Assembly: GCA_018902385.1 (NCBI GenBank)
Contig: JABSSW010000026.1
Coordinates: 186,001-250,000, forward strand
Direction: 5' to 3'
Length of the DNA: 64,000 nucleotides
Source of the DNA: Physcia stellaris
Lineage: Eukaryota; Ascomycota; Lecanoromycetes; Caliciales; Physciaceae
A model generated the notes under the pieces. The model was given only the letters and a program-made list of their open reading frames with translations, did no database searches and had not been told where the DNA came from. Below are positions 1 to 64,000 of the stretch, piece by piece. The translations under genes were made by a program, and so were the position numbers. Position 1 is the first letter of the stretch. Every line of letters begins with the position of its first letter.

Positions 1-859
1 CAGGAATGGAATATGATTGGAAAGTGGCAGGGAGGATCGCAATAGCATCCGACTGTCGTGCCCTCCCCTTCCTCGTAAGTCACATCTAATCTTGGACACG
101 GTGGACATACAACATAACAGCCACAATTAGCGTGGAGTTGGACCGTTGTGTGAGACATCAATTTTCTCGAATTTGCTAGATCTTGGGGCCTGTGCTAATT
201 GGGATAGGCTGCAGCTGACGTGGAGGGTATCAATAATATCAGAGAGGAATGGCCATATATACACCATGCAGATGATGTTTGCCTTCAGCTGATTTTAAGC
301 AATCTTTTCCCCCACCGGAACTGCATTAGCATCATCTACATCTTTTCGCCCGGGCACCAACAAATTGGGGATGATCAAGATCAGCCTATGAAAGTCGACA
401 GGTTTATTAGATTGAATATGAGATATCCAAGTTTTGCCGGATAGTATATGTTGGCAGCCAGCTAAGCCAACAACGCATCATCCGTAGCTGTTCTGATCTG
501 GTTTGTCTTGATGAGAACAAAGTCTCTGGCAGAGATAAGCTTCCAGTCAGTGATCCACGTCAATGCTGACATTGATAACTAGGTTCTCCTTCTCTGCTAT
601 TGTAAAGACAAAGTTACACAGCAAGAGGTAGACTCGCTTGGTTCGAAGCACAATGCATAGTTTGAAACCACAAAAAAGAATGAAAGATCGGAGACTATAG
701 TCGATATTGAAATGACTTCATCTCGGTCGATACTTGGCTCTCACCCGTGAACCAAATAACGGCAATAGCCGCACAATACTAGGCATACTCAACAACGCTG
801 TCAAACCCATTTCAAATCTAATATCAGTCATCACACATAAGCCTCCGCCGTTTAGCTTC
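1..859. other. Gene-free left edge
   Basis: I see no coding region with a credible start, splice signals or family resemblance. The short open frames here have no compositional or motif support. A possible terminal extension of the gene at 860-1504 (minus strand) was looked for between 700 and 860 and not found. Confidence 0.4.
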
Positions 860-1504
860 TCATCTTCCCTGCATATTTGGCTTCTTGCTCTGCGCGTTTT
901 CCTTTCTGTTTCCCCGACGCTTGCCTTTATTGCGTCGTCTTTTCCTACTTGTATTACGCTTTAAGCTTTCAGCTTCTTCGTTCTCTTTAAAACCGTTTGA
1001 TGATTTTGATTTATAAGATCTGCTTCGGTTGCTTGGCCCAGGACTTGGCGACTCTGATCTGGAAGACCTGCGTTGGTGGCTTGGCCCAGCAAGTGGATCT
1101 TTTGAGACACGATGAGTCGCTTCTCCTCGGTCTTTGGCTCCCGATGACTCTGCTTGGCTTTCCCTCGGATCATCGAATGGCGGGGACCCTACCTTTGGGG
1201 GTGTTCCGCGCTTGTCTATTTTCCTCCCTCTAAGGGAACCAGGCTCTCGGTCGTTTGGCGTTGATTTCGGGCGGCGAGACTTGTTGTGTGGATCGTTGCC
1301 ACTTGCTTCTGACTCGTCGCATGATTCATCTGACTGGTCTGGATCACAGGGGTAGAATGCAGCACCGAGCCGACAAGGATCTTCGCATCCGCATTCGATC
1401 AGAGTGCTTCCGTCGTCTTGATGCGTAGACCTGAGGCGGGGGCATTGTTGACATTGAACACGGCATCCACAGTCAGACTGGAGGTAGGCTGTTGGGCGAT
1501 ACAT
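860..1504 (-). CDS. Cys-rich CxCx6C family protein, basic C-terminus (gene A)
   Basis: A 214-residue protein from an intronless frame. The N-terminus carries the CxCx6C module (C12, C14, C21; CGCRVQCQQC), then a second Cys group (ECGCEDPC, later FYPC) at the same relative place as in the larger relative at 4505-6181. The rest is low-complexity, rich in Ser, Arg, Lys and acidic residues, ending in a strongly basic stretch (RKRRRNKGKRR). Unlike the relatives at 2698 and 4505 it has no C-terminal membrane segment, so it may be soluble or nuclear, or the last exon may be missed. The start is chosen because this Met lies just before the module, as in the other members. Function unknown; I know no named family with this arrangement. 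Confidence 0.55.
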   Translation of the reverse strand: MYRPTAYLQSDCGCRVQCQQCPRLRSTHQDDGSTLIECGCEDPCRLGAAFYPCDPDQSDESCDESEASGNDPHNKSRRPKSTPNDREPGSLRGRKIDKRGTPPKVGSPPFDDPRESQAESSGAKDRGEATHRVSKDPLAGPSHQRRSSRSESPSPGPSNRSRSYKSKSSNGFKENEEAESLKRNTSRKRRRNKGKRRGNRKENAQSKKPNMQGR

Positions 1505-2226
1505 TCTTTGTTTTTTAATCTCGTGTTACTGGGCTCAGGCGGAAACGAGATGCTGGGGTTTAATCTCTTTATACAGACCGAGAGAGGCTGTCTTTCTGTG
1601 TCTGTAGGTGCGGTTTGCCCATTTCGCATTCGTAGCAGTGTTTTCTTCGACCACTGCTCTGGCATGTTTGTCACAGATATCTGATGGGTGAGGTGTGCAG
1701 CTTCCGTGGCATTACGAACAGCAGGAAGGTCCACATCAGAAACTCAGGAATCTGACAAACCTGGATCGATTGCGAGGAGATGGTTATGCAGCATCACAAG
1801 TCTTGCACTTAATCTACTAGCTAGCCCGACGGAGAGTCATCGGTTGGCCATACTTTTGCTGCCCGTCGTCAAAGTCATCCCAATAACAACTCCCAGTTTC
1901 TTATGTTACTGCCTCAGATCAGCGCACCAGAAATTCAAGTTATTTTTTAACTTGGTAATAGACACATCAACCATTCGTTGGCAACGCGTGAGCAATGTGA
2001 ATTGTTGCCGAGAAACGGAGTAATCAATAATTAGCTTCTTGGAAGCTAACAATGAGCAGCACTCACACTAATGCTCTGTTTAATTCGATGCAACATCAAA
2101 TTGTCAGGGTTAACAAAGCGATGTATCTAGCCAAAGACGTTTACTTGTGGATTTTTTGGATATTTGCAGGGGTTTTCTTGTCGAATGGCGGAGGGCCGAT
2201 CTGGGTCACTCGTTGCCGCAGCGGTT
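1505..2226. other. Intergenic, upstream of gene A
   Basis: No gene recognised. It should contain the promoter of the minus-strand Cys-rich gene at 860-1504. The next feature to the right is a MITE copy. Confidence 0.4.
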
Positions 2227-2384
2227 ATCCCATGGTCTGGTAATAAGTGATGCTCCCGCCTTGGGACGAAATCAAAAGATGATGTTGTATTCATGTCAGT
2301 TTCATAAGCTTTGTGCCAAACACGGGTAAGCGTGTTATCATATTGGGTGTATCGATGGGAAAGCACCACACCAGACCATGGGAT
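2227..2384 (-). mobile_element. MITE copy 1 (short, ~158 bp)
   Basis: Bounded by inverted termini ATCCCATGGTCTGGT and ACCAGACCATGGGAT with T and A just outside, so the ends read TATCCC...GGGATA. The left end carries the TAATAAGTG subterminal sequence that marks the right end of other copies, so this copy is inverted relative to the copies at 6913, 9899 and 11440. It shares the internal blocks 'tttgtgccaaacacgggtaa' and 'atattgggtgtatcgatg' (reverse strand) but is about 50 bp shorter. No coding capacity. Non-autonomous, probably mobilised by a Tc1/mariner-type transposase because of the TA flank. Confidence 0.85.
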
Positions 2385-2697
2385 ACAACGAGAGAGCCCA
2401 TAAGAAAAAAGGGCTGAAAACATAGAGAGGAGAGTGGCAATACATGTATAAATCACTGCTCTGGAATTGTTCTGCCGCTACCATTTCCCACAAAGTATGG
2501 CTGCGACGAGTTCGAACAAAGTAGACAACGTCTAATGATCAATTCCCTCCCCCAAAAAATCAGAACATAAGCACGCGTTTCCGATTCCTCCCGCCTTGAT
2601 CCAATTCAGCCAGACGTCCTTCCCCATCCCAGAAATCATCACCGCGGAGCTTTTCCCCCATACATAGCTTAAAGAATGGTAATACCGCAACATCCTG
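2385..2697. other. Intergenic between MITE copy 1 and gene D
   Basis: No gene seen. It holds the 3' flank of the minus-strand gene at 2698-3459. Confidence 0.4.
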
Positions 2698-3459
2698 CTA
2701 CCTTCTCATTACCATGCCGCACAGCAAGCCCAAAGCAAAGACCAAGACAGGAAAGACCTCCACCAGACTTTCCCCACGGTTCAGCCAACGCCGTCTCCGA
2801 CAAACGCAAAAAGCCCCCGGCTGACCACATCGCGCGCAATTGCTGGTGCTCCAACAGTAAGAGTCATCATAAAGTGCCACTCGAGAGGGCTGCAAAAACC
2901 CATGCTCAGAACGACGAGGGTCTACAGAGCAGCGACTGCAGCAAGACTGCTCGTTATAAGATGTGAATCCCGAAGTTGCACCCGTGGACGAGGGAGCCCC
3001 CGGGCTTGAACAATAAGGACACTGGGATCGACTGTCAGCGGACTCGGGAGTGAAAGTGACGGACCGTGTGTGTCTGCAGTAATCCGTTGGCTGGTCGTCA
3101 TCCGAGCTGATATCGAATGCGGACCGCTCAGCGTTGTTCTCCTTGTGCCCCTCTTCTTCTTCTTCGCTCAACTCCTTGCGAGAGGACATGGACATGATAT
3201 GATTAAATCGACGAGGTGGATCCCAAGCTGGGTTTGGGGAACCTTGGGACTGTGGCCATAGGAGGTTAGCGTTCATGGCAAGAAGAAGGGGAAGGCAGGG
3301 AGAGAGACATACCGTATACTCGAACGCGAGACCACAGTTGGATTGGATTAGGATACCGCCAGAGGGCTCACGACAGATCTTCACGGCGTCTTCGTAGAGG
3401 TTGTTGTTGCAGGGGTTGTAGATCAGCGTGCAGGTGCAGCCTGAAGCGCGGATTATCAT
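2698..3459 (-). CDS. Cys-rich CxCx6C family protein with C-terminal membrane anchor (gene D)
   Basis: Two exons, 3459-3313 and 3249-2698, joined across a 63-bp intron (GTATGT donor, GCTAAC branch site, CACAG acceptor), give about 232 residues. The start Met precedes the family module (C8, C10, C17; CTCTLIYNPC). The middle is acidic and Ser-rich. The C-terminal third holds a series of Cys pairs (CPYC, CCSRC, CARC, CVC) that look like metal ligands. The protein ends in one hydrophobic helix (VEVFPVLVFALGLLCGMV) followed by MRR, a tail-anchored layout like that of the protein at 4505-6181. Because the intron length is a multiple of three and the frame stays open, an unspliced read-through is possible, but the splice signals are strong. 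Function unknown. Confidence 0.6.
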   Translation of the reverse strand: MIIRASGCTCTLIYNPCNNNLYEDAVKICREPSGGILIQSNCGLAFEYTVCLSPCLPLLLAMNANLLWPQSQGSPNPAWDPPRRFNHIMSMSSRKELSEEEEEGHKENNAERSAFDISSDDDQPTDYCRHTRSVTFTPESADSRSQCPYCSSPGAPSSTGATSGFTSYNEQSCCSRCSVDPRRSEHGFLQPSRVALYDDSYCWSTSNCARCGQPGAFCVCRRRRWLNRGESLVEVFPVLVFALGLLCGMVMRR

Positions 3460-3990
3460 TTTGGGAGTTTGGTTCAGGAAGAAGATGGTATAGAGAGAGA
3501 ATAATAAGAATGGGGAGAAGAAGCGAGAGTATTTATGGAGAGTTGACGCCACGTTGGGGCACCAGTGACGACGAGGTGTTACAGCTCGTTGCCATGTGAG
3601 CTTGCTGTCAGATAGAGTTTTTGGGAGGTTTTGCTGACAGCAGAGATGACCACGGATGCGATATATGAGTTGTTGGTCTTGTGTTGAATAGCGAATGCGG
3701 ACAACGAGCGACGATGCAGCGATATTGATGACGTATAGTAGAATTGCATCACGTCTCACCTCGTCGACATCAGGCCGGCGCAAGAAAATCAAACTTGACA
3801 CCAGTCTTGCGACCTAAAAAGAGAGGAAGGGACATGTCACTAAGACACAAGTTATCAGCTCATGAATCCATCAGCAAGTCCGTACCGGATCTGAATCAAG
3901 TGGGAAGAGGATTTAAAACATGAATATTGCGTCACTGGATAGGTTGGCTGCTGTGAAAACCGATTTACACTTTTCTTTCGTCAAAATTTC
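3460..3990. other. Intergenic, promoter side of gene D
   Basis: No gene seen. The open frame that extends upstream of 3459 in gene D's frame has no family resemblance and is better read as 5' flank. Confidence 0.4.
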
Positions 3991-4199
3991 TATCCCATGG
4001 TCTGGTGTGGTGCTATCTTGCTTCTGATGCGTCGTCATTAGCACATTTTTTATAACAAAACGCATAACTGTATTTGACATAAAGCATATGAAAACGACAT
4101 AAAGATGATATCATTTTCTGTTTTTGTCTCAAGTCGGATATTCGCAGGTCGATCGATATGTCACAAAAATTAGCATCACTTACTACCAGACCATGGGAT
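3991..4199 (+). mobile_element. MITE copy 2 (~209 bp)
   Basis: The left end TATCCCATGGTCTGGT and right end ACCAGACCATGGGAT are intact. The inside is the most diverged copy but keeps GTGTGGTGCTATCTTGC, the AAAGCATATG block and TTAGCATCACTTA before the right end. The left flank is T while the right flank is G, so the TA duplication is not perfect. No coding capacity. Confidence 0.85.
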
Positions 4200-4504
4200 G
4201 ACTCCTTAACGAAGAAATTTGACTCGTGGCCTCAGCCAGTTGTCCTTTTTGACTCACCAGTCCGTGGAAGCGCGAACATGTGTCTTAATATTTACGAAAA
4301 GGCTATCACTCGTTATACCAAGTCTAAGACACACTTAGCATTACAGGAGAATTCGAGGAACAATTGTCGAGAAGAGTATCATGATAGCGTCAGAAATGAA
4401 GCCAGAAGTAACTCTTGTTCCTCCTAGCTCAATTCTTCATCCTGACCATGAACAAAGCAACATGCATGTAAAAAAGAAAAGTGAAAATTCTGACCTCTCT
4501 ACCA

Positions 4505-6181
4505 TTACCTGAATAGGCTACCTGCAACCAAAGTTATAACTACCACTAATACGGCAAAATAGGAAAATACCTTCAGCGTGTCTCCATTTGCATGACCACT
4601 GTGACTTCTCCTCTGGTGAGGCGGATCTCTCTCCATCGGTTGGGATGGCAAGTATGGTACGCAGACACCATTTGTTGCGTGGTCTCCGCTTCGGCTGTAA
4701 AGCATACGCCCTGATCCACCTCCCTTCAAAGGCGACATGAGGTTTGAGTTATCTCCGGGTACAGACTCCCGCCGGTAGTAGCCAGGCCTTGAGACATGGT
4801 TATCTTTTAGAGAAACTTTGAACCTGTCACTTGAACTATTTGCATGACGGGTACGCTCCAGGACATTGGCGTTGCGAAAGTTTGTTACCGGACCCCGTAT
4901 CGTAGCCTCTGCATTGGAAGCAGCAGACATTGGACGACTCACACCACCCCAACTGCGACAAGAGCTTCGTCTTCGTGGAACCCGAAGCTGAGAACCCAAT
5001 AACGGGGTAGAAGTTTTTTCCTGCGCGAAAATGGTTGCCGCAGCCTGGGGTTTATCATTGGGTCTTCGACGACATACATGACCTGCGGCATTGGAATCCG
5101 TCGGGTGTTGGGCAGTCACTGGAGGACCGGCGTAAGAATCCCGTGTAGACATTGCTGGCTGATCTTCCATAGCTTCCTCGAAATCTCGAGAATTGGTGAT
5201 ATCTACGTTTTTACTAAGTGTCCCTGTGGGATCCCCCAGATGAGTGTCATCTACGTTGTCCGAATGAAAAATCATGAGCAGGGTTCTTGCAGCCTGTTCA
5301 TCAATGGTTGAGCTTTCGGGCGCAGCAGCTCCATGGATAATACTTGCTCTCGCCTGGGCTCTTTGCAGAGTCGGTGGATTTTGCATGTTAGTAAGCGGCA
5401 TTGAGCGCCCTTCAGGAGCATGCAGATCGTTAGGGAATACAGGCCTGGCCGTTTCATTTTGTCGTCTTTGTTGCTGCTGTTCTCGAGTAGCCATGTTTGA
5501 CAACACTTCGATCTCTTCAGGCTGTTGTGAAGCTGTCAAAGGGTATTCGTCCGCATTGTATCGGTGATTCCAACTGTCCTCAAGATCACCCGTGTCAAGA
5601 TGCCCATTCATGAAGGTTTGTGTACTCTCAGACGGTCCAGCAGCCTCATGCTGATGTGCATCAGGATTATCTAGTAGCGTAGCACCTTGAGCTTGCCCAG
5701 ACACGTTGAGGTCAAGATCAGATGGCTGAACAATTGTGCTGCCTGATCCAAGCAACTGTTGACATGGGGGGTTAGGCTGTTCTTGACAGGGTACCAACTC
5801 AATAAGACATCCGCAGTTGATTCTAAAGCGGCTGGTTCTGTTAAAGTCGATTCGAAAGCCGTCTGATGGATGAATCGTCCGCAGACTATTGAAGCCTTCA
5901 CAATGCTGGAATTGGAAAAAGCAATTATTGCAGTGGGGAACATTGATTCGCTGCTGTTGAAAATTTTGGTCATGACCCCAGATCATGATTGGAGAATACA
6001 TGCAATCGTAAAATACGATTGAAGAGCCACATCCGCCACTAGCACAGATGCACTGGATTGAGATGCACCCATCATTCTTGGTGGAAAAGGTATGATAATT
6101 ACAAGGCTGACATTGAATGTAGCATTTGCAACGGATGGCTTGAATCTTCACCGTTGTGAGCGGCTGCGGTATACGCTGCAT
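4505..6181 (-). CDS. Large Cys-rich CxCx6C family protein, tail-anchored (gene B)
   Basis: Single exon, 558 residues from the Met at 6181. The frame is open further upstream, but this Met is preferred because the following residues (MQRIPQPLTTVKIQAIRCKC) align with the start of the gene at 7622-8650, with the first module at C18-C27 in both. A second module lies at C123-C132 (CGCLIELVPC), with further Cys between (IQCICASGGC, YDC, HCNNC). Residues from about 150 to 530 are disordered in character, Ser/Gln/Asn/Pro/Arg-rich. The last ~21 residues form one membrane helix (VFSYFAVLVVVITLVAGSLF) followed by Arg. Probably tail-anchored with the Cys-rich head in the cytosol, or type I if an unrecognised signal exists; none is visible. 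Function unknown. Confidence 0.6.
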   Translation of the reverse strand: MQRIPQPLTTVKIQAIRCKCYIQCQPCNYHTFSTKNDGCISIQCICASGGCGSSIVFYDCMYSPIMIWGHDQNFQQQRINVPHCNNCFFQFQHCEGFNSLRTIHPSDGFRIDFNRTSRFRINCGCLIELVPCQEQPNPPCQQLLGSGSTIVQPSDLDLNVSGQAQGATLLDNPDAHQHEAAGPSESTQTFMNGHLDTGDLEDSWNHRYNADEYPLTASQQPEEIEVLSNMATREQQQQRRQNETARPVFPNDLHAPEGRSMPLTNMQNPPTLQRAQARASIIHGAAAPESSTIDEQAARTLLMIFHSDNVDDTHLGDPTGTLSKNVDITNSRDFEEAMEDQPAMSTRDSYAGPPVTAQHPTDSNAAGHVCRRRPNDKPQAAATIFAQEKTSTPLLGSQLRVPRRRSSCRSWGGVSRPMSAASNAEATIRGPVTNFRNANVLERTRHANSSSDRFKVSLKDNHVSRPGYYRRESVPGDNSNLMSPLKGGGSGRMLYSRSGDHATNGVCVPYLPSQPMERDPPHQRRSHSGHANGDTLKVFSYFAVLVVVITLVAGSLFR

Positions 6182-6466
6182 CTTGTACAGTCTGCTTTTC
6201 CAATTTATTAATAACGCATTTAATATAGTGGCCTCTAGAGCCGTTCTTATATCATGGTATAGAAATAGACTTGTAACGTTGTAGCTGTTGTACAACCCGT
6301 TTACGGCGTACGGTATGTCCGTCATCAGTGACATGGCTCGATTGATCATGATGGGTCCGCCGCCAAACATGTCAATGAACCTAGAATCTTCGATCAAAGT
6401 TACGATTTCGCTCTAGGTCTATCTGCCAAACATTGCTGATAGATTAAAGGACAGTCTGTCGGCTGG

Positions 6467-6950
6467 TTAGATCAAACACCTCATCATTGGCAAGATTTGG
6501 CATTGTTGACACCGACACAAGCAATCGCTGGAGGCCCCAGGTGTCTCATCAGAACAGTCGTCAGCAAACTTCAATAAGATATACAACGCGTTGTATCTGA
6601 GAGCGCCTACGGGTAACGGTGTCATCACGGCCTGTAGACACAGCAGCCACAGACGTATTTCTTGACGAACCGTGCCATTGTACATTTTGAGGACCCACGG
6701 GATTGCTTTCAGACTTCCGAGAAGCAACGTCTGGGGGCGGCAAGCCTGAGAAAAAGTCCCTAGAGCCGGTGGCATGCTCCATCGTCTCACGAGGTCTTTT
6801 AATGAGACATCCCCCCAACCGAGACGATCCCTCAATCCTACAACAATTGTCAGCACAGCTCGGGTATCGAGTAACATGAATGCACGCGTTCTGCGAAAGT
6901 AGTTTTATCTGGTATCCCATGGTCTGGTGTGATGCTATCTTGCCTTTCAT
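6467..6950 (-). pseudogene. Fragment of the Cys-rich family (possible remnant E)
   Basis: Two overlapping minus-strand frames each keep part of a family-like protein. One ends in SDCLCRCQQCQ, matching SDCGCRVQCQQC of the gene at 860-1504 with two residues deleted. The other is rich in Ser/Arg with several Cys (SCADNCC). Neither frame gives a complete member, and a stop follows the Cys module within ten residues. It could also be a real gene with introns I did not resolve. Confidence 0.3.
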
Positions 6951-7122
6951 GCATCGTCATCGATACACCCAATATGATAACACGTTTACCCGTGTTTGGC
7001 ACAAAGCATACACAGAGGACATGAAGACAACATCATCTTTTGATTTTTTCCCAAGTCGGGTAATCGTAGATCCGTCGGTGTTTCTTGAAAATTAGCATCA
7101 CTTATTACCAGACCATGGGATA
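6913..7122 (+). mobile_element. MITE copy 3 (~210 bp, TA flanks intact)
   Basis: Ends TATCCCATGGTCTGGT and ACCAGACCATGGGATA are perfect inverted repeats with TA on both sides. Inside are the shared blocks CGATACACCCAATATGATAA, CCCGTGTTTGGCACAAAGCA, GAAGACAACATCAT and GTCGGGTAATCGTAGATC. The right subterminal sequence is CACTTATT. This is the best reference copy. The TA target site points to a Tc1/mariner-type source. Confidence 0.9.
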
Positions 7123-7621
7123 GCTCCTCGAATCCCAAGCCCATCTCCTTCCTCGCCTCCTATCCTTAGCACAAGCCATTCCCAGCTATCAGCTAGCTCA
7201 GTCTGCATGCCATAACAATTACCATGTCCAGGGGATCATTATGCTGCAATTGATTGAATAGATGCATCGCGCGGCATCCAGACCTATATTACGTATCCCA
7301 TCGAGGTCATCAAAAATTATAATTCTCTTAAGTAGAAGCCCACGTGGGAATCGGGTCTTGTATGCCGCCAATTACCCAAAACTGTAATACTATTTGTAAA
7401 AGAAAACAACAGCACTGCATGATCAATAGCTAAGACTCTGGATATTGATAATCATCCTCAACGCTGCTGTAAAACGACCTTCGTGGCTTTGCCCAAATAG
7501 GCCACCTGCGACCATAACGAAATATTAATTCAAGCTAATTACCACTGTCGTTCATCTCAGGTAAGCAAGTTCTGGTCCTTCGATCCGGGTGACAATCTGG
7601 ATACGTAGTCATAACCCTTTT
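7123..7621. other. Intergenic with an eroded membrane-tail remnant
   Basis: Near 7490-7545 the minus strand carries MVAGGLFG and GTGGTAATTAGCTTGAA, resembling the nucleotide and protein sequence of the membrane tail of the gene at 4505-6181 (VVVITLVAGSLF), but with an in-frame stop and shifted phase. It looks like the lost 3' end of the gene at 7622-8650. Nothing else recognised. Confidence 0.4.
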
Positions 7622-8650
7622 TCAATCATAGCCGTCATTGTACGATAAAGCGGCTGATCCAGGCTCTTCCAAGGGTGACATCCGAACAGAAGCATCTGTC
7701 GCGGCGTCATAATGGTGACAGAAAACAGCTCCAGATGCATCCTCCTCCCTCAGAGCAGTATGACGGTCACTATTTGGGCTATCATTGTAGAGATCGAAAG
7801 GGCCTGAGGGATTAGCTTCGTGAAGATCTGGTATTGGAACCCATGTCACCGCCTCTGCGTCAAAATCACCGGGAGCAGCTGGCGGTCGGCCCACATTAGC
7901 CCAATCGCGAGCACGGCTTCGCGCTGGTGCATACCCAAAATGATGACTCATCAAAGAAATAGTCGAGTCTTGAGGTTGAAGAGCGGATTCGGGAATAGTC
8001 AGGGTTTCGGCTGGGTTTTGACTGGGTGTCTGTCGGTCGGCAGTATCTATCTGTTGAATCGCTGATCCTTCATGTATTCCGGATCTATCTAGTGGGAACA
8101 CTCCGACAAAATGGCCGACATTAGAGGTTGAGGGATTCGGAAGATCAGGAAACAATACAGATCCAAGATCTGGCATCTGGCACTCTTGAGATTCCATGAT
8201 GTTTGCAGGACCGACATCAGCTCCTTCAAATGACCTGGGACTCGCGCGACGAAGCTGTGCATCCTTGATCCAATGTTCTCGACAAAGAATCAATCGAAGA
8301 GAACAGCCGCAAAGAGCGAATTGACAGCCTATATGTGGCGGAGCGAGATCGATCAACATACCAAGACATGGGCATGAGTACATATCGAAAAACGCAGGGC
8401 TTCCAGGTATGCGGAAACAGGTTCGTGAAAAGGTTGGGTAAAAGTCCCCGAACCATTCTCGGTGAGAGGTAGAGTTGTAGTATCCTATTGAAGCGCCCGA
8501 TATGGTAGTAGAACAGTCACAGCTCATTCCGACGTACCCGTTGTTTTTAGTATAGAAGTCATGGTTCCCGCATGGTCGAGCTTGGATAAAGCAGTCGCAA
8601 CGAGTAGCATGGATAGCAACAGCAGTGGCAGCGTGCTGGGGTTGTGACAT
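7622..8650 (-). CDS. Cys-rich CxCx6C family protein, lacking the membrane tail (gene C)
   Basis: Single exon, 342 residues from the Met at 8650, chosen because MSQPQHAATAVAIHATRCDC matches the start of the gene at 4505-6181. The first module is C18-C27 (CDCFIQARPC) and the second C114-C123 (CGCSLRLILC); further Cys occur around CPC near residue 93. The following ~200 residues are low-complexity. The end (RMSPLEEPGS) still matches MSPLKGGGSG of the relative, after which this frame stops. A decayed copy of the relative's membrane tail lies just downstream (7490-7545), so the protein is probably truncated compared with its paralogue. Function unknown. Confidence 0.55.
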   Translation of the reverse strand: MSQPQHAATAVAIHATRCDCFIQARPCGNHDFYTKNNGYVGMSCDCSTTISGASIGYYNSTSHREWFGDFYPTFSRTCFRIPGSPAFFDMYSCPCLGMLIDLAPPHIGCQFALCGCSLRLILCREHWIKDAQLRRASPRSFEGADVGPANIMESQECQMPDLGSVLFPDLPNPSTSNVGHFVGVFPLDRSGIHEGSAIQQIDTADRQTPSQNPAETLTIPESALQPQDSTISLMSHHFGYAPARSRARDWANVGRPPAAPGDFDAEAVTWVPIPDLHEANPSGPFDLYNDSPNSDRHTALREEDASGAVFCHHYDAATDASVRMSPLEEPGSAALSYNDGYD

Positions 8651-9705
8651 TTTTAATCGTTTGTGCTGAAAGTTGATCAAGGTAGTCTAAAGTACATAGA
8701 TAAACCTGTCTGAAAGACTTGTTTTATACTGCGTGAGCGAGTCATTATATTCGTGTCTCGAAAATCCATGACTGCTTCGTTCTCTCAACAGTCATCAGCA
8801 CATGCCTCGTCATCGCTCTCGGACATTTCGGCCCTCAAGCGGAACACATAGTTCGGGGTTTCCTGTGTTGTATATCTGACCAGGGATACTAGACTCATCA
8901 GACATCTCATGATTATCATCTTAAAGCGCCTTACTGCAAGCCCTGATAAATTGTGGGGATACTGGATGCGTCTTGTTTCGGAGATCGACCATGGAGCATC
9001 TGCTGGCATGGTCATTGGTATCCTCAACGCAGTTTGTGATTAGCGATTTGTATATATCTGCCACATCTGTAGTTTCGTACTACTGTTGAAAGATCACAAT
9101 GGTTACCTATACCTTTCTAGCAACACCTGTCTCGTTGTGTGGTCGAGTGACAAACTGTGGTTACAAATCATGGCACATCGGACAGACAACTTCCTGACCA
9201 GTATTGGGGCGAAATTAGCTAGAAGAGCTTACACATTCCACTTCAACGCTCGTTTGATGGTAACAGAAAAGCTCTCATCGAAGCTACCTGTTTTCACGTT
9301 CCCAAAAGAGATCTAGAAACACGGATCCTGCATAGGCTGGAAGAGCGCTGTGCACACTTGATGTCGCTGCTTGACGGTAGTAGATCATTGCCTTCCATGT
9401 CGGTATCCCTTCCAGGTCAGCAGTTCAGCTCTTAGACATGGTTTTCCTTGGAGTACTCTGTTTCTTCCGGCATCTATTTCCAGAAGGTCTATCGACACTT
9501 GAAGGCGAACATGGACATGCTCATTTGACTTATCACACAGATGGCTACCCCAAATAGTGTCGATCTCCAGAGGAAAGTCTTGGTAGAGTGTTGTTAACAT
9601 TCGAAAGGCGAGACCAAGTCACCCGGAAGAACTCTGATATTGGCATCTCCTAGTAAACATCACGGTCTTCGAGAGCAATAATGGATGCAGAAGCATGAAG
9701 GATGA
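8651..9705. other. Intergenic, no gene recognised
   Basis: Contains only short open frames. A minus-strand frame at 8785-9027 ends in an acidic Cys-containing tail but shows no family module. I see no repeats or RNA gene here. Confidence 0.35.
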
Positions 9706-9730
9706 TATCCCATCGTCTGGTAATAAGTGG
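9706..9730 (-). mobile_element. MITE fragment (copy 4, one end only)
   Basis: TATCCCATCGTCTGGTAATAAGTG is the right end of the MITE in inverted orientation, with one mismatch in the CCATGG core. The sequence to the right does not continue into the element, so this is a solo end or a heavily deleted copy. Confidence 0.65.
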
Positions 9731-9898
9731 ACAGTGTACTTGCAATCCTCTCACTCTGAGCAACTTTGATAGAAACGGTCATGATCAGAGACCATCATCA
9801 TTGGGCCCCTAGATCCTGCGGTTGACAGAGCCGCATCACCAGCTGGAATTATCACAATCCAGTAAACTCCGGTCTCCCTACGGTGGATGAGCAAGCTG

Positions 9899-10112
9899 TA
9901 TCCCATGGTCTGGTGTGGTGCTATCTTGCCTGCAATGCATTGCCATCAATACACCCAAATTGATTACACGCTTACCCGTGTTTGGCACAAAGCATATGCA
10001 GACAACCTGATGACGATATGAAAGTGAAATGAAGACAACATCATTTTTTGATTCAGCCCGAAACCGGGTAATCGTAGATCTGTCGGTGGATCCTAAAAAT
10101 AAGCACACCACT
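9899..10112 (+). mobile_element. MITE copy 5, right terminus lost
   Basis: The left end TATCCCATGGTCTGGTGTGG is intact. The internal blocks match the copy at 11440-11671 closely (TGCATTGCCATCAATACACC, GAAGACAACATCATTTT, GGGTAATCGTAGATCTGT, CCTAAAAATAAGCAC). After AAGCAC the expected right inverted repeat is replaced by unrelated sequence, so the right boundary is approximate and the copy is probably immobile. Confidence 0.8.
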
Positions 10113-10539
10113 GTGGTTCGATAATGATGCTTAGCCGCTCAAAGAGGAGGAACCCAACGTGCTCCCGAGCGTGGCTAGGCTAACCCCTATGAGTAATGGC
10201 CGCAGGGCTGCAGACGGGAATCGATGGTGTGCGTCCCTTCGAACCAATGGGTTCCAGGGAGTGGGGGATGCAGCTAAAAGACCAAGATGGCGCCCATGCT
10301 CCGTACTCCGTACCGATCGGCGAAAGTCTAGAAGTTGTTCTGGTGTAGGTGCAGTCAGAAATAGTATCTGTGTTTCCTTGTCGCACTCTTCCGCTCAATC
10401 GCTTTCGTCTCCGTGTCTGTCGTTCTCCTCGTTGACGTTCTAATTGATGCTTGGGTGTTGCTTGTCTCACTCACCACCATGTTCCTGCCAAGACCTCGGC
10501 TCGGGATGCCGGCCCTGACTTAAGTCGCGAGAGCAGAGA
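10113..10539. other. Intergenic, 5' flank of the hydrolase gene
   Basis: Short open frames on both strands have no support. The stretch is the likely promoter of the plus-strand hydrolase-like gene starting at 10540. Confidence 0.4.
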
Positions 10540-13500
10540 ATGGCATGCATCTTCGACACGAACGCGAAAAAGGACAAGATTGGTCTTGAGTATGCACCCT
10601 GAGGCTCTACCTTTCCTAAGCTGTATGCTGACTGTTTAAGTATTATCGCTGTTCCTGCCATTGGCGCCGATGCCCGGAAGACATGGGCAGCCGCAGCGGA
10701 TGATAGCTGGCTCGAATCCCTCCAGCGCAAGCTTCCTTTGGCAAACATCATCCTATACGATCATTTAGAACCCGAAGAGCGGCGATTGGAGTTAGGAGAC
10801 CCCAAAGATCCAAATTCTAAGACTATCGCAAGGGAACTTGCATCTGCAGAAGCATATCTGGCGGACTATGGAGTCGACGATTACGCAGATCGTCTCGTCG
10901 GAGTGGTGCAGCGATATCGTTTGTTCTCGGGAGTACGTGCACAACGCAGAAATAGTCCCGAGCGAGATTTCGACTGAACGTGGAGTATAGGTGGAACAAC
11001 GACCACTTTTCTTCATATGCCACAGTACCGGAGGCAGCGTTGTCAAGTCGGTAGGCCTTCCCTCACCAAAATCCACTCCACAGGAATAAGCTGATCTGTT
11101 GGAAGGCATTGCGCAAGAGACAGGAGAACGAGAGTACAAGCCTTGCTACTGCATGCATCGGCATCACCTTCTTTGGTACGCGAAAAATCTCCCTGAATAC
11201 ACTGGGCAGCGCCAGACGCAAAGGAGATGGCAAAGTCATGAAGCGCACACATGACAACTTTCCATCGACCAATTGTGCATTGCTTTAATGCTGACCGGTA
11301 ACGACTGACTGGGTATAGCCACTCCCCACCATGGATCAAGCGTTTTATCATCTCCGGAATATGTCCGGACTGTTCGACGGCACTTAGGCCTGAAATGGGA
11401 GTGAGTACTTCTCAAAAATATGCCCATTTAGGGCTGAGCTATCCCGTGGTCTGGTGTGGTGCTATCTTGCCCCCAATGCATTGCCATCAATACACCCAAA
11501 ATGATAACACGCTTACCCGTCTTTGGCACAAAGCATGTGAAAACGATCTGAAAACGATATGAAAGTGACAGAAAGACAACATCATTTTCTGATTTCGCCC
11601 GAAGCCGGGTAATCGTAGATCTGTTGGTGAATCCTAAAAATAAGCACCACTTATTACCAGACCATGGGATACACAGATAGACCCTGCAATCTTGCGCCGC
11701 CCCCAGAACGTAAACTGCTAACTCTGCTTCCTTCGATAGAATGTCGGAGAAATTGCGAGATGACTTTTCGTTGCACAATATGGATAGAGAACGCCTGAAC
11801 TATGAGTTCGCTGTCGCGGCTATTGGTATCAAAATCTATAGCTATGTTGAGACACACGACACACAGCTCGAAGTGCTTTCTACAATCGACACTAGCGGCG
11901 AATCCGTGGTAGACGTAGGCCTTTGTATCGTGGATAGTCGATCGGCTAAACTCGGTAGTGCAGATGTCCCCGTCGAGGACGAAGAGGTTGTTGAGCTTAG
12001 TTGCACCCATACCGGCGCTCCCAGGTTCACTAAAGAACCGGGACTGAAGGATCTTCTTATTGATGAGCTCACACATCTCTTACAGAGCTTCACTGCTGAA
12101 GAGCGGGCCAGTTATGATGCTCTAAGCGCGAGTATACTCAGGGACGTGAAGGTTGATATTCATCAATTCTACCAGACTGGGGTGAAAGGAGATCTAGCTT
12201 CTACGAAGATTCTTACTGGCCACCCGTCACTAAAAGACTTCTTCGATGATGGACCTTCAAAGTGCTTGGAAAAAAGGCTTGACAAAGCTGGCGCAAAAGA
12301 GCGAGAAATGGCAAATGGTAGTAATAAACCCGCGATCAAGGTCAGGCACCCTTCAGAACCAGATCATCCTATTATCAAACTTGATCGAGCCGCCTCCGAT
12401 GGGCCCAGTGGGCCTCAAGGCGCAAACGACAGGGATGCAAGAAGAGCTTCTGTTCCTAGTCTATCCCTTCATGCGCCACCTGTAGAAATCCCTAAATCTA
12501 TTCACACAAAGCGGCCATCTTTATCGATCCATCCGCGACGTGCCTCGCTTACCGTTGAGCCCGCCGACATCCGACCGATGCTGCCTCGAAGAAGGTCGTC
12601 AAAGGTCCACTTCTCAAACATCCCAGAACATGACGTTGATACTCCAGCAGCCCCGGGGCAAGACCTTGCTTATCTCGACAATGAGAAGCTGAGGCGGCCT
12701 CAACGCTCGTATACGTTTCAACTACCGAGCCAGTCATCGAATCTTTTCAAGTGGATCCATGTTCCATGGAACGTTACAAGCTGGGTTCCGGTATGCAAGA
12801 CACGAACAACTCCCAAAACACTATGATTGCTAATACTGCTATTCAGCATGTCTTAACGACCATCTCAAGAGAAAAGTCAAACCTTGATCTGCATTCAAAG
12901 CTATTGTTAGATCGGATCTGGTTGTCACAACATAATCGATCACGTCATGCTTCTCCCCATGCACGGTTCATTAGACCATCAGTCAAAGTTCTGTTACCGG
13001 AAGGAGTCAAGCACAATACGATCGACGGATTCTCAACCCCGAAAAGCGCTATCAATGACGTTCAGCTCGTCATCTATCTGCCATACCTTCATTGGGACAG
13101 CTACAAGCACATGCAAGAGCGGGCTGCCCTTATCAAAAGACGACATGAAGACACGAGAGCACGACCAGTTGATACAAACGTTGCCAATGGCAAATCAATG
13201 GAGAGCAAGCTGATATGGCAGTATCTCACGTCAAATTTGCCATTGCATTGTCGTAGGACACTAGATCAATTTGGTTATCCTAGCTTACGGAATACTGCTG
13301 TCCGAGATGCAGACCAAGTACTCTACAAGCGCACTAAAATAAACAAAGATTCACCTTCGCTGCAACGCGAGACTGCAATGCAGCATCTTAAGCACATTGG
13401 GCGAAGCGTCACCTACTTTACCCCTCTTCTTTTCTTACCAAGTACAACATCAAGGACAACAGGATTATTACAACAGATATCTATAACAGTCAAGATACAG

Positions 13501-13686
13501 GAGCAACATGGGCGCGTCCCAGTCGAAGCTGCCAGAGCCCGTGATCGAGGAGAAGTTGTTAGAAAGACTACGTGCATTGGAAGTCAAAGAGTCTCGAGTC
13601 GAATCCGAAAAGGACTATGTCTATCTCGACGATCAAAAGATACCGCAGAAGGAATACTCACCCACTGTGTCCATAAGTACCACTGA
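10540..13686 (+). CDS. SERAC1-like alpha/beta-hydrolase-domain protein, C-terminally truncated
   Basis: Hand-built exons 10540-10589, 10641-10932, 10991-11050, 11106-11175, 11319-11400, 11740-12790 and 12847-13686 keep phase throughout (814 codons). The N-terminus has IIAVPAIGADARKTW, like the oxyanion-side start of fungal SERAC1-type hydrolases. FFICHSTGGSVVK supplies the nucleophile-elbow Ser, and GITFF-TPHHGSS follows. After this comes a conserved fungal region (HLGLKWEMSEKLRDDF, VDSRSAKLG, VPVEDEEVVELS) and then LPYLHWDSY and HCRRTLDQFGYPSLR. From memory, relatives continue into a CorA-like membrane domain; here homology stops near 13400 (AMQHLKHIG) and the frame runs as unrelated sequence into the next gene's first exon. 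A MITE sits in the 11401-11739 intron. It may be a truncated, dying gene, but no internal stop is needed to explain it. Confidence 0.6.
11440..11671 (+). mobile_element. MITE copy 6, inside an intron
   Basis: TATCCCGTGGTCTGGTGTGG on the left (one mismatch) and ACCAGACCATGGGATA on the right, with TA at both edges. 232 bp, closely related to the copy at 9899. It lies wholly within the intron 11401-11739 of the hydrolase-like gene, between the GTGAGT donor and the CTAAC branch site/TAG acceptor, both of which survive, so splicing could remove it. Confidence 0.9.
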
Positions 13687-15251
13687 GCAGTGGGAGAAGG
13701 AGCTTTTGGATGATCCAAAGGTAGTCTTCGAGTGGCTACTTGCATGGAACAAAAGCTGATGGCAGCGACATAGAATCGATTAGCTTTATCAGCATTGTCT
13801 TCCAATAATGCGGCCTCCATCTTGACACAGCGTTCAGCTGCTATCGCGGACACACAAAAATTCAACATTCAGATTAGTCTAGAAGGTGCTCCTGTCACCA
13901 ATCAGCGCGCCTCGGGACGATGTTGGCTATTTGCAGCTACCAATGTCTTCCGTGTGGCGGTCATGCGCAGACATAACCTGAAAGAGTTTCAGCTGAGCCA
14001 GGCTTACCTATTTTTCTGGGACAAGCTTGAGAAAGCAAACTACTTTCTCGAGCAAATCCTTGACACGACGGGTGAAGATCTGGAGGGAAGATTGGTCCAG
14101 AAGCTTCTTTCTGACCCCGTTGGGGATGGAGGACAGTGGGACATGGTCGCAAATATTGTTGAGAAGTACGGCTTGGTAGGGTCTATGCTCGCTAGGCTAC
14201 CAGGACAATGCAGTACTGATGTTTCATTCGTTAGGTTCCTCACTCTCTTTACCCTGACTCCTACAACGCTATGAACTCGGGATCAATGGATTCATTGATA
14301 ACTACAAAATTACGCGAGGATGCCCTAGAACTGCGTAGACTGTCGAGCCATTCCACCGATGCCAAGTCATCGCTTGGTGGTCTCAAAGATAAGATGATGA
14401 AGGAGATACATCTGATCTTGACCCTCATGCTTGGTCCACCCCCAAAACCGAATAAGGAAATGATCTGGGAGTACTACGACAAAGACGATAAATTCAACAG
14501 CATGAAGGTCACTCCTCTTAGTTTTGCCGAAGAACTCTCCAGCAAAACCAGCATCCACGCGAACTCCGGAACAGATGTTCGCGAGCTGTTCAGCCTGGTC
14601 AATGACCCGCGCAACGCATACGGACAACAGCTGAGCGTGAGCAGGCTCGGTAACATTGTTGGCGCGCGCCCAGTCCGCTACGTGAACACCGACATGGACA
14701 CCATCAAAAAGGCTTGTATTTCCATGCTCAAGAACGATTTGCCAATCTTCTTTGGCAGTGATGTGGGCAAATTCTCTAATTCATCCAGTGGTATCATGGA
14801 TACTGGCCTCATCGATTACGAACTTGGTTTCAACATCCGCCTCGGCCTATCGAAAGCAGAGCGTATAATGACCAGCGAGAGTCAGATGACCCACGCAATG
14901 GTCCTGACAGCGGTGCACATTATTGATGGCAAGCCCATTAGATGGCGAGTGCAGAATTCCTGGGGTGAGAATGCCGGCACCAAGGGATGGTTCGTGATGA
15001 GCGATCGATGGATGGATGAATTTGTTTATCAAGCTGTGGTTGACCCAAGGTGAGACTTCTGATATGCGCACTGTTCAGCGTAAACAGTCAAGCTAACCTT
15101 GCCATGAGACATGTTTCCAAAGAAGTCCGGGATGTACTCAAGCAGGAGCCGAGAATGTATGTTACCAGATCTCCAGTCTCTTCGCGGAATGAAGTCAGCT
15201 AATATGATGGGCAGGCTTCCGCCGTGGGATCCCATGGGAGCACTTGCTTAG
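13508..15251 (+). CDS. Bleomycin hydrolase-type cysteine aminopeptidase
   Basis: Peptidase family C1B (bleomycin hydrolase; yeast Lap3/Blh1), a cytosolic homohexameric aminopeptidase that also hydrolyses homocysteine thiolactone. Exons 13508-13720, 13774-14175, 14235-15049, 15109-15156 and 15215-15251 give 504 residues, close to the family norm. Catalytic residues are all visible: Cys in [10 protein letters not shown], His in [13 protein letters not shown] and Asn in [10 protein letters not shown]. The carboxyl end [11 protein letters not shown] matches the conserved C-terminal tail that enters the active site in this family. MGASQSK at the start is a good N-myristoylation consensus (Gly2, Ser6), as seen in some fungal members. 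Its promoter must lie in or next to the truncated hydrolase gene upstream, whose open frame overlaps the first exon in another frame. Confidence 0.93.
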
Positions 15252-15519
15252 ATGTATCAGTTCTTTGAGGGCTGAGGGGGGCCATTGGGGTGGTAGAATC
15301 CCATTGTTCAGTGGCGACGACGTCGGATGCTTCTCCTTCCGAAGTTAGCCGCACGCATCGTCTAACGGTCTAACGGTCTCACCCTCGGCCATAGCGGCAG
15401 CTGACAGGCGCTTGATGCGCCTTCCATGTGCACCGTCCAACTTTTATTTTCTATATTCCTACGGTGGGTCCTGTTCTCACGATTTCTCTATTCTAACATT
15501 GGATGCATCTGACTGTACG

Positions 15520-16071
15520 ATGCCCCACCATCTGCTCTCCTCCCTTCCCTGTCATCTCATCATATTTCTTATAGCTTGCTCTTTCTCGCCTGCCTTATCC
15601 CAGCCCATCATTCCACACTCGGTCAATGACCACTCCACCCGATTCGGTAGTACGGCCTGTACGCACGAGTTGCCCCCTAGAAGTCTTATACATGCCGAGG
15701 TCCACCTTGGTACAGTGCCGTACGGTGTCAAGATACGACCAATAACCCTTTTGTCTCCCGTCATCGCAGCGGCCGGCTTCGCAGAATCATTTTATACTGA
15801 AGTCATGGCGCAAGCTCTGGAACGTATCGAAGATGGTGCCGGTCGCTTTAGAGAGTTTCGCTTTACGCGGGGCGAGGTGTTTTTAAGCTTCAAAGCATTG
15901 ATCGTACCAGCCGTGGATTGGGAGATGGTTTATGAATTCGCCAAATGGATGAGAGATCGGGCGGAACTGGGATTAGTAGGCGTGTATAGGGGGGCTATCT
16001 GGAACGAAGGCTATATGCAATATGTCGAAATATTCTTTGGGACGGAGCGAAGGATAGAGAAGCAGCATTGA
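15520..16071 (+). CDS. Small secreted protein, unknown function
   Basis: Single exon, 183 residues. The start at 15520 is preferred over Mets further upstream because it begins a clear signal peptide (MPHHLLSSLPCHLIIFLIACSFSPALSQ region, cleavage expected near ALS-Q). The mature part is about 155 residues with a moderately charged segment ending WMRDRAELGLVGVYRGAIW and EGYMQYVEIFFG. Fungal hypothetical secreted proteins with a similar 'WM...GLVGVY' ending exist in my memory, but I cannot name a family. Size and secretion would fit an effector or cell-surface role; this is inference only. Confidence 0.5.
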   Translation: MPHHLLSSLPCHLIIFLIACSFSPALSQPIIPHSVNDHSTRFGSTACTHELPPRSLIHAEVHLGTVPYGVKIRPITLLSPVIAAAGFAESFYTEVMAQALERIEDGAGRFREFRFTRGEVFLSFKALIVPAVDWEMVYEFAKWMRDRAELGLVGVYRGAIWNEGYMQYVEIFFGTERRIEKQH

Positions 16072-16610
16072 ACCTTGTTGTACCAAGTGTCAGAGGAAGG
16101 ACTGGTTTGACAGAATGAAACCAAATGTCATGTACCATATCCCACTGAGAAGGCAAAATCGCCTCTACAAAAGTATCAAAGGTATCAGATTTTGGCGTGC
16201 GAAATAGCCGAAGACGCAGGTTGCCGCTTGCAGCATCCCTGCATGTCCACTCCGCCTGCAGAATGCACATGTCAAATGCGCCCATGCAGATCGCGAGAGG
16301 CACCAAGCAGTGTCAAGCTTGAACTCGGGCGGAATATTGAGGAGGCTTTGAAGTGTCGCTTGTGGTGTCGATATTGACGGAGATCCTGCTCTACTACAAT
16401 TCGAATGGTTGTTGACGTGCTAGACATGTGAATAATTGCGTGTCGATGTTAGTCAACATCAGCGCGTCACCCCGGCAAAGACCCCTGCCTCGTCTTCAAA
16501 CTGAACTGCGACATCGCAAACTCCTCTACCTCCCTTGTTGCGCCCTTGGTCTATCTAAAGAGACAGCTCGTACGCGCCACTAGGGAGAAGCTGCGCAGCA
16601 TTCGCTCGCC
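16072..16610. other. Intergenic, promoter of the kinesin gene
   Basis: No gene recognised. A short plus-strand frame at 16192-16377 contains CTCQMRPC but does not fit the CxCx6C module of the left-end family. Confidence 0.4.
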
Positions 16611-19600
16611 ATGGCGTCAGTATCCCCAACCTTACCACTCAGTCAATCTGCTAAATTCTCACGTCTTACAGCACCAACGGAGCTTCGGGCAACACGATCA
16701 AAGGTTCATGACATCCAAAGGGAGCCATTTTGAGGATTGAGTCATTCTGATAGTTGAACCTAGTCGTCGCACGATTTCGACCTCCGAATAGAGCCGAACT
16801 CGCAAGTGGCGGAGAGTCCATAGTTGACTTCGAAACGGATGATACATGCACCATTAATGTACGTAAGGCACTCTCCAGGGGCTATGTTATGCCACTTCCT
16901 ATGACCGAGTACAGGCATGAGGCTGACCCATTCATGCAGTCCAATGAGGCCGCAGGCGCTTTCACCTTCGACCGAGTCTTTGACACCCATTCACGACAAA
17001 TTGATGTCTTTGACTTCTCAATACGATCCACCGTAGACGACATCCTCAATGGCTATAATGGTACGGTCTTCGCCTACGGGCAAACCGGGGCCGGGAAGTC
17101 ATACACGATGATGGGCGCAGATATCGACGATGAAGAGCAAAGGGGTATCATTCCGCGGATTGTGGAGCAAATGTTCGCAAGCATATTACGAAGCCCTGGA
17201 AATATCGAATACACCGTACGAGTCAGCTACATGGAAATCTACATGGAGAAGATCCGAGATCTCCTCATGCCTCAGAATGATAATTTACCAATACATGAGG
17301 AGAAGAGTAGGGGTGTCTACGTCAAAGGCTTACTGGAACCATACGTGTCAAGCGTACAGGAGGTTTATGAGGTCATGCGAAGAGGAGGGGCTGCGCGAGC
17401 AACGGCCGCCACAAACATGAACCAAGAATCATCTCGATCGCACTCCATACTCGTCATTACCATTACGCAGAAAAATGTGGAGACAGGGTCGGCTAAGAGT
17501 GGACAGCTTTTCCTGGTTGATCTGGCAGGCTCGGAAAAGGTTGGCAAAACTGGCGCCAGTGGACAGACTCTAGAAGAAGCCAAGAAGATCAATAAGAGTT
17601 TGAGCGCGCTCGGGATGGTCATCAACTCCCTTACTGACGGAAAGTCAACCCACATACCCTATCGAGATTCAAAGCTCACTCGAATCCTGCAAGAGTCGCT
17701 CGGAGGTAATTCGAGAACAACACTCATAATCAACTGCTCTCCAAGTAGCTACAATGACGCTGAGACTATCAGCACACTGCGATTTGGTGTAAGAGCTAAG
17801 GCAATCAAGAATAAGGCCAAGATCAATGCTGAGCTAAGTCCCTCAGAGCTGAAGCAATTACTTAAGAAAGCGCAAAACCAAGTTACCACGTATGAATCAT
17901 ACCTTTCAAGCTTGGAAGGAGAAGTGCAACTTTGGCGAAATGGGGAGACTGTTTCAAAGGAGCAATGGGCACAGCCACTATCAAGTGGTATTATTGCTGG
18001 GGCAAGAGCAGAGCAACGGGCACATCGACCGGGGACCCCGTCACGATCGCTTACAGATCTTTCGAGGATGGAAACGCCGAGCAGATCAGAGTCAAGCGTA
18101 GGAGATCGTTCAAGTACACCGAGCGTCATCCTGGAGAAGGACGAGCGAGAAGACTTTCTCCGTCGGGAGAATGAATTGCAAGATCAATTGTCGGAAAAAG
18201 AGAGCCAAATATCTTCGGCGGAAGAAAGACTAAGGGAGGCACAGCAAGAGCTTCGACAACTGAAAGAGAACACTGGACGAAGCGGTAGAGACAATGAACG
18301 ATTGAACACAGAAGTGAGCGAGCTAAGGATGCATTTGGAGCGTGTTTCTTTCGAAGGAAAAGAAGCTTTAATCACCATGGACAGCCTAAAGGAGGCAAAT
18401 TCGGAGCTTACCGCGGAATTGGACGAAGTTAAACAACAACTACTCGATGTCCGAATAAGCGCTCGAGAAACTAGTGCCGCACTAGATGAGAAGGAGAAGA
18501 AGAAAGCGGAGAGGATGGCACAGATGATGGCTGGCTTCGATATGGGTAATGACGTGTTTTCAGAGAATGAGGGTGTGATCCGCCAATGTATCGAGACGGT
18601 CGATAGGCTTCATGACACGAGTACGGCCGGTGATATGATTACACCAGACAATTTCGAAGATCTCAAGAATAGATTATTAGAAGCTCAGGGTATTGTTCGG
18701 CAGGCCGACATCAGTATACACGCAACCACAGAGTCAGGTACGGGTCGAGATCGAAGGACGGACGAGCTTGAGGATCGCCTAGCTTCCATTGAACGAGAAT
18801 ACGAGGAACTTCTAGAGCGAAATCTGTCCAAGGCTGATGTTGAAGAAGTCAAGAGTCGTCTAGAAGACTCCTATGCGAATAGACGAGAAGCCCAAATAGG
18901 ACGTGCAGAAGAGCTACAAGAAGAGATGGCACGGCAAGTAGAAGACAACCAACGTCTAAGAGCGAGTCTTGAGAATTCGCAACGTCTCCAGGCTTCTACA
19001 GCAAATGGCACGCCTTCCACCCACAACAGCAAACTAGTACAACAGCAAATGGCAGACTTTGATATTATGAAGAAGTCACTGATGCGAGATCTGCAGAATC
19101 GATGCGAAAGGGTTGTCGAGCTCGAAATTTCGCTGGACGAGACCCGCGAACAGTACAACAACGTCTTGCGATCTTCCAACAACAAGGCACAGCAGAAGAA
19201 GATGGCTTTCCTCGAACGAAATCTAGAGCAGCTTACCCACGTGCAGAGGCAGCTTGTAGAGCAAAACGGCAGCCTCAAGAAGGAGGTAGCAATCGCGGAG
19301 AGGAAGCTAACAGCAAGGAACGAAAGGATCATAAGTCTAGAAGGGTTGCTGCAAGATAGTCAGGAAAAGTTGACCGCTACAAATCACAGGTACCTGAAAA
19401 GTCCCCCTTTTGTCAAGTGATTGTGCTAACACGCGCTTTAGATTCGAAGCACAAATATCAGTGGTCAAAGAGCGACTCGAAGCCGCCAAGCTCAGCTCTT
19501 CGCGCGGCCTCTCAACATCCTCCACAGCATCCGGCGGCTTCAGCTTCGGCGGAGCTGGTTCTCGGATCGCAAAGCCTCTGAGAGGCGGGGGAGCAGAAAC

Positions 19601-19703
19601 CCTGAACGGTGGTCCGAACCTGCCATACCTCAATGGCCTTCAATCACAAGAGACTAATGGCGGAAGCGGGAAGAGAAGTAGCTGGTTCTTCGACCGACGG
19701 TGA
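16611..19703 (+). CDS. kinA: Conventional kinesin heavy chain (kinesin-1)
   Basis: Plus-end-directed microtubule motor for vesicle and organelle transport in hyphae; the fungal kinesin-1 (Neurospora NKIN, Aspergillus KinA). Proposed exons 16611-16615, 16672-16703, 16764-16858, 16940-19389 and 19442-19703 give 947 residues, the usual size. The motor shows TIKVVARFRP at the start, P-loop GQTGAGKSYTM, switch I NQESSRSHS, switch II LVDLAGSEKVGKT and the microtubule-binding HIPYRDSKLTRIL. A neck and long coiled coil (about residues 420-850) follow, then a Gly/Ser-rich tail ending in FDRR. The 81-bp intron 16859-16939 is a multiple of three and free of stops, so a retained-intron form would add 27 residues early in the motor. 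The 5-nt first coding exon is the least certain part. Confidence 0.92.
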
Positions 19704-22032
19704 AGAGCGTGGACACGGCGATCTTTTGTGTTTTGGTCATTTGGGTATTAGTAGCAATTCGGGGGACGTGGCGACACATTGATGGAAATGTACCTTATAC
19801 CCCTGCATCGAAGTGGAGGCGTTCTGACAGCGTAGAAGCAAAGTATTGACTGACTCCTTCTATTTCCGGGTCTCTCGATTGAGTTTCGTCGAGCCGCAGT
19901 TCTCGACAATGATGGCAAGGGACGGAGTCCCTCGACACTGATCTCAGCGTTGGCGGATATCTTCTTTCATCCTTCTGGTTGTCCTAGCTCTCAATCACGG
20001 ATGGCGCAGATAAGCAACCATTGCTGTCTCTGGCATACCAAGACTCTCCACGATGCCCTATGGAAGAGCTTGCCAATCAACAGCCAGCAGCGACAACGCA
20101 TACCTAGATCTATGAAAGAGTTATTATTTATTGCATACATACCGCATGAATTTATCAAGCCCCATGCCCTACCAACGACATAGCATTATGCAACGAGCCC
20201 CTGAGCTCTACAACCTACATTCCTGCCTTCGATAACGTCGGTAGTGAGGTGTGGATGTATCCTTGATGCTCATAGCAAGCCACTTGCCTACTCCGACGAA
20301 CAATCACGAAGGAATCATCATACCCTCTTGAAATAGAGGATCCAAGCTCAGACAGTAGATGAAGAAACAGTCACGGGTTTCTATCCACCGATCCTAATTA
20401 CCACACTACGAAATTCTCACGCCGACCGACCTCCTGAAGCTCAAATCGACTGTACTATCAGCAGCAGCCCTCTCATCCAATCTGCGAGCGAACGAGAGCT
20501 CCGAAACAGCGACTTGCTTAGATACTACAGCATCAGCTTCCACAGACTGAAAACGGAATCAGAACCCGGTTGCGGAGGATGAAAGGCGCAAAACGCATTC
20601 CGAGAAGCCCGCAGATGGCGGCCATGTCATACCTCCCCCTCAAGGACTCAGCTTCAGATAACGCTCCCTAAGATTTAGATCTCCAGGGCCAGCTGTTGTC
20701 CATTGCCAGAGACGCGATCACGGGAAGTTACGACATGGATCCAAGCGTCTAGCACATCTATGAGATCTGGTACTCGTACGAGGCTTTCCTGAAAAAAGCG
20801 GAACTGTGGCGGTAAAAAGAAGGACGGAGGGCGATATACCAACCTTACTGTAGGAGCTAACAGGAACCAATTCCCCTCGCAGAACGAGCGATACGGACTC
20901 TCCCTCCCATTCGTAATTCTATTCTATCCCAGCTCCCTGATCGTCAGTACCGTGATTGGATATCCTAGCTCCGTTCCGCTATCATCCGCTCCACCACCCT
21001 CGCCTCTGCGTCCATCTGATCTTCTTATGCAGTACCCAGAACACGAAGCCCGTCTCGGTTAGAGTACAGCTTACATTAGAAATGTCAGCACCCGATCCTT
21101 CCGCGCAGAAATATCTATCTAGAAACGCTTCAGTAATTCTGCTGGTGCGGAATTTATTATACGGCAGTGCGCTTTTTGCTATGACCGATCGATGCTGGCT
21201 TCGGGGGCGCTGGTAGCTGGTAGCTGTGGTCTTAAGGGCTGCTAGATTGGGGCTGGTTGAGTTCAAAAGAAGGGTGGGAGGTGGATATCGTTGGGTGTCA
21301 CTATACTATGGATCATAGAATGATCGGCTGCTTTTGGTATTCAGGGGGTGTGTACTATAGCTTTTAGGTGGAAGAATTGAAATTCATAGACTGATTTGGG
21401 TGTTAGGGCGTGAGTTCTTTTGTTATGATGGGGTAGTGGAGTGTGGGTCTCGATTTCTAACCCCTTACTTGACCTTTCAACCCTTTTATTTTTCTTATTA
21501 TCGTTTTTTTCCGGTCCGTGTGGAGATTCGGGTATTGTGAGTTGAAGTGATTGAATTGAAGGAATTGGTGCGAGTGGGACCATGGTTAACCTATATCGAC
21601 AACTGTCTCGTTCGTTTCTTCTGGGGAGGTTGCGGTTGACATGCTACTCAACCCAACCCACCATAGCTCATCTAAAAGAATGTTTGGATTTGTGCATGAA
21701 GCTGACCGGACTGTTGGAGCAAACACAAACAAACTCGTGCCCCCTACCGGACACACTCGACGTGACTCTTTGCATCCTAAGGCAAGCAAAGAAGAGCATG
21801 CTGATCGCGAGCCTTCAATTCAGATGGACCGAAACGGTCTCAGAGCTGCGTGTCCTTGTGACGGTGAAATCGATGCAATCATACGATGCGCCTCGGTTCC
21901 AAGCAAACTACACTCTTGGTCTATCTCGTGCTGGATGGGAGTTGAATAACTTAGATTCTTTCAGGGTGTATATGTAACGGGTCTTTTCACTCCACGATTT
22001 CTTTAATCTCATTTAGATGACTGTTCTATATC
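19704..22032. other. Long gene-poor stretch, possible decayed coding remnant
   Basis: About 2.3 kb between kinesin and the Copia element. In 20680-21230 one plus-strand frame reads like protein (LLSIARDAITGSYDMDPSV, IYEIWYSYEAFLKKAELWR) but has seven or more stops, so at most it is a pseudogene I cannot name. Open frames at 21341-21583 (minus) and 21582-21977 (plus) have no support. The base composition is ordinary and stops changing only at the transposon edge. Confidence 0.35.
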
Positions 22033-22037
22033 GGTTT
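22033..22037. repeat. Target-site duplication, left copy (GGTTT)
   Basis: GGTTT directly precedes the left LTR and the same five bases follow the right LTR at 27296-27300. This is the 5-bp duplication expected of a Copia integrase. Confidence 0.9.
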
Positions 22038-22191
22038 TGTTACAAATATGTAGAATGCAACGTGCTTATTATTCATGATAATACTATCTATCGTACATGT
22101 GATGAATGTGAATTATTGTACAGAATTTGCACGTTAATCTATAACAAAATAACGTTTTGACATTGTTTTTGATGATAAATTTATTTCAACA
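22038..22191 (-). repeat. LTR, left copy (3' LTR of the minus-strand element)
   Basis: 154 bp, beginning TGTTACAAATATGTAGAATG and ending ATTTCAACA, so TG...CA ends are present. It aligns end to end with 27122-27295 apart from 20 single-base transitions and one 20-bp length difference. An A-rich run on the element's sense strand (complement of 22192-22199) sits against it and would be the polypurine tract. Confidence 0.93.
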
Positions 22192-22259
22192 TTTTTTTTC
22201 GAATTTGCAAAAATATAAAATCATGATGTTTAATTCATTTCGAACATGTCGATAAATCG

Positions 22260-25200
22260 TTAATATTTGAACGAAAATAAAAATTTGATAAAATCGTCGA
22301 TTGACATAATGTCGATCGTTATGTATTTAAATTCAATACGATTTTTTTTAATTTCGTTTTTTACGTAATAATATACGATATCAACGTGTTTAATGCGATT
22401 ATGATGTATCGAATTTTCATTGAATATTTTGACGTTTTGATTGTTAATATTTATCAATATTTTGACGTAATTGTTCGATTAATTTTGAATTCGTAAATCA
22501 ACGAATAATTGTTTGAATCAAATAATTTTTTTGACGACAAATAATATGATCATATATTCGACGACGCAAATAAACGTGATCACGATAAATTGAAATTTTG
22601 ATATTCAATTTATCGAATCGTCGTTTAATAAAAACAAATATATTTCGATAAATTTTTTGAAAATTTTGTCACGAATTCAATTTGTATCGCAATATATTTC
22701 GATGTTTTATTTTTTGTTGAAATTATCGTCGTAAATTATACAAAAATCGATTGTGAAATTGAAATAAATTATAACACGTTTGATTGTTTTGATATAATTA
22801 AAATTGAAATTTTGAATAAATCGATTGATTATGAAAATCGTATTCGTTACATTTGATTTGATTTTTATTATTGCAAACATGATTGAATTCATTATTGTTT
22901 GATATTGTTTAATATTTTGATCGATAATTTGATTAACGTTGAAAATTAAATCAAATGATTTTTTCATAAATGTTCGAATTGATTTCGCATTTTATAAATT
23001 CAAATTTTTTAACGACGTATTGAATATATGTTTTTTGATTAAAACGAATTATATGTATTTCGCGATTTTTGAAAATAATTATATCAAAATAAAAATTTAT
23101 TGATTCAAAATCAATCATATCGAAAACGTTATTGAATTTCGTTTTTGTTTTATTAATTATGATTTTATTGAAAACAATGATTTTGATATTATCGATTCAT
23201 GTAATAATGATGAAATTTTTGAAATCAACATTCGTGACGAATATATTTTGATTCGCGTCGAAAAAATTGAAAATTAATTTTTGTAAAAAAAATTCGAACA
23301 AACGTTTATATCATAATTTGAATGATTGTTTCAAATTATACAATGTTTTGTTCAATTTGCAAATATTTTTGTCATTGTTATATTCAATCGAATATTTAAC
23401 ATAAATATTTAAATCAATAAATTCGTATAAAAACGCAATTTTCACGTTTATTTGTTCAATTTTCAAATTCAAAAAAACGACAACGACGAATAAAATTCGA
23501 AAAATCATTGATTTAACGACGAAAACAAAAATTTAATCAAAATCAATATCGTATTGTTGTAAAAATTTTTTGACGCATTATTTAATTTTGTATCGTATTA
23601 CAACGTTATCGACATTGCGTTTGAATTTGTAAATTCATTTATCGTTCAACGATTTTTTTTATCGAACGTGAAATTTATTAAATTTCAAATGTAATTTTTC
23701 GATAAAAAATCGAATTTTTTTTTTCATTGTTTTTAATCATTGTGAAAAATGAAAATTTCGTGCGACGTCGTTGTAATTATTTGATTTTTTTTCGTCGATC
23801 GTCAATATTGTTATGAATTTTTTAAACGAAAAAACGTCGATGTTTTCGACGTAATCGATTAACAATGAAACGAAATTGATCGTATCAAATTCAACGTTTA
23901 TAATTGAAATTGATTGAAAATCAACAATATTGTCGAACAAAACAATTAAATTATTTGAATTTCAATTTCAATTTACGAACAATTCACGCATTGTTAAATG
24001 AAACATCGTGAAATTGACAAAAATTATGACATTATAAACGATAAAATTTACAAAAAAATTTATTCGAATTGTTTTTTTGTTTGAACGCATTGTAACGTAT
24101 TTTTGTGAAATTTTTTGAAAATTTTTTTGTTGTTATGACGTTATTGATTTTTGTATAATAATATTTGAAAATTTCATTTTGATATATAATCGAATTTCAA
24201 TGTTTTGAAAAATTTGAAATTGAATTTTTTGTTTTTTTGTAATGAATTTAATGTGAATAACAAAAAAATTATCATTGTTGAATCAACAATTGATTCGATA
24301 AAATTTTTATCGAATTCGATGTCAATTTTGATGTTGATTTGTAATCATAAATATCGAAATTTTTGACGTATTCGATTTTTGATTAATCGATATATAAATT
24401 CGATAAATGATATTATCGTTATATTCAATAAAATTTTTTTTTTCGACATTCGATTTCAAAAGATTTTTGATTTTTTTGTTAATAACGACGTAAACGATTG
24501 ATTCGAATAAATACATGTTCGTCAATTTCGAAAATTGTTCGTAAATATTTTCGAACGATAATTGATTTTTCAAATACAAAATTAAACGTCGATTTTTAAT
24601 ATACGTCATTGCATATATAATGTTTGATCACAAAAAAATCGATATGTTTTTCGTCAATAACGTTGTTTTGATTATGATGATGAAAATACGTTGATATGTT
24701 TCGATTATATCATTGACGTTTTGAACATTTGTTGAAATTAAATTGAATTCAATGTTTTGATTGTCAAAATAATTGATTGATTGCGTGTTACGAAATTCGT
24801 TGTCATAATTTGTACGTACGATTTTGACGTTAATATCGAATTAACGTTTAATTCAATTGATATATTTAATAAAACATTGTAATCATTCGTGTTTGTTTTT
24901 GACGACGTATATTTTCGTTCAACGTAATTTATCATCGATAATATTGATATAATAACGTTCATTTTTAAAATTTTCGATCGTTATTAATATTAAATCAATG
25001 TGAATAATATGAAACGTTTTTTCGACATGATAAATATTTTTTTTATTCGATTTTTTTGTTTTGATTAATTTGCAAATATTGCAATGATTATTTTTGTAAT
25101 CGTTTTGATAAAAATGATTCAATTTTTTTAATATTGACGTAATAAAAAAAAATTCATATGATTTAAATTTCGATGTCATACAATGAACGACAATGATAAT

Positions 25201-26235
25201 ATTGTTAACAATATAATCATTTGATATAATTGCAATTTCAAAACGTATAATTCGTTGTTTTGCAAAAAAACATATTCGATTGATTTGTTTTGATATTTGA
25301 AAATGTAATTTTCAATGTTTCAATAAACGTTTTGTTTTTCGAATGTTGATATTGACAACAAATTTATTGACGAATTTGACATGTAAAAAATTGACAAATA
25401 AATGAATTGATTATTTGCATTGTTGTAAAAAAAACGAACAATAATTTGATTATTTTTTTTTTCAACAATAAAACGAATTTTGTTTGCAATTACAACATGT
25501 TCGATATAAAACATGAAAAAATGTATGAAATTTCGATTTTTGCACACGTGAATATTGACGTTCGAATTTATATATTACAATATATCGTTGATTGAATAAT
25601 TAATGAACAAAATTTGTTTTTAAAATTCAATCAACGACGTTAATTGTTATTGTAAATTTTGAATTTTTTTTAAAATTTTGTCGTATAAATGATCAAACAT
25701 ATTTTTATCAATTCATTTTTTGAAAACGTTTTTTGAATAATTATAATAATATTTTTCAAAATCATGATTGATGAAATCGTTGTTTATGCATATTTGATTG
25801 ATACAAAAAAAATCAATGTATTCAAATTTTAATATATTGAAACGCATACGTTTAAATTTTTCAAAACGATCAACGATCAATGCAATTGAATTTGATTTTG
25901 TTATCGTATCGATGATAATTTTAACGAAATTCAAAAAAAAAATCGATTTCGATGAAATTTGTGTTTTCGAAAATTCATTCGTTACGTTAACGAATCACGA
26001 AATAATTGAAATAAATTAATTTGTGCATTTTGAACAACAAAATATTTTGACAAAATACGTCGACAATAAATTTCGAATTAACGTTTTCGATAATCAATTG
26101 ATTGTATAATGATTCAACGATTTTGATGTAAAATTCGACGTTCGTTAAAATAACAAATCGTTCAATAAAATCGAAAATGATATCGACGAAAAAAACGAAA
26201 TTTTTTTTTTGAAACGTTTTGTTATTTTTGTTCAA
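22260..26235 (-). pseudogene. Decayed Copia gag-pol
   Basis: Only fragments are readable. At 25987-26235 and 25713-25934 are gag-like pieces. At 25320-25547 a stretch ends SSINLLSISTFEKQ, like the end of the protease and start of the pre-integrase region. At 24919-25179 CNICKLIKTKKS with HIDLI recalls the integrase zinc/pre-integrase and core. At 24322-24609 the frame recalls the integrase C-terminal GYS...YRVW region. At 23311-23508 QINVKIAFLYEF and LNKTLYNLKQS match the reverse-transcriptase QMDVKTAFLNG and LYGLKQS motifs. At 22707-22967 and 22260-22457 are YQTIMNSIMFA and NSIHHNRIKHVDI, matching the RNase H region. Numerous stops separate them; the catalytic Asp is replaced in QINV. Nothing here can be functional. 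Confidence 0.85.
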
Positions 26236-27121
26236 TAAATCAATGATGTTGAATTCGTTATGACAATGATAAAAAAACGATAATTAACGTCGATTGCATT
26301 GAACAAATAAAAAAAAAATTATTCAAATTTCGTTCGTGTTTTTCGACGACGATGATAAAATTCGTGAATTTGATTTTCGTTTTTGTATCGATAAAATTTC
26401 AATCGATATTTTTGTTGTATAAAAATTCGACGATAAACATTGATTTTATTGATAAATTGATTGTTCATTCAACATAATTGATTCGAAAATCGTTTTTGAC
26501 GTCGATTTTTCAATTGAAATATTGTTTTGATTTTGAAATGAAAACGACAAAATTGTGAATGATGTTTGACGTAATTATTGTAATATTTAAATTTGAAAAT
26601 TTGAATCATATAAATGAAAAAAAAAACGTATATGATTCGTGAAATCGTATAAAACGTGTAAATTTCATGTCGTATTTGTTTTTTTTTTTTTTTTTCATTT
26701 CGTGACAAATAAATTCGAAATATCAATTCGAAACAATGACGAATTCATTAAATCATCGAATCGTGTATGTGAAATTTCGTATTTTTTGAAAACGTTTTTA
26801 TCGAAATCGAATGATCGATCGTGCGTTCGAATTTAACGTTCGTTTGAACGATAAATGACGTTTTCATCGATTGACGTCGATATTAATTTTTTGAATTTTT
26901 GAAAAATTAAATGACGATCGTTAAAATAAACAATATACATTTTATTGACGACATTAAATGACGATAAATTCGTTGTAAATTCAATTTGATGTTTTCGAAT
27001 TTGATCGTCGTTTAATCAATCAAAAATTTCTCGATCGATGCATAAAATTAACGTTTAAACGTTATAAAATAATATGAATCGATTCGAATGATATTTGACA
27101 AACATTGTCGAATTCATAATT

Positions 27122-27295
27122 TGTTACAAATATGTAAAATGCAACGTGTTTATTATTCATGATAATATTATTTATCGTACATGTGATGAATGTGAATTAT
27201 TGTACAGAGTTTGCACGCTAGCCTATAACAGAATAACGCCTTGGCATTGCCTTTGGTGGTGAGTTTACTCTACTCCAACAGAGTTTACTCCAACA
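27122..27295 (-). repeat. LTR, right copy (5' LTR of the minus-strand element)
   Basis: 174 bp, TGTTACAAATATGTAAAATG to CTCCAACA. It is less mutated than the left LTR over its right half and contains a 20-bp internal duplication (GAGTTTACTC...CCAACA occurs twice, around 27261-27295) that the left LTR lacks. Confidence 0.93.
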
Positions 27296-27300
27296 GGTTT
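27296..27300. repeat. Target-site duplication, right copy (GGTTT)
   Basis: Matches 22033-22037 exactly and abuts the right LTR. Confidence 0.9.
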
Positions 27301-28709
27301 GTGCGTCCCCAGCTAGATGAAAATCAACCCCCCTTATCCACCGCCTCGTCAACAACTTAATCATCAGAAGGGATTTCCGGCTTTGATCTGATCCGAAGAG
27401 TAGGAAGAGATGATATACCTGAAACGCATTTGAACAAGCTGAACCGTGACATGGATACGTCTTTCCTTCCCCTTCCTCGCTGCGCCCCAAGTCGGGCGAG
27501 GGGAATTATTTTGGATCTGTGGACAGATCACATATCATTTTGGAACTTCTCATAGACAAACAGTCGAAGAAGAAATGGATATGGGACTTTCATTTCCTCT
27601 ATCTTTTCAGGGAATTGTTTCAAGGAATGCTAATTTCGTCACGAGGTCCAGCAACCTTCGACATGGAAACGAGAGTGCTTCCTCAAAATCCACGGTATCG
27701 TCATGATAGGGATATCTGCGTTTTGTTGGTCAGTATTTGGCATATAAATAGATAACAGGAATTATTAAATGCGGAGAGATATTTGGTCCGATTGTACCGG
27801 CGTGGCATCTGTCAGTCTGGGAGTAAGGTATCCAAAGCGCACTGCATGGGAAGGCGCTCGCCGGACTCTGGGAAGCTGAACCATGGATGTTGAAGCAAAA
27901 TAAGAAAAACGACATTGTCCCCGAGAATCGATCGAGGTCATATATTGAGATAGTAGAGCCCCAGAGAAATACAATAGAGCTCCAGAAAACCACAGCCATA
28001 ATTCCAAAACCGCTCTCAGCATGCTATTTGAAAATCTAGTGCTGGGAGATACATTGGTTTCCAGCCTCCTCAGAGAAAAACATTCCGCTGTATTGCAAAC
28101 CCATGTCCAAGACCCATCTGGTAAAGATAAGTGTACCCATCACCGGGGAACATCGTCGCCCTCAAAGTAAATCCTGTCTTCTTAGCGCTTCGATATCCCC
28201 CGCCCCAGTATATATAAAATATATATCCACAGTGGCCATGCATCACGAGCCGTGCAGAATGCTACAGTGATAAATATAACAAAAAAAGACATCTGAGAGA
28301 CGATCAATTGAATTCTCTTTTCACTAAATCTGCTCGTCGGGATGTTACTAGGTTCAGGCAGAACAACGACATCCCGAGATGATCTGTAGGCGACTGTGTA
28401 TTGTAGCGGTCGATAACCGCTTAACTTTGGCCTTGCATGAAGTCTTTCTTGAGGAGGTGCATGGAATGGACTGATAATGATTAAAGCACTCGTGAGGATT
28501 GATTGAAGTGCCATTTCTAGGGGTCAATCTTGGCACGATCTCAGGGGCTCAGGGGTCGATCTGTCGCTGAATCTGGCAACCACCCCCAACTCCACCACCA
28601 CTGTTTATGGATAAATGTAGACGATATCACACAGTACAGGAAATGCTCTCATTCCATACTTTAGTCGGATCGAAAAGGGGTAAAGAAGCCAAAAAAACTA
28701 CCCCTTTAT
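27301..28709. other. Intergenic; one doubtful small ORF
   Basis: Normal base composition. A minus-strand frame at 28182-28514 (110 codons) begins with a hydrophobic signal-like segment (MALQSILTSALIIISPFHA) and contains a second hydrophobic stretch near its end. It has no recognisable family, so I do not call it a gene. Confidence 0.3.
28691..28697 (-). terminator. RNA polymerase III terminator of tRNA-His
   Basis: Seven A on the plus strand, i.e. T7 on the minus strand, 12 bases beyond the 3' end of the tRNA gene at 28710. A run of four or more T is the usual pol III stop. Confidence 0.85.
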
Positions 28710-28794
28710 TGCCCGCGGCAGGAATCGAACCTGCGTTGATTCGGAGCTGCGAGAAAACCACAACGAAACGTGATAACCACTACACTACGCGAGC
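28710..28794 (-). tRNA. tRNA-His (GTG) with a 13-nt intron
   Basis: Acceptor GCTCGCG pairs with CGCGGGC (one T-G pair), discriminator A73. The T arm is GCAGG-TTCGATT-CCTGC with the B box GGTTCGATTCC; the D arm holds TAGTGTAGTGGTTATCAC. The anticodon stem TTTCG/CGAAT has a T-T mismatch at 27-43. The loop reads TT-GTG-G, then the intron TTTTCTCGCAGCT, then C, which puts the intron at the canonical position one base 3' of the anticodon. Length 85 = 72 + 13. The genome also encodes a G just 5' of base 1, though in eukaryotes the His G-1 is added by Thg1. Confidence 0.92.
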
Positions 28795-29517
28795 CATCAT
28801 GGAACGGATAACGTCTTATTTAAATATATTTTTCTTATACTCATTTATTCAACTCTTAAGGGTTCCCCGTTTGGGACCTTTCCCACCCCTCCCCTCCCCC
28901 CAAATCCCCCAATAACTCCACCAAATCCCGCAGCACCCACCTCACCCCATATCATTCCTCTCATCTCCAACTCATCACCCCTTTCCCCCCTCTTCCCCCC
29001 ACCCTTTTCCCCCCCATGAGATCTATTATGATTTCAACACCCACATCTCATCTGATGAAAGATTCCGCACCGATAAACTTGCATGTACTTGGTTCAACAT
29101 TCAGTGAAATATTGCATGGTGATACACTTAACTACTAGTTTCCCGAGAGGACCAGTGAACGGATATGTACTAAGCCGGTTGAATTCTAGGTAAATGTTGT
29201 GTTGGATTTACGGCGATGTTGGGGATGGTTAGTGGATTAGGGGCAGTTAGGGGAAAGCCGTAAAGGTAGAAGCTCTTTTTGGCTGGGCGGGAAGGGGGAG
29301 AATGGGGGAAGAGTGATCACAGGAACCGGATTAAGCAATGTATACGCAATTCCTTCATAGGACTGATAGATAACCCGGATCGATTGCTATATACCGATAC
29401 TCTCAAAGTATGCTCAGTCGACCTGCCATTCCATGCGTGTCTAACGGTACATTTTTATACAGAAGCCCCTAAAACGTCATGTCTGCAGCTTATTCGGTAT
29501 AATTCGTAAGGCAAAGA
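28795..29517. other. Intergenic with C-rich tracts
   Basis: 28860-29015 is strongly C-rich on the plus strand (runs of 4-7 C). No gene seen. It is the 5' flank of the tRNA and the 3' flank of the zinc transporter gene. Confidence 0.4.
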
Positions 29518-32500
29518 TCAACCCGCCTTAGCCGCAAAAGCAGAGGCACTGAGAGGATTCGGCGTCGTTCCACCACGACACCAACACCTCCCATTGCCGT
29601 CTCTCTCCACCTGAACTAATACGTTCATATGTCTGGTTTTCAGGTACGCTACGGCTCGCTCTTTCACATCCTCCATATCCGCGCCGCGTGCCGCCATGAC
29701 GTGGATCACACCCAAAACTCTCCTATCATCGCCTTCTTCAAGCCAGAATTTTGGGACCGCGTAGCCTACCACACCGCGTAGGGCACTGACGCCTGCGAGT
29801 GCTTCTCGAAGATCGAATTCTGTGTCTTCTGGAATCGTAAGCAAGAGAGTACGAGCGGATGATGCGACAAGCGGTATTGCAGATGCGAAGATTAGGACTG
29901 CAATGAGTACGGATGCCAAAGGGTCGAAGCCAACCCAGCCGTAGTAATTAATGAGGAGGGTCGATATAACGACGGCAACAGATCCAAGAGTGTCGGCCAT
30001 GATATGCAGAAATATGCCATGCATGTTCTCGTTGCCGTGATGGTGGCCGTGACTGTGGCCATGGGCATGGGAGTGAGAGTGTACTGGTTTCGAGGGGGTG
30101 GCGGGAACCGATAAGGGCGAAGGTGTCGGGCAGCTGTGGAGGTGGTTGTGAAGGTGGTCGTGGTCAGGGTGATCATGGTTGTGATGATCATGAGAATGGT
30201 CGTGCCCAGCATGAGAATGGTCTGAATGATCGTGTCCAGCATGAGAATGGCTTAAATGGTCGTGTCCCTCGTGCGAATGGCCATGATCATGCCCGCCGTG
30301 AGAATGGCCATGTCCGTGGTGGGCGTGGCCGAAAGCTGTCATGCCAATGAGGTTTACAACGAGCCCGAGGCCGCTAACTGTCAAGAGCTCTCCAAGTCTG
30401 TGCATTTCACTTCCCTCAGCTAGCCTCTCGACGGCTTCGTAGACAATCTCTACACTAATAAGCCTGCTATTGATTAGCTTGACGTTCACACAGCACTCAA
30501 AATACCTACATCAGGAATATCCCATTAGCAAACCCTGCAAGGGTATCCATCTTGCCAAACCCATAGGGGAACCGTGTACTTGGAGGCCATTTGCTCATTA
30601 CGGCTGCACACAGACCGACAACGAGCGCGAGACAGTCGAAGAACATGTGGATGCTATCAGACAATAGACCTAGCGATCCGGTTGCGACCCCATAAAATGT
30701 TTGGACGAGCATAAAGCCAAAATTGAGACTAATAGAAGTTAGTCAATAGCCTTAAGCTTAAAAATGACATACATACATCATAAAGTAGAAGATCCTCCGG
30801 GAATCTTTCTCCACTAGTATGCTATGTAGCAAGGGCCATGCTTGAGTTTTTTTGAGTAAGTATTTTGAGACCCTTGAGGGATCAGCGTGGTGGTCGGAGT
30901 GACCTTTCTCTTCATGGTGATGTTGATGACCATGGGAATGTCCATGTGTGTGGTGTGACGAGATTGAGACTGAGTGGTGGGTATCATATATCAACGCCGC
31001 AAAAGATATGACGATCAAGGAGGCCTGATAAGCATACGAACTCCAGGATATGGGTCCGAGAAATAGCAAGAAAGTGCTAGATAACAAAGATCCAGACATA
31101 AGACCAACTCCTCTACTGTGGCGCAAGCATTGCTGTTGCGCAAAAGTCAATGCTAACGCCGAAGCAGAGGTTGTTAAGATTCCGCCAACTATAGAAAGAA
31201 AAGTGAATCCGCTAACGGTGGGTATCGTAATAAAATAAACCAAACAAGTAAGGAGTCCCAATGCCACGCCTGCAATTAACGTTAGATCGACGTCTTCCGG
31301 AGTATATACAAGCTTGGACATCAGTGGATCAGGTGGTGAGAGTGCCTGTGCTGCCGATGGTATCTCCCTTAGCGTTGTCAGAATGTTTGAGCCCGAAGGC
31401 GGTGGTGGCTCGACTGGTGACGAGACGTAAGCTTTCTTGGCGGCCATTGTTGGAAAAGGAGGAGGTAAGGCGAAGACCGAAATACTTAGGGCCAAATAAC
31501 CCAGGATCTTGTTGGACAATAGAGAAGAAGAAGTAGAAATGCCGAAGATATCGCAGAGAAGCTGAAAAAGCATGGCAACAAGAGTCCACCGCCGTGAGCT
31601 AAGCAATCGTTTCGCGCCAGCTTTGCTCAAAAAATCTCTGGGTTCACTGTCCACAACGGCGATGTCTGCAACCAACGCAGCCAGTAGAACCAGCCCTACG
31701 CGATCACTGCCGAGATGGATAGAAGCATAGAACGGCAGGCCAACACCCAGCAGCCTGCCAGCAAGCTGACGACCACGATGTACGCTTATAGGCCCCACCT
31801 GCATGCTCGTGAAGCTTGCAGTTCTCTTGTGACCAGTAGCATCAGATTTGCCCCCATATTGACCACGTATAGCTGCGCGTATCTTGCTTGTTCCTCCCAC
31901 AATCATCAACGTTCCAGATGTGAGCGCGCAAGCTGAAAGAAGACCTGTGTTCATGTGCTTAGGCAGGGGCGTCGAACCATGCATCTCAGCCCCTCCAGGT
32001 ACAGGCTCTAAGGACCGAGATGTAGAGTCCAAGTTATCTGTAGCTTGTAGTATGGTGTAAGGCAATAGAATGAGGACGGAGGTGCTGAATTCCGAGGCCG
32101 TAAACCAAGTCCGCCTGACAGCATTAGCGTGGTGATGACCGTGATTGTCTTATGCTCGCTCACCTCTTCCTGCCATCGCTTGAAGTCGCGTAAGTTGGCT
32201 TTGCAGCTGGCTGGTATCCATAGTTGCTTCTCTCGAGCTTCAAATGAGTGGGCAGTCCCACACTGATTCTGCGGGCCATGCCCTTAGGCCTCACAGGATT
32301 CATATTGGTCGGCGGTAGACTAGACGTGGGAACTTGAGACCTCGATCTAGAATGCTCGAGGTGATTTTTGTCGTGGTCATGCGAAGGATGTGTGTGGAGC
32401 GAATGGCTATGTGTGTGCTGCTTTGTTTCGTTTTCGTGTTGAAAGGCACCATTCATGTGCGGGCCGCCATTGACTGAAGTCGGCTGCAAAGGGAGCCTTT

Positions 32501-32591
32501 GTGACGTTGATTTCCGGCTGTGTCCCCTGCTATGTTCCGCCAGGCCATTTGCAATGGCTGGCACGGTGTAAGTTGTCTCCATCCTCAGCAC
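29518..32591 (-). CDS. MSC2: CDF zinc transporter of the Msc2/ZnT5 type
   Basis: Cation diffusion facilitator that, by analogy with yeast Msc2 (partner Zrg17), moves zinc into the ER/secretory pathway. Exons 32591-32164, 32114-30777, 30728-30510 and 30463-29518 give 976 residues. The N-terminus is hydrophilic with a His-rich patch, then comes a long multi-span region special to this subfamily, including a second HGHSHGHQHHH cluster. The CDF core has the metal-site pairs DSIHMFFDC (HxxxD on TM2) and HIMADTLGS (TM5). Between TM4 and TM5 lies a very long His/Asp-rich loop (29990-30330) of repeated GHDH/SHS units. It ends with a cytoplasmic metal-binding-type domain. It shares a ~410-bp divergent promoter with the ALG1 gene. 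Confidence 0.9.
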
Positions 32592-33002
32592 CTTCCCAGG
32601 TAAGGTAGCTGGGTACCGGCGGCTGGATCATGTGTAGGAATGCTTGATATGCTTAACACTGCAATAGTAGCTTTCTCGAAGAAAAGGGCTGCCGGGAGTC
32701 AACTCCAAGTACTTAAACAACAATGGAGATAATTCGGCTGATCTCATCGTGGAGCCAGTCTCTGAGGGGTGTCACACTGATGCCCGGAGAAAACCCCTGT
32801 CAGGGGCCGAATGCAGGGTCATCGTTCGGGCCGATAATCTTCCACGTGACCCTAAATCAAGATTCAATGGAAGATCCTACTCCCAGAAGACTGCCAGGAT
32901 GATATAGCGAATCACCGCTTTCCACAATGGGGACGTTCACATTCGACCACTCGGTACACCTAGCCATTTACACCTCAATCGCTTCAATTGAAGAAAGCTC
33001 TG
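32592..33002. promoter_or_regulatory. Divergent promoter between the Msc2-type gene and ALG1
   Basis: 411 bp separate the two start codons, so both promoters must lie here. No TATA box or named motif stands out. Confidence 0.5.
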
Positions 33003-34577
33003 ATGTCCAGCTACGAAAGTTGGCTACCACTGCTGGTTGCAGTATCCACGTCTCTTTCTTTGATTCTGTTATTCTTCCTACCCACTTCACCCAGCAAAGA
33101 CAAACAAGGTAGTCACAACGATGGCAGGAGCAAGGACAGAATACAAGTCGTCGTCTTAGGAGATATTGGCCATAGTCCACGCATGCAGTATCATGCCCTT
33201 AGCATTGCGAAGCATGGAACGCCTGTTGATTTGATTGGATTTCAAGGTTTGTAACCTTCTGATCCTGACCGTACTTTAAGGAACGATAGAGCTGATTCTT
33301 CGATCAGAGTCCAGCTTGCCTACCAGCGTTGTTAGCAACCCTCTGATACAAGTTCATGCCCTCCCACCGACCCCAGCGTTTCTCAGAACAGACAACAAGG
33401 TTCTTTTCCTCGTCTTCGGGGTATTCAAAGCTATATACCAGTTTGTGGCTTTATGGGTGGTTCTTCGCTATCGGACCAAGCCTGCCAGATGGATTATTGT
33501 ACAGGTATGCCGACAATTTGAGAACATTGCAAAGGCATCAATTGCCATCTGTTAGGGCTTCCTTCGAATTCAGCTTTTCTTCAAAACGAGGGTTAACAGG
33601 TATCAAAGCTCTTCTGCTGACTTTTTCAGAATCCCCCATCTATACCGACGTTAGCAGTCGCACAATGTGTGGCTTTTCTCCGCAACTCTCGTCTCATCGT
33701 CGATTGGCACAATCTTGGGTACTCCAGACTTGCCCTTAGATTAGGCAGTAACCACCCATTCGTATGGATAGCTCGCCACTATGAGCGGGTCTTCACCCGT
33801 TATGCGACTGCACATTTCACAGTCACTGATGCTATGGCCCGAGTGTTACGGAGTGAATTCGTCCTTACGTCTACTATACTTCCTCTCCACGATCGGCCTG
33901 CATCACATTTTCTGCCATTGTCCGATGACGATCGATTAGCGTTCTTGCATCGCTTGCCCGAAACAGCCAGTTTTGCAGACAGCATCGCGAAGAAGAAGAT
34001 GAGGTTATTAGTCAGCTCAACGTCCTGGACCCCCGATGAAGATTTCAGCCTTCTGCTTACTGCGCTCGTCCAATACTCTGACCTTGCGATGACCTCCCAT
34101 CCCTACCTACCCGAAATACTAGTCGTTGTGACCGGCAAAGGACCGCTCAAGGAGCACTTCCTCGCGCAGATAGCGACGCTCAAATCTCAAGATAAACTGG
34201 AATTGATCACATTCAAAACCCCTTGGCTAAGCACAGAGGACTATGCGAGCTTGTTAGGTGCAGCAGATGTCGGAGTCAGCCTACATCAGAGTACAAGTGG
34301 TGTAGATCTGCCAATGAAAGTCCTCGACATGTTCGGCGCTGGGCTGCCTGTTGTTGGATGGTCCGATTTCGAGGCTTGGCCTGAACTCGTCACGGAGGGG
34401 ATCAACGGCAGAGGTTTCAAATCTGCTGAAGGCTTACAGAATGCATTGATGGAGCTCCTTGGTGGCGACGGGACAGAGCTGCAGGCTCTAAGAGAAGGTG
34501 CAATCCACGAAGGATCAAGGAGATGGGATGATGAATGGGATTCTGTAGCTGGCAGGCTTCTTGGGCTGTATCTATGA
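33003..34577 (+). CDS. ALG1: Chitobiosyldiphosphodolichol beta-mannosyltransferase
   Basis: Adds the first mannose, from GDP-mannose, to GlcNAc2-PP-dolichol on the cytosolic ER face (N-glycan precursor synthesis; GT33). Exons 33003-33246, 33308-33504 and 33630-34577 give 462 residues (yeast 449). The start is the ATG before a signal-anchor helix ([20 protein letters not shown]). The family signature [19 protein letters not shown] follows at about residue 48, then [18 protein letters not shown]. Exon 3 holds [30 protein letters not shown] and the donor-binding tail [20 protein letters not shown] with DMFGAGLPV. The second intron is 125 bp, long for this window; a shorter internal exon there would break the conserved VQNPPSIPT join. 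Confidence 0.94.
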
Positions 34578-35794
34578 TCCTGGATTCCAAAGTATTGTCC
34601 TCGACTCTCTTCTTAAAGCCCAATCAACTTGCTTCTCCCTCCTCCATGTGACGCACATTCACACATATGAAGACACCGAATGATTCACGTATGAGACGTC
34701 CTTTTTTTCAAGGGCCATCCGCATCTGCATCCATTCCGATTTCTCACCACGTTGGTTCAGCCGAAGTAGCTCTCCTATCAACAGCCCCGTAAATCAGGAA
34801 ATATACATCGCCTCCTATGCAAGCATCAATCCTCCCCCAGCCTAAACCCCATAACCGCCGGAAAGGGCCTACGGATGCCCTTAAGCAAGGTAACTTCCAA
34901 GAACTTAGACAGTATTACGATTCCCGCAAATGCTAGCTGAGGTGGATGTTTCCTGATTTTGATTTTGGGGGAGGAGTGCTTAAATGTTTGATGCCCCTAT
35001 TGAAAGCGTGTTTCCCCCTTGCTGTTCAATTGTCGTTTCGTGCTGAGCAAGCTTCCGGGGTTTTTTGTAGTCTTGTAGATGTAACCTGTATCTTGAACTA
35101 GTTTGAGGAAGCATCACATCACATCACGAACCTCTCAAAGCCTAATTGATCTCCGATAAATGAATAATCGTGGGTCAGGACCTCACTAAAACTCGGAGCC
35201 TCCCTTCAAGAAGTAAGGTAATTCGAAGATCATGACAGGGTAGAGCAAGCCTGACTGAGCATCGGAAGATGATTGCTATCTAGCTTGCGGCAATTCCCGG
35301 TTCGCGATTGGCGCGGGTTGGGCTCAACCAAGCGCGCAAAGCAAACGTGTCACGGGAATGCAATGTAAGCGACAAGCGGAGAACCTTTCTCGCCTCTGAA
35401 AAAGGCTTCGAAGTACACTTTTTCGAGCGTGCATCTATGATCTATTTCATACGTTTTGTTGTCTAGGATTCGCCATTAAATCAATCGTTATATACAATTC
35501 TTTCGCTTTTTTTTATTTTTTTCAGCGAAAGCTAAACGAAGTGAAGATGATCATTGGAAACAATATAACATGAGAAGGCTGATCGACTCCGACTGCGAAA
35601 TTGACAATAAAAGCGTGAGAAAGTGGAAGTATATCAATTAGTGGAACAGCCTAAGCAAAAAAAGCATGTCGCTATGCCGTGGGAAGGAGCAGGTTCCGCT
35701 GCCGCTGGGTATAAATCGCTATCTCAATCTCATCCGATGAGATTACAAAGATCCTCTTCGTCCCATTTTTAAAATTAACACCCTTCCTCAACTG
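34578..35794. other. Intergenic, no gene recognised
   Basis: 1.2 kb between two convergent genes (ALG1 and the minus-strand surface protein). I see only short frames and a T-rich run near 35505-35525. Confidence 0.4.
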
Positions 35795-36972
35795 CTATCG
35801 CAACAATCCCCTATTCGGTGTTTGGGGCGACGAGGTGGACTGGCCATGGGGAGAGCTACTCTTATACGTGCTACCGCGCTGCAGTTGCTGGCCGGCTATT
35901 TCATGTATGGGGCCATCTGCGGGGAGTTCATTGAACTGCGTAGCGTCCATCTCTTGCGGCGGCTGCGCTGCCAGCTGGTCGAATTTTTGATCCCATTTCC
36001 TATCATCGGGCCTGTGGTCCTGCGGTGAGAGCTCGTGGAAAGCCTTCCTCTCCTTATTCTCAACTTCAATGGGCGGCTCGTGTCGATTAGCGGCCCGTTG
36101 TTTCCTCTTCCGCAAGAAGAACATGGCCGCAATCGCCAGGAGCGCCAGCACGATGATCGGGACGGCGACTCCGATACCTATCTTCGCTCCTGTGGATATA
36201 CCACTACTGCTCGCCGCGCTCTGGCTTCCAGCCGTAGCTGATGAGGTAGGTGAAGTCGTAGCTGATGGGGTAGGCGAAGTTATTCCTGCTCCAACTTGCG
36301 CTGTTGTTGCGGCTGTTTTCTGTGCCATCAAGCTGACCACCTCTCTATCTTTGTCCTGCCACTGCACCTGAATCACATCGGCTATAATTGTTCCAGCGCC
36401 ACCGCTGGCATCAATTGTCGTAAACGAGGCGCCGCTCGGTATGGGATCGTTTCCGACAGTAGAGGTGAAATATACACTAGTCAAGGTGTTTGAAAAGATA
36501 CTTGCACATACGTATCCGAGATGTGCGGAGAGGAAATAGCCCCTACTCCAACATTAGCAAGGGGCATCGGGTAGTCCGGAAGGGATTTCAAGTACCTCGG
36601 ACAGCACATGGCATCGTGTCCAGAGGTATGCTGCAGTGTACCGGCACTCGTCCACGCGTCCGGACAGACGCCTGGGGTATAGAAGCTGTTGAAGATACTG
36701 TGAAATTTCGGTGGGTAGCACTCTCCACCTGTTTGGTTCGTTCCATATTGCCAAAGATTATTCCCGTCCCATGTAACGATCTGAGAACAAGACGCTGGCG
36801 GAGTGTAGACGGTGGTAAGTGGCAACGGCTTCCGGCTGGTTGAAGTAATTGCGGAAGATGCGCCGGCGTCTGATTTGATTTTCTTCTGCTCAGACGCAGA
36901 CGCAGTCGCTTCATTGTCGCTGCTGACACTAGAAGCATCGAATGCTACAGATGATACAGCCGATCCAGCCAT
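35795..36972 (-). CDS. Ser/Thr-rich single-pass surface protein (fungal ascomycete type)
   Basis: The extracellular-type N-terminal part carries conserved Cys (ASCSQIV, GGECYPP, GVCPDAW, AMCCP), a layout seen in many Ascomycete hypothetical surface proteins. Then come VYFTSTVGNDPIPSG, a Ser/Thr/Ala-rich stalk, one membrane helix (IGIGVAVPIIVLALLAIAAM) and a basic/Gln-rich cytoplasmic tail (FFLRKRKQR...). No signal peptide is visible, which is common for this type. Intron choice is ambiguous: 36595-36477 (119 bp) or 36511-36477 (35 bp) both keep phase. I prefer the first because 35 bp is below the usual fungal minimum; it gives 352 residues. Similar layouts occur in cell-wall stress sensors, but that role is not shown. 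Confidence 0.65.
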
Positions 36973-37702
36973 AGTGTAAACCCGATTTCAATTTGACAAT
37001 CTAGGAAACGCTGTCGTTATTGTTGATATTGTTCGAACGAACGCATGAGATCCCTAGAGTCTGTCCTTCAGCTCTCACACTGCCACTTGAAACTCTCAGA
37101 GTAACATCGATCCAAACCATCTTGGACCACGGCAGTGATGGCACTGAGGGCAGCTATACCCGGTGCTACACATGGTTGTCGATCCTACGGCACAAGCTTT
37201 TCCCTTTCAGGCCCAAAGGAGCTGCTTTGCACCAATAGGAGAGTTGTTGTTGCGACGCCATTGGTGCCATGGTTGAGGCTTTGTCAAGCCTTCTCTAGCT
37301 CGTACGTGGTCAGTGAATGAAGAAATTCCTTTAGTCTATTCTGCGGTGCCAGCGAGGTTGGATGAGGATATGTGGAGGTCAGCTCAGGCTGAGGAGCGGG
37401 GAATTTCGAATCGGAGTTGGAGGCTGAGACAGGCTGGAAATACGAACATCAAACAAATGAAACAAGTACCTCTGTGCGAGTAAGAACTGTTATAAACTTC
37501 TCCTTATTATTCAAATTCTGGCAAATAATGTATCAGATAGATTGATGAGTAGGTAGGCAAGGCTGACGCGCACAGGTCAACAGGACGAACCGCTAGTGTC
37601 AGGATACTCCGATCGGTTTGTCGGGTTTGGATGGCGAATACTGTAGTCTTCGGAAATTGCAATTCAGATTTTATGTACAGGCAAAACCAAACCTCCACGG
37701 CT
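36973..37702. other. Intergenic, no gene recognised
   Basis: Holds the promoter of the surface-protein gene (minus strand) and the 3' flank of the thiolase gene. Short frames only. Confidence 0.4.
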
Positions 37703-39129
<1,427 letters not shown>

Positions 39130-39587
39130 ATTTAAGAGCTAGCATCAAAGCTACGTCTCTGAGAGACAAAGGTCTAGGGGCGTAATCGACAGAGGCGGAG
39201 AGGTTGAGTAGGCAAGCCTGATCTCACTAGTTCTAAGTCGTCAGCCGGATGGTCGCAAGAAGAAGTGTACTGTTAATGATTGAGAGAAGTTCCAGCTTTG
39301 AAGAGAGATAATCATTGAGAAGCGCCCACCAGAGGTCTGGAAATTTACATCACCAGCAAAGCAGCGATTCACATGAGCCGAGGTCCCTGACCTGGTCCTT
39401 TTCCGGGAGGATTCCGCTTTCTTGGCGCTGGCCTGTGCTTTGAAGCAGGGTGCTCAATCGTGATTCTAGAGCTCCCAGATCGCCGACCATCTCTGCCCTC
39501 GTAAGCGTCAATATCGATCGCCGCTCCAAGGCCCGTGTTCTTAAATATTCACTGAAGAAGCAGAAGTGTAAAGTGATACGGTCCGTC
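39130..39587. promoter_or_regulatory. Divergent promoter, thiolase / E2 gene
   Basis: 458 bp between the two start codons. No distinctive motif recognised. Confidence 0.45.
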
Positions 39588-40280
39588 ATGTCTACCTCAG
39601 CACGGCGTCGTCTCATGCGAGACTTCAAGGTAAGCTTCCTTGAGCCCAGCACCTTTCAAGATATCTATGGCTTCGATATTGGGGAGTCGGCGTTATAAGT
39701 CCTCCGGAAATTGACAAATAGTTACAACAGCGCATGCAGACGGATCCCCCAGCTGGAGTATCAGCATCGCCGATAGCAGATAATGTCATGACATGGTGGG
39801 TATCCTAATCCCCTTCAAGACCTTGCTTTTGTATCTCTAACATTAATACGAAGGAATGCTGTCATCATAGGCCCTACGGATACACCTTTCGAGGATGGCA
39901 CGTTTCGCTTGGTCATGCATTTCGAGGAGCAATATCCGAACAAGCCTCCAGGTGTCAAATTTATCAGTCAGATGTTCCACCCCAACGTATACGCCACGGG
40001 AGAGCTCTGCTTGGACATCTTGCAAAACCGCTGGAGTCCCACGTACGATGTCGCCGCCATTCTCACAAGCATTCAAAGGTAAGACCTCCAAGTTCAAGGG
40101 AGTTCGGGGCCTCGGCGTCGATCTCGATGTAACTGGCATAGCTCATATCGTCGCAGTTTGCTCAACGACCCCAACACCTCCTCCCCTGCCAATGTCGAAG
40201 CTTCAAATCTCTACAAAGACAACCGACGAGAATATACAAAGCGAGTCAGAGAAACTGTCGAGAAGAGCTGGGAAGACTAA
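39588..40280 (+). CDS. RAD6: Ubiquitin-conjugating enzyme E2, Rad6/Ubc2 type
   Basis: E2 for histone H2B and PCNA ubiquitination (with Bre1 and Rad18) and for N-end-rule degradation (with Ubr1). Exons 39588-39629, 39731-39795, 39854-40078 and 40157-40280 give 151 residues, the exact size of filamentous-fungal Rad6. [17 protein letters not shown] begins the UBC fold, [19 protein letters not shown] carries the HPN motif and catalytic Cys, and the C-terminus ends at [11 protein letters not shown], without the long acidic tail of the S. cerevisiae protein. Three introns fall in phase. Confidence 0.96.
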
Positions 40281-41536
40281 GGTTGTAAGTAGCCGACCAT
40301 GATTCGAGGCGAACATAGGAGTATAATGAGGGGAAGCATTTCTCATATATTCAACGGCGGCGCCCCAGTTCGGCATATTTGGGTAGCAATCATAGCGAGG
40401 CGTTGTGGCATGGGGCGGACATGACATGCATTTGATCATCTTGGAATGAGCATTTTTACAACGACCTCCGCTTAACGCCAATTCACTTTAATCTTTTACT
40501 TCAGGGGCAGAAGCTTACGAATGGCATTTGGGCCACATTCCTTTCCTGGCTCCAAGAGCCCGAGCTCGCACGTTCTTTACTTTTCCGTACGATGTTGGGC
40601 TTGTGCAAAGGTATTCAAAATCTTCCACAAATAGTGATCCTCTCATCTTGTCTCAGCTCTTGTTTTCAACCATCGGAGCTTTGGGCACTTGCACACTGAG
40701 AGTGTCGATCATTCTCCCTTATATCTTCTAAACGCTCAAAACCCTTCATTTATGAAATGGAAATGGAGGAAGAGGATGCATAGGCAAAACACATTATGTC
40801 AACGTTTGGGACTTTGAATGGAAAACGACGGTTTGTTGAACTTAATTCTCATGTCTTACATTACTCAGGCTGTCCTGAATGCAATACCGATCCGTCCGAC
40901 GGAGGCGCCTTGTGCCTGCTTTATTCCCTCTCTACTGGAAGCTTTGACCAATTACCATTAGCGAACAGTATCTCCACCTCACGGGCGCACCGTGCCGCAA
41001 ATATTGGATCTTGCTAACAAGTCTTTCGGGGAACCCTAAGTTGCTGGAATCCAAGGTCAAGAAGCAGGAGGAATCAGGAAGCCCAGCTACAAACTAGGAC
41101 AACAAGTTGTCGGCTGCTGAACAAAGCTTTCAAGAGAATGCCGCAAGTCGAAAGATAGCAGGAGCCAACCCTGGCATGGGTGATGGCTCATTAGGGGGAT
41201 CGATCATAGGTGTGGAAGGCATGAAGATAGATGTTTAATGGAGTGACCTGCGAATTTGACGCGTTCAGACAAAACAACAACGAGTCTGACGAGTACGTAA
41301 TATAGAAAGGGTTATGAATTTAGGGTTATTGAATAGAACCGGGTTTCTGGCAGACTGCAATTTTCTGCCTCGGCGAGTGGTACTCTAAACATCGACATAA
41401 CTCATACAGACTAGTAAGGTAGGTGAACGTACATATGTACTTACTTAGAACGGTGGCCCATGCCTACTACGTGCCCTAATGTAGTTCGAAACATGCCAAA
41501 ATGTGTATACGGTATGCCAACACTTGACAAACAACC
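40281..41536. other. Intergenic, no gene recognised
   Basis: 1.26 kb. Short plus-strand frames (40528-40731, 40796-41017) have no signal, motif or splice support. It includes the promoter of the TFIIIC gene. Confidence 0.4.
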
Positions 41537-44081
41537 ATGTTTCCTCAGGTATCACTACCGTTCACGCCGACTGTGGCTAATTGTATGACATGGTCCGTGG
41601 ACGGCGAGCTTGCCATTGCTGCGGGAGAATATGTCCATATTTTGGTAGGCGCGAGATTGAAAAGAACAGGGTTGTAATCCTGCTAATATTCATAGATACC
41701 ATGCCGTCGCCAGCTTCACGCACAACCAGCCAGAGATGCTTGGACTCATGTCCATATCCGTGTCAATCTTTTCACTTTTGATGACTGGCCAGAGCGAAAA
41801 CCTCTTAGCAATAACGACTTCAGCATTGGGGAAGAGCAGTCGCTGAGCATTGTCACTGCACTGGGATGGTCCTCGCCAGGGCTTGCTAAACATAAGCGAC
41901 CTGTTCTCGCGGTCCTGACATCAAATCACCTTCTCTCTCTTTGGGCTTCTAATTCTGACATGAGGGTACCGGTGAGCTGGACGAGGGTGTTTGTAATTAA
42001 TAGCACAGTGCAGCAATCCTTGAATATTCTCTCGCCCAGCGATACCTCAAAAACAAGTTCTGACAAGTCAAACAAGCAACGTACGCCCAGAGTCCGCTGC
42101 ATGGCATGGGCGCCTTTGCTCGAGCTGAATGATGTCAAATCAGTTCCAGGCGGTCAAGTAATTGACCCCATAAACTTTAATGGGTATCCACCTGAAGCCA
42201 ACCACCCACATGGTACACTCAAAAAAGCCGAAAGTCTGCCTGCCGAAGTAGCACTAACACCAGAGGTCCAGCTGCTTGCTATCGCCAATGACTGCGGTGA
42301 AATCTACGTTCTCCGCATTAACAGCCCATATACCCATCACTCCAATGCCTGGGGTGCTGACCTGATTCAGCAGTGCCTGATTCCCAAACCGTCGAAGGTA
42401 GTCTCCTCGATCCCAGACAAATATTGGAACGAAGACTACGTTTCCACGACTTCCTTCCAGGTGGAACTTCCCGGATCTCAAGTCATGTCTCGCCCGTCGC
42501 TCTTTGCTGACGCCATGGCGAAAAAAGATTACGTCGAAGAAATGCTCTGGAGTACATGGAGAGCCGAGCGGTCAGGTAGTGCTTATGCTAGCACACTGAC
42601 TACGAGGAGAGACAGCGTCATTTATCAGTCCAATTTCTTCATAAAATTTCCCGATGGCACAATACAGTGTCGATGCGAAGATCCCAAAACGAGAGTCCTT
42701 GATTTAGTGAAGTCAAGCCCAAGTAGTTCGATCTGGTGCCAGTTGGTAATGTATTGGACACCTTTCCCCAAGGACCCACATTAATTATTGCAAGGACGAA
42801 GACGAATCTGCAATATATGCAAATGCACGTCAGGATCAGGTTGAGTTTACAATAAAAGAAGTCGACATTCTACGTCACCTGTCGACAGAGTGGCCTGCGT
42901 GGAGCAAAACATCTGGTATGTTGACAGAAGAGCACGGCGGTCAACATGCAGTCACGGAACCACCTTGGGATCCGATCTATGGTATGCACGACTGGAATGT
43001 AGCGGTGATGATCTACATCTGACATGTACTTTACGTGTAGGGATTGCCTACTGTAACAGCCTCGATGATGACACGCTCACTCTATACCTGTCTACTCACC
43101 TTTCGAGCATAGCTGCTATCAGTCTGAAGGGCTGCAAAAATAGGAAAAGAAAGGATCAGATTACCGCTAATACTATCAACGATCGGGCTCTGAAGCGAAA
43201 ATTACAGCAGCTGCATCAAGATCATGACCGACAAGCAAACCTCGGTGGGCTATCGGTCATGAAAACCTGGGGCCTCGCATCAATGCCGGATAATGGACTA
43301 ATTAGCTCCTGTATTAGCTTTCATCCAGGCGACATGCCGGAATACGTCACCCTTTCTCTTGAAAAGTCCATGGTTGTATTTGCTTCTGACACCTCCGAAG
43401 ATCGGCTGGAGACCTTTCCTTGGCTCGAAGTCCCCGTGGTTTGGGACGTTATCACTACACAAAGGACTATAATTGACGCTATAGCAGACTACAGTAAAGT
43501 CACTAATTGCACACGGAGTCTTTTCAGCGATAGAATTAGGGCCGCTGCCTTGGCTGCAGAAAATTGCTTGACTCATACTCATGTGGATGGACAAATGGAG
43601 ACGATAGACGAGAAATGTGTTATCTGCAATGAACGAATACCATTCGAGGGGCTGACCGAAGCATCCTGTGGCCAGGGACATGAGTGTAGTAAGTCTGTGT
43701 CTTTGATCCCTAGTTTTCAAGTAATATGCTCATTCAGTCCTGTATCATATCGTGAGAGCTCCTCAGATGAAATTGGCCATTGTAGCGCATGTGTACAGTT
43801 CTTGTGCATGGCATTGAAGCGGTCGCGATGCTAATAAAGCCACAGCTAGATGTTCTCTCACGTTTCTTACCATAAATAGACCTGGTATCTCGAAGCGCTG
43901 CGAAGGCTGTCGAAGGGAGTTCCTCAACGAGCCTGATGACCTCGAAGAAGAGAACACAAGTCCCACGGCCCCGTCTAGTGGCGCTGATGGTGAATCGGTG
44001 ATGGCTCAGCCTTCTTTAGCGTGCTGGCTATACCGAAAATTTGACGTCTGTCCATATTGTTGTGGAAAATTCGTGGGTTGA
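41537..44081 (+). CDS. TFIIIC subunit with WD-like N-terminus and zinc-finger C-terminus
   Basis: Resembles the TFIIIC 90-kDa/Sfc9-type subunit of the RNA polymerase III factor TFIIIC (human GTF3C4 class), with TFIIIC-delta and TFIIIC zinc-finger regions. Exons 41537-41644, 41696-42745, 42795-42981, 43041-43688 and 43846-44081 give 742 residues. The N-terminus TVANCMTWSVDGELAIAAGE starts the beta-propeller; LSIVTALGWSSPGL, RVRCMAWAPLL and LLAIANDCGEIYVL continue it. The C-terminus has paired Cys/His typical of the zinc finger: CVICNERIPF, CGQGHECTRCSLTFL, KRCEGCRREFL and DVCPYCCGKF. The 157-bp last intron is long but joins GHEC to TRCSLTF exactly. The join at 42981/43041 is the least certain. 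Confidence 0.85.
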
Positions 44082-44430
44082 GGGGAGGTTTGATAATCCA
44101 CATTCCTCGCTTGTGTTTCAGCTTTCTTTGTTCATCCGCATCATCTTTGTGAATACAATAAATCCAAATCGTCAGATTCTGCTAAGGACAAAGCCATGGT
44201 ACTGATCGCAACGCAGCCGCAAGCGGTTCGCCGCATGCGGTCGCCATACTCACAGAACCGGAGGCGAAGCTGTACTATACGCTTCTTTGACAGCGTCATT
44301 GCAGTACTCCATGACATCCTTGCGAATCGCCTTGATCGTAATGGCATCTCGAATCACTTCGTCATCTTTCTTGCGACTCACAGCCAGATAAACCTCTATC
44401 AACCCGGCAAGCTCGTTGGGGTTGAGCACG
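44082..44430. other. Intergenic, 5' flank of the next gene
   Basis: 349 bp with no gene seen; promoter region of the plus-strand gene at 44431. Confidence 0.4.
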
Positions 44431-47286
44431 ATGAGCAGCGATATTCCTTCGGCAGATGTAACCTCCAAGACCCCTGAAATCGACTCTGGCAGTCCGGTAC
44501 TCTCCACAACCCCCAATAATACACCCCAACCCACGCCTGCACCGCTTCATCCAGTCCATAGTAGCCATTTATTACAGCGTACGACGCCAACTCCGGCGCC
44601 CACGCGCCATTCATCGGTCGCTCAAAATGGAGATTCCAGCCAAGTCGCTGAGGGGAATAATCTCGTAAACCGAGGATCTGGGAACAACGACAATAATCGA
44701 GCTAGTTCCATCTCAGCAATATCAGCCCTCTCTTTCTCTCCTGAACAGCTGCAAGATCGTGACCGCACCCTGGACCGCTTCGAGTTGAGCTCTGAGGACG
44801 AGGATGAAAAGTCAGCTCGCCCTGAGGGCCGTAAGAACTGGACTTTGGCGGCACTCGGTGAGGACACAGAGGAGCCGAGTACCTCAGGTAACAGGCCCCG
44901 AAATTGGTACGCCGCACAGCCGCGCACACCTGCGAGTGCGAATACCACTGAAGCTCCAACGAGTCCGCTGCAAAATGAGATCCGGGAAGTTAGCATGGCG
45001 GGACTAGAGCCTGTACCTGGCATTGATACCTCCTCGACCCCTGGTGTAAGAAGGCAACGGGGTGAAAGCGTGAGTTCCAGTCATACCAATGGAAACAGAC
45101 AGGGTAGTGGCAACACTGCTGATAGCGGTAATGGACAAAGAAGAGGGAGCGAAGCGAGGAATTGGGAAGAAGTACATGCTGCGCGGAGAGACGCTGCTGC
45201 GGCGGTAAAGCTCGTTGATCTTACGAGTGCTGCACAGTCCCAATCCAATGAAGAGGCATTCCGGCGTTATCCTTCTACCTCTACTCAGGCGATCAAATCG
45301 CCCAGTTTAGACATCAACCAGCCTCGAGCCTCAGTGGACACAGTGAACAGATATGCCTCTACCTCTACACGAGCCATGAAAAGTCCAGATCCTGGTGATG
45401 TCCCCATGACACCGACTACCCCAGGTATTTCGCAAGCCTCTCATACGGAAATTCTTCAGAGATATCCCTCGACGTCAACAAGAGCAATGAAGTCGCCAGC
45501 AATAGATGCTCGAAGGGAACACCCCACAACACCAAAGAGTACAAAGAGTTCATTCAGTGTTGCCACTGCGTCAACAAGCGGGCGCGCAGAGAAGGGCTTG
45601 CATGTTCCATTTCTGCCGAAGTTCTTAAGGCTGTCTGTGGCAAGGACGAGTAGTGATACTGCCAGACACCCAGTTGTCACGCCAACAAGGATGTCTTATG
45701 ACCATAATCGGAGGGCCAGCGCTAGTAGCAGTACAGGAAGGAAAGGTAGTACAAGCAGCAGCCTCGGCCGACGTGGCTCTACTCCTAGTGCGAGCAGCAG
45801 CATTGGGCGACGTGGCTCAGTCCCTGTTGCTGGTAATGGTCTACCACTGCGTTCCGTCTTCGAAGACGACGACAGTGTAGTATATGATAGCCAAGCGGAG
45901 ATAGCGCATGCTACTACGGCTACAGCGGGGCGTGGAAAGGTTGTAAGGCAAAGTGCAGGCGGAAGGGAATTTGTAGGGCTCAAAGAAATTTTGAACGAGG
46001 ATCCCACTACAAATGGCACATCCGACGTTAATATGGGTAATACGAGCCCGACGAAAAGCAAGGTCTCTCGCTTCCTGGGGGAAAATGTCAGATTTGGGAG
46101 TAAGAGACAAGGGATTGTAGGGGTACCCGATGTAAGGGGAGCGCGAGAAAATAATGCGGTTGGGCTGGGTATTTCTCTGCCATCTGATTCAGAGACAAGC
46201 TATGCGGATGGCTTGAGGTCGAACCCAGTCAGGAGGGCAGCAACCACACCAGCAAGGAGGGCGCGGAGGGTCACATTTCCGCCTCGGCTTGTAGATGTTG
46301 GAACGCGAGAGGGGGAGAGAAAAGAGGTACGTATCAGAATCCATACTTTCTACAATAGTGCACCCAAGATAGATATTGATGAGTGGAAATACTGACCATT
46401 GATCGACGCATAGAGCATTGTCAATACGCCATATCCGCTGGGATACAGGAAGAAAACCGAATCACTAGGCTCCCCGCCCCACGAGCGCGAATTCGGCAAG
46501 AACATGTTAACCCTCATAATCTACAGCTCCCAAAGCGCAACCCAACTCCCAAAAATCAAACAAGTCATCCTCCCCAAACCCAGAGAAACACTCCTGATCG
46601 ACGACAGCCACGCGCGAAAGCCCGAAACGAGGGCAACAATGACCGAAGACTTCGACGACGAAAAATTCATCCGCTTCCTCACGTCCTCCTACCGCTCCCT
46701 CCGCGGGCCCCTGCGCGCCTTCGCCTCAGCACGCACCCTCGTCTTCCTCCACCTGGTATCCTACACAGACATCTACGCCCTCCGCGCCAGCCCCCTGCCT
46801 CCCACCCCCGCAACTCTGCCCGGCGACGACCTCACGGGTCCGCGCCTGCAGCACCTGCTCGCAAAGCCCAGGACCGGACGGCACCAGCACGAAGTCGTGG
46901 ACTTCGTACATCAACTCCCTGGCAACTCGGAGCACAGTCCCCCTCCGCACACCCGCGAGCGTGTAGCCGTTCAGTTCATCGAAGGCTGGTCTGTGCGCCG
47001 CATCGCGGTCGCTGTCGTGGTGGTTTTGGTGCTGGCTGTGCTGGCGACGGTACTATGGACGACGCTGGGCGTGCAGGCGAGTTTGGTGCCTCCTGGCGGT
47101 AGTGACAGTGTGAATGGGAACGGGAGTGGATTATTCGGGGGACGGACCACAAGGGAAATGATTGCAGGCGGGTTTCGAGGCGCGGGGACGAGGGTGGGGA
47201 CGGGGGTGCTGTTGGGGATGTTGGTGCTTGGGTTGGGGTGGACGGCGGTCGCGGGCTGGATTGGGTTGAGTTGGCTTGTTGGGTGA
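44431..47286 (+). CDS. Large Ser/Thr-rich fungal membrane protein, unknown function
   Basis: Exons 44431-46326 and 46414-47286 give 922 residues. The first two-thirds are disordered, rich in Ser, Thr, Pro and Asn. They contain three copies of a motif read as RYPSTSTQAIKSP, RYASTSTRAMKSP and RYPSTSTRAMKSP, and a run of GRKGS/GRRGS units that would suit basophilic kinases. The C-terminal part has a folded-looking region (MLTLIIYSSQSATQLPKIKQ, DDEKFIRFLTSSYRSLRG, FASARTLVFLHL), the conserved FIEGWSVRRIAVAVVVVLVLAVLATVL membrane helix, and a final Gly-rich hydrophobic segment (LGMLVLGLGWTAVAGWIGLS). I recall unnamed conserved Pezizomycotina proteins with this 'EGWS...' membrane segment but cannot name a function. 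Confidence 0.7.
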
Positions 47287-48456
47287 GGTGGTGGGGGTTT
47301 GGGCGGGGGAGGGGGATTGAAGGCTTTAGATGAGAGCCATACTGCTGCTTTTGTGGGGTTTACCATTCTTGTGTGTTGTTTTTGAATAGGCTTGGAGAGT
47401 CGTCAAGATTATTTTTTCTGACTTGAAATCGCGATTGTGGGTTCTTAGGTGGCTTGGGGTGTGGGTGAAGAGGACTTATACAGGATCAGCGTTTCATTAG
47501 CAACAGAAACAAGACCTGGAAAACGGTATAATCGACGCCGTCTCTTCTTCCCCTTTATCTACTATTCTCGTTTTATCCCGTACTGTCTCCTAATCTCCTT
47601 TCTCTCTCGTCTCCTCACCTCTTCCTTCACACCCATATTATCTACCCTACCCTTCTTTCCCCATCCCCTTCTCTTCTCCCTCCCCTTCCTCCCAAAACCC
47701 CAGTCCAATCTACTCTATTCTCTCCCATCCCATCCCATCATCATCGAACGACTCAGCCTCAACCAAAAGGAGGTTGGGGTCGGATAGAATTGCAGGGGGG
47801 AGCTACGGATGCTGACATTCATTGCTGACATGATTGAGCAAGTTCTAAGTCAAGGTTGGGATATTCGTGCTGATCGATAACGTTTCTCAGGCCAACACCA
47901 CTGAGACAGCGGAAGGAAGTAGACCGTTGTACTGAAGCAAGGCCCCCCTCTATCCATCCGCACACGGGGCAGGCTCGCTCACTCACGGATGCCTCCATGC
48001 GACCGCAATCCCCCGATTTAGGCGTTCCTGCGCTTTCCAATATTTCGAACGGTTTAGATCCGGGACTTGCCGTCCACCTGGGCGATCAAGTTGCAACAAT
48101 GTCTAAGATCGTACCTTTCTATGAATACTTGACGTTCATCCTACAGCCTTTATAATAGAGTATGTACAGTACAGGCTTTTCGAATGAAAGGTGATTATCC
48201 AAAAGGTGCCCTGAGCCACTTCTGTTCTTGCCCGCCCATGGGATGTACTCGTAGCCCTCCCAAGAAAAAACCCCGCGTTCAAAGTGTTGAATCCAAGCGC
48301 CATCGCTGATGCCCCAACAACACCCTTCCAAAACCATCGAGATGCAAACAAGCAAAAGGGGTATGTGCAAAATCCAATATCCTCAACCGCGCTGATCCAA
48401 AACCATGCCAATAATTCCCCATGGAAAACACCGCGCTACAGCTTTTGATCTTATAC
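47287..48456. other. Intergenic with a long pyrimidine-rich tract
   Basis: 47545-47745 is almost purely C/T on the plus strand, like the CT-rich leaders of strongly expressed fungal promoters, but no plus-strand gene follows before the convergent histidine-kinase gene ends at 48457. A 112-codon frame at 47449-47787 is just this tract read through. Confidence 0.4.
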
Positions 48457-51400
48457 TCACAGCTCATCCTCCCCACCCCCATTCAGCGTGACCTTCGGCG
48501 GCGGCTCAACCTCAGCGCCCCCATTCAAAGACGCGAAACTCGCCATCGTGGGCGTTTTGCCCCCCGTGCTATCCCTCGACACCGAAGAATCCCGATCCTC
48601 CATCGTAACATCCTGCGTCTTGACCGCAGTAACGGTACTCTTCCTCGCCATACCCGGCCTCGTCCTCTCATTCGCAGACTCAATCGCATCCTCCGCGACT
48701 TTCTCCGCCGTCTTCTGCAGATCCGAGATCGCTTTCGGGGGCTGGTTGAGGTACTCCTCCAGCATAGCCTTCAAGACCGCCGCGCGCACCGGTTTGGCGA
48801 GGTAGTTGTTCATGCCTGCGTCGAGGCACTTTTCTCGATCGCCTCGGATGGCCGAGGCGGTCATTGCAATCACCAGCACGTTCCGCACCGCTGGATCCTC
48901 GTCTTGTCGCAGGAGTTTGGTGGCGTCGTAGCCGTCCAGGACGGGCATTTGGACGTCCATGAGGACGAGATGAAAGGGCTTTTGTTGGGCGGATTCACGG
49001 CGCAGGGCTTCGACGGCTTGGAGCCCGTCGGGGTAGGCTTCCGATTTGAAGCCGAGCTTGGTGACGAATGAGACGGCGATTTTTTGGTTGATGGGGTTGT
49101 CCTCCGCTATACATATCCGTAACTGGTCGCGCGGGATATTCGACAGGTCGATCATCGCGGAATTGGAGGGGTTAGATGGTTTGCCGTCTGCGTCAGAGTG
49201 CCAAGTAGCCATGGGATCAGGCTCACGCGTGGCGACGGGGTTATTATTGGTTGTTGCGGCTGTCGTGGCTTTGAGGAAGACGAGGGTGAAGGAGACGGTG
49301 GTGCCAACGCCGACCTGGCTTTCGAGCCAGATTTTACCGTTCAGGACGTTGATGAGGGCTTTGCAGATTGAGAGGCCAAGGCCGCTGCCGCCGTAGGAGC
49401 GTTGAGTGCTGGAGTCTGCTTGGGAGAAGGGTTTGAAGAGGCGGGTTACTTGTTCTTGGGTGATGCCGATGCCTGTGTCGGCTACAGAGAATGTAACCCG
49501 GATACTTCTCCTATCTTCATGTTCGATCTTCGAACGAACCGTGACGGAACCTTCGGCGGTAAATTTGTAGCTGTTGCTCAAAAGATTCATGAAAATTTGA
49601 TGAAGCCGCACTGGATCGCCCATGACGAGCGCTTTCGGGTCGAGGTCCAAGTCCTCAATTGTCCGCAAATCTTTCTCGAGATTCGTATAAGATAAAGCAC
49701 GCACAACCTCCGAGATGGTATCTTTGAGATTCAATGGCACACTGAACAATTGCATTTTGCCGGCTTCCAATTTCGAGAAGTCTAGGATGTCATTAATGAC
49801 AGTCAGTAGGGTATCAGCGCATACTTTGATGGAGTCAGTATAGCCCTCTTGCTCGGGATTTAAAGGCGATCCCTTGAGCAACTCAGACATGCCGATGACT
49901 CCATTTAGCGGAGTTCGCAACTCATGGCTCACATTCGCGAGGAACATGCTCTTTGCTCTGGCAGCTTCTTCCTTCAGCCGAACGCTCTCCAACGCCTCAG
50001 CTTCCGCTCGTTTAGCTTTGATTTCAGCTTCTCGTGCTTGAGCAAGGGCGCGTTTTTGCGAGGCTATCATGCTAGTATTTGCTGCCGAGACTTTCTGAAT
50101 CTTCATGAAGAGGAGCGAGTTCGATATTGAAATGCCAACCTGATCACAGAACAGTTGGAGAACACCAAGGTTGCGATCCGTAAAGGAATTTGGCTGGCCC
50201 TCTAGATAAAGCACTCCCAGAAGATCGGATCCTCGTACTATTGGTAAGGAAATGACTGATCTCGCAGAAGGCGTGTTGTAAAACCTTTCATCCTGCAAAG
50301 AGTTCGTCAAAAACAGCGTCTCTCTGAAACGGATCGTGTATGCGAGAATCTGTTTTCGCGTCTCGTCCATAATGTCGGGGATGAGTGTAGGCTAGACATG
50401 TCAACAGGGGCGAGTAGGTATTTTACATGATGCGATGACTCACAGTCTTAGAGATATCTTCGGGAGTGCCACTTGCAGCAAGACTCCAACCATCTTCGCT
50501 GTCAATTACGATGCCAGCCCAGTCAGCTTGAGCACCAGTGAACTCCAAACTGATCTTGGTCATCTTTACCAGAAGTAAATCTAGTTGTAATTCGGACGAT
50601 ATCGCTTGGTTGAATTCCAGGATGGCCTGCAGATCCAGGATGTCCAGGCCAAAGTTAGATACATCTGGTCGTGTGCCAGGCAATCTTGTGTGAGGATCGG
50701 ACGGGCCAACCCAAGCATTTGTCCGCTCTGTAGCCGTCTCATCACCTCCTGGCCTTCTCGTTTCCCGTTGGTTGTGATTTTCAATATTGAGATGCGTCGT
50801 CCCTATGTCGCCAATCATGTTAGTCGTTTGAACACCTGCATCCGCCGTCAGCGCGCTTGTGGCACTCTTCAAGATGAATTCGTGTTTCGCCGTCAGATGC
50901 TCCACCTTTCCAGTAGCAGAGATACGGGAGTACATGGCGCACGCTTCCATTATGGTTGTACGAGCCGCACGTTTTGCGCCTCGGCGGATGTAGAAGTCAC
51001 CCTGCAATTCGAACGCGAGCGCCTGTTCGAGTATGAAATCATGAAGTTGAGTATGATCAATCGCTCGCTCGTAAGCCTGGATGGAGTCATGGTAATCGCC
51101 CGTCAATTCGCAGATTTCAGCTTCAAGAAGCAACGACCACATCAGATAATTGACGTCGCATTCGCTTTGCCAGAGCTCAATCTTCTCTTTGTAAGCGATC
51201 ACTTCACGCACGATTCGGTTGAGTTCGTCCTTAGGTGATTCTCTAGCCCTGGCTATCATCGATAGAGACAAGTAAAAGAGAGTCAAGCGGTGATTGCGAA
51301 TGCTGAACAAATCCCCAGCGATCGTCAATATCTCATTCCCCAGATCTATGACTTTGTCATGGTAGCCAAACAGGTACAGCGGAATAATCTGAAGGCTTTT

Positions 51401-54400
51401 GTATAGATATAGTGATCTTTCCAGTCAGCATATTTATTGATCCGTTGAAAAGACTTGAGAAAGCCTCACCTGGTTGGATTATTTGTCGCCGAACGTATGA
51501 ATGCAAGATATTCTTCTGTATTATGGCCGTCGTCCGACATTGCAGTGTCTGCGGAAAGGAGCAAAGTCTTGCCTTGTAGGGCACGCGCAACTTGACGGCA
51601 GGCCACGAGTATGACACCGCCACGGATATCTTTCTCCCAATCACCGAAGTCCTCGGGTGCCACATAACACTACAGTTTAATTGTCAGTATGTTGGTCTGT
51701 TTAGAGGCATTTACTGGAACCTACGTAAGACTCGAGCTCAGCCATGTCAGCACCTAGGAACAGCCGCGACATTGCAAGACCGGCAACGGAAAACCTGTGC
51801 AATGTTTAAGCGACCACCCAAACATCATGCCAGGGTTCCATGCTGAGCACCTACAGAAACAAATGCTTGTCTCCAGATATCAATGCCATCTCCACAGCCT
51901 CATCCAATGGTTCGATATGATCACTAATGGGGGTAAGCAAGTGGGATGTGAACACGATTAGCACTGTGATGCCTCTTCCCACAGTTGACGGATCGCTGCA
52001 TCTCTTGAGACACTGGTACGCAATGCTGGAGACTCGCGATGTAAATGCCAGGTCCTCTCGGAATCCTGTATGACCTATCATAGCAAAGTAGGCGAAACTG
52101 AGCCCGATCTGATTGAGGCAAGTCTGTTCGCTCAGGTTGTAGTTGATCGCTGTCATTGTGGCTATTTGGAAAAACTAGAAATACTTTAGTAACGCGAACA
52201 TGAGGATGGAGCAAGGCACAGTGAAGATGTTCGTCATACGGCTAAGATATTTTGGACAGAAGTGGCAATCACCAAACATTGAAACTGGCTTCCAATCTTA
52301 CAGGGTCCACCTTCAGAGAGAGACAACTTACCAACACATCGTTCCAGAACGCAGCACTTATGGTCTCAGAGACAACCATTCCTATAGCCGCTCGACTTGG
52401 GCTCGGCTCCATGGGTCTTTCCACGATCTCAGCCATCTCCATCGACTGAAGCTGTTGACGCAAACCCTGATACGCGGTGTCGCAGATCTCCCAGCTTGTC
52501 ACTGGGTTTTGAGAGAAGGTCAGTCCAAGCTCCATCATGCTCGTTTTCAGAGCGTCGAAAGCCGCAGGCAAATTCCCCTGCCTTGCCAGAAGCCTGGAAA
52601 GGAAAACCCAAGCAGGCGCCTTATCCGATGCAGATTTGGCGTTAACGATGACAGCGGTAAGTAGTTCATTAGCCTCAGAGAATTGCCCTTGGTGCCAGTA
52701 TAGCTCTGCAGCTTTGGTGTAGACCTCTAAAGTCTCCGCATATCCACTCGTCCACGGCTCTGGTTGCATAAGGTATAAGCAAACCTCGAAATGTTGCAAC
52801 GCTGTCGCTCGACTGCCTGATTCGATTGCTTTCCGTGCAGCATTCATCAGGATCTCTCTATAGCTTTGTCGATCTGGTATTCGAGCCTTGACAAGCTGTG
52901 CGCTGGCACGAATGTGACGTGCTTTGGCGTATAGCAAGCTCCCATCGTCCGGGGCTGTCCCTGACATGATTGTACATGCGATGATAAAATGCATTGCCTC
53001 GGCGTGAGAGCATTCTTTCAGGGATGCCGCAGCGTGCCTATAACGATCGTGGCAAAATTGGAAGTAATCTTCTTCTTCACACGGTTTGAGGATAGAGGCC
53101 TGTAGCGCCGCATTCAGTCCCTCAACTATGTTCGCAACTGACCCAAAACCCAATTTTTTTGCGCCTTCTGGGAATAAACCATCTATGACCATGTTGTCGT
53201 TGTCGTGGACGAAATTAGGGTTCAATAATCGCTGTAGAAGCGTAAAGCTGAATACATTTCCGATCAGAGACGCCCAAGCAAGTATTGACCTAGTAGAAGC
53301 GGGCAGATCGAGAAGTCTTCTGGTAACAAAGTTCGTGTTTAAACGCTCGTCATACGTTTCGCTTTCGAACTCAGCAAATACTCTGTCAAGGTCAAACCGC
53401 CAGGCTGATTCCTTCCATGTATACCAAATGCAACCTTTCTGATGACAGACCTCGAGCATCTGACGAAGATAGAATGGATTACCATGGCTTCTTTCTAGGC
53501 ATACTAGCGCTAAAGGTAGGATGTAGCTCCTATCACTATGGAGCGCGGCTGCAACGAAGCCGACAACCTCTTCTTCACCCAATGGTGAGATTTCGATTGG
53601 CGTAACATTTGCACTACCGCTGTCAAGGACCGACCTCACATTTTTTGGCAGGCCCTTGCTATCTCTGCATGAAATTATTAGGACAATCCCAAGCTTTCTT
53701 GCAATGATGGATCCTAAAAGCTCCAAGCTTTCTCCATCCGCATGTTGGAGATTATCAAGGCATAAGCATATCAACTTCGCCGTAGATAGAACCCTAAGAA
53801 CTTCAGCGAACATGTTGATGAGCTTCATAGACTTGGTACTTGTGCCGCTTCTGTTCAAATCCTGCGACGCAGGATGGCCAACATTGACAGTGCCACTATG
53901 ATTACTGTACGTGCTCGAGTTAGAGCTATCCCGTTGATCAGCTTTCAATGAGTTCACGGAAGTGTGCTGAATATGAACTGTCTGTGTCCGTTTATCGAGC
54001 GGCTCTAAAACCATGAGACTTTCTGGGAGATCAAGGACGCTGCACAAAGTCGGCCATAGTGGCCGCAGCTGACGCCGAACGTGGTTGTGATAATCACTGT
54101 TGATATCACTTTCCGAGAATATCTGGCGAAACAGAGAGCTGATACTTCGAAAGAATGATTCGAAAGGGTTGCTATTTCCACGCTCGAACTTCGCGGTCGC
54201 CGAATAACCCGATCGACTACGTATGTCTCCCTGGATAGCTTGCAAAAGGCTGGACTTTCCCATCCCTGGATCACCAGAGAGAATAACTACCTCGCATCTC
54301 CGTCTTCTCTTGTAGTTGTGACTCGTGGTCATTTTACTTGTAGCAGAAGGAAGTCCACGCGACCCACTCCATTGGCTTCCTATGCCACCTGTGTTGTCCG

Positions 54401-56053
54401 TGTTGTAAGTTTCCGTAGAAAAGGTGGTTTGAACGGAATCTCTGCTATCCGAAGGTTCTAGCGGCGGCTTGTCGCGACCAGGGTTGGTTGCAAGCTTCGT
54501 GCCTTGCATGTCTGATTGGAAGGGACGCATGTGACCGTTGATTGTTGGAACTGCGCTCGACTTGCGAGTGCTTGAGCTTGCACTGTTAGACCCCGTTTCG
54601 TCACAATTATCATTCTTCTCGGATAAGGTGGACATTGAATCTGATGTTATGCCGTAGGTGGCTGAGGAAAATCTGTCTGGGACCTGATGCAATTTCGATA
54701 TTTTATCAATCACATCAACAATCTTGTCATGTTCTTCTTTCCTACCAAAAATTTCGGCAGGAAGCTTGAAGAGGGACGAGACATCTTTCGTACCTAGCTT
54801 GAAATTAATGAGAGCTTCAGCATCGCCTTCGCCCAAGATACGTTGGATTTCGATCAAGTCGTTTTTCAGACCACTTATCGAATGATAACGCTCATCAATC
54901 TGCTTTTGGGTCATCTTCTGGAGCATAGTCGAGATAATATCAGGAACATCCATTCGCTTTGACGAGAGAGGTGCGATACGTTTATTGAGCACCGCCTGAA
55001 GAATATCGATAGGAGCCTCCCCGTCAAATGCTGGCTCGCCCGCGAGCATGGACCATAACAAAACCCCGAATGAGTATATATCTGTCCTTGTATCCGGTTC
55101 TGCTGCCATCCGCCCGGTCTGTTCGGGAGCTACGAATTGAAGTTTGTTCATTATCCCAAGCTCTTTTGATAATTTAGACCAACCAGCGCTTGTGAGCCCA
55201 TCTTCAAAGGACTTCGGGCCGGAGCCGAAGTTGACTAACTTTACTGCCCGTGTATCTCGGTTGAAATGAAACGCATCGGCGCGGAGCTCGCCATGCACTA
55301 TGTTGAGCCCATGATGCAACAACTCCAGGCATTTGCTCGCCCCAATGGCAAAGTCTAGGAATGTCAGGAGCGAAATCTGTCCTTGACCACCAGTGTCAGT
55401 CTTCGAAGGCCTCCTTATAATCTTGGTCCTTGGATCATGTTTTAGCCATGCCCCACCCAAGTCCACCAAGTCCACCAAATAGTTTCGGCCTGGAGATTCG
55501 AATATGGACACTACCAATGCCGCGCCGTAGCCATGGTAGCTCGGTAATCTCACTAGGTCAAGTAGCCGCACAGTATGTTGACAGTCCGGATCCGAGGTTT
55601 GGATGAAAGAACGGCATAGATGGTATTCGCGCTCGATGCGGAGGGCGTGTGTAGAAATCCGTGCAATGACAGGGGTGAATGTCCGTTCATCCTCGTCTCT
55701 AAGCGAAGACTGGTCGTCGGTCGTAGTACTGGCAGTATCAAAATGCTTCAGGGTTGGTCGGGAGCCCAAAGGGAGCTTCGTGTTGTCGAAGAACTCGCAG
55801 TGCCGGGGAAGGACGAAGAGGCAGGAGCATCGCGGACTCGGTGCTTGATTCCGAAGACATGCCAGTTGTCATAGCTCTAAACAGGCGCATGTCAGTGTCT
55901 GCATGTGTTTCGTAGCCGTCCAATTTCAGGGAGGCTTACCGAATGAAATGGTTCAATAGACTGATCCCAGGTGTAGTTGCTTCCAATTTGCGCGAGTCGC
56001 TCAAAAAGACGAGCAGGAGGAAAGTATTCCTCTGAACCGTGACCCTCTTTCAT
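48457..56053 (-). CDS. Hybrid histidine kinase of the Chk1/Mak type (pseudokinase + AAA + GAF + HK + receiver)
   Basis: Domain order: degenerate Ser/Thr kinase-like domain, AAA ATPase, helical repeats, GAF, HisKA, HATPase, receiver, as in Candida Chk1 and fission-yeast Mak proteins (stress phosphorelay to Ypd1/Ssk1/Skn7). Exons: 56053-55940 (ATG before ARLFERLAQIGSNYTWDQ), one starting at 55876 (SYDNWHVFG), a large one ending at 52302, then 52174-51861, 51794-51725, 51669-51470, 51416-50444 and 50391-48457; about 2,350 residues. The join between the 55876 exon and the large exon is unresolved. Kinase motifs are changed (HGELRADAF for HRDLKxxN, VNFGSG for DFG). Walker A is GDPGMGKSS. Phospho-His is in FLANVSHELRTPLNG, the N/G boxes in NLLSNSYKF, DTGIG and GGSGLGLS, and the receiver Asp in LVLMDVQMP, with CIAEDN, MTAS and LAKPV. 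Confidence 0.9.
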
Positions 56054-56523
56054 AACTTGCGAGCATACGAACAGCGCGTGCTGACCATTGTCTACGCGAT
56101 GCTGCTCTTGGATCCACCATCTCACATGAGCCAAAAGGAAGATGCCGGAGTCTGGGTTGTCTTATGTACTCAGACGGTCAGACCCCTGACTAGCGCCATG
56201 TACCTTTACGATATCATCCGTCATGAGCCTTGGCATCCGGGGAACTGTGAGTGTGAGGGAACCATTCCGTTTTGGCCTTTTGGGCTATTTACAGTGATGT
56301 AGTCTTACAAAAGGGAGAGGATATTGTCCCTCGATATCTGGAATTGAATGCATGGTATCCATACCAAGATAGATCCCATTCTCTATGTCGTCTGTCCTTC
56401 TATGTATCTCGAGCTCCTACTAGAACGCCCATAGCGTGTAGAGTACACAAAGGATTAGAATACAATGCCCCATCTAATACTCCGGTAGACCGGTACCAAC
56501 ATGCATCATCCAGGCTCTCCGCT
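56054..56523. other. Intergenic, histidine-kinase promoter side
   Basis: 470 bp between the start of the histidine kinase gene and the 3' end of the transporter gene (both minus strand). No further gene seen. Confidence 0.4.
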
Positions 56524-58045
56524 CTATGTAGATTTGTCGCCCGCGCCGTTCTGGCCCACCAAAGATTGAAGGTACTCCTTGTTGTAGCCCGCGCTCGGAG
56601 CGATACCCCCAAGTAGGCCTACGATAACCAGCAATATAATACCAAACACAATGACCTTCCGCATTGCTGGGCGTTTGGCTCCGTACTCGGCCCACTGTCT
56701 GTTGGCTTCTGAGAATTGTGCCTTGAGCGTATCGGCGCCTAGTTTGAAGTAGACAAGCCCGCACAGGGCAATACCATAACCGAAGTACTGAAGCGCTGTT
56801 ACTGGTGTTCCCCAGATCATGATGGACGCAAAGACCAGGAGGATGTCCTTAAGAACTCCGCAGAGCGTCATGACCAACGACGACGTCTTGCCAATCTGTT
56901 TGGTGTCAGCTGACGGCCCTACGGCTAAGAGTAGAATGATCATGTACCAAGAAGACCACAGAAACGTTCAATGCAAACGCTACCGCAGCGTTTGCCAAAA
57001 AGGTGAGAAGCCCAACTTTGTACACCTCTACCATGGAGATTTTGGGTAGCTCAACGACTGCTGCAACGCAGAAATTCATTATGGCGCACACGGGAGCAAA
57101 GTAGTATAGCGAAACCAGAGGGTCCATCTTGTATTCCGCCGAACTGAGCAGCTTTTGTACCAGAACGAGCCGGGTCGCTTCGAATACGACGCCTCCCAAT
57201 TGGAAGAGGAAGCCGATCAACTTGAACTTGATCTCGCCGAAGGAAGCTATTATCACCCCAATGACAATCACGGAGACGTTCAGGAACTTTTTCTTGTCTG
57301 CACTGTCCACGCCGAGGAGAGAGCCTACGATGAGGACGGCGACAGGAGTGGTAGCCTAACATTCAAATTCAGTATGCGAACGGGGTTACAATCAGAGCAA
57401 TTGACGTCCAGGACGCACCTTGAGCATCTGTATAAAAGCCACACTCAAGTATAGGTAGGTCATGTTCCCACAGATGAGCGACAGACTAAAAAAGGCACCA
57501 ATGGGCACAATTGCTCGCAGATATATCCTCCCAGTCATCTTAACGGTTTTTCGTCCATCGAGAAGCTTTGTGGTTCGGGCGAGGAGCTGAGTCATAAGGG
57601 TCGCGAAGAGGAGATGCCATGTCGTCAGTACCACAGCTGTAGAAGATCATTGTGAGCTTAGTATTTAGCTTCCCGTGAACTGTTGCTACCTACGATAGTC
57701 TGGAAATGTTAGCCGCCAAATCCCTAATACACGGAGGTTTGAAGGCGATAAAGTACATACGGAATCCCCATTTATCTAAGATTTGCTTGTTGAATAGGAT
57801 TGTCGCGGAACTGAGGGAGATCCATGTACTGGTACACCCATGGTAAGTACTGGCTTGGAATGTCTGGATGCGTATCGTCTGTGTTGAACATACATCACGT
57901 AAACCGCTGGGTGAAATGTCGAGGCTGGCACCTCTTTCCTCTCAACGGCTGGGTTGACTGTCGGCAGGACTGGCGCAACTGTAGACTCTGGCCCAGATCT
58001 GATCACTTCCGCCGAAACGCGCTCTTTCTCATTCTCGACGCCCAT
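56524..58045 (-). CDS. Triose-phosphate-transporter-family (DMT) membrane protein
   Basis: Drug/metabolite-transporter superfamily, TPT family, similar to Golgi/ER nucleotide-sugar and Sly41-like carriers; the substrate cannot be told from the sequence. Exons 58045-57894, 57828-57761, 57699-57694, 57636-57419, 57355-56948 and 56895-56524 give 407 residues. The start is the Met of MGVENEKERVSAEV, placing the cytosolic N-terminus before AVYVITWISLSSATILFNKQ. Later features are VVLTTWHLLFATLMTQLL, SLICGNMTYLYLSVAFIQM, ATTPVAVLIVGSLLG and KTSSLVMTLCGVLKDI, all typical of the family, with about ten membrane helices. The third coding exon is only 6 nt (ACTATC) and restores the conserved F-x-Y-P before VVLTTWH. 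Confidence 0.88.
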
Positions 58046-58699
58046 ATTAATGCTCGAGAAGTGGTCGAAGAACGAGCGGGCGTCAAACGGTTTCGACCGT
58101 TGTAAGGTCCCGGCCCGGAACACTGTGATAGACGACAGCTATTGACTGCTATGTGCCACTGACTATTGCAAGGATCAGCTTATCCGTGGAGTGAAGAGAT
58201 CATGGAAGAAGCGACGACGAAGTCCTGAGCGAGGAGTACTAGTGACAGCTGAAGAGACAGCAATTTCCTGGCCTCCGTATATACCACGGCAAATCAAGGC
58301 TTATGTAAGCGAGTATCTCAACCTGGCAAAGTCAGGCCAGCACGTGTGCCAAGCCATGTCAAACAACACAGCCGAGACAGCCTTGCGTCCCGTCAGCTTG
58401 TCCGAAACGACGTTTCACTCCCTTACCTATACTTAGGGGTAAGTGATACCACGAGAGTTCATCATGCATACGCCACACAATGTAAGTTAGCAATGCCAGG
58501 ACAGAGAATAGGTGATCTAGGCCACATGGAATATGAAGAAGAAGCATCGTACTTTATTAGTCATTTCGCCGCTCTGCTATATACAAGCACCTAGCCATCC
58601 TCAATTGGGCAACCATGGCAGTCCCAGGGATGAGGTTTCATTAAACGCCACGCTATGCTAGAAATCAAATGAAATGCGCCACCAAAGTAGAGAGAGGTT
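58046..58699. other. Intergenic, promoter of the transporter gene
   Basis: No gene recognised; short frames only. Confidence 0.4.
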
Positions 58700-59491
58700 C
58701 TACAAAGCGAGCACTGCTGCCACACCAGCGATCATCGCAGCAGCTCCCACAGCGATGTTCCTTGGCGAGGCAGCACCAGGGAAGACCTCCGGTATCGGTG
58801 AAGGCGAGTACGGGACAACTGATGAGTTCCCAGTCGGTGATGCGAAACCGCTAGAGACACCTGAACCAGTAGGGTAGTATGCTCCAGTTCCGGTTGGGTA
58901 GGCGTATCCTCCAGTGGCATAAACCCCATAGGAACCAGTTGCTCCGGCGTAGGCAGCAGTCGCAGAGGCCTCCACCTCGCTGATAGCGCCCTCGGGAAGC
59001 GCGCTGATGCCAGTGCCCGCTTCCACCAAGCTTAAAGCCTGTTCGCCGATACTCTCAACGTAGTCGACGACGCTTGTCGGAATGGCGGTGAACCACGACG
59101 GGACGGTGCCGGTAGCGAGCTCCATGATGAAATCCTCGGGGTTTGCGCCGATGGCTGCGACAGCAGATTGAGGGACAGCCGTCTCGAGTGCAGCGACTGC
59201 GGAGGAAAATTCCGGCTGCGCGGTGACGGATGTCACATAGGCGGCGAGTGCATCAACGACTTGTGTTTCCTATGAGACGACAAAGGATTAATTGAATGGA
59301 CTTTGCACCACCTCGGATGAGAAATGGCTAGTAAAACGTACGGATGGAATCAGAGATTTGTATTCTGTGGGAATGGCGTCCTGAATGAGGCTTTCGAGTG
59401 CTTGGGCATCCTCGCTGGGGATTGGTAGGGCAACCTGAGCAAGAGCAACGCTTGACAAAGCCGCGACGGTGAGTATTGTTGTTGAGTGCAT
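58700..59491 (-). CDS. Small secreted, probably GPI-anchored protein
   Basis: Exons 59491-59342 and 59269-58700 give 239 residues. There is a clear signal peptide (MHSTTILTVAALSSVALA-Q). The mature N-terminal half is Ala/Val/Glu-rich and helical in look (ETQVVDALAAYVTSVTAQ, SVVDYVESIGEQAL), followed by a Gly/Tyr/Thr/Pro-rich segment with YPTGTGAYYPTGSG-type repeats. The C-terminus is hydrophobic (RNIAVGAAAMIAGVAAVLAL) after small residues, as expected of a GPI signal. This is a common layout for Pezizomycotina cell-surface proteins of unknown function. The intron 59341-59270 has a GTACGT donor and TAG acceptor. Confidence 0.8.
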
Positions 59492-61174
59492 AACGACGGT
59501 GATTAAGTACGTGATACGGAAAACGCAAACACGTGAAACAGAAGAAGCTGGTCAAAGGGAAAGCACCGAAGCAACAACCGACAGAGGAGCTTGAACAGGC
59601 AGAGATACACGAGGTTGACGGATGAGAGGAGTAACAGAAACAGTGGGACGAGGGACGGGCTGTAGCTTATGTACAGCTCCAACAGGCACTTGCGCCATCC
59701 TGGCTAATCCTGAGTTCCCAACCTCTCGCTGTAGTAATCTTCCGACAGTAAAAATAGGCCCCCCAATATTAATCTTGCCTCGGGATGAGAGGAGCGAAGC
59801 TAAAGGTTCGTCAGCTCCGTGGTGAGCGGAGGAGGCGCAGTTTGTTTCTCATGTCCAGCCTCCCGTCAAAATCGCGCTTTCAGGACGTGCGTAGGGCTTG
59901 CACGTGACAGCTCCCATTTGCTCACATGGCAACAGCATAACCATCACCCATGGCAATAACAATAATAATGAACGCCTGAATTCCGGTATTTCGTTTATGA
60001 TACTTTGCGGATTACTGATCTTGTGAGGCTGTAGCCTTAGCAGCGCACTCTCTTTCGGACTCCTCCTCTTACTTCATGATTGGGATTTCATGGGAAGACA
60101 CATACCGCGATCCCGTGGTTATTGAACCGGGTTTACTTTGGGCTTGCAACAAGCACTGCAACTTCAGAGAGTGCTGGCTATGTATAAAAAGTGAGTATCT
60201 GCATAATCGTCGTACTATGTACCTCGCCTTACCCACGGAGATCTGAATAATCAGCACTCTATTGACTAAATGTAAGCATGTTTCCTTCGTGAGGCGCTCT
60301 GGAAAGCCAGCTGATCCTTGTCATTAATAATATTCCTCAGATCATCTCTTCTTCAACCAGCGATATCGGCCAGTGGTTTGCCTAAAATCTGGTGCATTAG
60401 ACGAGTGTTTGAGACTAGACACTGTGCCTCCTTGATCAACGTTATCACGGATCCGGCAAAGGCTAGTAGTCATGAGTACATGCCCGGCTCGAACTCAGCC
60501 TCCATAGGGAGCCAACGCTCTGAATGAATCGCTAATTGCATATACGGGCATTGTTGGGCGTCTCCCTCTGTACGACGTTCGATGTGCAGGCAATCCGTAG
60601 CCTTTTTACTACGCCTGAAATCTTCAAAAGGCTTTCCTAGACGCCTTAGACATGCTCTAGAACCCAGCTGGAAGCTACAAACGAACCAATATTGCCGGCT
60701 TGGCCGAGTGGCCCACAGTAAACGACTGTGATACTAATCACCGGAAAAACACCTGCACGTGCAGTCATCTGGTGAAATCGAGTTTGGAGTCACTCGCTCA
60801 TAAATTACAGTCGAGTCGGCAGAACACGCTCTGCCATGGTAGTCGTCAGCAGTGCAGAGCACTGATCCCAGTAGTACATTGTATGCATATTTTCCTTCCT
60901 TACATCCTATGAACGCCCATGCTCGAAACGTTGAAAATCGAAGAGTGCGCTATGCTCAGCAGCGCGAGATACAAAAAGCGCTACGTTCATGTCATGAGGT
61001 GGCGAGCCGATGACTCTGCCTTGGAATGTATTTTTGAAGTGAAAATGTGAAAAGAAATGATCGAGATGGTCATGCAGATGCTGTCGCGGCCTGCCTAGGA
61101 TCTTGCGCAGCGTCGCTAGTTGCCACCACAAGCAAAGATGACGACGCAACTGCCTGCCCCTTAGAATACAGCTG
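59492..61174. other. Intergenic, no gene recognised
   Basis: 1.7 kb. It holds the promoter of the GPI-protein gene on its left and the 3' flank of the kinase gene on its right. Around 60693 a tRNA-like start (GCCGGCTTGGCCGAGTGG) appears, but the rest of a cloverleaf is missing. Confidence 0.4.
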
Positions 61175-63846
61175 CTAAGCCACTTTTCGATTGCCGTTTG
61201 CTAAATCTCTTACGACCGCCCTTGAATGAATCGTTGTCGTTGTTTGCTTGATTTTTTGGAGAGTATTGCGTCCTTGGCTGCTTTCTGGTTGGGGTGGAGA
61301 GTCCAAGTCGAGATCACGCGTAGAGCCTGGCGCAGGGTTCTGTAGATCTGGGTCGGCACTGTAGGAGCTCGCAGACTTTTGCGAGAGAGCCATCTCTCGA
61401 GCGACGTCGATGACGTCCAGCCAATCTTGGGCAGCAGCTGAGGTGGCAGAGCCATCGGACGACGCAGATTTGGGGTCTTCGAAGGTGAAGTGCTTCTCAC
61501 GCTAAAGTGGACATTAGCAGGCAGAGGGAAAGAAGGACATCGGGTCCAACTCACAGTGTCGATGCACCAATGATTCAAGCCCTTCGAATCCTGTACCTTT
61601 CTCCAAGCACAATTGGCCGCGAGCAATGAGATCTCCGACTTGGTCTTCTTTTCTTCACCGCCAGCCGCAGCCATGATGACTCGCCCACTGGATGTGATCA
61701 TCACAAGCCGTTGACGTTTTTTAGGAGCGCCACTACCAAAGAAACGTGAAAACTTTTTGGGTGCGTCGGCGTCGCCATTCGGCGTCCCGTTTGCGCCTTT
61801 AGGGCTGCTTGGCGATGAGACTACAGCCAGGTTCCCCAATTTGAGTATTCTCTCATTGCTCTTTGTCAATACGGGAGACCATTCAATGTCGAGCTGAGTG
61901 GGAGGTGCTAGCTCTGTTATAAGCCTCGGTGATGGTTTCGGTGCGCCATTCGGCGCAGGCCCACTTTCGAAGTGTGTAATGTGAGTACTGTGTGAGGGCT
62001 GAGCGTTGGGAGGGTAGCTAGAGCCGTCATGGCCATTGAGAGTGGTTTGCCCATTAAGCTTGATCGGTTCCTCAGCTTCAGGTACAAAGCTTTTCAACTT
62101 AGGTGCCTGTTGTTTCCATAAAGTACGACCCCACTTGATGCCATCAAAAAACTCATGATTCTTGATATGATCTATTGTCAGTCGTCTTGTCGGATCCAAG
62201 ACCAGCAGTCTCTCGACGAGATCTTTGGCGACTTCCGGAAATCCCTTCGGGTATTCGTAATTCAAAGCAATGATTTTCTGAAAAGTCAAGTACTCGTTGC
62301 CAGCTTTGAAAGGTGGTCTTCCAGCCAGTAATTGGTAGATTATGCACCCAAACGCCCATAAATCGCTTGCTTTGCATGCATTCTTGTCTTTCAGTAGCTC
62401 CGGGCTTACATATTCGGCAGTACCGACAAACGAGTTTGCTCTGCTTTCTTCCGATCCCTCTAAGAGGTTGTCAGCAGCCGAGAGGCCTTCGGATGCTGCT
62501 TGCGACTTTGGCGGAACGTCTAGAAGCTTTGCCGTCCCAAAGTCGGTAATCTTGACGTGCATCTGATCGTCGAGAAGCACATTCTCTGGCTTCAAATCTC
62601 GATGTATGACTCCTCGAGAGTGCATAAAATCAATGGTATCTAAAATTTGGGCCCCATAGAAACGTGTACACTCTTCATCGAATGTGCCCATTCGCTTGAG
62701 TACACCAAGAAGTTCCCCTCCAGTACAAAGATCAAGAACATAGTACAAAGACCGCTGATCCTGGAAGGTGTAGTAAAGGCGCACAACGCCAGGGTGTTCC
62801 GTCAATCTATTCAGAGCATCCTTTTCGATGGTGACGTACTTGACTTTTTTCTCCTTGATAATGTGGTGTTTGGAGAGGACCTTCATGGCATACTCCCGAT
62901 TTGTCTTTCGATCCGTGGCAGCCATGACCGTGCTGTACGAGCCTTCGCCTAAAGTTCGCCCGAAGTTGAAGTCTTTCACACCTTTGCTCACACTGCGTAG
63001 TACGGGTCTTCCATTCGCGTCAATCTCCTGCCTCACCCCAACAGCAGCGCCCTTTTCCTCCCATTCCTCAGAGCTCGACATTGGCGGTCCGGTGGCAGGA
63101 GAGCTCGTAACGTTGCCCATCCCTCTTGAACTTCTTCTCGGAGGAAGCGTTCCGTTGGCGCCAGTGATTTGTTGACTATTTCGGTATGTTCTGTCGCTGT
63201 AACCCCTGTCTTCGGATGGTACGCCAGCCTGCATGGCTGCAGAAGCAGAAGCACCACGCGAGTTGCTTCTTTGAGGTATCCCAACATTTGATTTCCTTGT
63301 GTCATCTCCGGGCCTTCTATACGAGGATTGCCTTCGCGGAAAAGCCGAATTGGTGTTTGAAGGCGGCGTTTGTGTGTATAATGCCGAGACTGGACGCGAG
63401 GAAGTGCTTGGATGTCTTTGGTTAAGAGGCATGATTGTAGGGTATTGAGGGAATTGGGCTTGTTGTTGATCTTGATACGTGAGTGGAATGGATTGGCGGT
63501 TAGCCTGGCGTTGAGCGAACGATGAGCGGTCTTTTGGGGGCGAAGACGGTTGTTTCTCGGCTGCTTGAAGTGGCTTTGGGAGGGATATGGACTCTGTAGA
63601 GAAGGCATTGGGGTTAAATCCGAGGGGCGATGGAGCTCTTTCCGAGTCCTTGGATAAGGTCTGGAACAGAGAAGGAGTAGAAGGGGCTTCGGAGCGGCTA
63701 AGGGAGGGCGAAGGAGCTGAGGGTGGAGATGTTGAGTATATATGGTTGTTCGTATCGCTTGCTTGCGAGCTTGGGGATGATGCTGCGTCAGGGTTGGCGA
63801 TTCTCAGGCCTCCAAGAGATTGAGAAAGGCTGAGGTCTCCTTCCAT
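61175..63846 (-). CDS. PDK1-type protein kinase (yeast Pkh1/2, fission yeast Ksg1)
   Basis: AGC-family master kinase that phosphorylates the activation loop of other AGC kinases (Ypk, Pkc1, Sch9/Akt type) at the plasma membrane and eisosomes. Exons 63846-61555 and 61501-61175 give 872 residues. A long Ser/Pro/Gln-rich N-terminal extension (about residues 1-270) precedes the kinase domain: Gly loop GRTLGEGSYSTV, Lys in YAMKVLSKHH, PIF-pocket-type KVKYVTIEKDAL, HRDLKPENVLL, ITDFGTAKLL, activation loop ANSFVGTAEYVSPELL, SDLWAFGCIIYQLLAGRPPF. A PH-like region follows (KKRQRLVMITSSGRVIMAA ... NHWCIDTREKHFTF) with the C-terminal helix AAAQDWLDVIDVAREM. The intron 61554-61502 splits the PH domain in phase. 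Confidence 0.94.
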
Positions 63847-64000
63847 CTTCGAGTCCTAGCAGCAAGCTGCTTTCTCTCACCGTTAAAGCAGATCCTTGCA
63901 GCTTGAGTGAGTTACTGACGTAGAAAGCAGCTCCTACGAAACATCGCTGACAGTACTGCCAAATTACAAGCGGTATCTCGGGCCGGTCACCCAGTCATAA

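Follow-up and report, generated by a model that had tools for sequence, protein, structure and literature searches.

A Copia-type transposon of the lichen fungus Physcia stellaris is probably inactivated by RIP-type mutation that favours cytosines before C and T

Introduction

A Copia-type LTR element in the genome of the lichen fungus Physcia stellaris raises the question of which mutational system could have removed nearly all cytosines that precede C or T. RIP in Neurospora follows the order CpA > CpT > CpG > CpC. The original prediction, made from the letters of the window (the whole stretch of 64,000 nucleotides analysed), held that the element had undergone repeat-directed cytosine mutation with a strict 3′-pyrimidine context, in which CpA and CpG were spared. 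Here, we examine the element, its copies, a second transposon family, and the candidate enzymes encoded in the same genome.

Results

The element is 5,258 bp long, spans positions 22038–27295 of the window, and is bordered by the target-site duplication GGTTT at both ends (Table 1). The GC content of its 4,930-bp interior (22192–27121) is 22.4%, compared with 49% in the 10 kb on each side. The interior retains one ApG, one CpT, and neither CpC nor GpG, versus 209 CpA, 347 TpG, and 272 CpG, and both flanks show ordinary values for all the dinucleotides that are so depleted or abundant inside. For CC, GG, CT, and AG together, two were observed against 550 expected from the base composition, with 498–600 obtained in 1,000 mononucleotide shuffles. 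The frequencies of CpT and ApG in the interior are therefore far from normal, and the two remaining sites, at 24461 (AG) and 27030 (CT), are those named as exceptions in the original prediction. The depletion of CpC and CpT in this element is real and confirmed. Its CpA index is 1.30, indicating that CpA is not depleted, and the standard RIP indices computed on it would score it as unaffected. None of 59 other low-GC windows displays a CpA-type signature. Among six genome stretches picked blind, five are ordinary and the remaining one contains a mutated segment of 1.5 kb.

Table 1. Features of the Copia-type element and its borders (positions in the window)
Feature	Positions	Strand	Remarks
Target-site duplication GGTTT, left	22033..22037		Sequence
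Left LTR, 154 bp	22038..22191	+	Mutated toward inner side; outer 50 bp: 4/8 CpY sites changed
Copia-type element interior	22192..27121		Both strands CpC/CpT-depleted; 2 remain vs ~550 expected
RVT_2 (PF07727) reverse-transcriptase match	22984..23658	- (coding strand)	Stops 3 TGA + 2 TAA; contig C26:208984-209658
Remaining CpY-type dinucleotide, AG	24461..24462		1 of 2 left; dinucleotide count
Remaining CpY-type dinucleotide, CT	27030..27031		Other of 2 left; dinucleotide count
Right LTR, 174 bp	27122..27295	+	Inner part mutated, outer not; CpY changed 0/11 in last 50 bp, 3/9 in preceding 50 bp
Target-site duplication GGTTT, right	27296..27300		Sequence

Alignment of the two LTRs yields 21 differences, all of which are transitions: 13 at CpT, 6 at CpC, 2 at CpA, and none at CpG. 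One of the two CpA differences is probably an alignment ambiguity next to a 20-bp length difference. The recount is essentially the same as the earlier tally of 20 differences (12, 7, 1, and 0, respectively).

The direction of change was assigned by comparing the window element with a less mutated copy of its family. C>T changes affected 244/244 CpC and 350/357 CpT sites, as opposed to 107/452 CpA and 15/348 CpG sites. The two contexts predicted to be spared are thus far less changed than CpC and CpT, but they are not untouched. In total, 716 C>T changes were found in ~3.1 kb versus 7 reverse changes and 7 transversions, and none of the 570 CpY sites from 150 to 3,154 bp escaped change. The base on the 5′ side of the target cytosine has little effect. 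In the window copy, as in several others, the mutated zone tapers off over ~100 bp at its edges. These comparisons draw on 20 of the 39 other matches of the family, seven of which entered the polarity table beside the window copy; the other 13 were excluded as partial, rearranged, or more diverged. The reference used at first, a copy on C20, is itself mutated on one strand, and CpC is consequently undercounted on that strand in its table.

A second family, of the Gypsy type, was polarised by an intact copy. In all 12 mutated copies used, out of 40 matches, the changes at CpC and CpT far exceed those at CpA and CpG, each copy carrying 332–538 C>T changes versus 8–18 reverse changes and 6–35 transversions. 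In the two least mutated copies, ~85% of CpC, ~50% of CpT, and 2–3% of CpA sites are changed, with CpA and CpG near background; the uncorrected rate ratios are 2.7 (2.4–3.2) for CpC/CpT and 27 (16–50) for CpT/CpA. Two open-frame copies are unmutated though 96% identical over 2 kb, indicating that the system does not act on every repeat. Neither family is thus altered mainly from CpA to TpA. The predicted 3′-pyrimidine preference holds in both polarised families, but the contexts form a steep gradient, CpC > CpT >> CpA > CpG, rather than a strict requirement.

The C20 copy (5,245 bp) contains 84 GG versus 347 CC dinucleotides, which indicates loss on one strand, mainly at CpC, in this single copy, and the loss of GG stops at the element boundaries. 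The stop codons in its RVT_2 match comprise four TGA and no TAG, implying that the second G of GG was changed. Across transposon matches, 695 of the 838 stops are TGA. This excess occurs in three transposon domains (RVT_2, RVT_1, and DDE_1) and extends to DNA transposons, which have no cDNA stage; TAA is not rare in the RVT_2 matches, where it makes up 101 of the 505 stops. The stop-codon type in the three domains points in the same direction as the 3′-pyrimidine preference of the two polarised families. In 17 SET-domain matches from the same genome, the only stops are one TAG and one TAA, both in one match. A changed genetic code, with TGA read as Trp, was rejected, as it fails to account for the loss of GpG and CpC across the whole element.

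The RID/DIM-2/Masc1 homologues to which the original prediction pointed are present: a PF00145 search of the P. stellaris genome revealed DIM-2 (C3) and two divergent RID-type (class-I-like) genes (C5 and C6). The C3 gene matches the solved Neurospora DIM-2 (PDB 9bap/9baq, E about 1e-188), and the title of 9baq describes a DIM2-HP1-H3K9me3-DNA complex. The C6 protein possesses a C5-cytosine methyltransferase domain (PF00145) and lies nearer to RID than to DIM-2 in a tree with long branches and the C3 DIM-2 as a distant row. The catalytic PPC is invariant in the alignment of its relatives. The predicted fold of a Heterodermia relative (P0007, pLDDT 78.7) matches DNMT1, MET1, ZMET2, DIM-2, and HaeIII methylase, and is silent on base specificity. 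With two divergent RID-type genes found beside DIM-2, a divergent RID-type methyltransferase is a plausible candidate for the mutator. In the accessible text of a 2026 review, catalysis by RID is entered as not detected in vitro (PMC13297926). A six-frame search of the genome for APOBEC_N (PF08210) gave no match.

Discussion

The window element was likely inactivated by a RIP-type system whose 3′-neighbour order, CpC > CpT >> CpA > CpG, inverts the canonical one, in which CpA comes first, and the interpretation of the mutation as repeat-directed in a CpC/CpT context is supported. The changes are almost only C:G>T:A, are confined to transposon copies, and progress from CpC to CpT, with leakage into CpA later. 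Repeats would be recognised as such, presumably with mutation during the sexual cycle, and a RID/Masc1-class cytosine methyltransferase may act on them, for which the C5 RID and the second divergent RID-like protein on C6 are candidates. DIM-2 may contribute.

The mutator could instead be DIM-2 itself, guided by H3K9 methylation and HP1, with the RID-type genes unneeded. The orthologue encoded in this genome, the CpT preference ascribed to Neurospora DIM-2 methylation in the consulted part of the 2026 review (PMC13297926), and the excerpted description of a second, Dim2-dependent RIP pathway in N. crassa (PMC12543289) fit this assignment. It is nevertheless unlikely, since the Zymoseptoria tritici report, as excerpted, links DIM-2 to mutation at CpA and finds methylation nearly absent from CpT (PMC8016269), and it is the Rid1 pathway that targets the repeats themselves in the N. 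crassa account (PMC12543289). We give somewhat less weight still to slow decay, that is, CpC/CpT methylation of repeats followed by ordinary long-term deamination of 5-methylcytosine with no mutator burst. Although the recorded CpT preference of DIM-2 methylation (PMC13297926, same part) and the different stages reached by separate copies would suit it, slow decay should affect both strands alike, contrary to the one-strand GG loss of the C20 copy, and it accords poorly with the 716 C>T changes against seven transversions and the completeness of CpY change in the window copy.

Canonical CpA-first RIP, with the CpY appearance arising from saturation or the choice of reference, is very improbable. 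According to the passages available for Tad1 (PMC2621366), for PMC7882544, and for Copia families of Colletotrichum truncatum (PMC6180176), CpT has emerged as the dominant context from RIPCAL-type analyses of fungi whose RIP is canonical. In the C. truncatum families, however, CpA is depleted too (index 0.09–0.12, versus 1.30 here), and the polarised tables of both families, the 2–3% of CpA changed in the least mutated Gypsy copies, and the lack of a CpA-type signature in the 59 low-GC windows contradict this explanation. Editing of cDNA or single strands by an APOBEC/AID-like deaminase would remove GG from the coding strand through the minus-strand cDNA, as seen in the C20 copy, yet it is hardly credible given the weak effect of the 5′ base, the change of the second G of GG, the TGA-rich stops of DNA transposons, and the result of the APOBEC_N search. 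Assembly or base-calling error in repeats has an equally negligible probability. The contexts were read from the assembly alone, a Nanopore/Illumina hybrid with about 31x and 30x coverage in the excerpted genome report (PMC7513301), but error would not readily produce hundreds of changes per copy at varied stages, open-frame copies in the same assembly, edges that coincide exactly with the element, and a copy altered on a single strand.

The preferred RIP-type system shares with the RID-dependent RIP of N. crassa and other Pezizomycotina the C:G>T:A changes in repeats, the sharp confinement to elements, and the RID and DIM-2 genes. Of the features that define RIP, P. stellaris thus exhibits the mutation type, the repeat confinement, and a RID/Masc1-class gene, but no CpA preference: the canonical context is CpA/TpG (PMC12543289, in part), whereas CpC and CpT lead here, with CpA at least 16-fold below CpT. 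Botrytis cinerea, Sclerotinia sclerotiorum, and Magnaporthe oryzae resemble P. stellaris in combining a RID-class gene with a RIP context that includes CpT, and a RID motif was proposed to underlie the CpT signature; there, however, CpT is accompanied by CpA, and CpC has no occurrence in the searched text of that study (Amselem 2015, PMC4352252). Microbotryum violaceum likewise shows repeat-directed C>T mutation in a non-CpA context (TpCpG), but according to the same text it is a basidiomycete with a CpG context, a Masc2-like gene, and no RID, whereas CpG is the least mutated context in P. stellaris. The lichen fungus Cladonia rangiformis has sharply bounded low-GC transposon compartments and RID and DIM-2 homologues, as in P. 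stellaris; its RIP was defined by GC content, and CpA, TpA, and dinucleotide do not appear in the main text covered (PMC12542154). No report of CpC as the leading RIP context was found in the text consulted from open PMC papers, including the available text of PMC13207899, PMC10998396, PMC5555474, and PMC7493409.

A more far-reaching reading, which we put forward tentatively, is that Physcia-group lichen fungi possess a RID-family enzyme, perhaps the C6 RID-like protein, whose reading of the 3′ base was swapped from A to C/T. It might act by a one-strand burst at CpC, then at CpT, and late at CpA, and RIP specificity would be evolvable rather than a fixed CpA rule.

A lichen fungus thus appears to disable its transposons by C>T mutation mostly before C or T, the reverse of the rule in model fungi, and this inversion would show that the CpA rule is not general. 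Owing to the inverted context, the usual RIP detection tests would miss it, and index-based tests may overlook heavily mutated genomes. Genes inactivated there would bear TGG>TGA stops rather than TAA or TAG, and the system, set against canonical RIP, would be a natural case for locating the part of a RID-type enzyme that reads the base following the target cytosine.

Loss of CpC and CpT from the window element

The window spans positions 186001-250000 of contig C26. The interior of the window element (22192-27121) contains no CpC or GpG, one CpT and one ApG, giving 2 such dinucleotides against 550 expected, together with 209 CpA, 347 TpG and 272 CpG. The flanks have ordinary dinucleotide counts, and the loss at CpC and CpT sites (CpY; changes are read as C to T on either strand), which the original prediction had judged by eye, is real. 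An RVT_2 match on the minus strand, interrupted by three TGA and two TAA stops, identifies the element as Copia-type (family 1), and GGTTT duplications border both ends of this LTR retrotransposon. Scored against the less mutated family-1 copy on contig C20, every one of the 570 CpY sites between 150 and 3,154 bp from the 5' end has been mutated. Within the outer 50 bp, the left end has 4 of 8 sites changed and the right end 0 of 11; copies vary in this respect, as another family-1 copy (L027) has 11 of 11 changed in the last 50 bp of its right end. At 174 bp, the right LTR exceeds the left (154 bp) by 20 bp.

Direction and context of the changes in two families

A 1.3-kb interior piece yielded 40 family-1 matches (the best 40 of 47 candidates). 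With the C20 copy (77% identical, over 3,154 bp) as the polarity reference, the window copy shows C to T changes at 244/244 CpC, 350/357 CpT, 107/452 CpA and 15/348 CpG sites. In seven other full-length copies, the per-strand values are 95–100%, 82–97%, 4–22% and 1–7%, respectively. The predicted context recurs in these copies, in which CpC and CpT lead, not CpA. Each of these eight copies carries 560–716 C to T changes, 7–18 in reverse and 4–9 transversions. Among eight full-length copies, columns in which C is retained throughout comprise 431 CpG, 308 CpA, and no CpT or CpC. The 5' neighbour has little effect, with CpT at 0.90–0.92 for all four bases. When all 20 fetched copies were roughly aligned, 18 showed no more than 2 CpC and 10 GpG in their interiors; the other two (L017 and L035) have 122–139 of each, and the remainder of these loci may be unrelated flank, since their matches stop at about 3.1–3.2 kb.

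Family 2 provides an independent test. Its RVT_1-then-rve order points to Ty3/Gypsy, and a stop-free copy on C5 served as the reference, with a stop-free sibling on C12. The two are 96% identical over 2 kb and show no excess of CpC or CpT change between them, the sibling differing by 1–4% in every context; they are repeats that have so far escaped mutation. In all 12 mutated copies sampled from 40 matches (the best 40 of 229 candidates), CpC and CpT lie far above CpA and CpG, and with strands pooled CpC equals or exceeds CpT, the tie being in saturated L054. Per strand, the two least mutated copies reach 74–89% at CpC, 44–55% at CpT and 2–3% at CpA and CpG, while the five most mutated (L054–L058) reach 92–99%, 83–100%, 3–18% and 2–9% at CpC, CpT, CpA and CpG. 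Rate ratios computed from -ln(1-p), with background uncorrected, are 2.7 (2.4–3.2) for CpC/CpT, 27 (16–50) for CpT/CpA and 1.4 (0.7–3.6, indistinguishable from 1) for CpA/CpG in the two least mutated copies. In three late copies they are 1.25 (1.06–1.51, close to saturation), 28 (22–36) and 2.6 (1.7–4.0). The late copies and family 1 are the basis for ranking CpA above CpG.

Strand imbalance in the C20 copy

The plus strand of the C20 element (5,245 bp) contains 84 GG against 347 CC (binomial p 5e-39, assuming both equal beforehand), and its 6.6-kb flank contains 408 GG and 371 CC. Per 400-bp step, GG numbers 2–12 within the element and 13–38 in the flank until a second low-GC repeat. Four other stretches with stop-free frames have GG/CC ratios of 1.06–1.44, so that a comparably large natural excess of CC would be unusual in this genome. 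By alignment columns, one strand of C20 has lost 22 CpT cytosines that another copy keeps and the opposite strand 1; the CpA equivalents are 9 and 9. In its RVT_2 match, the C20 copy has four TGA stops and no TAG, indicating that the second G of GG, the C preceding C, was changed. The simplest reading of this single copy is that one strand was hit in one or a few episodes, beginning at CpC. About 3 kb away lies low-GC L042, whose last two 400-bp windows are devoid of CpC and GpG, placing a heavily mutated repeat close to a copy that has hardly been changed.

Genome-wide fingerprint

CpC loss on the template strand converts TGG to TGA. With some elements represented by two or more separate matches, the stops numbered 401 TGA, 101 TAA and 3 TAG in 137 RVT_2 matches (150 scored of 165 candidates; 4 stop-free), 250, 33 and 3 in 150 RVT_1 matches (the best 150 of 527 candidates; 10 stop-free), and 44, 3 and 0 in 10 matches to DDE_1 DNA transposons (1 stop-free). 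A CpA-first process should yield many TAA and TAG, since CAA plus CAG outnumber TGG in four stop-free frames (22/13, 32/17, 34/13 and 19/9). CGA to TGA change at CpG is another possible source of TGA; those frames hold 6, 11, 21 and 3 CGA.

Among 500-bp windows of the fetched loci, which mostly adjoin families 1 and 2 and are partly counted twice through overlap, 275 of 519 fall below 32% GC. The 59 low-GC windows outside both families all have at most 3 CpC plus GpG (none in 54), and none is CpA-type. Of six 2.5-kb stretches picked blind, five are ordinary and one (L063) includes a mutated 1.5 kb at an intermediate stage, with CpC plus GpG nearly gone, CpT plus ApG roughly halved and CpA plus TpG normal.

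Locations of features in the window and elsewhere in the genome
Feature	Location	Strand	Details
Short direct repeat ACTCCAACAGAGTTTACTCCAACA	window 27250-27295		unmutated end of right LTR
tRNA gene	window 28710-28794	minus	Rfam RF00005, 52.4 bits; 1.4 kb downstream of element
L063 mutated stretch	C22:300000-301500		per 500 bp: CpC+GpG 3-7, CpT+ApG 33-43, CpA+TpG 67-75
L042 low-GC repeat	C20:576300-577600
Stop-free Gypsy copy	C5:1165720-1167720
Stop-free Gypsy copy	C12:59511-61511
Second RID-like methyltransferase gene	C6, L013:3907-5562		three exons

Candidate enzymes

A divergent RID-type methyltransferase, or a different deamination route, had been suggested as a possible agent. A PF00145 profile search of the genome gave four matches in three genes: DIM-2 on C3, a RID-type protein of 932 aa (P0121) on C5, which matches hypothetical protein G7Y79_00005g016670 [Physcia stellaris] at 99%, and the RID-like gene on C6. 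In a tree of 111 rows, whose long branches leave the deep order unsure, the C6 protein falls within a supported group of 36 rows including Heterodermia, apart from the C5 group; its close relatives come mostly from lichen-type or other metagenome contigs, plus Heterodermia. The C6 protein carries EET where the C5 protein carries EQT, and the catalytic PPC is invariant in the alignments of both with their relatives. A six-frame search of the genome gave no APOBEC_N match (PF08210). All three proteins are candidates for the mutating enzyme.

Comparison with known RIP

P. stellaris is a lichen-forming fungus of the Physciaceae, Caliciales. The sequenced culture was started from ascospores (PMC7513301), and the available parts of that genome description contain no RIP analysis that we could find. 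On the two RIP indices, whose stricter cut-offs are 1.15 and 0.75 (PMC7882544), the window element has values of 0.53 and 1.30 and would therefore count as unaffected, at a GC content of 23%. CpT is reported as a leading context alongside CpA in Botrytis, Sclerotinia and Magnaporthe (Amselem 2015, PMC4352252), CpT to TpT is termed dominant in RIP-capable control fungi (PMC7882544), and RIPCAL found CpT leading in Neurospora Tad1 (PMC2621366). CpT as a leading RIP context is by itself not new. What sets P. stellaris apart from those cases is a rate of change at CpC no lower than at CpT, with CpA largely retained. The process in P. stellaris is RIP by its behaviour, without the CpA feature of RIP.
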